Shown one piece after another: positions 1 to 39,397 of a stretch of 39,397 nucleotides of DNA. Source of the stretch: a virus; IMG/VR virus record IMGVR_UViG_3300006853_000030, positions 1 to 39,397 of that record. One strand, written 5' to 3'. Position 1 is the stretch's first letter, and every line of letters begins with the position of its first letter. Both the position numbers and the translations under genes were made by a program. The notes beneath the pieces were generated by a model. The model worked only from the letters and a program-made list of their open reading frames with translations. It searched no databases and was not told the DNA's origin.

Positions 1-359
1 GTCTTCTGGGCCTCGTCGGCGGGGATCGCGACACCCCTACCTGGGGCCTGGCGTCGTTCGCTCGAGGTTTTCTCGGAGTGACAGGAGTGACAGAGAGGTT
101 GGAGGTTGTGGAGGTCCCAGGGGGCGCCGCCTGCCGTGATCGGTGTGATGTGGTCGACGTCGGTGGCGAGGTGGCCGCAGGCTCGGCATGTGGGCTCGTC
201 GTTGAGGACTTTGCGGCGGAGTGTTCGCCATCGGGTGGTGTTGTAGATGGTGCCGGCTTTGCGTTGGCGGTCGTTCGCTGCTCGGCAGTTGGCGCATCGT
301 CCGCCGCGTTGGGCGGTGCCGTTGCAGTAGGGGGTGGAGCAGCGCCGGGGTGGGGTCAT
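1..359 (-). CDS. HNH endonuclease, 3' end cut by the window edge
   Basis: A 119-codon open frame runs off position 1 without a stop. It has an N-terminal Cys cluster (C7, C12, C22, C25) and then a classical zinc-bound HNH nuclease core: C58/C61, D69-H70 (metal and catalytic His), N85 in a LHNLQPLC stretch, C90/C93 and H94. The ATG at 359 starts right before the first Cys. HNH proteins encoded beside terminases, such as HK97 gp74, help the terminase cut cos DNA. If the window ends are joined, the frame reads one more Thr codon and then TGA, giving 120 residues, and lies just upstream of the two small genes and TerS. A packaging nuclease is therefore the likely role; a homing endonuclease is the alternative. 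Confidence 0.88.
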   Translation of the reverse strand, partial: MTPPRRCSTPYCNGTAQRGGRCANCRAANDRQRKAGTIYNTTRWRTLRRKVLNDEPTCRACGHLATDVDHITPITAGGAPWDLHNLQPLCHSCHSEKTSSERRQAPGRGVAIPADEAQK

Positions 360-409
360 TTTCGTGGGGCGTGCCCTTCGTTTTTGAGGGCGTGGTGGCG
401 GTCGCGCGA

Positions 410-437
410 GGGGGGGGGTGGGGGTTGGCGGGAGGGG
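410..437 (+). other. G-rich tract, possible G-quadruplex
   Basis: The plus strand has G runs of 9, 5, 2, 3 and 4 separated by one to three bases, enough for a G4 motif of four runs of three or more. The minus strand, which would be the coding strand of the HNH transcript, is correspondingly C-rich. Whether it folds is unknown; part of this may simply reflect base composition. Confidence 0.4.
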
Positions 438-526
438 CGTGTCGTTTTTCGCGGGGTTGTCGCTCTTGGGGTGGAGGGGCCTTGGTCTTGGCCTTCTCGC
501 CGCGTCGCCACTCTTCCCGCCCGACC

Positions 527-570
527 CGGTGGGATGCTCGGGCCAAGCGCAGCGCCGAGCATACCCACCG
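527..570. terminator. Long imperfect inverted repeat (terminator or packaging-site hairpin)
   Basis: Arms 527-541 (CGGTGGGATGCTCGG) and 555-570 pair over their full length with one extra base in the right arm, leaving a 13-nt loop. This is the strongest hairpin in the left non-coding region. No T-run follows on either strand, so a simple intrinsic terminator is uncertain; a structural element of the packaging site is an alternative. Confidence 0.55.
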
Positions 571-584
571 TGTCAAGGGCAGGC

Positions 585-790
585 GGGAGGAATGGCGCCG
601 ACGGGGTCGAGCTTCTTGTCGGTGGGAGGAAGCGTGGGAGTGCGTGGGAGTAGCGGGAGTTGGTAGCACGTTGCCCTTATGCCGTCTCGTCCGTTACTCC
701 CATGGGAGGACGTTGGGAGTGGTGGGAGGGGACGGGCTGGCGTGGCGCTCAATTGGGACGAGCGGGTACTCCCATCGGGGTCGTGGGAGT
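585..790. repeat. Cluster of TGGGAGT/ACTCCCA boxes
   Basis: Copies of TGGGAG(T/G) or close variants occur at about 585, 623, 635, 645, 655 (CGGGAGT), 704, 714, 723 and 784 on the plus strand and inverted at 696-702 and 768-774. Those at 635, 645 and 655 are spaced exactly 10 bp apart, one helical turn; 704, 714 and 723 are spaced 10 and 9 bp. Two inverted copies meet at 697-708 to form the perfect 12-bp palindrome CTCCCATGGGAG. This arrangement is typical of multi-site binding by one protein, such as terminase small subunit at cosB, a replication initiator or a repressor. Confidence 0.75.
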
Positions 791-853
791 GCGCCGATGC
801 GTGAGCGCTCAGGCGTTGCTACATCGGTGGTAGAGATTCACCGTCCGATGTGG

Positions 854-2527
854 TCAGGGCCAGGTGTAGCCGTCGCGGGGCCAGATGTTGGGGTCACCGG
901 CGGTGACGGGCGTGAAGGTGACGGGGCGCCGTCGGGGGCGCTTCGAGAGGCTGGTCAGCGCGATGGCGAGGAGCGTGAGCGTGGCGGGGTCGATCGAGGC
1001 CTCGAGGGTGGTGACGACGGCGACGAGCATGCCCGGGGTGAGGGTGAGCTCGGCGGTCGTGATGGTGGCGGTCGACGTGCCGGCGGTGGCGGTGAGGGCG
1101 ACGGCGACGATGTCGACGTGGGCGGGGTCCAGATTGGCCGTCGTGAGGCCGGCTTGTCCGGTGATGGCGTTGGGGTCGAGGGTCAGGACGGCCGGGGTGA
1201 TGGCCGCGGTCGCGGTGCCGGGGGTCGCGCTGAGCGCGACGGGGTCGAGGTCGAGGCGGATGGCGTCGATGCCGCTGGCGCTGGTCCCGGCGGGGCTGAC
1301 GAAGCGGGCGGTGAGCTCGAGGATGGCGGGCTCGATGCTCGCCTCGGCGGCGGCCGGGGTGGCGACGAGCATGCTGGCGGTGATGGTGAGCTCGGCGGGG
1401 TCGATGCTCGCGGCCGTGTCGCCGGCGGTGGCGGTGAGTTCCACCGCATCGATGGTGAGCTCGGCGGGCGTGATGCTCGCGGCCGTGTCGCCGGGCGTGA
1501 GGCTGACCGGGACGACCTCGAGGGCGACCTCGCCGGGTGCGATGGTGGCCTCGGTGGCCTCGGGTGTCGCCGTGAGCGCGTGGGCGACGATGAGGACATC
1601 GGCCGTGTCGATGGTGGCGTCGGCGGTGCCTGGGGTGGCGGTGAGCGCGACAGCGGCGAGGAGGACCTCGGCGGGGGTGAGCGCGGCCTCGGCGTCACCG
1701 GCGGTGGCCGTGAGGGGCTGAGCGGCCAGGGTGACGCTCGCGGCCGCGATGGCGGCCTCTCCTGGGGTGGCGGTGAGCGCGACGGCCGTCAGGGTGAGCG
1801 TCGCTGGGGTGATGCTCGCGGTGGCGGTGCCTGGGGTGGCGGTGAGCGCGACAGCTGTCAGGGTGAGGTCGGCGGGCGTGACGACTCCGGTGTCGCCAAC
1901 CTCGACGGCGCTCGCGAGCCAGGCGGACGCGCTCGATGATCCCCAGGTGAGCGACGATCCGGTCTCGCCGATCCGGTGGCAGGCTTCGCCGCCGGTGGTG
2001 GGCGTGGCGTAGCCGGTGTCTTCGTACTCGGTGAAGCTCGCTGGCGGGGTGAGCGCGGCGGGGTTGGCGAGGTTGACGACGGCGGCGAGGACGGCGTTGA
2101 GGGCGTTACAGGCCCGTTGGAGGCCAGCGGTGGTGGGCGTGGTGCCACCGACGCCGGCGGTGCCGCCCTGATTGCGGACGGCGGCGAGGCCGTAGACGTT
2201 GAACCCGGCGATGCGGATGACCTCGAGGATCACGCCGGAGGCGGCGTCGCCGGTGCAGTCGAAGGTGACCGTCTGAGACGTCGCGACGGCCGCGGCGTTG
2301 GCGATAAACCACCAGATGCCCTTGAGGGTGGTGGTGGCCGAGGTGTCGCCCCGGACCCGCGTGAAGGTGATGCCGCCGGTGCCGGTGAGGGTTCCGGTCG
2401 CGACGGTGTCGGTGGCGGCGACCTTGACGACGATGAGGTCGCCAGCGGCGGGCGTGAACGCGGGGGAGGTGTAGCTCGTCGCGTTGGAGGTCGAGACAAG
2501 CTGGCCGACCGTCGTGATGGTCGCCAT
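854..2527 (-). CDS. Repeat-containing putative virion fibre protein
   Basis: 557 residues. The first ~210 residues look like a globular beta-rich domain rich in Thr, Gly and Val, with a single WW pair at 72-73. Residues ~216-525 are about fourteen tandem copies of a 23-residue unit with consensus ITPAxLTLTAVALTATPGT plus about four small residues. A short basic stretch (KRPRRR) and a Trp/Pro-rich end (WPRDGYTWP) cap the protein. Alternating Thr/hydrophobic residues followed by a PG turn suggest a repeated beta element, perhaps a shaft or beta-solenoid. It lies 12 bp after another virion-like gene and is the last gene before the non-coding region. A role in the virion surface or host binding is inferred; no specific family was recognised. 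Confidence 0.7.
   Translation of the reverse strand: MATITTVGQLVSTSNATSYTSPAFTPAAGDLIVVKVAATDTVATGTLTGTGGITFTRVRGDTSATTTLKGIWWFIANAAAVATSQTVTFDCTGDAASGVILEVIRIAGFNVYGLAAVRNQGGTAGVGGTTPTTAGLQRACNALNAVLAAVVNLANPAALTPPASFTEYEDTGYATPTTGGEACHRIGETGSSLTWGSSSASAWLASAVEVGDTGVVTPADLTLTAVALTATPGTATASITPATLTLTAVALTATPGEAAIAAASVTLAAQPLTATAGDAEAALTPAEVLLAAVALTATPGTADATIDTADVLIVAHALTATPEATEATIAPGEVALEVVPVSLTPGDTAASITPAELTIDAVELTATAGDTAASIDPAELTITASMLVATPAAAEASIEPAILELTARFVSPAGTSASGIDAIRLDLDPVALSATPGTATAAITPAVLTLDPNAITGQAGLTTANLDPAHVDIVAVALTATAGTSTATITTAELTLTPGMLVAVVTTLEASIDPATLTLLAIALTSLSKRPRRRPVTFTPVTAGDPNIWPRDGYTWP
953..1882 (-). repeat. Tandem 69-bp coding repeats (about 14 copies)
   Basis: This is the DNA encoding the 23-residue repeats. 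Adjacent units share recurring words such as GGTGAGCGCGACG and GTGAGCTCGGCGGG but are diverged, and one unit is 21 residues instead of 23. Such arrays can gain or lose units by recombination and are easily collapsed by assemblers. Confidence 0.85.
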
Positions 2528-2539
2528 GGCGGCGCCGGC

Positions 2540-2971
2540 TTAGACGGCGCGGAGGAAGTCGGCGACGTTGATGGTGACGGGCCCACCGTTGGTGGGGATG
2601 GTGGGCGAGATGTCGTAGATGCCGACGACCTTGGCGGTGGCGTCAGAGCCGGTGTGCTCGAAGATGAACACTCCGACGATGGTCTCACCCGCGGCGATCG
2701 CGGCGAAGGCGACGTTGTCGGCGTCGACGTTGGCGCGGTCGTTGGCGTCGTCCTCGGTGGAGGCTTCGCCGGTGAGCGCGACGCGGGCGTAGCCGGAAGC
2801 GGTGACCTCGGCGAAGTCGGCGTGGGACTCCATATCCGCGATGAAGTTGATGTCGGGGACGTTCGTGACGCCGGCGAGGGTCTTGAGGAGACCCATGCGG
2901 AGGTCGACGCCGGAGGCGAGGTAGGCGGCCATGATGCTCTGCTTGGCCTTGTTCGTGATGGCCTGGGCCAT
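2540..2971 (-). CDS. Hypothetical protein, putative virion component
   Basis: 143 residues, with GAGGAG nine bases before the ATG. The N-terminal third is helical; the remainder is beta-rich, with a GETIVGVFIFEHTG segment and a PTIPTNGGPV stretch near the end. Composition and length resemble small phage head or tail decoration proteins. It sits directly upstream of the repeat protein (12-bp gap) and downstream of another small gene (6-bp gap), so the three are probably co-transcribed and may act in one structure. No named family was recognised. Confidence 0.7.
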   Translation of the reverse strand: MAQAITNKAKQSIMAAYLASGVDLRMGLLKTLAGVTNVPDINFIADMESHADFAEVTASGYARVALTGEASTEDDANDRANVDADNVAFAAIAAGETIVGVFIFEHTGSDATAKVVGIYDISPTIPTNGGPVTINVADFLRAV

Positions 2972-2977
2972 GGTGGG

Positions 2978-3259
2978 CTACTCCTCGACGATGATGGCCT
3001 CGACGACGGCGTCGTCATCGAGGGGGGTGAGCCAGGGGCCGGTGGCGATGGTGATTTGGCAGGTGTCGCCGTGCTCGTTGAAGTGCCCGGAGATCGTCAC
3101 CTTGACGAGAGCGTCGCGGGGGAAGGCGGCCGCGCTGGCGCGCGCGGCGGCGATCGCGGCGACGACGTGGTCGCGCGCTTCGTCGGGGACCTCGGTGAAG
3201 GCCTCGAGGGTCAGTCCGCCGCGCACGGCGGGCTTGATGGTCGAGGTGCTGTAGCTCAT
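2978..3259 (-). CDS. Hypothetical protein, probably part of the virion-like cassette
   Basis: 93 residues starting at the ATG of MSYSTS. It has an amphipathic helix (residues ~25-45) followed by beta-type segments (LVKVTISGHF, QITIATG) and an acidic end. The motif ISGHxNEHGD looks like a conserved loop, but I cannot assign a function. It lies 37 bp after the transglycosylase-like gene and 6 bp before the next gene. A longer start upstream in the same frame would add low-complexity Pro/Arg sequence, so it was rejected. Confidence 0.65.
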   Translation of the reverse strand: MSYSTSTIKPAVRGGLTLEAFTEVPDEARDHVVAAIAAARASAAAFPRDALVKVTISGHFNEHGDTCQITIATGPWLTPLDDDAVVEAIIVEE

Positions 3260-3296
3260 GGCGGCGACGATAGCGCCGCGGTGGCGCGCGCGGGCG

Positions 3297-3923
3297 CTAT
3301 CCCCAGGCGCCGGGCCCCAGCCTCGATGCACATTCGGTCTGACCGGCGGGCGTTGAGGGGTCGATGCCGTAACAGGACCCGGAGACGCTCGGATTCCAGG
3401 GCGACACCTCGTAGAAGTGGCCCGCGTCCAGTTGGTAGAAGCCGATGCAGCCGCGCGGGATGCCGGTAAGTGGGTCGGCGCACCCCTTGGCGTTGTACGC
3501 GTCCCACCGGCAGCCTGACTCACCGCGCGCGACGTCTTCGGGGATGATCGGATTGGCACATTGACCGTCGCCGGTGGAGCTCGAGAATGTCGGGGGCGCG
3601 CCCGGCGCGCTCGACGCGACGGCGGCCTGGCGGTCGGCCTCGGCCTGGGCTTCGGCTTCGGCTTCGGCTTCGGCGGCCTGGCGGTCGGCCTCGAGGTGCG
3701 CTTGGACCCTGGCGTCGAGGGCCTCTTGGAAGCCGACGAAGGTCCAGGCGGCGCCGGCGGTGAGGTCGGGGACCGTGTCGGCACGGTTGATGGCCGAGGC
3801 CGAAACCGCGCCTTCGGTGGAGTCGATCGGCCCTGGGTGGGGGACGCTCGCCACCGCAATCGTCATGGAAACGACGATGGCGACGAGCACGAGGATGGCG
3901 GTGACGATGGGGTGACGGCGCAT
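3297..3923 (-). CDS. Membrane-anchored lytic transglycosylase-like protein
   Basis: 208 residues with GGAGG six bases before the ATG. Residues ~7-27 form one hydrophobic segment (signal anchor or signal peptide), followed by an Ala/Glu-rich helical stretch (~75-105, EAEAEAEAQAEAD) that may act as a linker or coiled coil. The C-terminal part contains RGESGCRWDAYN and GCIGFYQLDAGHF, matching the catalytic-Glu and GxxQL pattern of SLT/Rpf-like transglycosylases, with six Cys that could form disulfides. It would cleave peptidoglycan glycan strands outside the membrane, during lysis or DNA entry. It is far from the amidase, which is unusual for a single lysis cassette. The fold assignment is from motifs only. 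Confidence 0.65.
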   Translation of the reverse strand: MRRHPIVTAILVLVAIVVSMTIAVASVPHPGPIDSTEGAVSASAINRADTVPDLTAGAAWTFVGFQEALDARVQAHLEADRQAAEAEAEAEAQAEADRQAAVASSAPGAPPTFSSSTGDGQCANPIIPEDVARGESGCRWDAYNAKGCADPLTGIPRGCIGFYQLDAGHFYEVSPWNPSVSGSCYGIDPSTPAGQTECASRLGPGAWG

Positions 3924-3955
3924 GGGGGACCTCCTGGCCGAGGGATGGGACGGCG

Positions 3956-3974
3956 CGCGCGCCTGGGGCGCGCG
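3956..3974 (-). terminator. Short GC hairpin before the transglycosylase-like gene
   Basis: CGCGCGCC and GGCGCGCG pair perfectly (8 bp) around a 3-nt loop in the 88-bp gap between the HicA-like gene and the transglycosylase-like gene. No T-run follows. It could end or attenuate transcription of the non-structural operon, but in DNA this GC-rich a chance hairpin is possible. Confidence 0.35.
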
Positions 3975-4011
3975 GGCGGGTGTAGCGACGATCCGGTGTA
4001 GCCGAGGTGGG

Positions 4012-4257
4012 CTAGGCGGGGGCGGATGGCGGCCAGCGGAGGCCGCCTCGGCGGAGGTCCGCGAGGACCTGGCGGCGCTGACTCTGGGTGCCGTTGCCGA
4101 TGGTGACGATGGTCGCGCCGTTGGGGCTGTAGGCCATGAAGTGGCCGCCGTTGCGGCGCTCGAGGCGCCAGCCTTGGGCTTGGGCGTGTTCGAGGACGTC
4201 GCGGAGGTCCTTGGGGAGCCGCCCGATGGGGAGGGGCTGGGAGGTTCGCCGCCTCAT
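4012..4257 (-). CDS. HicA-like small protein, no HicB partner
   Basis: 81 residues. The segment GWRLERRNGGHFMAYSP followed by TIVTIGNG and a C-terminal helix matches the HicA mRNA-interferase pattern: a dsRNA-binding-like fold with a catalytic His in G-(S/G)-H, here H39. HicA toxins cleave translated RNA and are normally paired with HicB; neither neighbour resembles HicB. Its ATG overlaps the TGA of the upstream gene (ATGA), so it is translationally coupled. It is the last gene of the short-gene series. It may be a solo phage HicA domain that modulates RNA, or an inactive RNA-binding relative. Confidence 0.65.
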   Translation of the reverse strand: MRRRTSQPLPIGRLPKDLRDVLEHAQAQGWRLERRNGGHFMAYSPNGATIVTIGNGTQSQRRQVLADLRRGGLRWPPSAPA

Positions 4258-4499
4258 CGGAGGCCCTCGAGGCGGTGGGCCTCGCCGTGGCCGTCGGTGT
4301 AGTCGAGGAAGACGATGCCCTCGAGCGGTGGGGTTGGGTCGAGGTCGATGACGTGGCCGTGGATGGGGCACCAGAGGGACCCGGCAGGGCCGTGGGTGCG
4401 CCAGAGGCACTCCTCGCATGCGGGGCCGAAATGGCGCGGCCAGGCGGGCCGGAGACCACAGGTGACGACGGTGAGGCCGCCGATGCCGTGCGCCGTCAT
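4254..4499 (-). CDS. Small putative zinc-binding protein
   Basis: 81 residues. A CxxC pair (ACEEC) about 14 residues before a CPIH motif suggests a Cys3His zinc ribbon in the middle of the protein. The C-terminal half has short beta-like segments (GIVFLDYTDG). It overlaps both neighbours by ATGA junctions, indicating a tightly coupled cluster. No family was recognised; a nucleic-acid or protein-binding role is only a guess. Confidence 0.65.
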   Translation of the reverse strand: MTAHGIGGLTVVTCGLRPAWPRHFGPACEECLWRTHGPAGSLWCPIHGHVIDLDPTPPLEGIVFLDYTDGHGEAHRLEGLR

Positions 4500-4690
4500 G
4501 GGAGCGCCATGCCGCGGCCCTCGGCCTCGACGCGCTGGCGGAGCTTGGCGAGGTAGTCGAGGTGGGCGCGGAGCGCCTCGAGCTCGTCGTCGACGAGGAG
4601 GGCGTCAAGGCCGTCGGTGCCGAGGCGCGAGAGGACGGGGTCGCGCGCGATGGCGGCGGCGTGGGGGGCGGTCCAGCCGGTGCCGCTCAT
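4496..4690 (-). CDS. Hypothetical protein
   Basis: 64 residues, mainly helical, with a heptad-like hydrophobic pattern in LDALLVDDELEALRAHLDYL that could form a short coiled coil. Start and stop overlap the neighbouring genes by 4 nt. No function can be assigned. Confidence 0.6.
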   Translation of the reverse strand: MSGTGWTAPHAAAIARDPVLSRLGTDGLDALLVDDELEALRAHLDYLAKLRQRVEAEGRGMALP

Positions 4691-5034
4691 CCGGCGTAGG
4701 CCTCCGCGCTGGCGAGGATGAGCTCCTCTCCGACCTCCACGCGCGCCCGGAGGTGGGCGTAGTGGCGCAGGAGGTCGGGGTTGATACAGGACTCCTCGAG
4801 CTTGACGATGGCGAAGAGGGCCTCGTTGCCGCGATAGCGGCGGAGGCCCGGCTCAGTAGCACGCCGGTCGCCGAGCGCCTCGATGAGGTCGCCAACGGCG
4901 GAGCGTTCGGCCTCGGCTTGGGCCTCGTCGTCGTCGACGGGCGCGACGCCAGCAACGATGACGAGCGGCGGCGCGATGCCCTTGGACTTCGAGCGAGCGT
5001 GACGCCGGCGCGCGGCGCGGAGCTTCGAGGCCAT
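4687..5034 (-). CDS. Hypothetical protein with a basic N-terminus
   Basis: 115 residues. The first ~20 residues are very basic (RAARRRHARSKSKG), followed by a short hydrophobic segment, an acidic stretch (DDDEAQAEAE) and a helical C-terminal half. The basic tail could contact nucleic acid. It lies 3 bp downstream of the preceding gene and overlaps the next by 4 nt. No family was recognised. Confidence 0.65.
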   Translation of the reverse strand: MASKLRAARRRHARSKSKGIAPPLVIVAGVAPVDDDEAQAEAERSAVGDLIEALGDRRATEPGLRRYRGNEALFAIVKLEESCINPDLLRHYAHLRARVEVGEELILASAEAYAG

Positions 5035-5037
5035 TGG

Positions 5038-5352
5038 TCATTCCTCCGGTGGTGGGTTGATGGCACCGTCGAAGGCCTTGAGGAGGCCAGCGCGGTCGTT
5101 GGTGGCGTGGTCGACGATGAGCGCCGCCCATTGGAACGCCTGGCGGATGCCGGGCGCGTCGTCTTCGAGCTCGGCGGCGGGGTCGGTGCCGATGGCGTCG
5201 CCGAAGGTGACGAGCCAGCGGGCGAGCCAGGGGCCAGCGGCGTTGAGGTGGGGGTAGAAGTCGCCGGCGTCGGAGCGGAAGTCCATGGAGGCCTGGTCGA
5301 GCGCGGCGGTAACCCCAACGAGCCAGGAGGACCGCTCCTCCGGGGTGCTCAT
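5038..5352 (-). CDS. Hypothetical protein
   Basis: 104 residues from the ATG of MSTPEER, which overlaps the stop of the upstream gene (ATGA). It is predicted mostly helical, with Trp-rich segments (PWLARWL, FQWAAL) and many acidic residues. A longer start in the same frame would cover the upstream gene and add Arg/Pro-rich low-complexity sequence, so it was rejected. Function unknown. Confidence 0.65.
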   Translation of the reverse strand: MSTPEERSSWLVGVTAALDQASMDFRSDAGDFYPHLNAAGPWLARWLVTFGDAIGTDPAAELEDDAPGIRQAFQWAALIVDHATNDRAGLLKAFDGAINPPPEE

Positions 5353-5585
5353 GGCTTGCGTCGACGGGTGAGGTCGATGAGGCCGGCGAGCTCGTCGTCG
5401 ACGTGGCGGGTCGCGGGTTCGATCGCGAGCGCGCTGGCCTCGAGACGGTCGATAGCGGTACCGATCCGGGAGCGGAGCCGGATGAGCCGGGCGGCGGTCC
5501 AGAGGAGGACGTCCACGGCGATGACTCGGGCCCGGTGTTCGAGGGCAGTGAGACGTTCGAGACCCCAGCGGTAGGCGCGCATCAT
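5349..5585 (-). CDS. Hypothetical helical protein
   Basis: 78 residues, almost entirely helical, with Arg-rich faces and a stretch (ARVIAVDVLLWTAARLIRL) that could be a buried or amphipathic helix. The start has two tandem ATGs, and the gene overlaps both neighbours by 4 nt. No function can be assigned. Confidence 0.6.
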   Translation of the reverse strand: MMRAYRWGLERLTALEHRARVIAVDVLLWTAARLIRLRSRIGTAIDRLEASALAIEPATRHVDDELAGLIDLTRRRKP

Positions 5586-5851
5586 GGGGCGGTCCGTCCG
5601 ACGGCCTGACGGAGGGCCGTGAGGACCTCGTCGGCGGCGGCGTCGCCGGGGTCGCCCGGCTCGAGGACGTCGATGGCGTGGTCGATGGCGTGCTCGAGGA
5701 CCGTGAGGCGCTCCATATGGGGCGCGACGGCAGCCTCGAGGTCATCGACGAGGTCGGTGCGTTGGCGGAGCTCCTCGGCGTCGTCGAGGAAGAGGACCTC
5801 GTCGAAATAGTCCTCGACGACGGCGGCGAGATCAGCGCGGGCGCTTGGCAT
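5582..5851 (-). CDS. Hypothetical acidic protein
   Basis: 89 residues from MPSARAD, strongly acidic and helical (DDAEELRQRTDLVDDLEAAV). AAAGGACCACCC precedes the ATG, giving a usable ribosome-binding site. It follows the Toprim-helicase gene by 14 bp and begins the coupled short-gene series (5851-4012). No family was recognised. Confidence 0.65.
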   Translation of the reverse strand: MPSARADLAAVVEDYFDEVLFLDDAEELRQRTDLVDDLEAAVAPHMERLTVLEHAIDHAIDVLEPGDPGDAAADEVLTALRQAVGRTAP

Positions 5852-5865
5852 GGGTGGTCCTTTCG

Positions 5866-7602
5866 TCAGAGGACGGCGCGGCCGGCCTCGGTGATGGAAT
5901 AGAGCTTGCGGGTGCCTGCCTTCGTCTCGGCCACGGCGCCGAGGTCGAGGAGCGTCTTGCGGGCCCGGGCAACGGTCGACGAACCGACGCCGGCGCTCTT
6001 CTCCCAGAGGCCGTAGGCGACACCGTCGCCAGTGTCGATCTCGGAGAGGGCCCGGAGACACTTGCGAGGGCCAGCGGGGAGGTTCTCGAGGAGGACCTCG
6101 ACGGGTTGACCGCCAGCACGCGCGGGGACGAGCACCACGGAGCCGGTGTCTTCCACCTCGCGGATACCGAAGCGACGCTCACCCCCGAGAGCGGCGTTCT
6201 TCTGCTTGGTGGGCGTGAGGGTGACGGCACCGTCGACGTCCTTGACCTCAAGCGCCGTGTCCATGGCCCCCTCGAGAGCGGTGGAGCCACGGATACCCTC
6301 GCCGCTCTTGGGCGTGTGGTGGACGGCAAGCACGGTCGCGTGGGTGGCCTCACGGAGCCGCTCGAGGTTCGCGACGACGTAGCCGGTGTCCTTCGCGCTG
6401 TTCTCCTCGGCGCCGATGATGCACCGGGCGAACGTGTCGAGCACGACGAGTACGGGCTCGAGCGTGGCGGCGTACGCAATGAACGCCGCGGCGCTCTCGT
6501 CGTTGTAGAGGTTCGGGGCGCCCAGCAGCCAGTGGAGGTCCCGGAAGATGGGCTCGGCGTCGTGGACCTGGGCGCGGCCGAGCCACGCCTTGTACCGGGG
6601 ACCCATGCCGCTCGCGCCCTCGGCGACGACGTAGAGCACCGGACCTTGGCGGACCTCGGCGCCATGCCACCATGATCCCGAAGCGACGGAGAGCGCCCAA
6701 TCCAGGGTGAAGAGCGACTTACCGGCGGACGGGGCGCCGTACACCACGGCGACGGAGTCGAGGTCGAGGATGCCGTCGATGAGTGGGACGGGCGGAGGGA
6801 GCGATCCGATGGCGTCGCCAACGATGACGGACGCCTTGAGCCGCTCGAAGATGGCCTCGTTGTAGGTCCCGGCGGGTTTCGTGACGTCCGCCGATGGAGG
6901 CCGGCCCGCTTCGAGCTCGCGCCAGAGGGCCTCGGTGGTGGCGCCGGCGTCGAGGTAGTCCGACGCGTCGCCGTGGGGTTCGAGCTCACTGAGGGTGACG
7001 ATGCGGACGTCGGTGACGGCACGGCGGATGACGCGCCCGCGGTGGTGCGCGGCGGCGATGCCTTGCTCGTCGTTGTCGGCGACGACGTAGACCGTCGCGG
7101 CGCCCCGGAAGTAGTCGGCCCAGGTGGCGGGCCAGTCCCAGCCGGCACCTTGCGCGTTCGTGGTGGTGCAGACCCCGAGCTCGGCCCGGAGACGGTCGGC
7201 GTCCTTCTCACCCTCGACGACGATGATGTCGCGGCCCTCGGTGGCCGCCGCGATGACCTCGTCGAGGTGGTATGGGACGCGTTCGACACCGTCGAGGTCG
7301 TAGACCCATCCGCCCCCTCGGCGGAGGTTGGGGCGCCGCTGGCGGAACGTCTTGCGGCCGTCGGGGGTGCGGAGGCGGAGGACTTCGTAGAGGAGGTCGC
7401 CGTCTTGGTCGACGTACTGGTAGGCGGCCTCTTGGACGGGCTTCGCCGGCGGGTGGGGAGCGCCACCGCCACCGTTGGTGTTGAAGGTGGTCTTGCCGGC
7501 GAGTTCGACGTCGCCCTCATGCGGGCGCGTCGCGCGGGGGGTGGTGTCCTCGAAGAGCTCGACGTCGCGGGCCTCGTCGTCGTCGAGGTACGGGTTCCCC
7601 AT
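5866..7602 (-). CDS. Toprim-helicase replication protein
   Basis: 578 residues. An N-terminal beta-rich segment (~60-115) leads into a Toprim domain with the catalytic Glu in VVEGEKDADRL (E130) and acidic residues in ADNDEQG (D176, D178). A RepA/DnaB-like ATPase follows: Walker A GAPSAGKS (289-296), Walker B LVVLD (to D389) and an HHTPK sensor near 428-432. The last ~70 residues look like a winged helix. Proteins of this layout prime and unwind phage or plasmid DNA. No CHC2 zinc finger is visible at the N-terminus, so primer synthesis may need another factor or be lost. It is the only clear replication enzyme here, so host polymerase is presumably used. Confidence 0.88.
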   Translation of the reverse strand: MGNPYLDDDEARDVELFEDTTPRATRPHEGDVELAGKTTFNTNGGGGAPHPPAKPVQEAAYQYVDQDGDLLYEVLRLRTPDGRKTFRQRRPNLRRGGGWVYDLDGVERVPYHLDEVIAAATEGRDIIVVEGEKDADRLRAELGVCTTTNAQGAGWDWPATWADYFRGAATVYVVADNDEQGIAAAHHRGRVIRRAVTDVRIVTLSELEPHGDASDYLDAGATTEALWRELEAGRPPSADVTKPAGTYNEAIFERLKASVIVGDAIGSLPPPVPLIDGILDLDSVAVVYGAPSAGKSLFTLDWALSVASGSWWHGAEVRQGPVLYVVAEGASGMGPRYKAWLGRAQVHDAEPIFRDLHWLLGAPNLYNDESAAAFIAYAATLEPVLVVLDTFARCIIGAEENSAKDTGYVVANLERLREATHATVLAVHHTPKSGEGIRGSTALEGAMDTALEVKDVDGAVTLTPTKQKNAALGGERRFGIREVEDTGSVVLVPARAGGQPVEVLLENLPAGPRKCLRALSEIDTGDGVAYGLWEKSAGVGSSTVARARKTLLDLGAVAETKAGTRKLYSITEAGRAVL

Positions 7603-7696
7603 CGTGGAGCGCCTCCGGTGGTCTCGGGCCGGCCGGTACGCTCCTCGAGCGCGCCGCCGGTCGCGGGTTGGGCAAGAATTCGGGCCGGTGAGCCGA

Positions 7697-7734
7697 GGCG
7701 ACGGCGCCCACCTTCGAGGTTGGGCGCCGTCGCC
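7697..7734. terminator. Perfect 14-bp inverted repeat before the Toprim-helicase gene
   Basis: GGCGACGGCGCCCA (7697-7710) is exactly complementary to 7721-7734 around a 10-nt loop that can itself pair three bases. It lies in the 138-bp gap between the small gene ending at 7741 and the Toprim-helicase start at 7602. No T-run follows, as is common for hairpin terminators of high-GC bacteria. It may attenuate read-through into the replication gene. Confidence 0.65.
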
Positions 7735-7740
7735 GCGCTC

Positions 7741-8001
7741 CTAGCGTGCCGGCGGAGTGAGGTCGCGCGGCCCTCCGCTCGGACGGCCCCGGGGCTCGGG
7801 CTCGGCAACCTCGAGGACCTCGACTTGCTCCTCGTCGAAGACGTAGTCCTTGGGCTCGAGGTCGGTGCCCTCGCCTTTCGATCCCGAGAGTTGCCAACGG
7901 ATGCACCCGTTGAGGTACTCGAATCGGCCGGTGAGCGTGCCCTCGAAGCCTGAGATGCGGTCCTTCGCGTGCTTGCCGAGGTCATCGGTGGAGAGTGCCA
8001 T
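7741..8001 (-). CDS. Conserved-looking small phage protein
   Basis: 86 residues, with GGAAGG before the ATG. The core HAKDRISGFEGTLTGRFEYLNGC followed by a FDEEQVEVL segment resembles a small beta-barrel protein common in phages (KDKxTGFxGxxxGRxEYxxGC...FDEQRLE). That family has no settled function to my knowledge. The last ~20 residues are Pro/Gly/Arg-rich and probably disordered. It follows its upstream neighbour by 49 bp and precedes the hairpin at 7697-7734. Confidence 0.7.
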   Translation of the reverse strand: MALSTDDLGKHAKDRISGFEGTLTGRFEYLNGCIRWQLSGSKGEGTDLEPKDYVFDEEQVEVLEVAEPEPRGRPSGGPRDLTPPAR

Positions 8002-8050
8002 GGTGGTCCTTCCGGGTTGGGTCTTCTCGGTGGTGGACGGGGCCCGACGG

Positions 8051-8269
8051 CTACTCGATGAGCGCCTCGTAGAGGTCGATGCTGGCGGTGAGGTCCTCGC
8101 GCAGGGCGACGGTCTCCTCGTAGGTGAGCTTCGCGGTCGAGACGTTGCCCTCGTCTCCGTCGTCGGTCACGGTGACCCAGACGGGGTAGGCGGGCAGGTC
8201 CTCGTCGGCGTCGAGGCGGGCGGAGGTGACCTCGAGGGTGACCTTGGCGGGAGTCTCGCGTGATGCCAT
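8051..8269 (-). CDS. Hypothetical protein
   Basis: 72 residues with GAAAGG before the ATG. It is beta-rich at first (AKVTLEVTSARLD, VWVTVTDDGD) with a C-terminal helix (ETVALREDLTASIDLYEALIE). It is acidic overall. It sits alone between two gaps of ~50 bp. No family was recognised. Confidence 0.65.
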   Translation of the reverse strand: MASRETPAKVTLEVTSARLDADEDLPAYPVWVTVTDDGDEGNVSTAKLTYEETVALREDLTASIDLYEALIE

Positions 8270-8324
8270 GGCTAGCGTCCTTTCGGTGGGGTTGGGCGTG
8301 AGGGTCTTCCTGGGGTCGCGCGCT

Positions 8325-8633
8325 CTAGGGCTCGAGGACTCCGGCAGCCTCCGGTGAGAGCTCGTCGCCGTGGCCGGTCTCGCCTTCGAGCAAGTTCACC
8401 CAGCGGAGCGCGGCGACCTTGGTGATGTCGAGGGCGAGGACGGTGCCGTCCTCGCTGACGAGCTCGACGGCCGGGTCACCCTCGGGGAACCGGAGGGCCT
8501 CGTCGACGACTGAGTTGGCGATGCGGATGGTGAGGGCACCGGAGACGAGGTCCCAGGATTCGTCGGTGACGTACTCGAGCGCGAGGACCTCTCGGCCGTC
8601 GTGCTCGGTGACGTAGACGGCGCGCTTCGTCAT
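8325..8633 (-). CDS. Hypothetical protein
   Basis: 102 residues. Alternating hydrophobic residues (AVYVTEHDGREVLALEYV; GTVLALDITKVAAL) indicate a mostly beta fold with an acidic surface. Its ATG overlaps the stop of the upstream gene by 4 nt. No known family was recognised. Confidence 0.65.
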   Translation of the reverse strand: MTKRAVYVTEHDGREVLALEYVTDESWDLVSGALTIRIANSVVDEALRFPEGDPAVELVSEDGTVLALDITKVAALRWVNLLEGETGHGDELSPEAAGVLEP

Positions 8634-8872
8634 GGTGTTGGCTCCTCTGGGTTGGCCTCGACGGGGACGTCGAGGAGGTTGCGGGCCAGTGTGGCCGCGT
8701 GGCGGTAGTTGGTCTCGCGCTCGGTCAGGCGGACTTCATAGCGGTCGTCGTCGCGCCAAGGCAGAGCCTCGCGGGTGGCCTTCGCTGTGTCCGCCGCGGC
8801 TTCGAGCTTGGAGACGAGCTCGACGGCCTCGTCTGCCCAACGCCGGCGGTCGTGTCGGTTACGGCGTGCCAT
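8630..8872 (-). CDS. Hypothetical helical protein
   Basis: 80 residues from MARRNRHDRR. The N-terminus is very basic, and the rest is helical with a mixed charged surface. The start lies 14 nt inside the end of the RuvC-like gene; alternative upstream starts would run antiparallel-like low-complexity sequence through that gene and were rejected. A nucleic-acid-binding role is possible from the basic start but not shown. Confidence 0.6.
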   Translation of the reverse strand: MARRNRHDRRRWADEAVELVSKLEAAADTAKATREALPWRDDDRYEVRLTERETNYRHAATLARNLLDVPVEANPEEPTP

Positions 8873-9407
8873 CGGTGTCCTCCTCAAGGTCGGGCCAGGC
8901 GACGGACTCGAGCGCCTTGACGCGGTGCTCGAGGCCGTTGCCGAGGCCGTCGTCATAGTGGTCGGCGCCCATGGCTCGGAGCCAGTAGGCGTCGGCCTCG
9001 TCGAAGTTGCCGGGGCGAGGAGCGCCTCTCGGGAGGTCGGCCTCGGCGGCGTCCGCCATGGCTTCCTTCCGGGCGTTGCCCTTGCCGGTGGCGTAGAGCT
9101 TGAGCGTGTTCGGGCGGACGCCGACCCAGGGGATGCCGAGGAGCTCGAGGCGGGTGCGGATGGGGCCTTGGAGCTCGCCGGCGACGATGAGGGAGTTGAT
9201 GCCGAGAGCGCGGGGGGCGTAATCCTCGACAACGACGACGTCGGGGCGGGCGCGCGCGAGCTCGACGTAGACGCGCTCGAGGAGTTGGGCGTGGCGGAGG
9301 TAGCCGATGGTCTTGGGCTTCCCATGCCGGATGGTGGCGAAGGTGCCGTCGGGAAGCGCGACGCCGGTGGCGGAGAGCGAGACGTCGAGGCCGAGAATTC
9401 GGGTCAT
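8859..9407 (-). CDS. RuvC-like Holliday junction resolvase
   Basis: 182 residues with the RNase H-like RuvC pattern: GLDVSLSATGVA with D8, VVVVEDYAP with E61, a basic/Asn stretch KGNARKEA (109-115) and a C-terminal acidic motif NFDEADAYWL (D136, E137, D139). These residues would bind the catalytic metal ions. RuvC-like phage enzymes cut Holliday or branched DNA made by replication and recombination, clearing it before packaging. The length is close to RuvC (about 170). It is coupled to both neighbours by short overlaps in the non-structural operon. Confidence 0.82.
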   Translation of the reverse strand: MTRILGLDVSLSATGVALPDGTFATIRHGKPKTIGYLRHAQLLERVYVELARARPDVVVVEDYAPRALGINSLIVAGELQGPIRTRLELLGIPWVGVRPNTLKLYATGKGNARKEAMADAAEADLPRGAPRPGNFDEADAYWLRAMGADHYDDGLGNGLEHRVKALESVAWPDLEEDTDGTP

Positions 9408-9697
9408 GCCGTAGCGATCCCGAGCGGGGCGAGGCGGCGGACGGCGAGGGCGGCGTCGAGGTTGGTGAGAACGAAGCGGCGAACGATGCGCCGCGTCACG
9501 TCGTCAACGTGGGCGTCGACGAGGCGGCGGAGCTCGATGAGGGCGTCGGGCTGGGCCTCGCTGGGGACGAGCTCGTCGATGTAGGCGCCGAGCTCGGCGG
9601 CCCAGCCGGCGAGAGTTCGGAGGTCCTCGCGCGCCTCGTAGAAGCGCGCCCAGGCGGCGCGCCGGTTGGCCTCGAGGGCGTGGTCGTAGAGGGTCAT
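9404..9697 (-). CDS. Hypothetical helical protein
   Basis: 97 residues, almost entirely helical and Ala/Arg/Leu-rich (ARFYEAREDLRTLAGWAAEL, LRRLVDAHVDDVTRRIVRRFV). Both ends overlap neighbours by 4 nt. No motif beyond possible coiled-coil character. Function unknown. Confidence 0.6.
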   Translation of the reverse strand: MTLYDHALEANRRAAWARFYEAREDLRTLAGWAAELGAYIDELVPSEAQPDALIELRRLVDAHVDDVTRRIVRRFVLTNLDAALAVRRLAPLGIATA

Positions 9698-10002
9698 GGG
9701 GCGACCTCGTCGACCTCGATGGAGACGGTGAGGGTGTCGCCGTCGTGGAGAATCGGTGTGCCGGTGAGGTCGATGACGGTGGAGGAGAGGACCTCGGGGG
9801 CGAGGCCAGCGCGAAGCCGACGCTCGAGCTCGGAGAGCCGGTAGCGCGCGAGCGAGACGAGGCCGGCGACCTTGCGGCGCTCCTCGACGGTGAGCTCACC
9901 GGCGATGACGGCGCGCGGGAAGGCGTCGTCGAGGTAGCGGGCCTGGGCTAGGACGTCTTGGGCCTCGAGCCAGATGAGGCCGTGGGTGTTCACGCCGGTC
10001 AC
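9694..10002 (-). CDS. Hypothetical protein
   Basis: 102 residues: a helical first part (EERRKVAGLVSLARYRLSELERRL) and a beta-type end (TVIDLTGTPILHDGDTLTVSIEV). It overlaps both neighbours by 4 nt. No family was recognised. Confidence 0.6.
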   Translation of the reverse strand: MTGVNTHGLIWLEAQDVLAQARYLDDAFPRAVIAGELTVEERRKVAGLVSLARYRLSELERRLRAGLAPEVLSSTVIDLTGTPILHDGDTLTVSIEVDEVAP

Positions 10003-10601
10003 GTCTTCGCCTTCCGCTTCACCTTGGCGGGCCGGGTGCGCCGGGTGAGCTCTGCGCGCATGGTCCGAGCGACGGCCTTGGCGAGTTCGCCATGGCGCTT
10101 CCGGGCGCCTTGCTCGACGACGTCGACCGCGGAGACCGGGGCGTACTTGAGCGCGGCGGCGCCGGCTTCGATGAGCGCGGCGACGACGGGGACGTCGCCG
10201 CTCGCGAAGGCGATGATGACGAGGTCGCCGGAGGAGCGGTCGAGGGGGAGCTCCTGGGGGTCTCCGGGGCGGCGCTCGGGGGCGTAGCTCGGCCGGTTGG
10301 TCGATGGCCCGCTGAGCGTTGCCATGGGGCGCTCCTCTCCGGTCGGTCCTCGGCCATCGTCGCGGCGGGTGCCGCGCTCGCCGGCGATGGCCTTGAGGAG
10401 TCGGCCGACGTAGTAGACGACGGCGGGGCGTGCGTCGTGGAGGTCCTCGAGCGTGCGGATGGGGGGGCGCTCGTTCCTGCCGGCGGCGGCGAGGGCCTGG
10501 GCGACGTCGGTGGGGTGGAGCTCGAGCTCGGTGACGAGGCGGGCGATGGCGACGTCGCCGGTACAGGCCTCGTCGCCGGAGCCGTAGACAGGCGCGCTCA
10601 T
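9999..10601 (-). CDS. Hypothetical protein with a strong internal start
   Basis: 200 residues if started at the ATG overlapping the upstream stop (ATGA). The first ~80 residues are helical; a Gly/Arg/Pro-rich linker follows; the second half includes DLVIIAFASGDVPVVAALIEAGAAALKYAP and a very basic end (RPAKVKRKAKT). An in-frame ATG at residue 93 (10325) has GGAGAGGAG six to seven bases upstream, a far better ribosome-binding site than the first start. A short ~108-residue product may therefore also be made. Function unknown; the basic tail suggests nucleic-acid contact. Confidence 0.65.
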   Translation of the reverse strand: MSAPVYGSGDEACTGDVAIARLVTELELHPTDVAQALAAAGRNERPPIRTLEDLHDARPAVVYYVGRLLKAIAGERGTRRDDGRGPTGEERPMATLSGPSTNRPSYAPERRPGDPQELPLDRSSGDLVIIAFASGDVPVVAALIEAGAAALKYAPVSAVDVVEQGARKRHGELAKAVARTMRAELTRRTRPAKVKRKAKT

Positions 10602-10864
10602 GCTGGGGCCTCGTTGGTCTGGAGCTCGGCGACGCGTTCTCGAATCCATCCGTGGAAGCGCTCGGCGTCCTCGATGACGTTGGTGACGCAGCGCTGGCAG
10701 AGGGGCCGCTCGTCGTGCTCGGGCCACTCGAGGAGTCGGAAGTCTCCGCCGGAGTGACACGCGACGGAGACGCGTCGCGAGCGGTCGCCGGAGTAGTCCC
10801 ACCAGGGGGCCGTGAGGTGCCGGAAGTGGCCGGTGGCCGAGACGACGGCGAGCGGCGGCCTCAT
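10598..10864 (-). CDS. Small putative zinc-binding protein
   Basis: 88 residues. C36-H37 and a CQRC pair (C56, C59) could form a zinc site, with a helical C-terminal segment after it. The N-terminus (GHFRHLTAPWWDYSGDRS) is rich in aromatic and His residues. It is coupled to both neighbours by 4-nt overlaps. A DNA- or protein-binding role is possible; no family was recognised. Confidence 0.6.
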   Translation of the reverse strand: MRPPLAVVSATGHFRHLTAPWWDYSGDRSRRVSVACHSGGDFRLLEWPEHDERPLCQRCVTNVIEDAERFHGWIRERVAELQTNEAPA

Positions 10865-11052
10865 GGCCGGAGCCCTCGGAAGTTGGGCCAGGACGTGCAA
10901 CGCCGCGGGGTGCGGCCGTCGAGGTCCCAGGCGATGGGCTTGGCCGGCCGGCCGGCGTCGGTGACGGTGGCGACGAGGACCGCGGGCCTCTCGAATTCCT
11001 CGCCGGATTCGTCGCCGTAGATGGCGGTGACCCAGATGGCGGCGGTGGTCAC
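10861..11052 (-). CDS. Hypothetical protein
   Basis: 63 residues, mainly beta-type (AIWVTAIYGDE, PAVLVATVTDAG). The C-terminus is basic (RTPRRCTSW). It overlaps the gp3-like gene by 4 nt at its start and the next gene by 4 nt at its end, so it is likely coupled to gp3-like translation. Function unknown. Confidence 0.55.
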   Translation of the reverse strand: MTTAAIWVTAIYGDESGEEFERPAVLVATVTDAGRPAKPIAWDLDGRTPRRCTSWPNFRGLRP

Positions 11053-12572
11053 GACGAGAGCCGTTCGTAGACGGCGGCGTTGAGCTCCGGGTCGCCGATG
11101 AGGCCGTCGAGGTTGCCGGGGAGCTCGTTGGCCTTGGCGTCGGGGCGAAGCTGGGCGGCGGTCTTGACGGCGTCGCCGATCTTGAGGCGGTGCTCCGCGA
11201 GGAACCTCCGCCAGTCCTCCGCGGTCGCGGGGACGGCCGAGGCGGGCTCCGTGGCCGTCTGCGTCGCCGGGACGTCGGCGGGCCTCTCCGTGCCCTCGAC
11301 GTCGATGACGACGTCGGGGGCCTCCTCGGCGGCCGGAGAGGGGGCCTCTGTGCCGGCGAGGGTCCCGGAGGTCGAGATACCTTCGGACGTCGACTCGAAG
11401 ACCCAGAAGCCGGGGGTGGGGCTCGCGAGCGTGGCCTTGCCGCGGGCGAGGAGGACGATGGCCGCCATGGCCTGGGACTTCTCGGTGGGGGTGAGGTCCT
11501 TACCGCTCTGGGTGCGGCCGCCGGTGAGGGCGACCAGGAGGCCGTGGCGGAGGACGTCGTTGCCGACGGCGGGGACGTCGCGGCATCGCATCGCGAAGTG
11601 CTGCGCCCAGGAGAGCGTGGCTTCGTCGCCGGCGGGGTCAGTTTCGCGCTCCGGTGGGACGTAGGGCTCCGGGTCGGGTGCGGCCGCCATCGGCGGATGG
11701 GCAGCGGGTTCGACCGGCGCGGAGCTCGAACCGAACGCGGCGTCGACGCTCGGGGCGGGCGCCGTGGACGGCGCGGGGGCTGGGAGCTCGGGGACTCCGC
11801 CGGTGTCGAGCGCGGGGCGCGCGCCCGGCGCGAGCGCTCCGGCGCTTCCGGGCACGACGGGGAGCCCGTCGGGGCGGGTGAAGCCGAGGGCGTTGAGGGT
11901 CTCGCCGAGGTTGCCGCGGAAGCCGAGGACCGGCACGGCGAAGCGCCGGGTGAGGACTCCGCCCTTGCCGTCGGGCCGCTTGACGGAGCGAGCCTCGAGG
12001 GCAAGTCGACCGGGGATCAGGACCCCTTGGCGGGTCGCGAGCTCACAGAGCGCCGCGGCGCCGCCGAGCTCGAAGGCGGCGTTGTAGCCGTGGGACTCGA
12101 GCCGCCAGACGCCGAGGTCCGAGATAGCCGGAAGCATGACGGCGAGGCGCGTGGTGGGGCGACACGCGGTGCCCTTGCCGGCCTCCTCCTGGCGTTCGGC
12201 GATCGACGCGGGACACTGACAGTCGCGGTCGGTGAGGACCTGACGGATGCCGTCGCATCGACGCTGGCATCCTCCGCCGGTCCAGAGCTCGTACCACTCG
12301 GAGAGAACCTCGCCCGGGGGGATGACAACGTCGAGAGCTTCGCTCTCCACGAAGAGTTCCCATTGGGCTCCGTCGTTGGGGTGTTCCCAGGCCTTGACCT
12401 CGCCGCCGTACGCCGCGGCGCACTCGTCGAGGAGGTGACGCCACTTCGTGGTGAGGCGGAACTTGGCGAGCTTGCGGGGGCGGGCCTTGCCGCCCCCGGC
12501 GGGGCGTTCGAGGGTGCCCATGCGGATGCGGCCGAGCTCGCGGAAGCGCTCTTGAATGTCGCGGATGGGCAT
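11049..12572 (-). CDS. phiC31 gp3-like (recombination directionality factor family) protein with long C-terminal extension
   Basis: 507 residues with AGGAG eight bases before the ATG. The opening MPIRDIQERFRELGRIRMGT and the block WYELWTGGGCQRRCDG...TRLAVMLP (residues ~93-148) match the phiC31 gp3-like family. Cys at 102, 106, 118, 120 and 137 probably bind zinc. phiC31 gp3 is the factor that makes the serine integrase excise the prophage. Residues ~270-330 and ~410-450 are Pro/Ala/Glu-rich linkers, and the two segments after them are helical and unassigned; gp3 itself is about half this length. No integrase is present, so the role here may be different, for example in replication or DNA binding. 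Confidence 0.72.
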   Translation of the reverse strand: MPIRDIQERFRELGRIRMGTLERPAGGGKARPRKLAKFRLTTKWRHLLDECAAAYGGEVKAWEHPNDGAQWELFVESEALDVVIPPGEVLSEWYELWTGGGCQRRCDGIRQVLTDRDCQCPASIAERQEEAGKGTACRPTTRLAVMLPAISDLGVWRLESHGYNAAFELGGAAALCELATRQGVLIPGRLALEARSVKRPDGKGGVLTRRFAVPVLGFRGNLGETLNALGFTRPDGLPVVPGSAGALAPGARPALDTGGVPELPAPAPSTAPAPSVDAAFGSSSAPVEPAAHPPMAAAPDPEPYVPPERETDPAGDEATLSWAQHFAMRCRDVPAVGNDVLRHGLLVALTGGRTQSGKDLTPTEKSQAMAAIVLLARGKATLASPTPGFWVFESTSEGISTSGTLAGTEAPSPAAEEAPDVVIDVEGTERPADVPATQTATEPASAVPATAEDWRRFLAEHRLKIGDAVKTAAQLRPDAKANELPGNLDGLIGDPELNAAVYERLSS

Positions 12573-12583
12573 GGCAGGGGCTC

Positions 12584-13255
12584 CTAGAAGGGGTCGAGGT
12601 GGTCGAGGATGCGGGCGGCGAGTGACCTCGCGGCGATCTCGAGGACGCCGAAGTCGTTGTCGGAGTCGTAGGCGAGGAGCTTGCGGATGGTCTCGAACGC
12701 CTCGTGGAGGAGCCGACGCTCCTCGATGACCGGGCCGTAGGTGACACCGCTGACGACGACCGCGGGGCCGTGACCCTCGACGCCGACACGGCGGACGTGG
12801 ATAACGCTGAGAGCATCGAGCGCGCAGATGGCGGCGATGGCGAGCCGTCGGGCCTCGGCGGCCTCCTCGTCCGTGACGACGACGGTGGGGACCTCACCGT
12901 TGACGAGGTGGACATCGCGGCCGTCGTTGCCGTGGAGCGCGTAGCCGATGGCGCTAGTGACGACTGAGACGCGGTGCTCGTCCCAGGCCGCGGCGTCGGC
13001 GCGCGAGACGTCGCCGACGACGTTGGCGGCGCCGGCGGTCTCCTCGGCGGTGGCGCCCTCGAGGCGTTCGAGGCGGGTGAGGACGTCGCCGAGCTTGGCC
13101 CACAGGGGGACGGGCGCCTTGGTGGCGAAGTCGATGGGGACCTCCTCGCCGATCACGCGCTCGAGGAGCCGGAAGAGCTCATGGGCCAGCATGGCGGGCG
13201 ACTTGGGGCCGTCGTCGACGAGCTCGGCGAGCGGGCGGGTGAGCGGGGTGGCCAT
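12584..13255 (-). CDS. Hypothetical protein
   Basis: 223 residues with GGAGG before the ATG (MATPLTRP). It is mixed alpha/beta, with hydrophobic beta segments (VHLVNGEVPTVVVTD; PAVVVSGVTYG) and helical ends. It lies between the Cas4-like nuclease (4-bp gap) and the gp3-like gene (11-bp gap). No catalytic motif was seen. Its place suggests a DNA-metabolism accessory role, but this is only context. Confidence 0.65.
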   Translation of the reverse strand: MATPLTRPLAELVDDGPKSPAMLAHELFRLLERVIGEEVPIDFATKAPVPLWAKLGDVLTRLERLEGATAEETAGAANVVGDVSRADAAAWDEHRVSVVTSAIGYALHGNDGRDVHLVNGEVPTVVVTDEEAAEARRLAIAAICALDALSVIHVRRVGVEGHGPAVVVSGVTYGPVIEERRLLHEAFETIRKLLAYDSDNDFGVLEIAARSLAARILDHLDPF

Positions 13256-13259
13256 GGGG

Positions 13260-14165
13260 CTAGTCCTCCTCGGTGGGGTCGGTCTCGAAGATGTGCTCGA
13301 TGGCATCGCCAAGGACGTCCTTGGAGGTCTCGTCGACCCAGCGGAACACCTCCCGGGCGTACAGGAACGCCTTGAAGATGGGCCGCTCGGCAAGCGGGAG
13401 TGCCGGGTCGTCCAGGCGCACCGGAACGAGCCGCCAGCCACGCGGCCCAAGTTGGAGAACTGCCGCGCCCGAGAGCGCCGGGAGGGCCGCTTCGGAGCCG
13501 TCGGGAAGCCCCATGAATTCGGCGTTGCCGTAGGCGTTGAGTTGCAGCGCGGCCTCGGGGTAGACGCCTTTCTCCTCCACGACGTCGCCGCCGGTCTTGT
13601 AGTCGATGAGGAGCCGCACGAAGGGCGCGTCGGCGGTCGTGATCGCGCGTCGACGCCAGTCGTCGGGGATGCGGACGTTGAGCGCCGCGAGCGCCTCGAT
13701 GGTGATGTCGACGATGGCGTCGAGGGTGCCGGCGTACCGCTGGGTCCGGTGGTACACCTCGGCCTCGGTGGCGACGTAGCTGGGTTGCAGCGCCCGCACG
13801 AAGTCGAGGAACGAAGCGACGTAGGCGCGCTCTTCGCGGGTGTCGAAGGTGGGCATGGGCCGCTTGAGGGCGTAGGCCTCGGCCGCTTCGTGGACGGTGG
13901 TGCCGACGTCGGCCCGGTCGCGGGTGTAGCGAAAGGGCTCTTGCTTGAGGTAGTCCACGGCGCGGCCGCGGGGCATGGCGAGCCAGACCGAGGCGTCGTC
14001 GTAGGCGAATTCGGCGACGCGCTTGGCGGCCCACCACTTGAGTGCGTTCTTGGGGATGGCGCCGTCGATGATGGTGGTGACGGACCAGTAGCGCTCGGAC
14101 TCACCCCAGACGTAGAAGCGGCCGCCACCGCGGGAGCGGCGGGCGTGGCGCGGGTTACGTGCCAT
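13260..14165 (-). CDS. Cas4/RecB-like PD-(D/E)XK exonuclease
   Basis: 301 residues. Motifs of the RecB-family nuclease are in order: a conserved His in TTVHEAAEA (H92), EAEVYHRTQRYAGTLDAIVDI with D149, LLIDYKTGG with D188 and K190, and the QLNAYG segment (Q208, Y212). These form the PD-(D/E)XK active site. A Cas4-type iron-sulfur Cys cluster is absent. Phage relatives usually process DNA ends for recombination or replication. It overlaps the preceding gene by 11 nt. No CRISPR genes are nearby, so a Cas4 adaptation role is not supported. Confidence 0.82.
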   Translation of the reverse strand: MARNPRHARRSRGGGRFYVWGESERYWSVTTIIDGAIPKNALKWWAAKRVAEFAYDDASVWLAMPRGRAVDYLKQEPFRYTRDRADVGTTVHEAAEAYALKRPMPTFDTREERAYVASFLDFVRALQPSYVATEAEVYHRTQRYAGTLDAIVDITIEALAALNVRIPDDWRRRAITTADAPFVRLLIDYKTGGDVVEEKGVYPEAALQLNAYGNAEFMGLPDGSEAALPALSGAAVLQLGPRGWRLVPVRLDDPALPLAERPIFKAFLYAREVFRWVDETSKDVLGDAIEHIFETDPTEED

Positions 14166-14367
14166 CGGGGCGCCCTACTCGGATGGCGACCGGGAGATCG
14201 AGGGCGATGCCGTGGAAGTCGACCGTGACCTCGAGGGCGTCATCGACGGCGGTGACGTCGAGGATGGTGCCGACGATGCGGTCGTCGAGGTAGATGTTGG
14301 CGTCGCCGAGGTTGACGATGGCGCCAGCGCGGAGGCCGGGGACGGGATGGAGGACCTTGGCGCGCAT
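14155..14367 (-). CDS. Hypothetical protein
   Basis: 70 residues, largely beta (AKVLHPVPGLRAGAIVNLGDANIYLDDRIVGTILDV), suggesting a small barrel. It overlaps the nuclease start by 11 nt and lies 3 bp after the acidic 294-residue gene. No family was recognised; an OB- or SH3-like nucleic-acid-binding fold is only a guess. Confidence 0.6.
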   Translation of the reverse strand: MRAKVLHPVPGLRAGAIVNLGDANIYLDDRIVGTILDVTAVDDALEVTVDFHGIALDLPVAIRVGRPDGT

Positions 14368-14370
14368 GGC

Positions 14371-15255
14371 CTAGAGCTCGAAGTCGTCGTCGTCGACCTC
14401 GAGCTCGTCGTCGGGCTCGGAGCCAGTGGCCGGGTCCGTCTCGGGGAACGGGTCGTCGGCCTGGGCGTCGAGGTCGGGCTCGTCGCCGAGGGCGACCTCG
14501 TCGTCGGAGGGACCGAAGGCCTCGCCGGCGGGCGGGAGGTCGGGCGCAGCAGCGAGGGGCGTGGCGTAGGCGTAGAGCTTGTCGAGGAGCCGCTTGCGGG
14601 CCTTGTGCGCGGCCTCGTAGGCGATGGCCCAACGTGCCCGGTCGGCGCGCTCGACGCCGGCGAAGGTCTCGATCTCGTCGACGATGGGGCCGATGTTCAT
14701 GGCGTCGTAGCCATCGAACGGCGGGAGCGCGCTGGCGCGCGTCCAGGCGTCGGCGTGGCGTACCAAGAGGCCCTCGTCCGCCTCGACGAGGGTGCCGTCG
14801 GGGGCGTCGATGGGAAAGTCGACTTCGCCGTCGGGGGCCGCCTCGGCGGCGCCGGTGAGACCGTCACCGTTGGCGAGCGCGGCCGCCTCCTCGGGAGTGA
14901 CGATCGCGCCGGCGGTCGCGGAGGTCTGGACGAGCTCAGCGCCCTTGGCGGCCTGACCCTCGAAGTCCTCCAGGAGGCCGGGGAACGCGTCGCCCGCGCC
15001 GCGTGCCGCTGTGCGAGCGCGCTCCTTGAGGGCGTTGAGGGTGCGGACGCCGGCCTCACCCTCGAGCTCGAAGAGTCCGAGGAGTGCGAGGGCACGATGC
15101 TCGACGGGGCCAGCCTTGCCGCCTTGGAGACCGACGGCGGAGACGGAGAGCTCGACGAGAGCGATGACGCGCTCGCCGTAGACGAGGTCGCGCGCGACGT
15201 CAACTTCTCCACCGTTGAGCTTGGTGACGTGGGCGACGGGATCGGGCTGGGCCAT
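14371..15255 (-). CDS. Hypothetical protein with a highly acidic C-terminus
   Basis: 294 residues with AGGAG before the ATG. The N-terminal ~65 residues look folded (DVARDLVYGERVIALVELSVSAVGLQGG), a helical middle follows, and the last ~50 residues are strongly acidic and disordered, ending DDDDFEL. Such tails are known in ssDNA-binding proteins and recombination mediators, and the neighbouring Cas4-like nuclease fits a recombination pair. There is no RecT/Erf/SSB motif I can name, so the function remains open. Confidence 0.65.
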   Translation of the reverse strand: MAQPDPVAHVTKLNGGEVDVARDLVYGERVIALVELSVSAVGLQGGKAGPVEHRALALLGLFELEGEAGVRTLNALKERARTAARGAGDAFPGLLEDFEGQAAKGAELVQTSATAGAIVTPEEAAALANGDGLTGAAEAAPDGEVDFPIDAPDGTLVEADEGLLVRHADAWTRASALPPFDGYDAMNIGPIVDEIETFAGVERADRARWAIAYEAAHKARKRLLDKLYAYATPLAAAPDLPPAGEAFGPSDDEVALGDEPDLDAQADDPFPETDPATGSEPDDELEVDDDDFEL

Positions 15256-15264
15256 GAGGAGCTC

Positions 15265-15450
15265 CTAGGGCTGGGTGGTGATGGGCGTGAGGGGCCGGGT
15301 TGAAGTGGTCGAGGTCGGTGGCGGTGAGACCGCGGCCGCGAACACGAAGAGCGCGTAGCCGACGGCGATCAGGGTGACGGCGGCGCCGACGATCTTGAGC
15401 CACTCGAGCGGCGTAAACCGGAAGGGCTCGTCGAGGTGAACGTCGTTCAT
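15265..15450 (-). CDS. Small single-span membrane protein
   Basis: 61 residues. Residues ~18-40 are hydrophobic (LKIVGAAVTLIAVGYALFVFAAAV), flanked by a charged N-terminus and a Pro/Thr-rich C-terminus. Its ATG overlaps the stop of the HTH gene by 4 nt. It would sit in the host membrane; a regulatory or superinfection-type function is possible but not shown. Confidence 0.65.
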   Translation of the reverse strand: MNDVHLDEPFRFTPLEWLKIVGAAVTLIAVGYALFVFAAAVSPPPTSTTSTRPLTPITTQP

Positions 15451-15713
15451 TGGTCGACGGCTGGCGCCGCGGCAAGTTGCGCGACGCGCTGGCGGGAGAC
15501 ACCGAGGCGGGCGGCGAGACGCTCGAGGGTCCAGCCCTGCTCACGGAGCTCGTCGATGGCAACGGCGCGATGCGATCGGAGGGCCGCCTCGAAGTTGGCG
15601 ACGTCGTCGAGAAGAGCGCTTGAGACGTCGAGGCGCTTGAGGGGGTCACCGATGCGGCCGACGCCGGCGGCGATCTTGGTGAGGCGCTCGGCCTCTGGGA
15701 GTTGCTGGGCCAT
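15447..15713 (-). CDS. Helix-turn-helix DNA-binding protein
   Basis: 88 residues from MAQQLPEAE. The C-terminal half contains GWTLERLAARLGVSRQRVAQL (60-80), a clear helix-turn-helix of the sigma-region-4/LuxR-like shape. The N-terminal half is helical. GGAGG lies about seven bases before the ATG. It is the first gene after the promoter at 15745-15773, so it likely regulates phage transcription, perhaps that promoter or the one at 18021-18049. No repressor-type dimerisation domain is visible. Confidence 0.75.
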   Translation of the reverse strand: MAQQLPEAERLTKIAAGVGRIGDPLKRLDVSSALLDDVANFEAALRSHRAVAIDELREQGWTLERLAARLGVSRQRVAQLAAAPAVDQ

Positions 15714-15744
15714 GGATGGCCTCCGTTCGGGTTGGGCGGATGGG

Positions 15745-15773
15745 ACTCTACGCTCACGCCGGGCGAATAGCAA
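15745..15773 (-). promoter_or_regulatory. Promoter for the HTH gene and downstream genes
   Basis: On the minus strand TTGCTA (-35, 15768-15773) is followed by a 17-bp spacer and TAGAGT (-10, 15745-15750). The -10 fits the TAnnnT form common in high-GC Gram-positive hosts. Start of transcription would be ~30 bp before the HTH gene at 15713, in one of the few gaps (73 bp) of the early region. Confidence 0.65.
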
Positions 15774-15786
15774 GGGTGCCGTTTCC

Positions 15787-16149
15787 CTAGCGGTCGTGGG
15801 CGATGGCGTCCCAGAGGTCCGAGAGAGCGCGGTACGCGGAGCGGAGGCGGGCGGGCCATGCGCGGGTGGGGAGTCGCTCGTCAACGGGGAGGCCGGTGGC
15901 CTCGGCCTCGACGACGAAGGCGACCCAGCCGGGGTTGAGGACGTCGTCGCGGCGGTAGCGCTCGAGCGAGCCGGGAACGAGTCGGAGGTGGTCGCGCTCG
16001 AGGGCGGCGAGGAGCTCGGCCTCGAGCATGAGGTAGTGCCAGTTGGCGGGGAGAGCCGTGTCCGAGAGGGCGGCCAAGGTGACACCGGCCCAGCGGCCGT
16101 AGTGACGGGTGACGATGAGGTTGGAGTAGGTCTCCGTCTGGTCGCTCAT
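15787..16149 (-). CDS. Hypothetical protein
   Basis: 120 residues, mixed fold, with several Trp (RWAGV, NWHYLMLEAELL, PGWVAFVVEAEA, DLWDAI). It overlaps the upstream gene by one base (TGATG). It is the last gene before the second promoter. No family was recognised. Confidence 0.65.
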   Translation of the reverse strand: MSDQTETYSNLIVTRHYGRWAGVTLAALSDTALPANWHYLMLEAELLAALERDHLRLVPGSLERYRRDDVLNPGWVAFVVEAEATGLPVDERLPTRAWPARLRSAYRALSDLWDAIAHDR

Positions 16150-16607
16150 CAGCTGGCCTCACGCCAGACCGAGCGGTAGGCGTCGATCGCAGCGTCCGCG
16201 AGCGGGTCGCCACCGGCGTCGAGCGCGACGAGGACGGTGGCGTTGGTCCTCTGGAAACCGTCGGTGACGTCACCTTGAGCGAGGCGGACGGCCCGGTCGA
16301 TGAGGTCCTCGTCGTCGCCGGCGGTGTAGAGCTCCGGCGCTACGGCTGGGTCCACGCTGGCCCCGACCACGGTCTCGAGACGATCCGGGACGGGCTGGCC
16401 GTCAAGGTCGACGTCGGCGAGGCGGTCGATGCGGAGCGGTCGGGCATCGGCCGGGAGGTCCAGGTCCCGCGCCCGGTTGAGCGCGGCGGCGGCCTCTTCG
16501 AGGGTCATGCCGTAGGCGGTGGCGAAGTCCTGTGCAGCCTGGGCGTCGCGGGCGTCGAGGAAGGCGGCCTCCTCGGCGTTGCGGCGCTCGAGGTCATCGG
16601 TCGTCAT
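16149..16607 (-). CDS. Hypothetical acidic protein
   Basis: 152 residues from MTTDDLER, overlapping the end of the Toprim gene by 14 nt. It is strongly acidic and helical, with a helical start (EEAAFLDARDAQAAQDFATAYG). The upstream extension in the same frame is Arg/Pro-rich and overlaps the Toprim gene, so it was rejected. No family was recognised. Confidence 0.62.
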   Translation of the reverse strand: MTTDDLERRNAEEAAFLDARDAQAAQDFATAYGMTLEEAAAALNRARDLDLPADARPLRIDRLADVDLDGQPVPDRLETVVGASVDPAVAPELYTAGDDEDLIDRAVRLAQGDVTDGFQRTNATVLVALDAGGDPLADAAIDAYRSVWREAS

Positions 16608-17532
16608 CGGAGTCCTCCTCGTCGAGCCATGCGGCGATCTGGGCGTAGCGGTCGGATATGCGGGCAACGGTCTGACGCTCTTCGGTCTCACGGTCGAGCG
16701 CGTCTTCGAGGAGGTCCTCGTCAGTCAGGTCGGCGACGTTCGTGCGGATGAGCTCGGCGAGGGTGTTGGGGTCGAGGGCGTCGAGCTCCCACGATTCGTT
16801 CCCATAGAGGCGCTGGTAACCCTCGAAGCGGGAGTCGGTCACCTTGGCCGGGTTCGGGGGCGGGGCGTAGTCCTCAACTTGGCCCATTGTCAGAGCGATC
16901 CGTCGGAGGTCGAAGGCGCCGGCGTCGCCGGAGTAGTCGAGGAAGAGCGCGAGCCTGTCGGCGATGTCTCGCGACATATCAATCCCGCTGGGGTCGTGGT
17001 CGCCGAGGTGGAGAATGGTGACGGTCTGGCCGGCAGCGATGTACCGGCGGAGACGCATGGCGGCGGCGTGCATTTCGCTTTGCGAGGTGTAGCCGCGACA
17101 GGAGAAGTAGGCGACGTCGAGCTCGCGGCAGATGGGGTCGATGACGCCGACGAGCGCGTCCTTTTCGATCCAGACCTCAACGCGCTGGGGCTGAGCCCCC
17201 CAGAGGTCGCGGTTGTAGGCGCGCGCCGCTGCGTCAATGACGTCGGCAGGGTCATCCCAATGAGCGCGACTCTCGAGGTTGCGCGTCCGGTCCTCGAGGT
17301 AACGCCAGTCGAGCTCGCCGGCGAGCCGAGCGTCGTTGATGATGGAGCCGAGACGCTTGTATTCGCTCTGTCGGTTAGGGATGAGGTCCCGAGCGACGAA
17401 CTGGTAATACAACTGGCGCAGCGTGAGGGTGAAGCCCTGGGCGTCGTACTCGGCACAGATGGTCTCGGCCTGGCGGATGACCTCGAGGGTCTTGGGAGCG
17501 AAGTCGCGGGCGAGATAGCAGATGCGGGCCAT
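16594..17532 (-). CDS. Stand-alone Spo11/topoisomerase VI A-like Toprim protein
   Basis: 312 residues from MARICYLARD. FTLTLRQLYYQFVARD (Y42, Y43) corresponds to the R-x-x-Y-Y segment of the winged-helix domain that carries the catalytic Tyr of Spo11/TopoVI-A. A Toprim domain follows: VWIEKDA with E123, and HLGDHDPSG with D178 and D180. An acidic C-terminus ends DEEDSDDD. Order and motifs match a reduced TopoVI A subunit; stand-alone relatives in mobile elements have been called Mini-A. No B-subunit (GHKL ATPase) gene is seen. Such a protein might break or nick DNA in replication or recombination. Tyr assignment needs alignment; a nuclease-type Toprim protein is the alternative. Confidence 0.75.
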   Translation of the reverse strand: MARICYLARDFAPKTLEVIRQAETICAEYDAQGFTLTLRQLYYQFVARDLIPNRQSEYKRLGSIINDARLAGELDWRYLEDRTRNLESRAHWDDPADVIDAAARAYNRDLWGAQPQRVEVWIEKDALVGVIDPICRELDVAYFSCRGYTSQSEMHAAAMRLRRYIAAGQTVTILHLGDHDPSGIDMSRDIADRLALFLDYSGDAGAFDLRRIALTMGQVEDYAPPPNPAKVTDSRFEGYQRLYGNESWELDALDPNTLAELIRTNVADLTDEDLLEDALDRETEERQTVARISDRYAQIAAWLDEEDSDDDR

Positions 17533-17534
17533 GG

Positions 17535-17744
17535 CTAGCGGAGGACCTCCGTGGCGACCGCGAGCGTCAGAGCGACGGCACCCGCGATGGGGGCGAACAG
17601 TGCAGACGCGACCCAGCCGGGGAGTCGCCGACGGCGGGATCGGCGCGGGAGTCCAAGCTCCACGCGGAGGCGCCCGACGGAGGCGATGAGCGCCGCGCCC
17701 AGGACGCCGAGGACGGCGAGGGTGGCGAGGGTGGGCAGGATCAT
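17535..17744 (-). CDS. Small membrane protein with two spans
   Basis: 69 residues. Hydrophobic segments at ~2-23 (ILPTLATLAVLGVLGAALI) and ~46-66 (SALFAPIAGAVALTLAVA) flank a very basic loop (RRSRRRR). The topology would place the loop in the cytoplasm. Early expression from the nearby promoter argues against a holin; a takeover or membrane-association function is possible but unproven. Confidence 0.62.
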   Translation of the reverse strand: MILPTLATLAVLGVLGAALIASVGRLRVELGLPRRSRRRRLPGWVASALFAPIAGAVALTLAVATEVLR

Positions 17745-17781
17745 GGCAGGAGTCCTCTCCCAACGAGCGCCGGAAGCACCG

Positions 17782-17982
17782 TCATCGGGAAACGCGTGTG
17801 ACGGAGGCGATGAGCCGGTCGACGGCCTGACGGGCGACGACGAGCCCAAGGGGGCCGCGAGTGCGCCGGCGGGCCTCGCGGTACTCGCGCCTCATGGCGT
17901 TCCGCCACGCGATGCTCATGGGGATTTCCCGGTCCTCGATGAGGAAGGGGCGGACGTCGGGGCGTTTGGGGCTTGCCGCCAT
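17782..17982 (-). CDS. Small basic protein, first gene of the early operon
   Basis: 66 residues from MAASPKRPD, chosen because GGAGG sits eight bases upstream; an earlier ATG in the same frame lies within the promoter region. The sequence is Arg-rich and helical (RNAMRREYREARRRTRG). It is the first gene after the promoter at 18021-18049. Small basic early proteins often bind nucleic acid or host factors, but no family is recognised. Confidence 0.65.
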   Translation of the reverse strand: MAASPKRPDVRPFLIEDREIPMSIAWRNAMRREYREARRRTRGPLGLVVARQAVDRLIASVTRVSR

Positions 17983-18020
17983 GACGGGGACCTCCGGTGG
18001 TAGCGAGCTGGGCAAGAGCA

Positions 18021-18049
18021 ACCTTACCCTACGCCTCGCCGGAGTGCAA
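18021..18049 (-). promoter_or_regulatory. Promoter for the non-structural (early) operon
   Basis: On the minus strand TTGCAC (-35, 18044-18049) is followed by a 17-bp spacer and TAAGGT (-10, 18021-18026). Transcription would start ~25 bp before the first early gene (17982). It lies exactly between the lysis genes and the early genes, where a separate transcription unit is expected. Confidence 0.72.
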
Positions 18050-18063
18050 GTCTTTCCTTGCCC

Positions 18064-18405
18064 CTATCCGCCGGAGGGTGTCGTTGCGGTCGGCAGCGGG
18101 GGGACCACTCCATCCGCGCAGGTCTCCGGGTCTTGAAGCTGCGCCGCGACCACGTCCGCGATGCTGAGCGCCTCGTCACGTTGATCGAGCGGAAGCCGCA
18201 GCCCGGCGATGATGAGGCCGAGCTCACGGCCGACGAGGGCGCCCGTACACGCGTCGCGGGCGTCGGCGTCGCGGGCTTCGCCGACGTCACCGGAGACGTT
18301 CAGGAGGACACCGAGGGCCACGACGGCGATGAGGATGGCGGCGATGGCGATGGCGATGGCGGCGCGGAAGTTGCGGTCGGCCCGGCGGAGGTCGTCGCCT
18401 AGTAC
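18064..18405 (-). CDS. Membrane protein with no standard start codon
   Basis: About 113 residues from the GTA at 18405; the true start is uncertain because no ATG, GTG or TTG is available in frame between the end of the upstream gene and the hydrophobic segment. AAAGG lies just upstream. Residues ~14-36 are one membrane span (FRAAIAIAIAAILIAVVALGVLL); the rest is soluble with two Cys. A short frame opening with GTG at 18440 ends in TAG at this spot and is one base out of phase, so frameshifting, a rare start codon or a sequence error are possible. Next to the endolysin, it may be a lysis regulator or second holin. Confidence 0.55.
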   Translation of the reverse strand, partial: VLGDDLRRADRNFRAAIAIAIAAILIAVVALGVLLNVSGDVGEARDADARDACTGALVGRELGLIIAGLRLPLDQRDEALSIADVVAAQLQDPETCADGVVPPLPTATTPSGG

Positions 18406-18436
18406 CTTTGTTCTGGGGTGCGTGGGTCGGCAGGTT

Positions 18437-18826
18437 TCACGACTTGCGCTCGGCGAGGTGGTGGCGGACCTCGACGGTGACGGCCTCGGCGACCGTGGGG
18501 GCGAGGTCGGCGACGAGGTCTTGGCGGACCACCGCGACGACGGCCTCGGCGACGACGGTCGCGAATCCGTTGGTGAGGACCCCGACGCGGCCTCGGAGCT
18601 CGGCGATGGCCTCACTGCAACGGGACTCCGCCTCGGCCGCCTCGGCCTTCGCCTTCTCGCGGTACCGCTCCGCCTCTTGGCGTTCGGTCGCAAGGGACTT
18701 CTCGAGGAGCTCGGTGTAGGTGCGGACCTGCTTGCCGCGGAAGTAGGGCCACGCCGCGCCCAGCAATCCCGCGACGGTCGCGAGACCAACGAGGACCGTG
18801 ACGACAACAGCGGTAGCGCTCGGCAT
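18437..18826 (-). CDS. Membrane-anchored coiled-coil protein, lysis cassette
   Basis: 129 residues. One N-terminal membrane span (ATAVVVTVLVGLATVAGLLGAAW, ~4-26) precedes a long charged helix (~38-80, rich in Glu, Lys, Arg and Ala) that looks like a coiled coil; the C-terminal part is Val/Ala-rich helix. It starts 14 bp after the amidase gene. In phages of high-GC Gram-positives, holin and accessory membrane proteins often lie beside the endolysin, so a holin- or spanin-like lysis role is inferred. Not recognised by family. Confidence 0.6.
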   Translation of the reverse strand: MPSATAVVVTVLVGLATVAGLLGAAWPYFRGKQVRTYTELLEKSLATERQEAERYREKAKAEAAEAESRCSEAIAELRGRVGVLTNGFATVVAEAVVAVVRQDLVADLAPTVAEAVTVEVRHHLAERKS

Positions 18827-18839
18827 CGTCGACGTTCTA

Positions 18840-19847
18840 CTACGGGGTGGCGGCGTCGGCGGCGACCTTGCGGACGGCGTTCTCGGCCGCCTTCTCGATG
18901 GCGGCGAGGTCCAGCGGGCTCCCGGTGCCGAGCGGGCCGAGCTCCGCCGCGACAGCGTGCGCGATGTCGATGGCAGAGGGCGGGGTGCTGGCCCACTTCC
19001 CGGACCAGAAGAGTTGCTCCATCGTGGCGCCGTCGATGAAGTGGATGGGGATGGGGCTGGCGACGGCGACGTCGGGCCGCTTGAGGGAGTCATGCCAGAT
19101 GGCGGCGACCTCGGGGATGCCGTCGGGGTTGGGGTTCTGGTCGCCGAAGTCGTGAACGATGCGGCCGTCGAGCCAGACGATGGCGCCGTTGCCGGTCCAG
19201 CCGGTGCGGGGGCCGACGTACATTTCCATTCCCATGACGCTCCTTAGACGCGAGAGCCGCGCCAACAGATCGAGGTACTCGCGGACTTGGTCGGGGGTCG
19301 GGACGCCGGTGAGCATCGAGAGGAAGACGTCCCAGGGGAAGTCCCAGCCGGGGTCGGATCGGTAGTCGCCCTCCGGCCATGCGACGTGAGCGTCGCCGTG
19401 GCCGGTGAATCCCCATCGCTCACCGGCGCGGAGTTGGTCGCCGGTGAGGTGGACGGGCTGGATGCGCGGCTCTCGACGCATGAGGTCCTTGCAGAGCTCG
19501 GCGACGATGACGAGCTCGGCGCGCGAGTAGTCGTCGAGCCATTCGCCGCGGTCCTGGGCTGCTCTGCCGGCAAGCTCGATCTGCCAGGCGATGGCATTGC
19601 TCGGCCCTTCGCCGGCGCCGTAGCAACGCCGGTTGAGGGGGACGCAGAGGACCCCGGAGTTGGTGTCGGCGGTGAGGTGCGTTGAGGCGCCGACCGATCC
19701 GCCGGCGAAGTAGTTGGCGACGCCTTCGGCGGCGGTGAAGGTCTCTTCGGTCTCGGCAGAGTGGATCATGATGAGCGAGGGCTCATCCGGCCCGAAGGGA
19801 CCGCCGTAGTTCGCGGCCGGGACGAAGGGCAGGTCGTCGACGTTCAC
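18840..19847 (-). CDS. Endolysin, N-acetylmuramoyl-L-alanine amidase (Amidase_2/PGRP type)
   Basis: 335 residues. An N-terminal amidase domain (~20-175) shows MIHSAET with H29 and TGHGDAHVAWPEGDYRSDPGWDFPW (H150 or H154, D165), the zinc-binding and substrate pattern of type-2 amidases that cut between muramic acid and L-Ala. The GASTH segment (H57) fits the fold. The remaining ~150 residues include repeated Trp/Gly motifs (MEQLFWSGKWAST) and probably bind the cell wall. There is no signal peptide, so export would need a holin; the gene overlaps the holin candidate by 4 nt. Confidence 0.85.
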   Translation of the reverse strand: MNVDDLPFVPAANYGGPFGPDEPSLIMIHSAETEETFTAAEGVANYFAGGSVGASTHLTADTNSGVLCVPLNRRCYGAGEGPSNAIAWQIELAGRAAQDRGEWLDDYSRAELVIVAELCKDLMRREPRIQPVHLTGDQLRAGERWGFTGHGDAHVAWPEGDYRSDPGWDFPWDVFLSMLTGVPTPDQVREYLDLLARLSRLRSVMGMEMYVGPRTGWTGNGAIVWLDGRIVHDFGDQNPNPDGIPEVAAIWHDSLKRPDVAVASPIPIHFIDGATMEQLFWSGKWASTPPSAIDIAHAVAAELGPLGTGSPLDLAAIEKAAENAVRKVAADAATP

Positions 19848-20176
19848 GCCGGCGGGAGCGCCTTCGGGGTGGCCTTGGCGAGCTCGGCCGCCACCGCGTA
19901 CGGGTAGACCCGGTTGCGGGCCAGGAACGCTTGGACCTTGCCGAGGATCACGACGGCGCCGGGGACGGCAACGACGACGGTGGTGACGTAGGGCTTGGCC
20001 GTCTCGGGCACGACGTCGAGCGCCAAGTTGCCGAGCTCGAGGACTCCGGCAGCGACGGCGGTGAGAACGCTCACCAATGCCCAGACGCGCTTGACGGGCT
20101 CGCGGAGCTCCGGCGGGTAGGAGTCGATGTCGAGCTCGGGCGGGGACTCCGGGGCGGGCGATCCGATCATCGGCAT
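19844..20176 (-). CDS. Holin candidate (two membrane spans)
   Basis: 110 residues from MPMIGSP, with GAAAGG nine to eleven bases upstream; a longer start was rejected as it lacks a ribosome-binding site. Two hydrophobic segments (~32-50, VWALVSVLTAVAAGVLELG; ~65-82, VTTVVVAVPGAVVILG) flank a short acidic loop. A two-span protein directly before an endolysin, coupled by 4 nt, is the usual place for a holin, which would let the amidase reach the cell wall. Confidence 0.68.
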   Translation of the reverse strand: MPMIGSPAPESPPELDIDSYPPELREPVKRVWALVSVLTAVAAGVLELGNLALDVVPETAKPYVTTVVVAVPGAVVILGKVQAFLARNRVYPYAVAAELAKATPKALPPA

Positions 20177-20254
20177 GGAGTCACGCCTTTCGACCTCAGA
20201 GGTGCGGACGTCGCCCACCATAGGCCGCCTCTCGGGGCGATGGGCGCGACCCCG

Positions 20255-21028
20255 TCAGGCGACCGGACGCCAGAGGCCGGGGGCGGTGGCGCCGTGGTCT
20301 TCGTTCATGAACGAGAACCACGGCTGGTAGGCGAGGAGGTTCCCGGCGCCGGAGGTGACGCGGCCGAAGACGTCGACGAAGTAGAAGTCGACGCCGGCGA
20401 GGGGCGAGCCGAGAGGGATTTGGTGGAGCCAGTCGCAGACCTCGGTGGAGCCCCCGCCACCGGAGAGGGTGGGGCTCGTTGTCTCCGCGATCCAGCCGGC
20501 AGCAAGCCAAGAGTTCGACGTGATGTTGAGCTCGCCCGCGGTGCCCGCGTCGAATTGGTAGCCCATGAGCATCCGCAGGGCCGCTTGCGACACGATGGGC
20601 GGAAGGACGATACGGCCTATCAGGACCCAGCCCGCGCCGGGCCCGATCGTCAGGAATGGTGCTACGCCGTTGCCGTAGAAGCCGGTTGGGACCATGAATT
20701 GTGGGGTGTCGAGGCCGCGCTCATCGACGTGGAACGCGGGGAACGTGCCGCCTCCGCCCTGGATGGTGACGCCGTGATGTCCGCCGGGGAGCTCGCCCAC
20801 CTCCACCGCGGCGACGCCGTCGTCGTAGGCGCGGAGGGCGTAGGTGTCGTCGTCGGTCTTGCCGAGCTCGAGCGCTGGGTCACCGGCCGCGGTGCGGACG
20901 TGGGTGGCGCCATCGCGGATGGTGGCACCGTCGAGCCCGTTGCCAGCTTGGAGGGCAGCGACGGCCTTCTCGAGGTCCCGAATCCGCTTCTGCCATTGGG
21001 CATTGGGGGACACGACGGGCTCGCTCAT
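20255..21028 (-). CDS. Tail tip/receptor-binding-like protein
   Basis: 257 residues. An N-terminal coiled coil (KRIRDLEKAVAALQAGNG) suggests a trimer, followed by a Gly/Asp-rich beta segment (~30-110) and a C-terminal domain (~115-257) rich in Gly, Phe and Trp (FSFMNEDHGA). Trimeric coiled-coil starts followed by a beta head are typical of host-recognition proteins of siphoviruses. It follows the Gp37-like tail protein, overlapping it by 4 nt, and is the last structural gene before lysis. Receptor unknown. Confidence 0.65.
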   Translation of the reverse strand: MSEPVVSPNAQWQKRIRDLEKAVAALQAGNGLDGATIRDGATHVRTAAGDPALELGKTDDDTYALRAYDDGVAAVEVGELPGGHHGVTIQGGGGTFPAFHVDERGLDTPQFMVPTGFYGNGVAPFLTIGPGAGWVLIGRIVLPPIVSQAALRMLMGYQFDAGTAGELNITSNSWLAAGWIAETTSPTLSGGGGSTEVCDWLHQIPLGSPLAGVDFYFVDVFGRVTSGAGNLLAYQPWFSFMNEDHGATAPGLWRPVA

Positions 21029-22194
21029 GGGGCGACGATCTCCGGGTAGTGGTCAAGGCTGGCGCATCCGAGCTTGAGGGCGAAGTTGGAGTCGACGTCG
21101 ATGGTGCCGTCGATCGTGATGACGCGGAGGTAGTCGTCGACGTCGATGGCGCCGTCGTGGGCTTCGAGGTAGACGACGTCGCCCTCGCGGAGCGTGGCGA
21201 CAAGTTCTAGCTGGGCGTCGATGACGTCGAGCGTCGCGGTAAAGAGCGGCCGACCGGCTCGGCCGATCATGCCGGCGCCGAGGGAGACGAGCTCCTCGAC
21301 GGTCTTGGCGTCGCGCGCGGTGACGCGTCGCTCGAGACGGGGGAACACCCCGACCGGGGCGATCGACGCGGCGGCGGTGACCTCGGTGGTGAGCGCGTCG
21401 GCGCCGGCGCCCTGGCCTTGGAGGAGGAGGACGTTGGCGGAGACGCCGTCGAGGGCATGCTCGAGGACGGCGACGTCGACCTTTTCGTGAAGGGTGATGT
21501 CGGTGATGGTGCCGCGCGTGTTCTCGAGCGTGAGGACCGGGACGACAGTGCTTCGCCCGGAGACGTCGGTCGAGAAGTGCCAGTCGACGCCGAAGTCGAA
21601 GCCGGGTTCCTCGGCGGCGAGTTCCTCGAGGAGGTCGCCGATGTTCTTGCGTTCGGAGACGTAGAACGTGCGCGACGTGGTCGCGCCGCAGAGACCTCCG
21701 GGGCCGGTGCCGCGGTTCTCGATGGTGAGCGGGGTGGTGCCGGCGAAGCTGGCGGCGTGGGCGAAGAGGTCCGCGACGATGTGGAAGTAGTCCACATCGG
21801 TCCAGGTGATGACGTCGTCGGCGGCGCCGGTGGCGTGGGTCATGCCGTCGCGGCCGAGGAGGTGCCGGCCGTAGTCCGTGGCTGGGCCGCGCCAACAAGA
21901 GAGGATGCCTTGGCCGCCGAGGTCGAGGTTGCTCTCGACTCCGTCGACCTTGCCGGAGCGGGGCCAGATGGGCCCGGCGAAGAGGACGAGGCCGCCGAGC
22001 TCCACGGCGACACCCACGCGCCCAGGCTCGAGGGTTGACCCGGTGGCCTTCTCGTTGCGGGCGTCGATGCTCGCGGTCCAGCCGCCCGGGCGGTCGAGGA
22101 CGCGGGTCCAGTGGAGTGTGTCGAAGGGGACCTCGTCGACCGTGCGGAGCGTGACGAGGTCGAAGACGTGGTAACGGAAGCGGGCGTCGCTCAC
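21025..22194 (-). CDS. Minor tail protein, Gp37-like hub
   Basis: 389 residues from a GTG that overlaps the stop of the upstream gene. The opening ARFRYHVFDLVTLRTVDEVPFDTLHWTRVLDRPGGWTASI followed by a beta-rich body looks like the siphovirus Gp37-like (ReqiPepy6) hub/baseplate family. Later segments (SERKNIGDLLEELA; GDVVYLEAHDGAIDVDDYLRV) fit the same protein. It would sit at the tail tip next to Dit and hold receptor-binding proteins. An ATG further upstream gives an Arg/Pro-rich lead overlapping the neighbour, so it was rejected. Confidence 0.72.
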   Translation of the reverse strand: MSDARFRYHVFDLVTLRTVDEVPFDTLHWTRVLDRPGGWTASIDARNEKATGSTLEPGRVGVAVELGGLVLFAGPIWPRSGKVDGVESNLDLGGQGILSCWRGPATDYGRHLLGRDGMTHATGAADDVITWTDVDYFHIVADLFAHAASFAGTTPLTIENRGTGPGGLCGATTSRTFYVSERKNIGDLLEELAAEEPGFDFGVDWHFSTDVSGRSTVVPVLTLENTRGTITDITLHEKVDVAVLEHALDGVSANVLLLQGQGAGADALTTEVTAAASIAPVGVFPRLERRVTARDAKTVEELVSLGAGMIGRAGRPLFTATLDVIDAQLELVATLREGDVVYLEAHDGAIDVDDYLRVITIDGTIDVDSNFALKLGCASLDHYPEIVAP

Positions 22195-23363
22195 TATGCC
22201 GGCGCGGCGTTGGGGCCGACGTCCTCGATGATGAGAAGGCTGGGTTGGCGCAGGTCGCCGCCTGACCCCGAGAGGGTCCATTGGACGGTGGCGCCGGGGG
22301 TGTAGCCGGTGTCGACGGCTTCGGCGTACGGCGCGCAGTCGCCACCGAAGCCAGCGTCGGCGGCGCCCATGGGTGACGACGTGCGGACGCTTCCGCCAAG
22401 GCCGTTACCGCGACGAATCCGGGTACGTGCGTAGAAGCCACCACTTCCGAAGGTGTTGACGTAGCCCGCAACACGGATTTTCCGGTTGGCGGGGATGGGC
22501 ACGCCGGTGGACACCACGGCGGAGGTCTCGGCCCCCCCGGTGCCGAGAGCGATGTTGGCGGTGCCCGATGGGTCGCCGCCGACGGTGAGCACCCCCCACG
22601 ACAGGTTCCACGGCGGGTTCCACGTCGAGGTGACGGTGGAGTAGACGAGGAGCTTGAAGGTGTCGGTCTCCCAGATGGTCAGGCCGTTGAAGACCTGGGT
22701 GGGACGCGTCGACGACGTGCAGAGGATGACGTTGCCGAAGGGCTCCCAGGTGCCGTTGGCCGCGTTGCGGCGGAGGGTCTTGCCGGTGTCGGTCTCGGCG
22801 ATGACCTCGAACGGCCGTGGAGTCGCGGGCCGGGTGCCAGAGGTGACGACGTGCAGCGCGCCAGCAGAGGAGGCGTACACGCGGCGGTCGACGATGTTGG
22901 CGTTGGTGATGGAGGTGACGCCAGCGCCGACGGTGACGCGCGCCAAGACGAGGGAGTTGGCAGGTACGGCGGGCTCGGCGGGTGACGCGGCAGCGGTGCC
23001 CTTGACGACAACGAGCGCGCCGTCGTCGTTGACGCCGGAGGCTTCGGAGTCTCGGAACCGTTGGACGATCAGGTCGTAGCGCGGGTTCGACGGGTCGGAG
23101 GCGTCGAGGGGGAGGTTGGTGGTGGCGTCGTGGTGTTGGAAGTAGTAGCCCTGGGCCGGTGCGGACTCCGTCCCGGCGACGGCGACGGACCCGGCGGCGA
23201 CGTCGACGCTTCTGTTGGCGCCCGCTCCGCGCTGGGTGACGACGAGGTCGCCGACGAAAAAGACGCCGTGGCTCGGCGTCTGGGCGCGGATCAGCTGGCG
23301 GTCTTCGATGGCGTTGTAGACGGCGCCGGCGTTCTCGAGATAGAGCGGCGAGCGAGCGGTCAT
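22194..23363 (-). CDS. Minor tail/tail fibre protein
   Basis: 389 residues. The N-terminal ~165 residues (SPLYLENAGAVYNAIEDRQL, RYDLIVQRF, NANIVDRRVYAS) resemble N-terminal tail-fibre or baseplate-attachment domains seen in actinophage minor tail proteins. The middle contains two WETDT/AETDTGK-type segments (~187-245) like short fibre repeats, and the C-terminal ~110 residues form a beta-rich, Gly-rich domain. It lies between Dit and the Gp37-like protein, as expected for a tail-tip component. Confidence 0.68.
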   Translation of the reverse strand: MTARSPLYLENAGAVYNAIEDRQLIRAQTPSHGVFFVGDLVVTQRGAGANRSVDVAAGSVAVAGTESAPAQGYYFQHHDATTNLPLDASDPSNPRYDLIVQRFRDSEASGVNDDGALVVVKGTAAASPAEPAVPANSLVLARVTVGAGVTSITNANIVDRRVYASSAGALHVVTSGTRPATPRPFEVIAETDTGKTLRRNAANGTWEPFGNVILCTSSTRPTQVFNGLTIWETDTFKLLVYSTVTSTWNPPWNLSWGVLTVGGDPSGTANIALGTGGAETSAVVSTGVPIPANRKIRVAGYVNTFGSGGFYARTRIRRGNGLGGSVRTSSPMGAADAGFGGDCAPYAEAVDTGYTPGATVQWTLSGSGGDLRQPSLLIIEDVGPNAAPA

Positions 23364-23375
23364 CGGTGGCCCTTC

Positions 23376-24245
23376 CTAGACCATGAGGGCATGATGCCAG
23401 CGGATTTCGGCGGAGGCGCCGCCGGTGGCGACGTTGAGGCGGATGGTGTTGACGCCGGGGTCGAGGTGCCACCACTCACTGACGGGGCGGAGGACATCGC
23501 CGGAGCGCGACGCGGTGCCGTTGAGCTTGACGGTGCGGCGGGCGAAGTCGAAGACGAGGGTCTCGCCGGGAGCGAGCGCCGTGAGGACGGTGATGGTCTG
23601 CTCGCGTTCGACGTGCTCGAGCGAGATCGACGAGGCGCCAGCGGCGCCAGCGGTGACGGTGATGACCTCTGGGTAGGCCCAGAAGTTCCCCGCGTTGGTG
23701 ATGAGGCCGCCACCGCCGGTGACGGTGCCGTAGCCGTGGGGGTAGCCATGCGGGTAGGAGAGTCCGCCGGTGAGCGCGACGGGGTTGACGGTGGCGACCT
23801 GCTCCTCGAGGAGGTAGATGCGGGGGTCCACCGCAGCGAATTCGATATCCGCTCGAGGTGAGCTCGAGCGGAGGCGCGCGATGTCGGTCTCGCATCGCGA
23901 CGGGACCCCGCGGACGAGGTAGTCGACGCCGGCGAGACGGAAGGTGAGGTCGATGGTCGCTGACTCTTCGATCGGGGCGAAGGCCGCGGCGAGGTCCGCG
24001 GCGAGCTCGAGGGCCTCGGCTTCGGTGTCGGCGAGGAGTTCCAAGGTCCAGCGAAAGAGCCGCTCGTCGGCGTATTGCGGGCCGGGGTAGGTGCCGTGGT
24101 CTTGGGGGCGGGACTGGCGGCGGTCGCGGAGGCGGGGGACCCCGAAGCCCTTGAGACCCTCGGGGTCGAAGCCGTAGCGCGTACCCGCGCCGAAGCGGAA
24201 CGCGCGGTCGGGGAGCTCGGCTTGGTAGTTGGCGTCGAGGCTCAT
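23376..24245 (-). CDS. Distal tail protein (Dit-like)
   Basis: 289 residues directly after the tape measure gene (4-nt overlap), the usual Dit position. The N-terminal ~150 residues contain the split-barrel type pattern (YGFDPEGLKGFG, ATIDLTFRLAGVDYLVRGVPSRCETD), and the C-terminal ~135 residues form a galectin-like beta domain (TLVFDFARRTVKLNG, LDPGVNTIRLNV). Dit hexamers close the tube end and attach the receptor-binding hub. Length is typical. Assignment rests on fold-like motifs and order. Confidence 0.78.
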   Translation of the reverse strand: MSLDANYQAELPDRAFRFGAGTRYGFDPEGLKGFGVPRLRDRRQSRPQDHGTYPGPQYADERLFRWTLELLADTEAEALELAADLAAAFAPIEESATIDLTFRLAGVDYLVRGVPSRCETDIARLRSSSPRADIEFAAVDPRIYLLEEQVATVNPVALTGGLSYPHGYPHGYGTVTGGGGLITNAGNFWAYPEVITVTAGAAGASSISLEHVEREQTITVLTALAPGETLVFDFARRTVKLNGTASRSGDVLRPVSEWWHLDPGVNTIRLNVATGGASAEIRWHHALMV

Positions 24246-26380
24246 GCCGTGCCCTGGGTGAAGTCGGCCCAGGAGAGCTCGGCTTGCACGTCGCGGGGGT
24301 CGTAGCCGTGGAAGTTGTAGACGCGGTTGTCGACGTTGCCCTCGTCGCCGGCGTTCGCCGCGCGGTCTCGGGGGATGACGCGCTCGCCAGCGAGGCCGTA
24401 CATGAGGACCTCTTCGCCGGCGCGGCCGGGGATGAGGCCGCCGGTGTGGAGGTGCGGAATGTCGGGAGCGTCGATGTCGATACTGCCGAAGGGCCCGAGC
24501 GAGATATGGATGTCGAGCGCGTCGTTGATGGGGTCGATGATCCGCCGGTTGACGAAGCTCTTGATGGCGTTGACGACGGACCCGGCGATGTCGGCGACGA
24601 AGCCCACCGCTCCCGATACCCCTTCGCTGATGCCGTCAATGATGGCTCTTCCCGCGCCGAGGGCCGCGTCCTTGATTGATCCGACCAGGCCGAGGATGCG
24701 ATCCGGGATGCCGCGCACGAAGTCGATGACGCCGTCGACGCCGGAGGACACGGTCGACTTGATGGTCTCCCAGATGCCGCCGAGCGCGTCGGAGATATGG
24801 CCCCAGGCGAAATCCCAGAGGAGGCCGAGAGCGTCGAGCGCGGCGTTGAGGATGCCCTTGACCGTGTTGATGGCGAGATCGACGATGCCGACGATGACGT
24901 CCCAGGCGCCGGAGAGAATCGTCTTGATGGCCTCCCACGCGGCGGACCAGTCGCCGGAGAAGATGGCGGTGAAGAAATCGAAGATGCCACCGATGACGAC
25001 GAGTGCCCCTTCGATCACGGCAACGATTCCATCCCAGACGCCGCGGAGGAATTCGAGGATCGTGGCGCCGAAGTTGTCCCAGAGGAACAGGATGACCGTG
25101 ATGGCACCCTCGACGATCTCGGAGATTCGGTCCATGGCGACGGTGAGGTAGCGGGCGACGCTCTCGAAGACCGGGCCGACGTGCTCTTCGATCCAGGCCC
25201 AGACCTCCTTGGCGGTGGCTTGCACCTCGGCCCAGATTTCGCGCCAGTGGTCCTTGACCCAGATGACGCCGGCGATGATGCCGCGGATGGCGTCGACGAC
25301 GAAGGCAGCGTGTTCCTCGAGCCAGGCCCAGACCTCTTGCGCGATCCGCTTGATTTCGGGGAAGACCTCGTCCCAATTCCGGTAGAGGAGATACGCGGCG
25401 GCGGCGATGGCGGCGAGGACGAGGACGATGGGGTTGGCGATGAGGAAGCCCAGCGCGGTCGACACGGCACCGATGATGTAGATGAGTGGGCCCAGCGCGG
25501 CAGCGACGAGCCCGAGGATGATGATGACGTTTTGCATCGTGGGGGAGAGCTTGTCGAAGCCGTCGAAGAGCTTGCCGACGAAGCCGAGAATCTTGGCGCC
25601 GATGGGCAGGAGCTTCGTGCCGAGGTTCGCGGCGAGGTCCTTGGCCTGGGCGGTGAGGGTCTTGGTCCTGTTCGCGGCGCCGTCGGCGGTGCGCGAGTAG
25701 TCGCCCTGTTGCAAGGTGGAGTCCTCGAGGATGAGGGCGTAGGCGGCCTGGGCCTTGGCGGCGCCGGTGAGCTCTTCCTTTTCGTTGACGAGGCCGAGCT
25801 CGAGGGCCTTGGCCTTGATGCGCGCCTCGTTGAGGTTGACACCGAAGCGGCGGAGGGGCTCGGTCTCGCCGACGAGGCCGGAGCGGATGGCCTCAAGGGC
25901 GTCGGCGGTGGGGACGTTGTTGAATGACCCCATATCCGCGGCCAGTTGCAGCATGGTCGTCGACATTTCGGCGGCCTGGGGCGTCGCTATGTTGAGCGCG
26001 CGGAAGAGGTTGCCGAACGTGCCGGCGCTCTCTAGGGCCTCTTGGCGAGAGAGGCCCATGGTCTTCGCCGCTTTCTTGGCGACGGCGTCGACCTGGCCGA
26101 AGAAATCCTCGAAGACCACTTGGGCCTTCGAGGTGCTCTCGTTCAGGTCGCTGGCGAGCTTGAAGGTGGCGACGCCTAGGGCCGCGATGGGCAGCGTGAC
26201 GAAAGTCGTCATGCGCGAGCCGAAGCCTCGGAGCTTTTCGCCGAAGGCGTCGAAGCGTTGACCGATCCGGTCAAGCAACGGTGTCGTCGCGGCCTCGACC
26301 TGGGCCGCGGCCTTCTGCGCGAAGGCTGGGTCGAGCCGGGGGACGAGGTCGACGTAGGCCTGGCCGGCCTCGAGCGCCAT
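24242..26380 (-). CDS. Tape measure protein
   Basis: 712 residues. It has a helical N-terminus, an Ala/Ser-rich phage minor tail region (LSRQEALESAGTFGNLFRAL), a strongly hydrophobic stretch (~282-333) that may enter the host membrane, and Trp-rich helical repeats (~335-420, VWAWLEEH and VWAWIEEH). A C-terminal domain ends near LHTGGLIPG. At ~1.5 angstrom per residue the tail would be about 105 nm, a medium-short siphovirus tail. It is preceded by the tail chaperones and followed by Dit, as in most siphoviruses. Confidence 0.92.
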   Translation of the reverse strand: MALEAGQAYVDLVPRLDPAFAQKAAAQVEAATTPLLDRIGQRFDAFGEKLRGFGSRMTTFVTLPIAALGVATFKLASDLNESTSKAQVVFEDFFGQVDAVAKKAAKTMGLSRQEALESAGTFGNLFRALNIATPQAAEMSTTMLQLAADMGSFNNVPTADALEAIRSGLVGETEPLRRFGVNLNEARIKAKALELGLVNEKEELTGAAKAQAAYALILEDSTLQQGDYSRTADGAANRTKTLTAQAKDLAANLGTKLLPIGAKILGFVGKLFDGFDKLSPTMQNVIIILGLVAAALGPLIYIIGAVSTALGFLIANPIVLVLAAIAAAAYLLYRNWDEVFPEIKRIAQEVWAWLEEHAAFVVDAIRGIIAGVIWVKDHWREIWAEVQATAKEVWAWIEEHVGPVFESVARYLTVAMDRISEIVEGAITVILFLWDNFGATILEFLRGVWDGIVAVIEGALVVIGGIFDFFTAIFSGDWSAAWEAIKTILSGAWDVIVGIVDLAINTVKGILNAALDALGLLWDFAWGHISDALGGIWETIKSTVSSGVDGVIDFVRGIPDRILGLVGSIKDAALGAGRAIIDGISEGVSGAVGFVADIAGSVVNAIKSFVNRRIIDPINDALDIHISLGPFGSIDIDAPDIPHLHTGGLIPGRAGEEVLMYGLAGERVIPRDRAANAGDEGNVDNRVYNFHGYDPRDVQAELSWADFTQGTA

Positions 26381-26385
26381 GGGCG

Positions 26386-27161
26386 TTAGGCCTCCGCGTT
26401 GCCGTTGCCGTCGGTCGGGGTGTACCGGACCCTACCGCCGAAGAAGGCGGCGAGCTCGTCTTTCGTCGCCATCCGCCGCGCCGGTGCGGGCGTCGACGCG
26501 TCCGAGCGTGAGGGCTGACCGGGTGCGCCTGGGCGGGGAACCGGCGTTGGGTCGGGGATGCGGGTACCGCGCTTGGTGTTCGCGCGGAGGAAGTTGACGA
26601 CTTGGATCGTCAGGAGGTCGACCGCCTGGGCGATGAGCTCCACCTCCGTCGTCCAGTAGAAGGCGTCACCGGCGAGAACGCGGGCGAGCGCGGAGTCGCG
26701 GGGGAGGCCGTTGACGAGAGCGTTGAGCCGGCGGAGGCCGGTGGCTACGGGGTCGTCGCCGGAGACGATTGCTCGTCGGAGGTCGGCGCCGTAGAAGCGG
26801 AGGAGGTCGGCCTCAACGGCGTCGAAGTGGCGGTCGACGACGGCGGCGAGGCTGGTGATTCCGGGACCGCTACCCCGTAGACGTCGAGCGTCTGGTCGAG
26901 AATCTCCATGAGGTCATCGACCGTGAGGCCGTGCTTGGCCTTGAGCTCTTCGTAGGTGTCCTCGCCGCCGAGCATGACGGCGAACACGTTGGACATTTGG
27001 CCGAGGTCTCCGGCTTGGGCGCCGATGACGTGCTCGAGCACCGCGATGGGGAGCTCAGCTGGGAGCGGGTAGACGTCACTGCCGACGACGAGCTCGTTGT
27101 CGTCGCCGCCGCGCTCGGCGCGTCGCTTCTGTCGGGCTTCGTTGAGGTCGATTCGCCCCAT
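26386..27161 (-). CDS. Tail assembly chaperone GT, made by -1 frameshift
   Basis: The upstream frame (27161-26745) is open to its own stop, and a second frame continues one base back to 26386 from a TGA at about 26908. Shifting -1 in that overlap yields one ~258-residue product joining the G-like part to a T-like part (TSLAAVVDRHFDAVEADLLRFYGADL...). Lambda-like gpG/gpGT pairs are made this way, and the place directly before the tape measure gene is diagnostic. The T part has no good independent start codon or ribosome-binding site. Confidence 0.8.
26745..27161 (-). CDS. Tail assembly chaperone G
   Basis: 138 residues (MGRIDLNEARQKRR), helical at first, ending in a Ser/Pro/Thr-rich tail that is a shadow of the T frame. 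It follows the tail tube gene by 4 bp. Together with the frameshifted GT form it would coat the tape measure protein and direct tube assembly, as lambda gpG and gpGT do; neither is expected in the finished virion. Confidence 0.8.
   Translation of the reverse strand: MGRIDLNEARQKRRAERGGDDNELVVGSDVYPLPAELPIAVLEHVIGAQAGDLGQMSNVFAVMLGGEDTYEELKAKHGLTVDDLMEILDQTLDVYGVAVPESPASPPSSTATSTPLRPTSSASTAPTSDEQSSPATTP
26859..26865 (-). promoter_or_regulatory. Candidate -1 slippery site
   Basis: In the G frame the codons are GTC CCG GAA, so CCCGGAA can slip from C-CCG-GAA to CCC-GGA: the Pro codon re-pairs at two positions and the Glu codon by wobble. It is the best match I see between the T-frame stop (~26908) and the end of the G frame, but not a canonical heptamer; nearby GGGG at 26872-26876 is a weaker alternative. 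Confidence 0.45.
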
Positions 27162-27165
27162 GCGA

Positions 27166-27732
27166 CTACGTGGCCTCGACGAAGCTGGGGTCGTTGGTCA
27201 GGAGGAACCACGGCGCGGCGATGGCGTCGTCGCCCAGGATGCCGAAGGTGATGGGCAGGTCCGCGGCGTTGGCCCTCGCGAGCTTCGTCTCGACGTTCTC
27301 CGTCACCATGCCCTTTTCCATGATGATCCGGTAGACCTTCGAGCCGTCCAGCCACTCGACGGAGAGGGCACGCTCGTCGATGACCTCCGGCGACGGGGGC
27401 GTGTAGCGGAAGAGGCCCGGGTCGTCCTCGGTGACTTCGCCCCCACCGAAGGCGAATTCGACTTGGTGGCCGGCGAACTGCCGGAGCGCGAAGGCCATGG
27501 TGAAGTCGCGCTCCGTGACCACGCGGCGAGCCGGGTAGAACAACTGCCAGACCGGGATGGCCTCGAGGGTCTTGGAGTCGGTGAAGGTGACGCCGTCCTC
27601 GGAGGTGTAGCCGAGGTCGACCCAACCGGCACCGAATGGGTCGCTGGCGTCGGCGGGCGCGGCGGTGCCGACGGGAGCGACGCGCACGGTGCCGTTCGCT
27701 CCGACGACGATTTGGTCGGTGTCCTTTGCCAC
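27166..27732 (-). CDS. Major tail tube protein
   Basis: 188 residues. The sequence (IVVGANGTVRVAPVGT...WVDLGYTSEDGVTF...SKTLEAIPVWQL) fits the beta-sandwich tail tube proteins of siphoviruses, which start with a hydrophobic strand and then the WxxLGYxSEDG segment. It sits between the tail terminator and the chaperones. Hexameric rings would stack to form the tube. Ribosome-binding site GGAGG lies upstream. Confidence 0.85.
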   Translation of the reverse strand: MAKDTDQIVVGANGTVRVAPVGTAAPADASDPFGAGWVDLGYTSEDGVTFTDSKTLEAIPVWQLFYPARRVVTERDFTMAFALRQFAGHQVEFAFGGGEVTEDDPGLFRYTPPSPEVIDERALSVEWLDGSKVYRIIMEKGMVTENVETKLARANAADLPITFGILGDDAIAAPWFLLTNDPSFVEAT

Positions 27733-27773
27733 GGTGGGCCTCCGGGTGTCGGTGTGCTCGCGGGAGCGTAGCG

Positions 27774-28196
27774 CTACGGGTGGACGAAGAGCGCGATGAC
27801 GAAGAGATACCGGGGCTCGTCGGTCTCCGGGTCAGGTGCCCAATAGGGCGTGACCTCGAGCTCGACGCCGGTGACGACTCCGTAGTCGAAGACGGCGACG
27901 TCGGGGAGACGGAAGAGTGCTTGGACGACGAGGGCCGTGAGGTCGAAGGCGGCCGTCTTGGTGGGCGCCCAGATGGATGCTTGGAGACGGGCCCGCTCGA
28001 CGTGGGCGGTCTCGGGCGCAGCGCTTGTTGAGCCCGGGAGCCGGTCGAGCTTCACCCATGCACCGACGCGGTCTCCGGGGAGTTCCGTGGAGACTCGGTC
28101 CTCGAGGTCGTCAGGTGCGGCGAGGACCGCCGCGTCGGCCTTGAGGTGGGCGATCGCGATGGCCTCGACGTCGACGGGGGCGCGGACTTCGGGCAC
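27774..28196 (-). CDS. Tail terminator/completion protein
   Basis: 140 residues from the GTG at 28196, close to the preceding stop. The sequence has an N-terminal helix (EAIAIAHLKADAAVLA) followed by DRVGAWVKLDRLPGS, beta strands and RYLFVIALFVHP at the end, the layout of lambda gpU/HK97-type tail terminators. These cap the tube and join it to the head. Its place between the gp10-like neck protein and the tube gene supports this. A start with weak ribosome-binding site leaves exact N-terminus uncertain. Confidence 0.75.
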   Translation of the reverse strand: MPEVRAPVDVEAIAIAHLKADAAVLAAPDDLEDRVSTELPGDRVGAWVKLDRLPGSTSAAPETAHVERARLQASIWAPTKTAAFDLTALVVQALFRLPDVAVFDYGVVTGVELEVTPYWAPDPETDEPRYLFVIALFVHP

Positions 28197-28200
28197 GCGG

Positions 28201-28551
28201 CTAACGGTACTCAGGGCGCGCGCGGCCGCCGGTGATTGTGGCGCCGGGCAAGACCTGGGCGAGCGCGGGTCGCAGAAACGGGTGGGGGTGCATGTTCCTG
28301 GTGCCGAATTCGTGCCAGGCGGCCTTGAAGTCACCCGCGGACACGCGGCCGACGAGGCGGCCCATGGCCCCCTCGCGGCCGACCTCGTAGTCGATGCTCT
28401 CGATGACGAAGCCGAGGAGACGAGGGGCCAACCGGCGCGCCGCGTCCGACACCTCGAGGGTGAGTCGCTCCATGAGCTCGCGCAGCCAGACAGACGCCAT
28501 GACCTGGGCCTCAAGCGTGGGGTCCATGCGGAAGGTGACCTTGGCAGCCAT
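28201..28551 (-). CDS. HK97 gp10-like neck/tail completion protein
   Basis: 116 residues ending in the family signature WHEFGTRNMHPHPFLRPAL (about 79-97), preceded by a helix rich in Arg and a basic beta segment. HK97 gp10-like proteins complete the joint between head connector and tail. It lies between the head-closure and tail terminator genes, in the conserved order. Confidence 0.85.
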   Translation of the reverse strand: MAAKVTFRMDPTLEAQVMASVWLRELMERLTLEVSDAARRLAPRLLGFVIESIDYEVGREGAMGRLVGRVSAGDFKAAWHEFGTRNMHPHPFLRPALAQVLPGATITGGRARPEYR

Positions 28552-28556
28552 GACGT

Positions 28557-28919
28557 CTACCCGGTGACGCGGTAGGCGAAGGTCTCGAAGTGGTGGAGGC
28601 CGACGCCGTCGAAGAGGGGGAGCGGGTCACCCTCGAGCTCGAGGAGCCAGTCGACGTCCAGCCACTCGAGAGCGTCGGAGCCGGTGAGGACGAGCGGCGT
28701 ACCGTCGGCGTTGAAGGGGCCGAGGAAGACGAGGAGCGCTTGGCGTTGGCGGTCCTGGTCGTCGAGGTTCTCCGACGCGTCGGGGACTTCGATGCGGGCC
28801 GGGATGGGGTCGTCGACTTCGCCGGCGATCATGGGCCGGTTGCCGTAGCGGTCCTCGGTCGTGGCTGGGGCGCGGTGGTGGACCTTGACTCGGTGGATGA
28901 GGAGCGACTCGAAAGACAC
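28557..28919 (-). CDS. Head closure (stopper) protein
   Basis: 120 residues. It opens SLLIHRVKVHHRAPATTEDRYGNRP, like SPP1 gp16/HK97-type stoppers that begin with an LIHxV strand, followed by a beta-barrel-like body (ALLVFLGPFNADG, LTGSDALEWLDVDW). It follows the adaptor gene by 6 bp, as in other siphoviruses. It would plug the portal after packaging and connect to the tail. Confidence 0.75.
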   Translation of the reverse strand: MSFESLLIHRVKVHHRAPATTEDRYGNRPMIAGEVDDPIPARIEVPDASENLDDQDRQRQALLVFLGPFNADGTPLVLTGSDALEWLDVDWLLELEGDPLPLFDGVGLHHFETFAYRVTG

Positions 28920-28925
28920 GCGGCC

Positions 28926-29549
28926 CTACCGTGCGCCGGAGCGGCGGCCCGGTAGGAAAGCCTCGAGGTCGCTCTTGTCGCCGGCGCTCAGGGTGAGGCC
29001 GGCGGCGTCACCTCCGCCGAAGCCGATGCCGCGGTTGTAGCGACCTATCGACTCCGTGCGGAGGCCGGTGGGATTCGTGTATCCGCGCGCGGCGCACCGG
29101 AGGACGACGGCCTTGATGGAGCCTGGGAGCGGGTCGACGCTGACGCCGGAGTCGCCCTCGACGCCGTAGCCGTGGGTGGTCACGATTCTGTAAGTGGCGC
29201 CCTTGGTCCACCGGGCGCCGCCCGCGCGGCGGAGGATGCCGAGGCGGTGGTCGTATCCGAGCTCGACGTCGTAGTCGGCGAGCTCGATGAGGTCCTCGAA
29301 GGCGGAGTCGCCGGCGAAGCGTTGACCGATGGAGTGGACCTGCCAGACGGGGAGCTCGGGGCAGAGGAGGACGCGGCCGCCGTTGCCGATGACGTCGACG
29401 GAGTCTTCGGCGTGGTAGTCGACCTCTTGGGCGAGGTGACCGCGGACGAGGTCGGAGGCGACCTCGAGGAGGAGCTCGGCGCGGTCCTCGTCGATGGTGG
29501 TGAGGCCGAGCCAGTGGCCGAGGGTATCGGGAGCGACGAGGGGGCCCAC
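28926..29549 (-). CDS. Head-tail adaptor (HK97 gp6-like)
   Basis: 207 residues. A helical start (TLGHWLGLTTIDEDRAELLLEVASDLVRGHL) followed by a beta-rich middle with repeated Gly (GNGGRVLLCPELPVWQV) and a helical end matches phage connector adaptors that bind the portal clip. It overlaps the glycosyltransferase-fusion stop by one base and precedes the stopper gene. Confidence 0.78.
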   Translation of the reverse strand: MGPLVAPDTLGHWLGLTTIDEDRAELLLEVASDLVRGHLAQEVDYHAEDSVDVIGNGGRVLLCPELPVWQVHSIGQRFAGDSAFEDLIELADYDVELGYDHRLGILRRAGGARWTKGATYRIVTTHGYGVEGDSGVSVDPLPGSIKAVVLRCAARGYTNPTGLRTESIGRYNRGIGFGGGDAAGLTLSAGDKSDLEAFLPGRRSGAR

Positions 29550-31162
29550 TAGCCGGCGATCCTCTCGAGCGCGGCGATGAGCGTTGGGCGCGCCTTGCCC
29601 GACCGCTCCGCGGCAAGGGCGAGCCCAGCGCGGTCGGGGTCGCCACTGACCCAGGCCTCGACATCGCCGACGCGGCGCATGATGACCTCGTCGAGCTCGA
29701 GGTCGCCACTCGATGAGGTCGATGGTGGCGGGGCGGGGAGGTCTTCGAGGGCGACCGTGAGCGCTTCGAGCGCGGCCGGGACGCGAGTGGGGTGGAGGAG
29801 CGCGAGGTCGGCCAGGAAGTCGGAGCGGGCCTGGTAGGTCGCTCCTCGGTAGGCGCTGGCGGCGCGCTCGAGCTCCTCGGCGGGGATACGACCGAAGAGG
29901 CTCTTGTGGACGGCGAGGGGCAGAGCGTCGCTCTCATCGTCGGGGCGGAGGCCGAGGCGGATGGCGTCGCCGTCGCGGTAGTTGAAGTCGCCTTGGAACG
30001 TCCGATAGCGCCGGCGCTGGCCGCGCTGGCCACGCGGGACGGGGGCGAGGACGTGGACGACGAGGGCGTCGGAGACGGTCTTCGCGTCGGGCGTACAAGA
30101 GCACGCGCCCGCGCCGCAGATGGGGCAGGACACCTTGCGGGCGAAGAGGTCGGTGGTCGTCATGGCTCCGGGTGGATGGTACGCCGCGCCGGCGGCGAGG
30201 CGGCGCTCCTCGATGAGCGCCAGGATGCGCGCCTCGAGGAGGTCTTGGTCGGCGTCGGTGATCTTCTCGAGCTCGCGCGCCCGGGTGTAGGCCCTGGCGC
30301 TGGCGGCGCCGTAGACGTCGGGGTCGTCGAGGGCGTTGAGGGCGTCGACCCATCCTCGTCGGTCGGTGCGCTCGACGAAGGTGCCAGCGTCACCCAGGGC
30401 TTCGAGGAGCCCCGGCGTGGGGGCGGCGATGGTCGGGATGCCGGAGCACGCGGCTTCTACGGCGACGCGACCCCATGACTCGTAGCTCGAGGGCATGAGC
30501 AGGACGCGGGTGCGCGCGTAGACGTCGGTGGTGACGTTCGCCGTGTTCTCGATGATCTCGACGTTGCGGAGGTTCTTGGCGCGCCGACGTTCCTGGATGC
30601 CGTAGGCGCCCGCAACGCCGAGGAACTGCCGGTGGGTCTCGGTCTCGGCGAGGTCGTAGAAGACCGTCGACCCCTTGGCGTGCGTGAGGTTGACGAGCGT
30701 GACTCGGTCGCCGCCGGTGATCGATGCGCCGGCGTAGCGGGCGACGTCGACGGGCGGGCGACAGATGATGGACGGCCCAGGCCAGCGGAGCGCCTCGTTG
30801 ATCCAGACGGAGTTGGGGACGACGAGGACGTCGGGACCCGGTTGCACGCGGTGGAATTGGAGTTGTCGGTCGTTGTGGACGAGGTGAACGAGCGGCCGAC
30901 CGGCCTGGGTCGCGGTGCGGACCGCGAGCTCGGTCTTGTCGAGGTGCGTGACGATGACGTCGTGTTCGCGCGCCATGCGGTCGAGGTCGCGGCCAACAGG
31001 TCCGACGGTGACGCCGTCAAGGCGATAGCTCGGCGCGGCTGGGAAGGCGACCGTGGCGGTGTGACCGCGGGCGACGAGGCGCTCGAGGATGGCGTGGAGC
31101 ATCCACTCGGCGCCGGCGTTGTGGAGCGGCGGGTACTTGTGGACAACGGCGAGGAGTCTCAC
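29549..31162 (-). CDS. GT4-like glycosyltransferase fused to a Cys-rich head-type domain
   Basis: 537 residues in one frame. Residues 1-~325 form a GT-B glycosyltransferase: KYPPLHNAGAEWM near the start (GAE acceptor loop) and PSSYESWGRVAVEAACSG with E228 and E236, the EX7E pattern that binds nucleotide-sugar. From M334 follows a segment with CPICGAGACSC (possible zinc site), a YRTFQGDFNYRDGDAIRLG part, and a C-terminal SGDPDRAGLALAAE...LIAALERI tail, like small proteins encoded between capsid and adaptor genes in actinophages. GGAG lies only 2-3 bases before the M334 codon, so separate translation is doubtful. The enzyme may glycosylate virion proteins or be carried on the head. Confidence 0.78.
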   Translation of the reverse strand: MRLLAVVHKYPPLHNAGAEWMLHAILERLVARGHTATVAFPAAPSYRLDGVTVGPVGRDLDRMAREHDVIVTHLDKTELAVRTATQAGRPLVHLVHNDRQLQFHRVQPGPDVLVVPNSVWINEALRWPGPSIICRPPVDVARYAGASITGGDRVTLVNLTHAKGSTVFYDLAETETHRQFLGVAGAYGIQERRRAKNLRNVEIIENTANVTTDVYARTRVLLMPSSYESWGRVAVEAACSGIPTIAAPTPGLLEALGDAGTFVERTDRRGWVDALNALDDPDVYGAASARAYTRARELEKITDADQDLLEARILALIEERRLAAGAAYHPPGAMTTTDLFARKVSCPICGAGACSCTPDAKTVSDALVVHVLAPVPRGQRGQRRRYRTFQGDFNYRDGDAIRLGLRPDDESDALPLAVHKSLFGRIPAEELERAASAYRGATYQARSDFLADLALLHPTRVPAALEALTVALEDLPAPPPSTSSSGDLELDEVIMRRVGDVEAWVSGDPDRAGLALAAERSGKARPTLIAALERIAG

Positions 31163-31686
31163 AGGGGCGCAGCGCGGACGATGATGCCGCCCAACTTGTC
31201 GAAGGCGTCGACGTCGACGACCTCGAGGTCTCGGACCGCGGCGAGCTCGTCGACGGTCCAGACGGAGCGGTGGCGCTCGGTGGGCCAGCCCTGGTCGGCC
31301 TCGGGGTTCTGGAAAAAGTCGCGGGGTGTCGAGACCACGACTCGGCCCGGGATTCGTCGTAGGAGTTCCTCGCCGTCGTCGTGGGTGAGGTGCTCGAGAA
31401 CGTCGACCATGAGGACGAGGTCATAGCGAGCGAGGGAGTGGTCGACGAGGTGGACGACGTCGGTGGTGTAGACGTGGTCGTAGAGCGCGCTGAGCCAGGG
31501 GAAGGACTCGAGGTAGCGGGGCTCGGCCTCGACGGCGTCGAGAAGCTCGAGGTGGCGATGGCCGTACTCGCGCAAGATGACGCCGTACTTGCCGTTGCCC
31601 GGGCCGACGTCGAGGACGCGCGCTGGCCGATGCTCGAGCGCGACGAGCGCGGTGGTGGCGAGGAGCGGGAGCGAGCTCGATGGCAT
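31159..31686 (-). CDS. SAM-dependent methyltransferase
   Basis: 175 residues with motif I VLDVGPGNGKYG (24-35), an acidic residue after strand 2 (DAVEAEPR) and motif IV LVLMVDVLEHL near 90-98, as in small class I methyltransferases acting on small molecules or sugars. It lies between the capsid gene (after a stem-loop) and the glycosyltransferase, overlapping the latter by 4 nt, so the two probably act in one pathway, for example making a methylated sugar on the virion. Substrate unknown. Confidence 0.8.
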   Translation of the reverse strand: MPSSSLPLLATTALVALEHRPARVLDVGPGNGKYGVILREYGHRHLELLDAVEAEPRYLESFPWLSALYDHVYTTDVVHLVDHSLARYDLVLMVDVLEHLTHDDGEELLRRIPGRVVVSTPRDFFQNPEADQGWPTERHRSVWTVDELAAVRDLEVVDVDAFDKLGGIIVRAAPL

Positions 31687-31704
31687 CGCCGGAACCTAGA
31701 CGCG

Positions 31705-31738
31705 GCGAGGCCCGGAGGGGTGGTCCTCCGGGCCTCGC
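31705..31738 (-). terminator. Stem-loop after the major capsid gene
   Basis: GCGAGGCCCGGAGG (31705-31718) pairs exactly with 31725-31738 (14 bp) around a 6-nt loop. It follows the capsid stop by 45 bp. No T-run follows. A hairpin after the most highly expressed gene would reduce read-through or protect the mRNA. Confidence 0.75.
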
Positions 31739-31783
31739 TCTCGCCGACGTGGACGCCGGCGCCTTCGGCAGTGGGACCGTCCG

Positions 31784-33082
31784 CTAGGCGGTGAGGTCCA
31801 TTTCGACGAAGGCCTTGGGACGGATGACCCCGAACGCTGCTCGGAGCTCCGCCAGGATTGCGACGAGGTTGCGGACGAAGAAGTCCGCATGGCTGTCGGA
31901 GACGCTGATCGCGGCCTCCTCACGGTCCCAGAGGACCGCTTGGCGCCAGTCGCCGACCCAGCCCGTCCCGGCGGTGACGGCCTCGGACTCCACGCGCGGC
32001 AGACCCCAGAGGGACTGCACGCCGAGGCCAGCGGGCCCCCCGAAGAGGAAGCCTCCGTTGACGCCGTCGCGCAGCAGGTCGATCCGCTCGTTGTCGGCCG
32101 GGTTGAAGACGTAGGCCGTCGGCGTGGCGCGCCCGACGGTCTTGACCTTCGTACGGGCCTTCCTCGTCGTGACGAGGAGGTCCGTGTCCCATGCCTGGGT
32201 CTGGGTGCCGGAGACCTCGGTCAGGCCTTCGAAGTTCTCGCCGGTGTCGTTGCCGTTGATGATCTGGTCCTCGAGCTCCTCGTCGAGGCCGTAGCGGAGG
32301 AAGTTGTCGATGAGCGTACGGACCTGCGCCGCGTCGCTGAGCGCCCGCTTGGTCGCGGGAATCCAGTGAGCGATGGTCTTGACGCTCGCCGTGACCTTCT
32401 CCAAGGTCATCGTCGACTGAGGCTTCGTGCCGGCGACGTCGTCCGACGCGTCACCGGCGGCCGTGCCAGACGCTTCGGGGACGGGCGCGGCGTTGTTCGT
32501 GAAGCCGGTCACGCGGGCGTACTCGACGGTGTCCGACGCCGTCTGGCCGACCGTGATGAGGTCACGGATGGTCAGGGGGCGTTGGAAGGTGCCGAGGTCG
32601 AGGAGGCCACGCCAGTCGTTGGTGACCAACGCGCCGGCGCTCTCGGAGTCCGCTCCGGTGATGATGTCCTTGCGGCCCATCCGCGCGAGGTCGGAGAGAC
32701 CACGGAAGCCCACCGGCGGCCCGTCGCCGATGCGGGCGCCGTCGCTGAGCCGGTTCTTGACCCGGGCGACGAAGTCCTTGACCTCGGGGTTGGACGTGAA
32801 CAGGTCGCCGAGGCTCTTGGCCGTCGACAATCCCGACGGGATGCTCGCCCCGTCGAGGATGCCGGCGGAGGCGTCGTCCAGGCTCTTGCGGAGCTCGTCG
32901 TCGCCGGAGAGCGCGACCCACTGCTCCTTGAGCGCCTTGGCCTCGTCGAGCTTGGCCTTGATGCTCGAGCGCTCGTCGGCGGTGAGGTCGCGGTCTGCGT
33001 CCTCGGCGGTCTTGGCGGTGGCCCTGGCGTCTTCGAGACAGCCTCGAGCGCGGCCCTTGAGGTCCTCGATCGCGGTCTTCAT
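31784..33082 (-). CDS. Major capsid protein (HK97 fold)
   Basis: 432 residues from MKTAIEDLKG. The N-terminal ~100-residue helical, charged segment (delta domain) would scaffold assembly and be removed by the protease. After it, PVGFRGLSDLAR and TIRDLITVGQTASDTVEYARVTGF through WIPATKRALSD and GGFLFGGPAGLGVQSLWGLPRVES are typical of HK97-like capsid proteins (Phage_capsid). A longer frame to 34069 is Arg/Pro-rich shadow of the protease and rejected. GGAGG lies upstream of the ATG. Confidence 0.93.
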   Translation of the reverse strand: MKTAIEDLKGRARGCLEDARATAKTAEDADRDLTADERSSIKAKLDEAKALKEQWVALSGDDELRKSLDDASAGILDGASIPSGLSTAKSLGDLFTSNPEVKDFVARVKNRLSDGARIGDGPPVGFRGLSDLARMGRKDIITGADSESAGALVTNDWRGLLDLGTFQRPLTIRDLITVGQTASDTVEYARVTGFTNNAAPVPEASGTAAGDASDDVAGTKPQSTMTLEKVTASVKTIAHWIPATKRALSDAAQVRTLIDNFLRYGLDEELEDQIINGNDTGENFEGLTEVSGTQTQAWDTDLLVTTRKARTKVKTVGRATPTAYVFNPADNERIDLLRDGVNGGFLFGGPAGLGVQSLWGLPRVESEAVTAGTGWVGDWRQAVLWDREEAAISVSDSHADFFVRNLVAILAELRAAFGVIRPKAFVEMDLTA

Positions 33083-33114
33083 GGGTTGACCCTCCGGGGA
33101 GGTAGCGGCCTCGG

Positions 33115-34275
33115 CTAGGTGTCGAGGTCCAAGTCGGCTTCGGCGAGGTTGAGCGCGAGCTCGAGGTCCTCGTCGATGGTGGTGTCGGCCGCCGTTGGGT
33201 CCTCGGCCTTGGCCCCGGAGGGCTCCTCGGCCTTGCCTTCCCGCGCGGTTGGGAGCGTACCCGCGTCGGCGACGCGAGCGGTGGAAGCGAGCTTGGGGGT
33301 GGCCTTGGCGAGCTCGGTGAAGAGCGAACGCGACCGCTCGGCGCGCGCTGGGGCGAGCTCGACGGTGACCTCGAGCGGCGTGGCGTCGTCGATGGTGACG
33401 GTGCCGTCGTCGCCGACGGTGTAGGCGAGCTCCCAGACGGGGCCCTCGAAGAGCGGGTCCTCCCATCGCTCGGTGGTGACGATGGCGCGCGAGTCCTCGA
33501 GGAACGTGCCTTCGAGGCGGACGGCGTAGAGGTCGTTGCCGTACTCGAGGCCAGCCCAGACCGTCGCCGATTCGACGATGGCGGAGAGGGTGACCTCGAC
33601 GGCGCCGGCGAGGGCGTCGGAGGGGATGGCCTTGGCGGCCTTCGGCGCGGCGAGCGCGGCGGCCGTCTCGTCGACGAGTTCGTCGGCGAGCTCGAGGACG
33701 TCGAAGACGTCGGCGTCGGTGAGCTTGGAGCCGCGCGACTTGGCGGCGAGGAGTGCCGTCGCTGGGTTCATGCCCTTGAGGGTGGGGCCGACCTCGATGA
33801 GGTCGAGCTCGAGGAGGTCCAGCTTCGCCCCGGTCGTCGAGCTCGGCTTCGCCTTGACGACGTCGTAGGCGAACGAGAATTCGCGGATGGCGCGCTTGCT
33901 CATCCGCTTCCAGAGGCGACCGGCGAAGTCCTCGTCGGTCTCGAGGGTGCCCTTGACGTACAAACCGCCGAGCGCGGCGAGCTCGGGCGGGAGGAGCGGG
34001 TCGCCGGGCAGGAGCTCCTTGACGTCCGAGGGGTCGGCGGTGCCGACGTGGGCGTCGAGGTCGTCCCATTGGTGCGAGAAGATGACCGGGATGGGGTCAC
34101 CGCTGGTGGCCCAACGCTCGAGCGACGCCTTGAAGGCCCCGGGCTTGACGACCTCGCCGGCGAAGTCGACGTTGTCGAAGACCGACACGATGGCCTCGAA
34201 CGTGCCGGCGGCCTCGTCGAGGACCTTGAAGCCGTGGGCCGGCGCGCTCTTGTGCTGGCGAATCTTCGTTCCCAT
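33115..34275 (-). CDS. Prohead protease (HK97 type) with long C-terminal extension
   Basis: 386 residues. The opening FEAIVSVFDNVDFAGEVVKPGAF, H68 in IFSHQW and S134 in REFSFAYDV match the S78/U35 prohead peptidase. A C-terminal extension of ~180 residues, ending Asp/Glu/Ala-rich, may act as an additional scaffold or be self-cleaved. It precedes the capsid gene by 32 bp. The protease would trim the capsid delta domain. Confidence 0.9.
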   Translation of the reverse strand: MGTKIRQHKSAPAHGFKVLDEAAGTFEAIVSVFDNVDFAGEVVKPGAFKASLERWATSGDPIPVIFSHQWDDLDAHVGTADPSDVKELLPGDPLLPPELAALGGLYVKGTLETDEDFAGRLWKRMSKRAIREFSFAYDVVKAKPSSTTGAKLDLLELDLIEVGPTLKGMNPATALLAAKSRGSKLTDADVFDVLELADELVDETAAALAAPKAAKAIPSDALAGAVEVTLSAIVESATVWAGLEYGNDLYAVRLEGTFLEDSRAIVTTERWEDPLFEGPVWELAYTVGDDGTVTIDDATPLEVTVELAPARAERSRSLFTELAKATPKLASTARVADAGTLPTAREGKAEEPSGAKAEDPTAADTTIDEDLELALNLAEADLDLDT

Positions 34276-34332
34276 GGGTGGCGGTCTCCTCGTCGGGGCC
34301 TTGGGCCGGAGGATACGCCGCGCGACGGGCCG

Positions 34333-36345
34333 CTAGGCGGAAGCCTCGGTCTCGGTGAATTCGACGACACAGGTGCAGCCGCCGACCTCGTCGGCCGAGA
34401 GCGCTGGGTCATGGGGCCAGAGGCCGCCGTTGGAGAAGCGGGCGTTGGCCGCGATCGTGACGCCGTTGAGCGCTGAGTGACTCGGGCGCGGGTGTGCCGA
34501 GGTGGTCCGCCAGGTCTTCGTCGTCGCGCCAGCTTGGGCGGCGGCCTCGGAGCGCGAGAAGTTCCCGACGACTCCGACGCGATCGACGGCAAGGGCACCC
34601 GCGCGCCAGGTCCCGGCGGCGAGGAAGACGCCAGTGATGGTCGGGTCGTCGTCCTCGACGGCGCCGGCGGCCGTCAGGGGAGCGGGCCAGATGTCGTCGA
34701 CGCCGGCGAGGGTCTTCTCGTTGAAGGCCTCGGCCGCGATGCGGGCGTTGTTGACGAGCCATGGCGTGGCGACGTCGAGGTCGAAGTCCGCGCCGAGGGC
34801 GTCGGCGACGGGTGCGGCGGCGTCGGGCGCCATAGCGAGGGCAACGCCGGCGAGCTCATCCGCGAGCTCACCGTCCCACCGGGTCATTCGCCCATCGGCG
34901 TCGATGCCGAACGCGGCGGCCGGGTCGTCGCCCGCGCCGAGCCTCGACAGGACGCTTGCGCTCTGGCGGTCGACGAAGGCCGCGAGGACGGCGGCGTGGG
35001 TGTCGGCGTAGGCCGCGAGCTCCGGCGGGTAGTTGGCCGCGCTGGCGGGGAGATCGACCTTGGCGCCTCGCGCGAGGGCCTTGCGGGACGCTTGGCCGAG
35101 GCCGGGCGTTCCGGGTGCCGTGTCCGCCGGTGACGATCGGCCGCCGGTGGTGACGTTGAGCGGGGTGATGAGTTCGTCGCCGCCGGGGACGGGAGCGAGG
35201 TTGCGCCGCGCGCGCGCTTCGTTGCGGGTGATGATCGGCGCGCCCACCGCCTTCGAGGTCGCCTCGGCCTCGGCGAGGAAGTCGCCGCGGAGGTAGCGGT
35301 CGAGGTCGGCCTCGAGGTAGAGGTCGTCGGCGGCGGCGTCGGTCTCGAAGTCGGGGAGGAGTTGCAGCGCCAGGCCCTCGGAGGTGAAGTCGGTGCGAGG
35401 CGCCAGCGTGTCTTGGTAGAGGCCAGTGTGGGCGGCGCGCGCGTCGCCGATGTTGGCGGAGTCCATCATCCCGAGATTCGAGGGGGCGACGCCGTAGGCC
35501 GCGGCGACCTCGGCGCGGCTGAGCTTGCGGGCCTCGAGGTACTCGAGCTCCGCCGGCGTGAGCGTGACCTTCTCGAGAGTCATGCCGTCCTCAAGGATCG
35601 GCGTACCGCCGGCCTCGGGCCCGGAGCCGGTGAAGGCGTCGGCGAATTCCTGCCGGAAGCGCTCGCGCGCGCCGTCCTGCCACCTCGGCGCATCGGCGGG
35701 ACGCGAGACGACGGCGGACGCGCGCGCACCTCGATTCCAGAGTTGCTCTCGGGCTTCGCCGGCGGCGGCCTCCTCGGAGAGGATGCGGCGGAGGGTCTCG
35801 ATGGGAGAGAGACCCCAGCGGGGATCGGTGGGGTTGTAGCCCTTGAGGTGTACGAAGCGGTCCCAGGGGAGCTCGAGGACGCGGCCCCCGAGGGTCACGC
35901 GGAAGCCGTCGGGGAAGAGCCAGTTGGAGCCGAGGGGCTCGACGTGCTGGGGCGGGATGCGGAGCAGAGCGCGGCGGCCGCTCTCCGGGGCGAGAATCTT
36001 GAGGGCCACGAAGTTGTCGAAGACGTCGAGGTCGCTCTCGAGGTCGCGGAAGAATTCGAATCGTGAGACGCGCGGGTTGGGGTGCCGCAGCATGACGGCG
36101 AGGGGGTGGTCGCGCTCCTCGCGGCGCTCGGCGTCTGAGAGGCGACGGTAGAGCTTCGTGCGAAGCTGCGCCATGTTCCGCGCCAGGAAGTCGACGACGG
36201 TGCGGACGTTCGGTTGGCTCCGGTAGAGGGCCTCGTAGCTCGCGACGAGGCCGCCGTAGGTGGTGATCCCCAGGGGCCTCGAGCCGATGCGCGGGCTGGC
36301 GGGGTTGCTCTCGACGATGGTGCCGCCGGTGGCGACGAATCCCAT
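34333..36345 (-). CDS. Portal protein fused to MuF-like head morphogenesis domain
   Basis: 670 residues. Residues 1-~420 are an HK97/lambda-type portal: RSQPNVRTVVDFLARNMAQL, LPWDRFVHLKGYNPTDPRWGLSPIE, SRAEVAAAYGVAPSNLGMMDSANIG. After a Ser/Pro/Gly linker (~430-450), residues ~470-670 form a helical region and a MuF-like end with PSHSALNGVTIAA, PHDPALSADEVGGCTCVVEF. MuF domains are usually a separate gene; here one chain places both on the portal, as annotated in some actinophages. The start at MGFVATGG was chosen; a longer frame is low complexity and overlaps the preceding gene. Confidence 0.9.
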   Translation of the reverse strand: MGFVATGGTIVESNPASPRIGSRPLGITTYGGLVASYEALYRSQPNVRTVVDFLARNMAQLRTKLYRRLSDAERREERDHPLAVMLRHPNPRVSRFEFFRDLESDLDVFDNFVALKILAPESGRRALLRIPPQHVEPLGSNWLFPDGFRVTLGGRVLELPWDRFVHLKGYNPTDPRWGLSPIETLRRILSEEAAAGEAREQLWNRGARASAVVSRPADAPRWQDGARERFRQEFADAFTGSGPEAGGTPILEDGMTLEKVTLTPAELEYLEARKLSRAEVAAAYGVAPSNLGMMDSANIGDARAAHTGLYQDTLAPRTDFTSEGLALQLLPDFETDAAADDLYLEADLDRYLRGDFLAEAEATSKAVGAPIITRNEARARRNLAPVPGGDELITPLNVTTGGRSSPADTAPGTPGLGQASRKALARGAKVDLPASAANYPPELAAYADTHAAVLAAFVDRQSASVLSRLGAGDDPAAAFGIDADGRMTRWDGELADELAGVALAMAPDAAAPVADALGADFDLDVATPWLVNNARIAAEAFNEKTLAGVDDIWPAPLTAAGAVEDDDPTITGVFLAAGTWRAGALAVDRVGVVGNFSRSEAAAQAGATTKTWRTTSAHPRPSHSALNGVTIAANARFSNGGLWPHDPALSADEVGGCTCVVEFTETEASA

Positions 36346-36352
36346 GGGCCTC

Positions 36353-36595
36353 TCAGTCCTTGAGGTCGGCTGGGGCCTTCGGCGCCAGGGCTTGGCAGAA
36401 GGCGACGTTGTCGATGTCGATGATGACCTCTCCGTCCAGCGCGACGGGGGATTCTCCACTCCGCCAGAGGGTGGCGTCGACGAGGACGAGGGTGCCGTGG
36501 CGCTCGGATCGCAGCGCACCGCCGATCGCGTCGCCGCTCTTGAGGTTGACCAGGAGGCGCCGGAGAACGTACGCGCGCCATGCTCGAGACCTCAC
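36353..36595 (-). CDS. LSm-like small head-associated protein
   Basis: 80 residues from a GTG that overlaps the TerL stop (GTGA). The pattern NLKSGDAIGGALRSERHGTLVLVDATLW...LDGEVIIDIDNVAFCQ resembles Sm/LSm beta-barrels (short strands with G and D positions and a terminal ID-xxNV segment). Similar small genes lie between terminase and portal genes in actinophages. It may act as a ring-shaped assembly factor or RNA binder; function is inferred from shape only. Confidence 0.6.
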   Translation of the reverse strand: MRSRAWRAYVLRRLLVNLKSGDAIGGALRSERHGTLVLVDATLWRSGESPVALDGEVIIDIDNVAFCQALAPKAPADLKD

Positions 36596-38397
36596 CGGGC
36601 GACCTCCAATCCGTGGTCTTCGTAGGCGGAGCGTCCGCCCGACAAGGACCGTTGCCATTCCCCGACCGCCATGACGAGCGCCGCGGTGCCGTCGATCCGG
36701 GATCGCGAGCGCTTCCGATCGGGCTTGACGTTACCGGCGGGGTCCATCGCGGCGACGGTGTTGAGGATGCAGAACCGCAAGACGGGATGGCCGCCGTGTC
36801 GGAGTCGACGCTCGATGGCGAGCCGCTCGGTTTCCTTCATGGGGGGCGAGAGCGACGCGAAGCCCTGGCGCACTTCCCAGATGGGGACGCCGGCGTCTTC
36901 GAGGTGGGTGCGGAGTTGCTTCGATCCCCAGGGGTCGTAGCCGACGCTCTCGACGTCGAAGCGGCCGATGCCGCGCCCGGCAAGTGCGAGGAGCTCCGCC
37001 TCGATGGAGTCGTAGTCGATCGTCTCGCCCGGCGTCGCGGTCAGGAAGCCGGCCTTGACCCAGGCCTCGTAGTCGGCCTGGTCGGAGTGCGCGCGCGCAA
37101 GGAGCGTGTCGGCTGGCGTCCAGAATCGACAGACGACGTCGACGATCTCGTTGGCCTCGTCGGGGAAGACGAGCACCAACGCTGCGAGGTCCTTGGAGCT
37201 CGCGAGGTCGAGACCGCCGAAGCATCGAGCGCCGGCGAGGTCGCCCTCGTCGACGAGGCCCGCGGTGCGATCCCAGATGGGGCGCGGCATCCATCCCGCG
37301 CTCGATCCAGTGGGTACGTCGAGGTGAAGCCGGAGGAACGTCTTGAGCTTGGTGGGTGAGACCTTCGCCTCGGCGGCCTTGGCGGCCAGGTAGTCGGGGC
37401 GAAGCGACGTGCCGAGGCCCGGGTTCGCCGAGGCCCAGACGGCCGGCGATGCCCAGGAGCCGTCGAGCTCACAGGCGGGGTCGGCGGCGAACACCACCGC
37501 GAGGAGGTCGGGCATGGCGATGACGCCGTCGGAGACCTTCTCGGCGAGGGCGCGCCGGTCGCGCCAGACGGGCGACTCCTCGGGGATGCCGGCGGTGGTG
37601 ATCGTCGCGATGAGGGGCTGATCTCGGGAGCCGGTCCCGGTCTCGATGGTGTCGATGAGCTCGCCGTCGGTGATGACGTGGAGCTCGTCGACGATGGCGC
37701 CGTGGACGTTGAGGCCGTGCTTGTTGAGCCCAGCGCGGTCCGACGCTAGGGCCTTGTATTCGCTCGCCGTGTTGGCGTTGCTGATCGTGCGCGACGGGAT
37801 GAGCGCCTTGAGTCGCCGGCGGAGCGCCGGGGATTTCTTGACCATGTTCGCCGCGACGTTGAAGACGGCCCGGGCCTGGTCGAGGTCGCGCGCGACGGAG
37901 TAGACCTCGGCGCCCGGCTCACGGTCGGCGGAGACGAGGTAGAGCGCGATGGCCGCACAGAGGGTGCTCTTGCCGTTCTTGCGGGGAACCTCGAGGAACA
38001 GCGCCCGATAGCGGCGCGTGCCGTCGCGGTTGAGCCAGCCGAAGACCGGGGCGAGGACCCAGACGACTTGCCAGAGGTCGGGGACGAAGGGCTTGCCGGC
38101 GAAGCGGCGGCCCTTGATGTGCCGGCACTTCCGGGCGAAGCGGAGGAAGTGGTCGACGCGCTCAAGGTCGAAGTGGACGCCGGCGGCGCGCTCGGCCGTC
38201 GATGGCGCCGGGGAGAGCCAGCGCGGCCGGGTGAGCTTGGCGAGCTTCGCCTCCGTGAGCCGGTAGTCGGGGTGCGCGGCGAGGTAGTCGAAGAGCCCAG
38301 GCGTGCGGCGCTCGAGCTCCTCGCGGGTGACGGGGTCGGGCGTGGCCTTCGCCTTCGGCTTCGCTGGCCGCCTAGTCGAAGAGGTCGTCGTCGTCAT
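36592..38397 (-). CDS. terL: Terminase large subunit
   Basis: 601 residues. Walker A-like LEVPRKNGKST (136-145), Walker B GAIVDELH (D237, E238) and nuclease motif FGGLDLASSKDLAAL (D397), plus VGYDPWGSKQL and TAALVMAVGEW near the end, are those of HK97-type large terminases (Terminase_1). The protein pumps DNA through the portal and cuts concatemers. Length is in the family range (~500-600). It overlaps TerS by 26 nt and the LSm-like gene by 4 nt. Confidence 0.95.
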   Translation of the reverse strand: MTTTTSSTRRPAKPKAKATPDPVTREELERRTPGLFDYLAAHPDYRLTEAKLAKLTRPRWLSPAPSTAERAAGVHFDLERVDHFLRFARKCRHIKGRRFAGKPFVPDLWQVVWVLAPVFGWLNRDGTRRYRALFLEVPRKNGKSTLCAAIALYLVSADREPGAEVYSVARDLDQARAVFNVAANMVKKSPALRRRLKALIPSRTISNANTASEYKALASDRAGLNKHGLNVHGAIVDELHVITDGELIDTIETGTGSRDQPLIATITTAGIPEESPVWRDRRALAEKVSDGVIAMPDLLAVVFAADPACELDGSWASPAVWASANPGLGTSLRPDYLAAKAAEAKVSPTKLKTFLRLHLDVPTGSSAGWMPRPIWDRTAGLVDEGDLAGARCFGGLDLASSKDLAALVLVFPDEANEIVDVVCRFWTPADTLLARAHSDQADYEAWVKAGFLTATPGETIDYDSIEAELLALAGRGIGRFDVESVGYDPWGSKQLRTHLEDAGVPIWEVRQGFASLSPPMKETERLAIERRLRHGGHPVLRFCILNTVAAMDPAGNVKPDRKRSRSRIDGTAALVMAVGEWQRSLSGGRSAYEDHGLEVAR

Positions 38398-38854
38398 CGG
38401 AGTCGGGGACTACCGGGGCGAGACGCTCGAGGTCGAGGCGCGCGCGGGCGCCGAGAGTTAGTCCGTAGTCGCGCGCGAGCTCGAGGAAGGCCTTGCCGTG
38501 GTCGCGCATGACCTGAGACGCCGGGGGTTTCTTCGAGCCTCCGCCGTGGACCTTGTCGACGTCGACGGTGTCGGGGACGTTGCCCTTGGCCCTCATGCCC
38601 TCGGCGGCGGCCTGGGCGATGGCGAGGTGCTCGACCATGAGACCGATGGCGTGGACGTCGAGCTTCCCGATGAGCTCCGGGTAGAGCTCGTCGAGCTCGG
38701 GGACGACGGAGCGCCAGAGGACCTTGGCCGGAGCGGAGAGCCAGGAGGGCGCCGGGCCCAGCGGCGCTTGACGACGACGACGGCGAGGAGCGCTCGGGGT
38801 CTCGGCCTCCGCGCCTCGGATCGGGGTGACGTTGCCGGCGGGCGCCGCGCTCAT
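38372..38854 (-). CDS. terS: Terminase small subunit (P27 family)
   Basis: 160 residues. PSWLSAPAKVLWRSVVPELDEL, HLAIAQAAAEGMRAKGN, KKPPASQVMRDHGKAFLELARDYGLTLGARARL fit the P27-type small terminase (Terminase_4), ending in an acidic DSDDDDDLFD tail. It would recognise the packaging site and recruit TerL. Its ATG overlaps the stop of the preceding small gene. Confidence 0.88.
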   Translation of the reverse strand: MSAAPAGNVTPIRGAEAETPSAPRRRRRQAPLGPAPSWLSAPAKVLWRSVVPELDELYPELIGKLDVHAIGLMVEHLAIAQAAAEGMRAKGNVPDTVDVDKVHGGGSKKPPASQVMRDHGKAFLELARDYGLTLGARARLDLERLAPVVPDSDDDDDLFD

Positions 38855-39015
38855 CGGCCCCGGTCCTCGCCGCTCCGACGCCGGCGCGACGCCGAGCGCT
38901 CACGGCGCCAGTCCTCGTAGGTCTTCTCGCCCAGGCCGACGGAGGCGGCGTGACGCGCGGCGACAGAGCCGGGAGCCGGGCGGGCCTTGTTGGCCGCCGA
39001 GCTCGAGCGCCTCAC
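38851..39015 (-). CDS. Small basic protein before TerS
   Basis: 54 residues from the GTG overlapping the upstream TGA (GTGA), stopping at the TGA that overlaps the TerS ATG (ATGA). The sequence is Arg/Ser/Ala-rich with one recognisable stretch (ASVGLGEKTYEDWRRERSA) that looks folded rather than random. Perfect 4-nt overlaps at both ends support a real coupled gene. No family was recognised; its basic nature and position suggest a DNA-packaging accessory. Confidence 0.55.
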   Translation of the reverse strand: MRRSSSAANKARPAPGSVAARHAASVGLGEKTYEDWRRERSASRRRRSGEDRGR

Positions 39016-39335
39016 TCCGGCGACGGCGCGCCGTGCTCGACGGGCGCCGAGGAGTGCGGGTCCGACGTCGTCGGGTAGCCCGGGTCGCCCGGCTCGAGGA
39101 CCGGCGGGTAGTCGGGCTGGCCGGCCTCGAAGGGCGACACCTCGCCGGAGCGCGAGCTCTCCTCGTAGCGCTTCGAGCTCGCAGACTCCGGCGAGCGCGC
39201 CATCGTCTCGGCTTCGGTCCTCAAGGTGGCGAAGTCGTCATGGTCGGCCAACGGCACGCCGACCACCTCGGACACCGCGTCATCGCGCGCGAGCTGGGCA
39301 GCCTCGGCGGTGGCTTCGGGGGTCTCGTCGCTCAT
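39012..39335 (-). CDS. Hypothetical acidic protein of the packaging operon
   Basis: 107 residues from MSDETPEA, with GAGGAG eight bases before the ATG; an in-frame ATG 51 bases further upstream lacks that site. The N-terminal half is helical, the rest is Pro/Ser/Asp-rich and likely disordered (PGDPGYPTTSDPHSSAP). It is the first complete gene after the HNH gene if the ends join. Function unknown. Confidence 0.65.
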   Translation of the reverse strand: MSDETPEATAEAAQLARDDAVSEVVGVPLADHDDFATLRTEAETMARSPESASSKRYEESSRSGEVSPFEAGQPDYPPVLEPGDPGYPTTSDPHSSAPVEHGAPSPE

Positions 39336-39362
39336 CGTGGCGCTCCTCAAGGTCGTCTCACT

Positions 39363-39384
39363 TCTCCCGGGGAGAGTAGCTCTC
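39363..39384. repeat. Two overlapping inverted repeats near the right end
   Basis: TCTCCC-G-GGGAGA (39363-39375) and GAGAG-TAG-CTCTC (39372-39384) overlap by four bases. The first arm resembles the ACTCCC/GGGAGT boxes of the left non-coding region. If the ends are joined they lie 13-35 bp past the HNH stop, before the next gene. Confidence 0.55.
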
Positions 39385-39397
39385 ACAGGCGTGTCAC

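Follow-up and report, generated by a model that had tools for sequence, protein, structure and literature searches.

The minus-strand gene at positions 16594–17532 of an IMG/VR virus record (the whole record, 39,397 bases with a GC content of 70%, being hereafter the window) encodes a protein of 312 amino acids that, as far as identity alone is concerned, is almost certainly a Mini-A, i.e., a homologue of the DNA cleavage core of topoisomerase VI-A (Topo VI-A) and Spo11. The Mini-A family already has its name and the window protein adds one member to it; what the present analysis contributes is the assignment of Y43 as the candidate catalytic tyrosine, the conservation of a "clasp" in the absence of a B subunit, the lack of a constant partner gene and the one-gene polymorphism of the Chivirus phages. 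Concerning function, the explanation that we prefer, and that taken as a whole has in our opinion an even chance of being correct, is that the protein represents a type IIB cleavage half lacking the B subunit, whose tyrosine-linked breaks would feed recombination or repair in an optional and conditional manner. The gene and the elements of its product are the following:

16594–17532, minus strand: Mini-A type gene, 312 amino acids plus stop, Topo VI-A/Spo11-like DNA cleavage core without B subunit
17284–17499, minus strand: predicted winged-helix (5Y-CAP-like) domain, residues 12–83, which when folded alone has a VIA match to 1d3y
16723–17208, minus strand: predicted Toprim domain, residues about 109–270, with VIA matches to Topo VI-A, JetD, MksG and Spo11
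17404–17406, minus strand: Y43, candidate catalytic tyrosine, invariant; the preceding codon (17407–17409) is that of Y42
17416–17418, minus strand: R39, putative counterpart of R102 of the Top6A clasp, with R-x3-Y spacing
17164–17166, minus strand: E123, Toprim glutamate, invariant
16993–17001, minus strand: D178-H-D180, Toprim DxD, invariant in the set of 157 proteins
16786–16788, minus strand: E249, putative counterpart of Top6A E342, motif WELDAL compared with AEQQAL/ELEAL

The family assignment follows from the match of the window protein with PHROG 6247 ("DNA topoisomerase"), which covers residues 3–305 with E = 1e-106, and from its relationship with hundreds of phage proteins, including that of Pseudomonas phage NP1, which is 48.4% identical across residues 11–266 and is the Mini-A example in a figure legend of PMC7614492. 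At least 563 relatives are present in IMG/VR, the best 80 being about 50–60% identical; tblastn detected relatives in 76 phage records and in 45 plasmid records, of which 35 are from Streptomyces, and a genome scan yielded 153 stretches from many phyla, 80 of which were kept. The phages concerned have as hosts Pseudomonas, Salmonella, Brevundimonas, Microbacterium, Flavobacterium and others, and an archaeal virus, HCIV-1, is also represented; the identity of the window protein to every annotated phage member is below 60%. No match was obtained upon comparing the window protein as a single sequence with Pfam (E up to 10), nor in the NCBIfam search and in the PDB sequence searches, and the Pfam models TP6A_N and TOP6A-Spo11_Toprim matched only weakly 7 and 2 of 76 members (best 0.014 and 0.092, respectively). 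That the gene is encoded by a virus is indicated by the presence in the window of an endolysin and of capsid-, portal- and terminase-like ORFs, the last three recognised by eye.

Passages of the reviews PMC7614492 and PMC8185306 describe the Mini-As, which occur in archaeal viruses and in phages, as truncated homologues of Top6A, and note that among the archaeal Topo VIII and Mini-A proteins none has been characterised so far. The initial annotation had held that stand-alone relatives are known and that their function is largely unexplored; in a passage of PMC11302465 Mini-A is called an ancient viral homologue. With this family the window protein shares the stand-alone nature, the size of about 300 residues, the combination of winged helix and Toprim and the viral origin, and no feature sets it apart. 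Mini-A, Topo VI and Topo VIII can reportedly be told apart by a C-terminal motif described by Takahashi et al. in 2020. Our literature search recognised no study of Mini-A activity.

The protein tree, built with 78 rows, follows the host phylum, with 18 changes for 14 groups as compared to a minimum of 13 and a shuffled mean of 43, so that the Mini-A gene has the appearance of a long-established resident rarely crossing phyla; the window row lacks a well-supported sister and its nearest rows are from Myxococcota and Actinomycetota. A single Mini-A gene is carried by each of the 50 records considered (50 of 50), and in five of them this gene appears as two pieces. In Roseobacter phage RDJL Phi 1 (L091, 6956–7905) the Mini-A match also falls into two pieces, extending over two annotated ORFs on opposite strands, so that the annotated start or frame may be wrong.

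The AlphaFold2 model of the window protein (mean pLDDT 90.6, pTM 0.81) contains the pair of winged-helix and Toprim domains, and for both domains the best VIA match is Topo VI-A. With the Toprim part, 1d3y ranks first (Z 11.4, 143 residues aligned, rmsd 3.4), followed by Top6A (Z 11.2), JetD (10.7), MksG (10.7) and Spo11 (9.4), the whole range being 9.3–11.4; with the N-terminal part folded alone, residues 72–143 of 1d3y chain A rank first (69 aligned, rmsd 2.4) with a Z of 7.8, which is middling on the tool's own scale, and in a plain Foldseek search of this part 1d3y is only at rank 49 (E 8.4). When the whole chain is submitted to Foldseek, the first three places go to Top6A chains (E 2.4e-4 to 4.5e-4); over that length their TM-scores are only about 0.3 and the rmsd is 15–17, values that could be due to the two modelled domains lying at another angle. 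Sequence identity in the structural alignments with Topo VI-A and Spo11 is about 11–17%. The fold search in BFVD was not informative, the one match at E < 0.001 being an unnamed protein of 152 residues.

Profile comparison by hhalign of a broad Mini-A profile with nine archaeal Topo VI-A sequences gave a probability of 89% (E 2e-6, residues 119–238), as opposed to 4% (E 0.003) with a narrow profile, the score rising only once distant members had joined the Mini-A profile. Furthermore, these nine Topo VI-A sequences had been picked out of 30 loci by a pattern requiring the DxDPxG and EK motifs, so that the alignment of these motifs does not constitute independent evidence. All in all, the observation contained in the initial annotation, namely a TopoVI-A/Spo11/Mini-A type protein, is borne out by translation, PHROG match, alignment with relatives, invariant residues and predicted fold, and is far from being a chance resemblance.

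Conservation was assessed in a set of 157 proteins consisting of the window protein and those of 79 of 80 virus loci and 77 of 80 genome loci, the four loci left out being those in which the gene caller missed the Mini-A gene. R39, Y43, E123, K124, D178, D180 and E249 are each present in all 157, and the invariance of the six active-site and clasp residues among them suggests that the family has been kept active. Position 42, on the other hand, is Tyr in 145 and Phe in 12 of these proteins, which makes Y43, and not Y42, the candidate nucleophile. A catalytic tyrosine had indeed been placed by the initial annotation within LRQLYYQF (residues 38–45 in the translation), but of the two tyrosines retained there as candidates Y43 alone fits; E123, D178 and D180 are found in the minus-strand translation of 16594–17532 exactly where they had been claimed to be. 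Among 21 more diverse proteins (that of the window and 20 annotated ones), Y43 and R39 are each present in 20, the exception being that of phage SPN19, for which the start has been annotated too far downstream and the longer frame reads TRQVYYQ; E123 and D178 are found in 21/21, D180 in 20/21, E249 in 18/21 and Y42 in 14/21.

According to passages of PMC13040014, Top6 of M. mazei has a tetrad formed by E202, D254, D256 and E342, its tyrosine is Y106, and R102 and E342 constitute a clasp that restrains this tyrosine, the E342Q mutant cleaving much more. The spacing R39-x3-Y43 equals that of R102-x3-Y106, and WELDAL, which contains E249, aligns with AEQQAL/ELEAL of the archaeal Topo VI-A proteins; by our reading of this motif, which lies outside the profile alignment, E249 is the likely counterpart of E342 and as such completes the acidic set with E123, D178 and D180. 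Moreover, the pairing of residues 12–83 with 72–143 of 1d3y places Y43, if ungapped, at position 103. The catalytic residues of M. jannaschii Topo VI-A are Y103, E197, D249 and D251. The window protein has in common with Topo VI-A and Spo11 the R-x3-Y, the Toprim Glu and DxD, the E249/E342-like motif and the predicted fold, and differs from them in being shorter and in having no B subunit.

Natural variants of these positions exist. Three relatives that are encoded by Streptomyces/Rubrobacter plasmids and are about 30–34% identical (L210, 2920–3846; L211, 2980–3909; L214, 2998–3831) have Gln at the position of E249, resembling in this respect the hyper-cutting E342Q mutant of Top6A, and Ala at that of K124. 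In the Mini-A of HCIV-1 (L209, 2920–3951) the second Asp of the DxD is replaced by Asn (GDFNPSG), so that the metal site may differ.

The presence of JetD and MksG among the fold neighbours (Z 10.7 each, with the Toprim fold in common) suggests an alternative in which the protein is a weapon that breaks foreign DNA, be it the host chromosome, plasmids or rival phages, in the way in which its relative, the Wadjet nuclease JetD/MksG, breaks plasmids, and the accessory one-gene cassette described below would suit this function. Yet, as stated in a passage of PMC10123090, MksG lacks the tyrosine in its 5Y-CAP domain, whereas Y43 is invariant in the Mini-A family, and neither a device for distinguishing self from non-self nor a partner gene was seen among the neighbors at 136 loci; no SMC-like partner gene was recognised beside the window Mini-A. 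We therefore regard a role as a weapon as improbable.

As to the ATPase half, the model of the Topo VI-B transducer (PF09239) matched none of 51 virus records, the window included, some of which may be fragments, under conditions in which the controls were detected; HATPase_c (PF02518) gave two weak matches, below cut-off, in 51 records, and HATPase_c_3 (PF13589) was above cut-off in one of 81 virus records, which is not the window. None of the three models matched the window record, for which the claim that no GHKL ATPase is encoded therefore holds as far as these models are concerned. Since no B subunit was found, the window protein is not filed as a topoisomerase VI. According to passages of PMC8185306 and PMC7614492, topoisomerase VIII has a type IIB core and occurs in mobile elements, and in this respect the window protein resembles it, but the GHKL ATPase part is absent, by the models tried, both from its 312 residues and from the window.

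A few records do have GHKL or GHKL-like genes close to Mini-A. The single protein above the HATPase_c_3 cut-off (637 residues; L057, 8272–10185) is encoded six genes away from Mini-A and has no match in phage records, whereas three ORFs of 471–476 residues (L058, 5123–6538; L053, 11442–12857; L066, 5814–7244), GHKL-like by eye, lie three genes after it; the two of these that were scanned, L058 and L066, have no Pfam GHKL match. The L066 protein has relatives in 65 phage records, mostly YuA-like Pseudomonas phages, none of which, among those listed, was seen in the 60 of 76 Mini-A phage records compared. These genes, together with the retention of the clasp, whose residues are responsive to the B subunit in the case of Top6 (PMC13040014), could mean that Mini-A is no cutter on its own but a DNA binder, or a cleavage half in need of a phage or host enzyme such as a host ATPase standing in for the B subunit; the rarity of the GHKL genes and the occurrence of the relatives of the L066 protein mostly in YuA-like phages leave to this possibility a very small probability. 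A GHKL gene as general partner was rejected on the basis of its frequency (1/81 virus records).

The genes of the window are predicted to lie almost all on the minus strand, and from high to low coordinates their order is terminase, portal and capsid (by eye), tail, endolysin, Mini-A, an HTH protein, exonuclease, Gp3-like protein, RuvC-like resolvase and primase-helicase. The neighbors that matter here are:

18840–19847, minus strand: endolysin/amidase, upstream of Mini-A (phrog_12609, E 5e-22)
13260–14165, minus strand: PD-(D/E)XK exonuclease, possible partner pathway (phrog_298, E 5e-38; PDDEXK_1 at 0.0081, below cut-off)
11049–12572, minus strand: Gp3-like (recombination directionality factor-like) protein (PF18897, E 8e-37)
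8859–9407, minus strand: RuvC-like Holliday junction resolvase (phrog_159, E 1e-34)
5866–7602, minus strand: primase/helicase, AAA_25 (PF13481, E 2e-38; phrog_906, phrog_239)

The small plus-strand predictions at 18133–18402 and 3561–4001 are probably spurious. Between the capsid and tail genes there are a glycosyltransferase-like ORF (29549–31162) and a methyltransferase-like ORF (31159–31686), both recognised by eye. The position of Mini-A, just after the tail and lysin genes and on their same strand, gives no support to the suggestion that it is one of the first genes behind an early promoter; a scan of 15800–19000 found no promoter-like site, a negative result that is weak because only sites of the sigma-70 type were scanned for in a genome with 70% GC. 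The 6 kb around the window gene have matches in 24 phage records, the five listed ones being matched at the Mini-A gene; the search with the window exonuclease found no relative.

Over the nonredundant loci Mini-A shares its strand with the upstream neighbor in 130 of 135 cases, this neighbor being within 30 nt in 82 of 135, and with the downstream neighbor in 127 of 133, the distance being within 30 nt in 77 of 133. The identity of these neighbors varies: after clustering all the ORFs of 80 loci plus the window and the genes within four positions of Mini-A at 136 loci, the most widespread neighbor family was found at 6 loci out of 136. The Pfam content of near genes (150 of 395) is similar to that of far genes (150 of 552), integrase (4) and PDDEXK (3) being very slightly enriched near Mini-A and helicases commoner far from it (Helicase_C, 5 far and 3 near). 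A constant partner gene was thus rejected. In the annotated phages genes for polymerase, ligase, primase or helicase often adjoin Mini-A.

In two groups of phages Mini-A is dispensable. Within the Queuovirinae, NP1 has consecutively ligase, an ORF of 51 residues, Mini-A and the Sak4 annealase, followed by a Cas4-type exonuclease, whereas in Amoyvirus R7M and Seuratvirus Seurat the ligase adjoins the Sak4-type gene and Mini-A is absent; a passage of PMC7472734 lists the topoisomerase among the Nipunavirus genes missing from MMDA13. Within Chivirus, the 419 nt to the left of the SPN19 Mini-A occur in 100 phage records and the 526 nt to its right in 98, but the gene itself occurs in six, corresponding to three phages (SPN19, 118970_sal1 and BP12C) with two records each. 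Comparison of SPN19 with KFS-SE1 shows flanks that are 98.6% (left, 419 nt) and 99.1% (right, 536 nt) identical and the absence from the latter of 894 nt, about the length of the Mini-A ORF, with the breakpoints at the ORF ends. In Chivirus Mini-A is an exact one-gene cassette, a finding that is new here, this presence/absence not having been found in print by a literature search limited to Chivirus with topoisomerase. The slot, located between a small ORF and a ThyX-like gene, has three states: it is empty in KFS-SE1, contains Mini-A in SPN19 and 118970_sal1 and, in Chi and iEPS5, a protein of 84 residues (L218, 2096–2350; L219, 2270–2524) which in the scan, covering Chi, corresponds to phrog_9722, of unknown function. 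The Mini-A gene therefore comes and goes by itself, no partner accompanying it, and phages live without it.

This ORF-sized presence or absence between near-identical flanks is what would be left by a selfish homing gene, whose product would cleave gene-less relatives at the empty site, into which the gene would then be copied. Nevertheless, such a gene would hardly be restricted to one per record, have no common insertion site and no shared neighbor family above 6/136, and give a tree that tracks the host phylum; furthermore, the flanks of SPN19 are nearer to those of the gene-less KFS-SE1 than to those of the gene-bearing 118970_sal1 (94.9% over the stretch), so that no shared co-conversion tract is seen. 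Homing has, in our judgment, hardly any likelihood.

The optional status in Chivirus and Queuovirinae also argues against an essential role in starting replication. The role of essential initiator was rejected as a general one, the relatives without the gene keeping the rest intact, so that the interpretation given by the initial annotation stands as to the TopoVI-A/Spo11/Mini-A identity, finds no support as to the early promoter and is weakened as to the start of recombination-dependent replication as an essential role, close relatives of other Mini-A phages being without the gene while keeping the rest of their replication and recombination genes. The same relatives, which replicate, weigh against the reading of Mini-A as an ATP-independent topoisomerase that cuts and reseals phage DNA, thereby relieving torsion in replication or packaging without leaving lasting breaks. 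Its cleavage core is the same as that of Topo VI, a Topo VIII relaxed DNA without ATP according to a passage of PMC7614492, and replication genes are often alongside, but neither an ATPase nor a gate domain for strand passage is present; a topoisomerase function is thus unlikely in our estimate.

The likeliest mechanism would instead be an ATP-independent, tyrosine-linked DNA break that feeds recombination. In Topo VI-A and Spo11 a groove is formed by the Toprim dimer and the DNA is attacked in trans, either tyrosine acting at the metal site of the partner subunit; to judge from the conservation, Mini-A should retain this chemistry. Two Mini-A copies would pair via their Toprim domains and each Y43 would attack one strand, with the metal held by E123, D178 and D180 and the break carrying a 5′-phosphotyrosyl end. 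The R39–E249 clasp would hold the tyrosine off the DNA until bent, supercoiled or crossed DNA opens it; the DNA itself is invoked as the opener because no ATPase partner is encoded, and its shape is the simplest trigger given the lack of both an ATPase and a constant partner. The breaks would then be taken up by phage recombination or repair, for which the exonuclease, the RuvC-like resolvase and the primase-helicase of the window may be used; since the gene is optional, this use is more probably conditional than central to the phage. Cleavage without ATP has a precedent in a Topo VIII, as recorded in a passage of PMC7614492.

The link with recombination is one of company, namely Sak4 and Cas4-type exonuclease in NP1 and exonuclease and RuvC in the window, and this association is loose, the Pfam content being similar near and far from Mini-A, and has no statistical backing. 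Exonucleases and resolvases are common in phages generally. Two further points stand against the preferred explanation: being dispensable in two phage groups, Mini-A would produce breaks that are not generally needed, and the conserved clasp would keep the enzyme closed in the absence of a B subunit. A bolder version, which we put forward tentatively and consider rather improbable, is that Mini-A is a viral Spo11, B-free, clasp-gated, triggered by DNA shape and encoded by an optional gene, whose programmed breaks would raise recombination with co-infecting relatives or prophages.

Mini-A represents a type IIB cleavage core that is widespread and is found without its ATPase, and its invariant clasp makes one ask how the enzyme is opened if the B subunit is missing. 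The pair formed by SPN19 (with the gene) and KFS-SE1 (without it) and the plasmid relatives that are naturally E249Q make function and gating, respectively, directly testable, and Mini-A bears on the possible loss of topoisomerase activity by Spo11.
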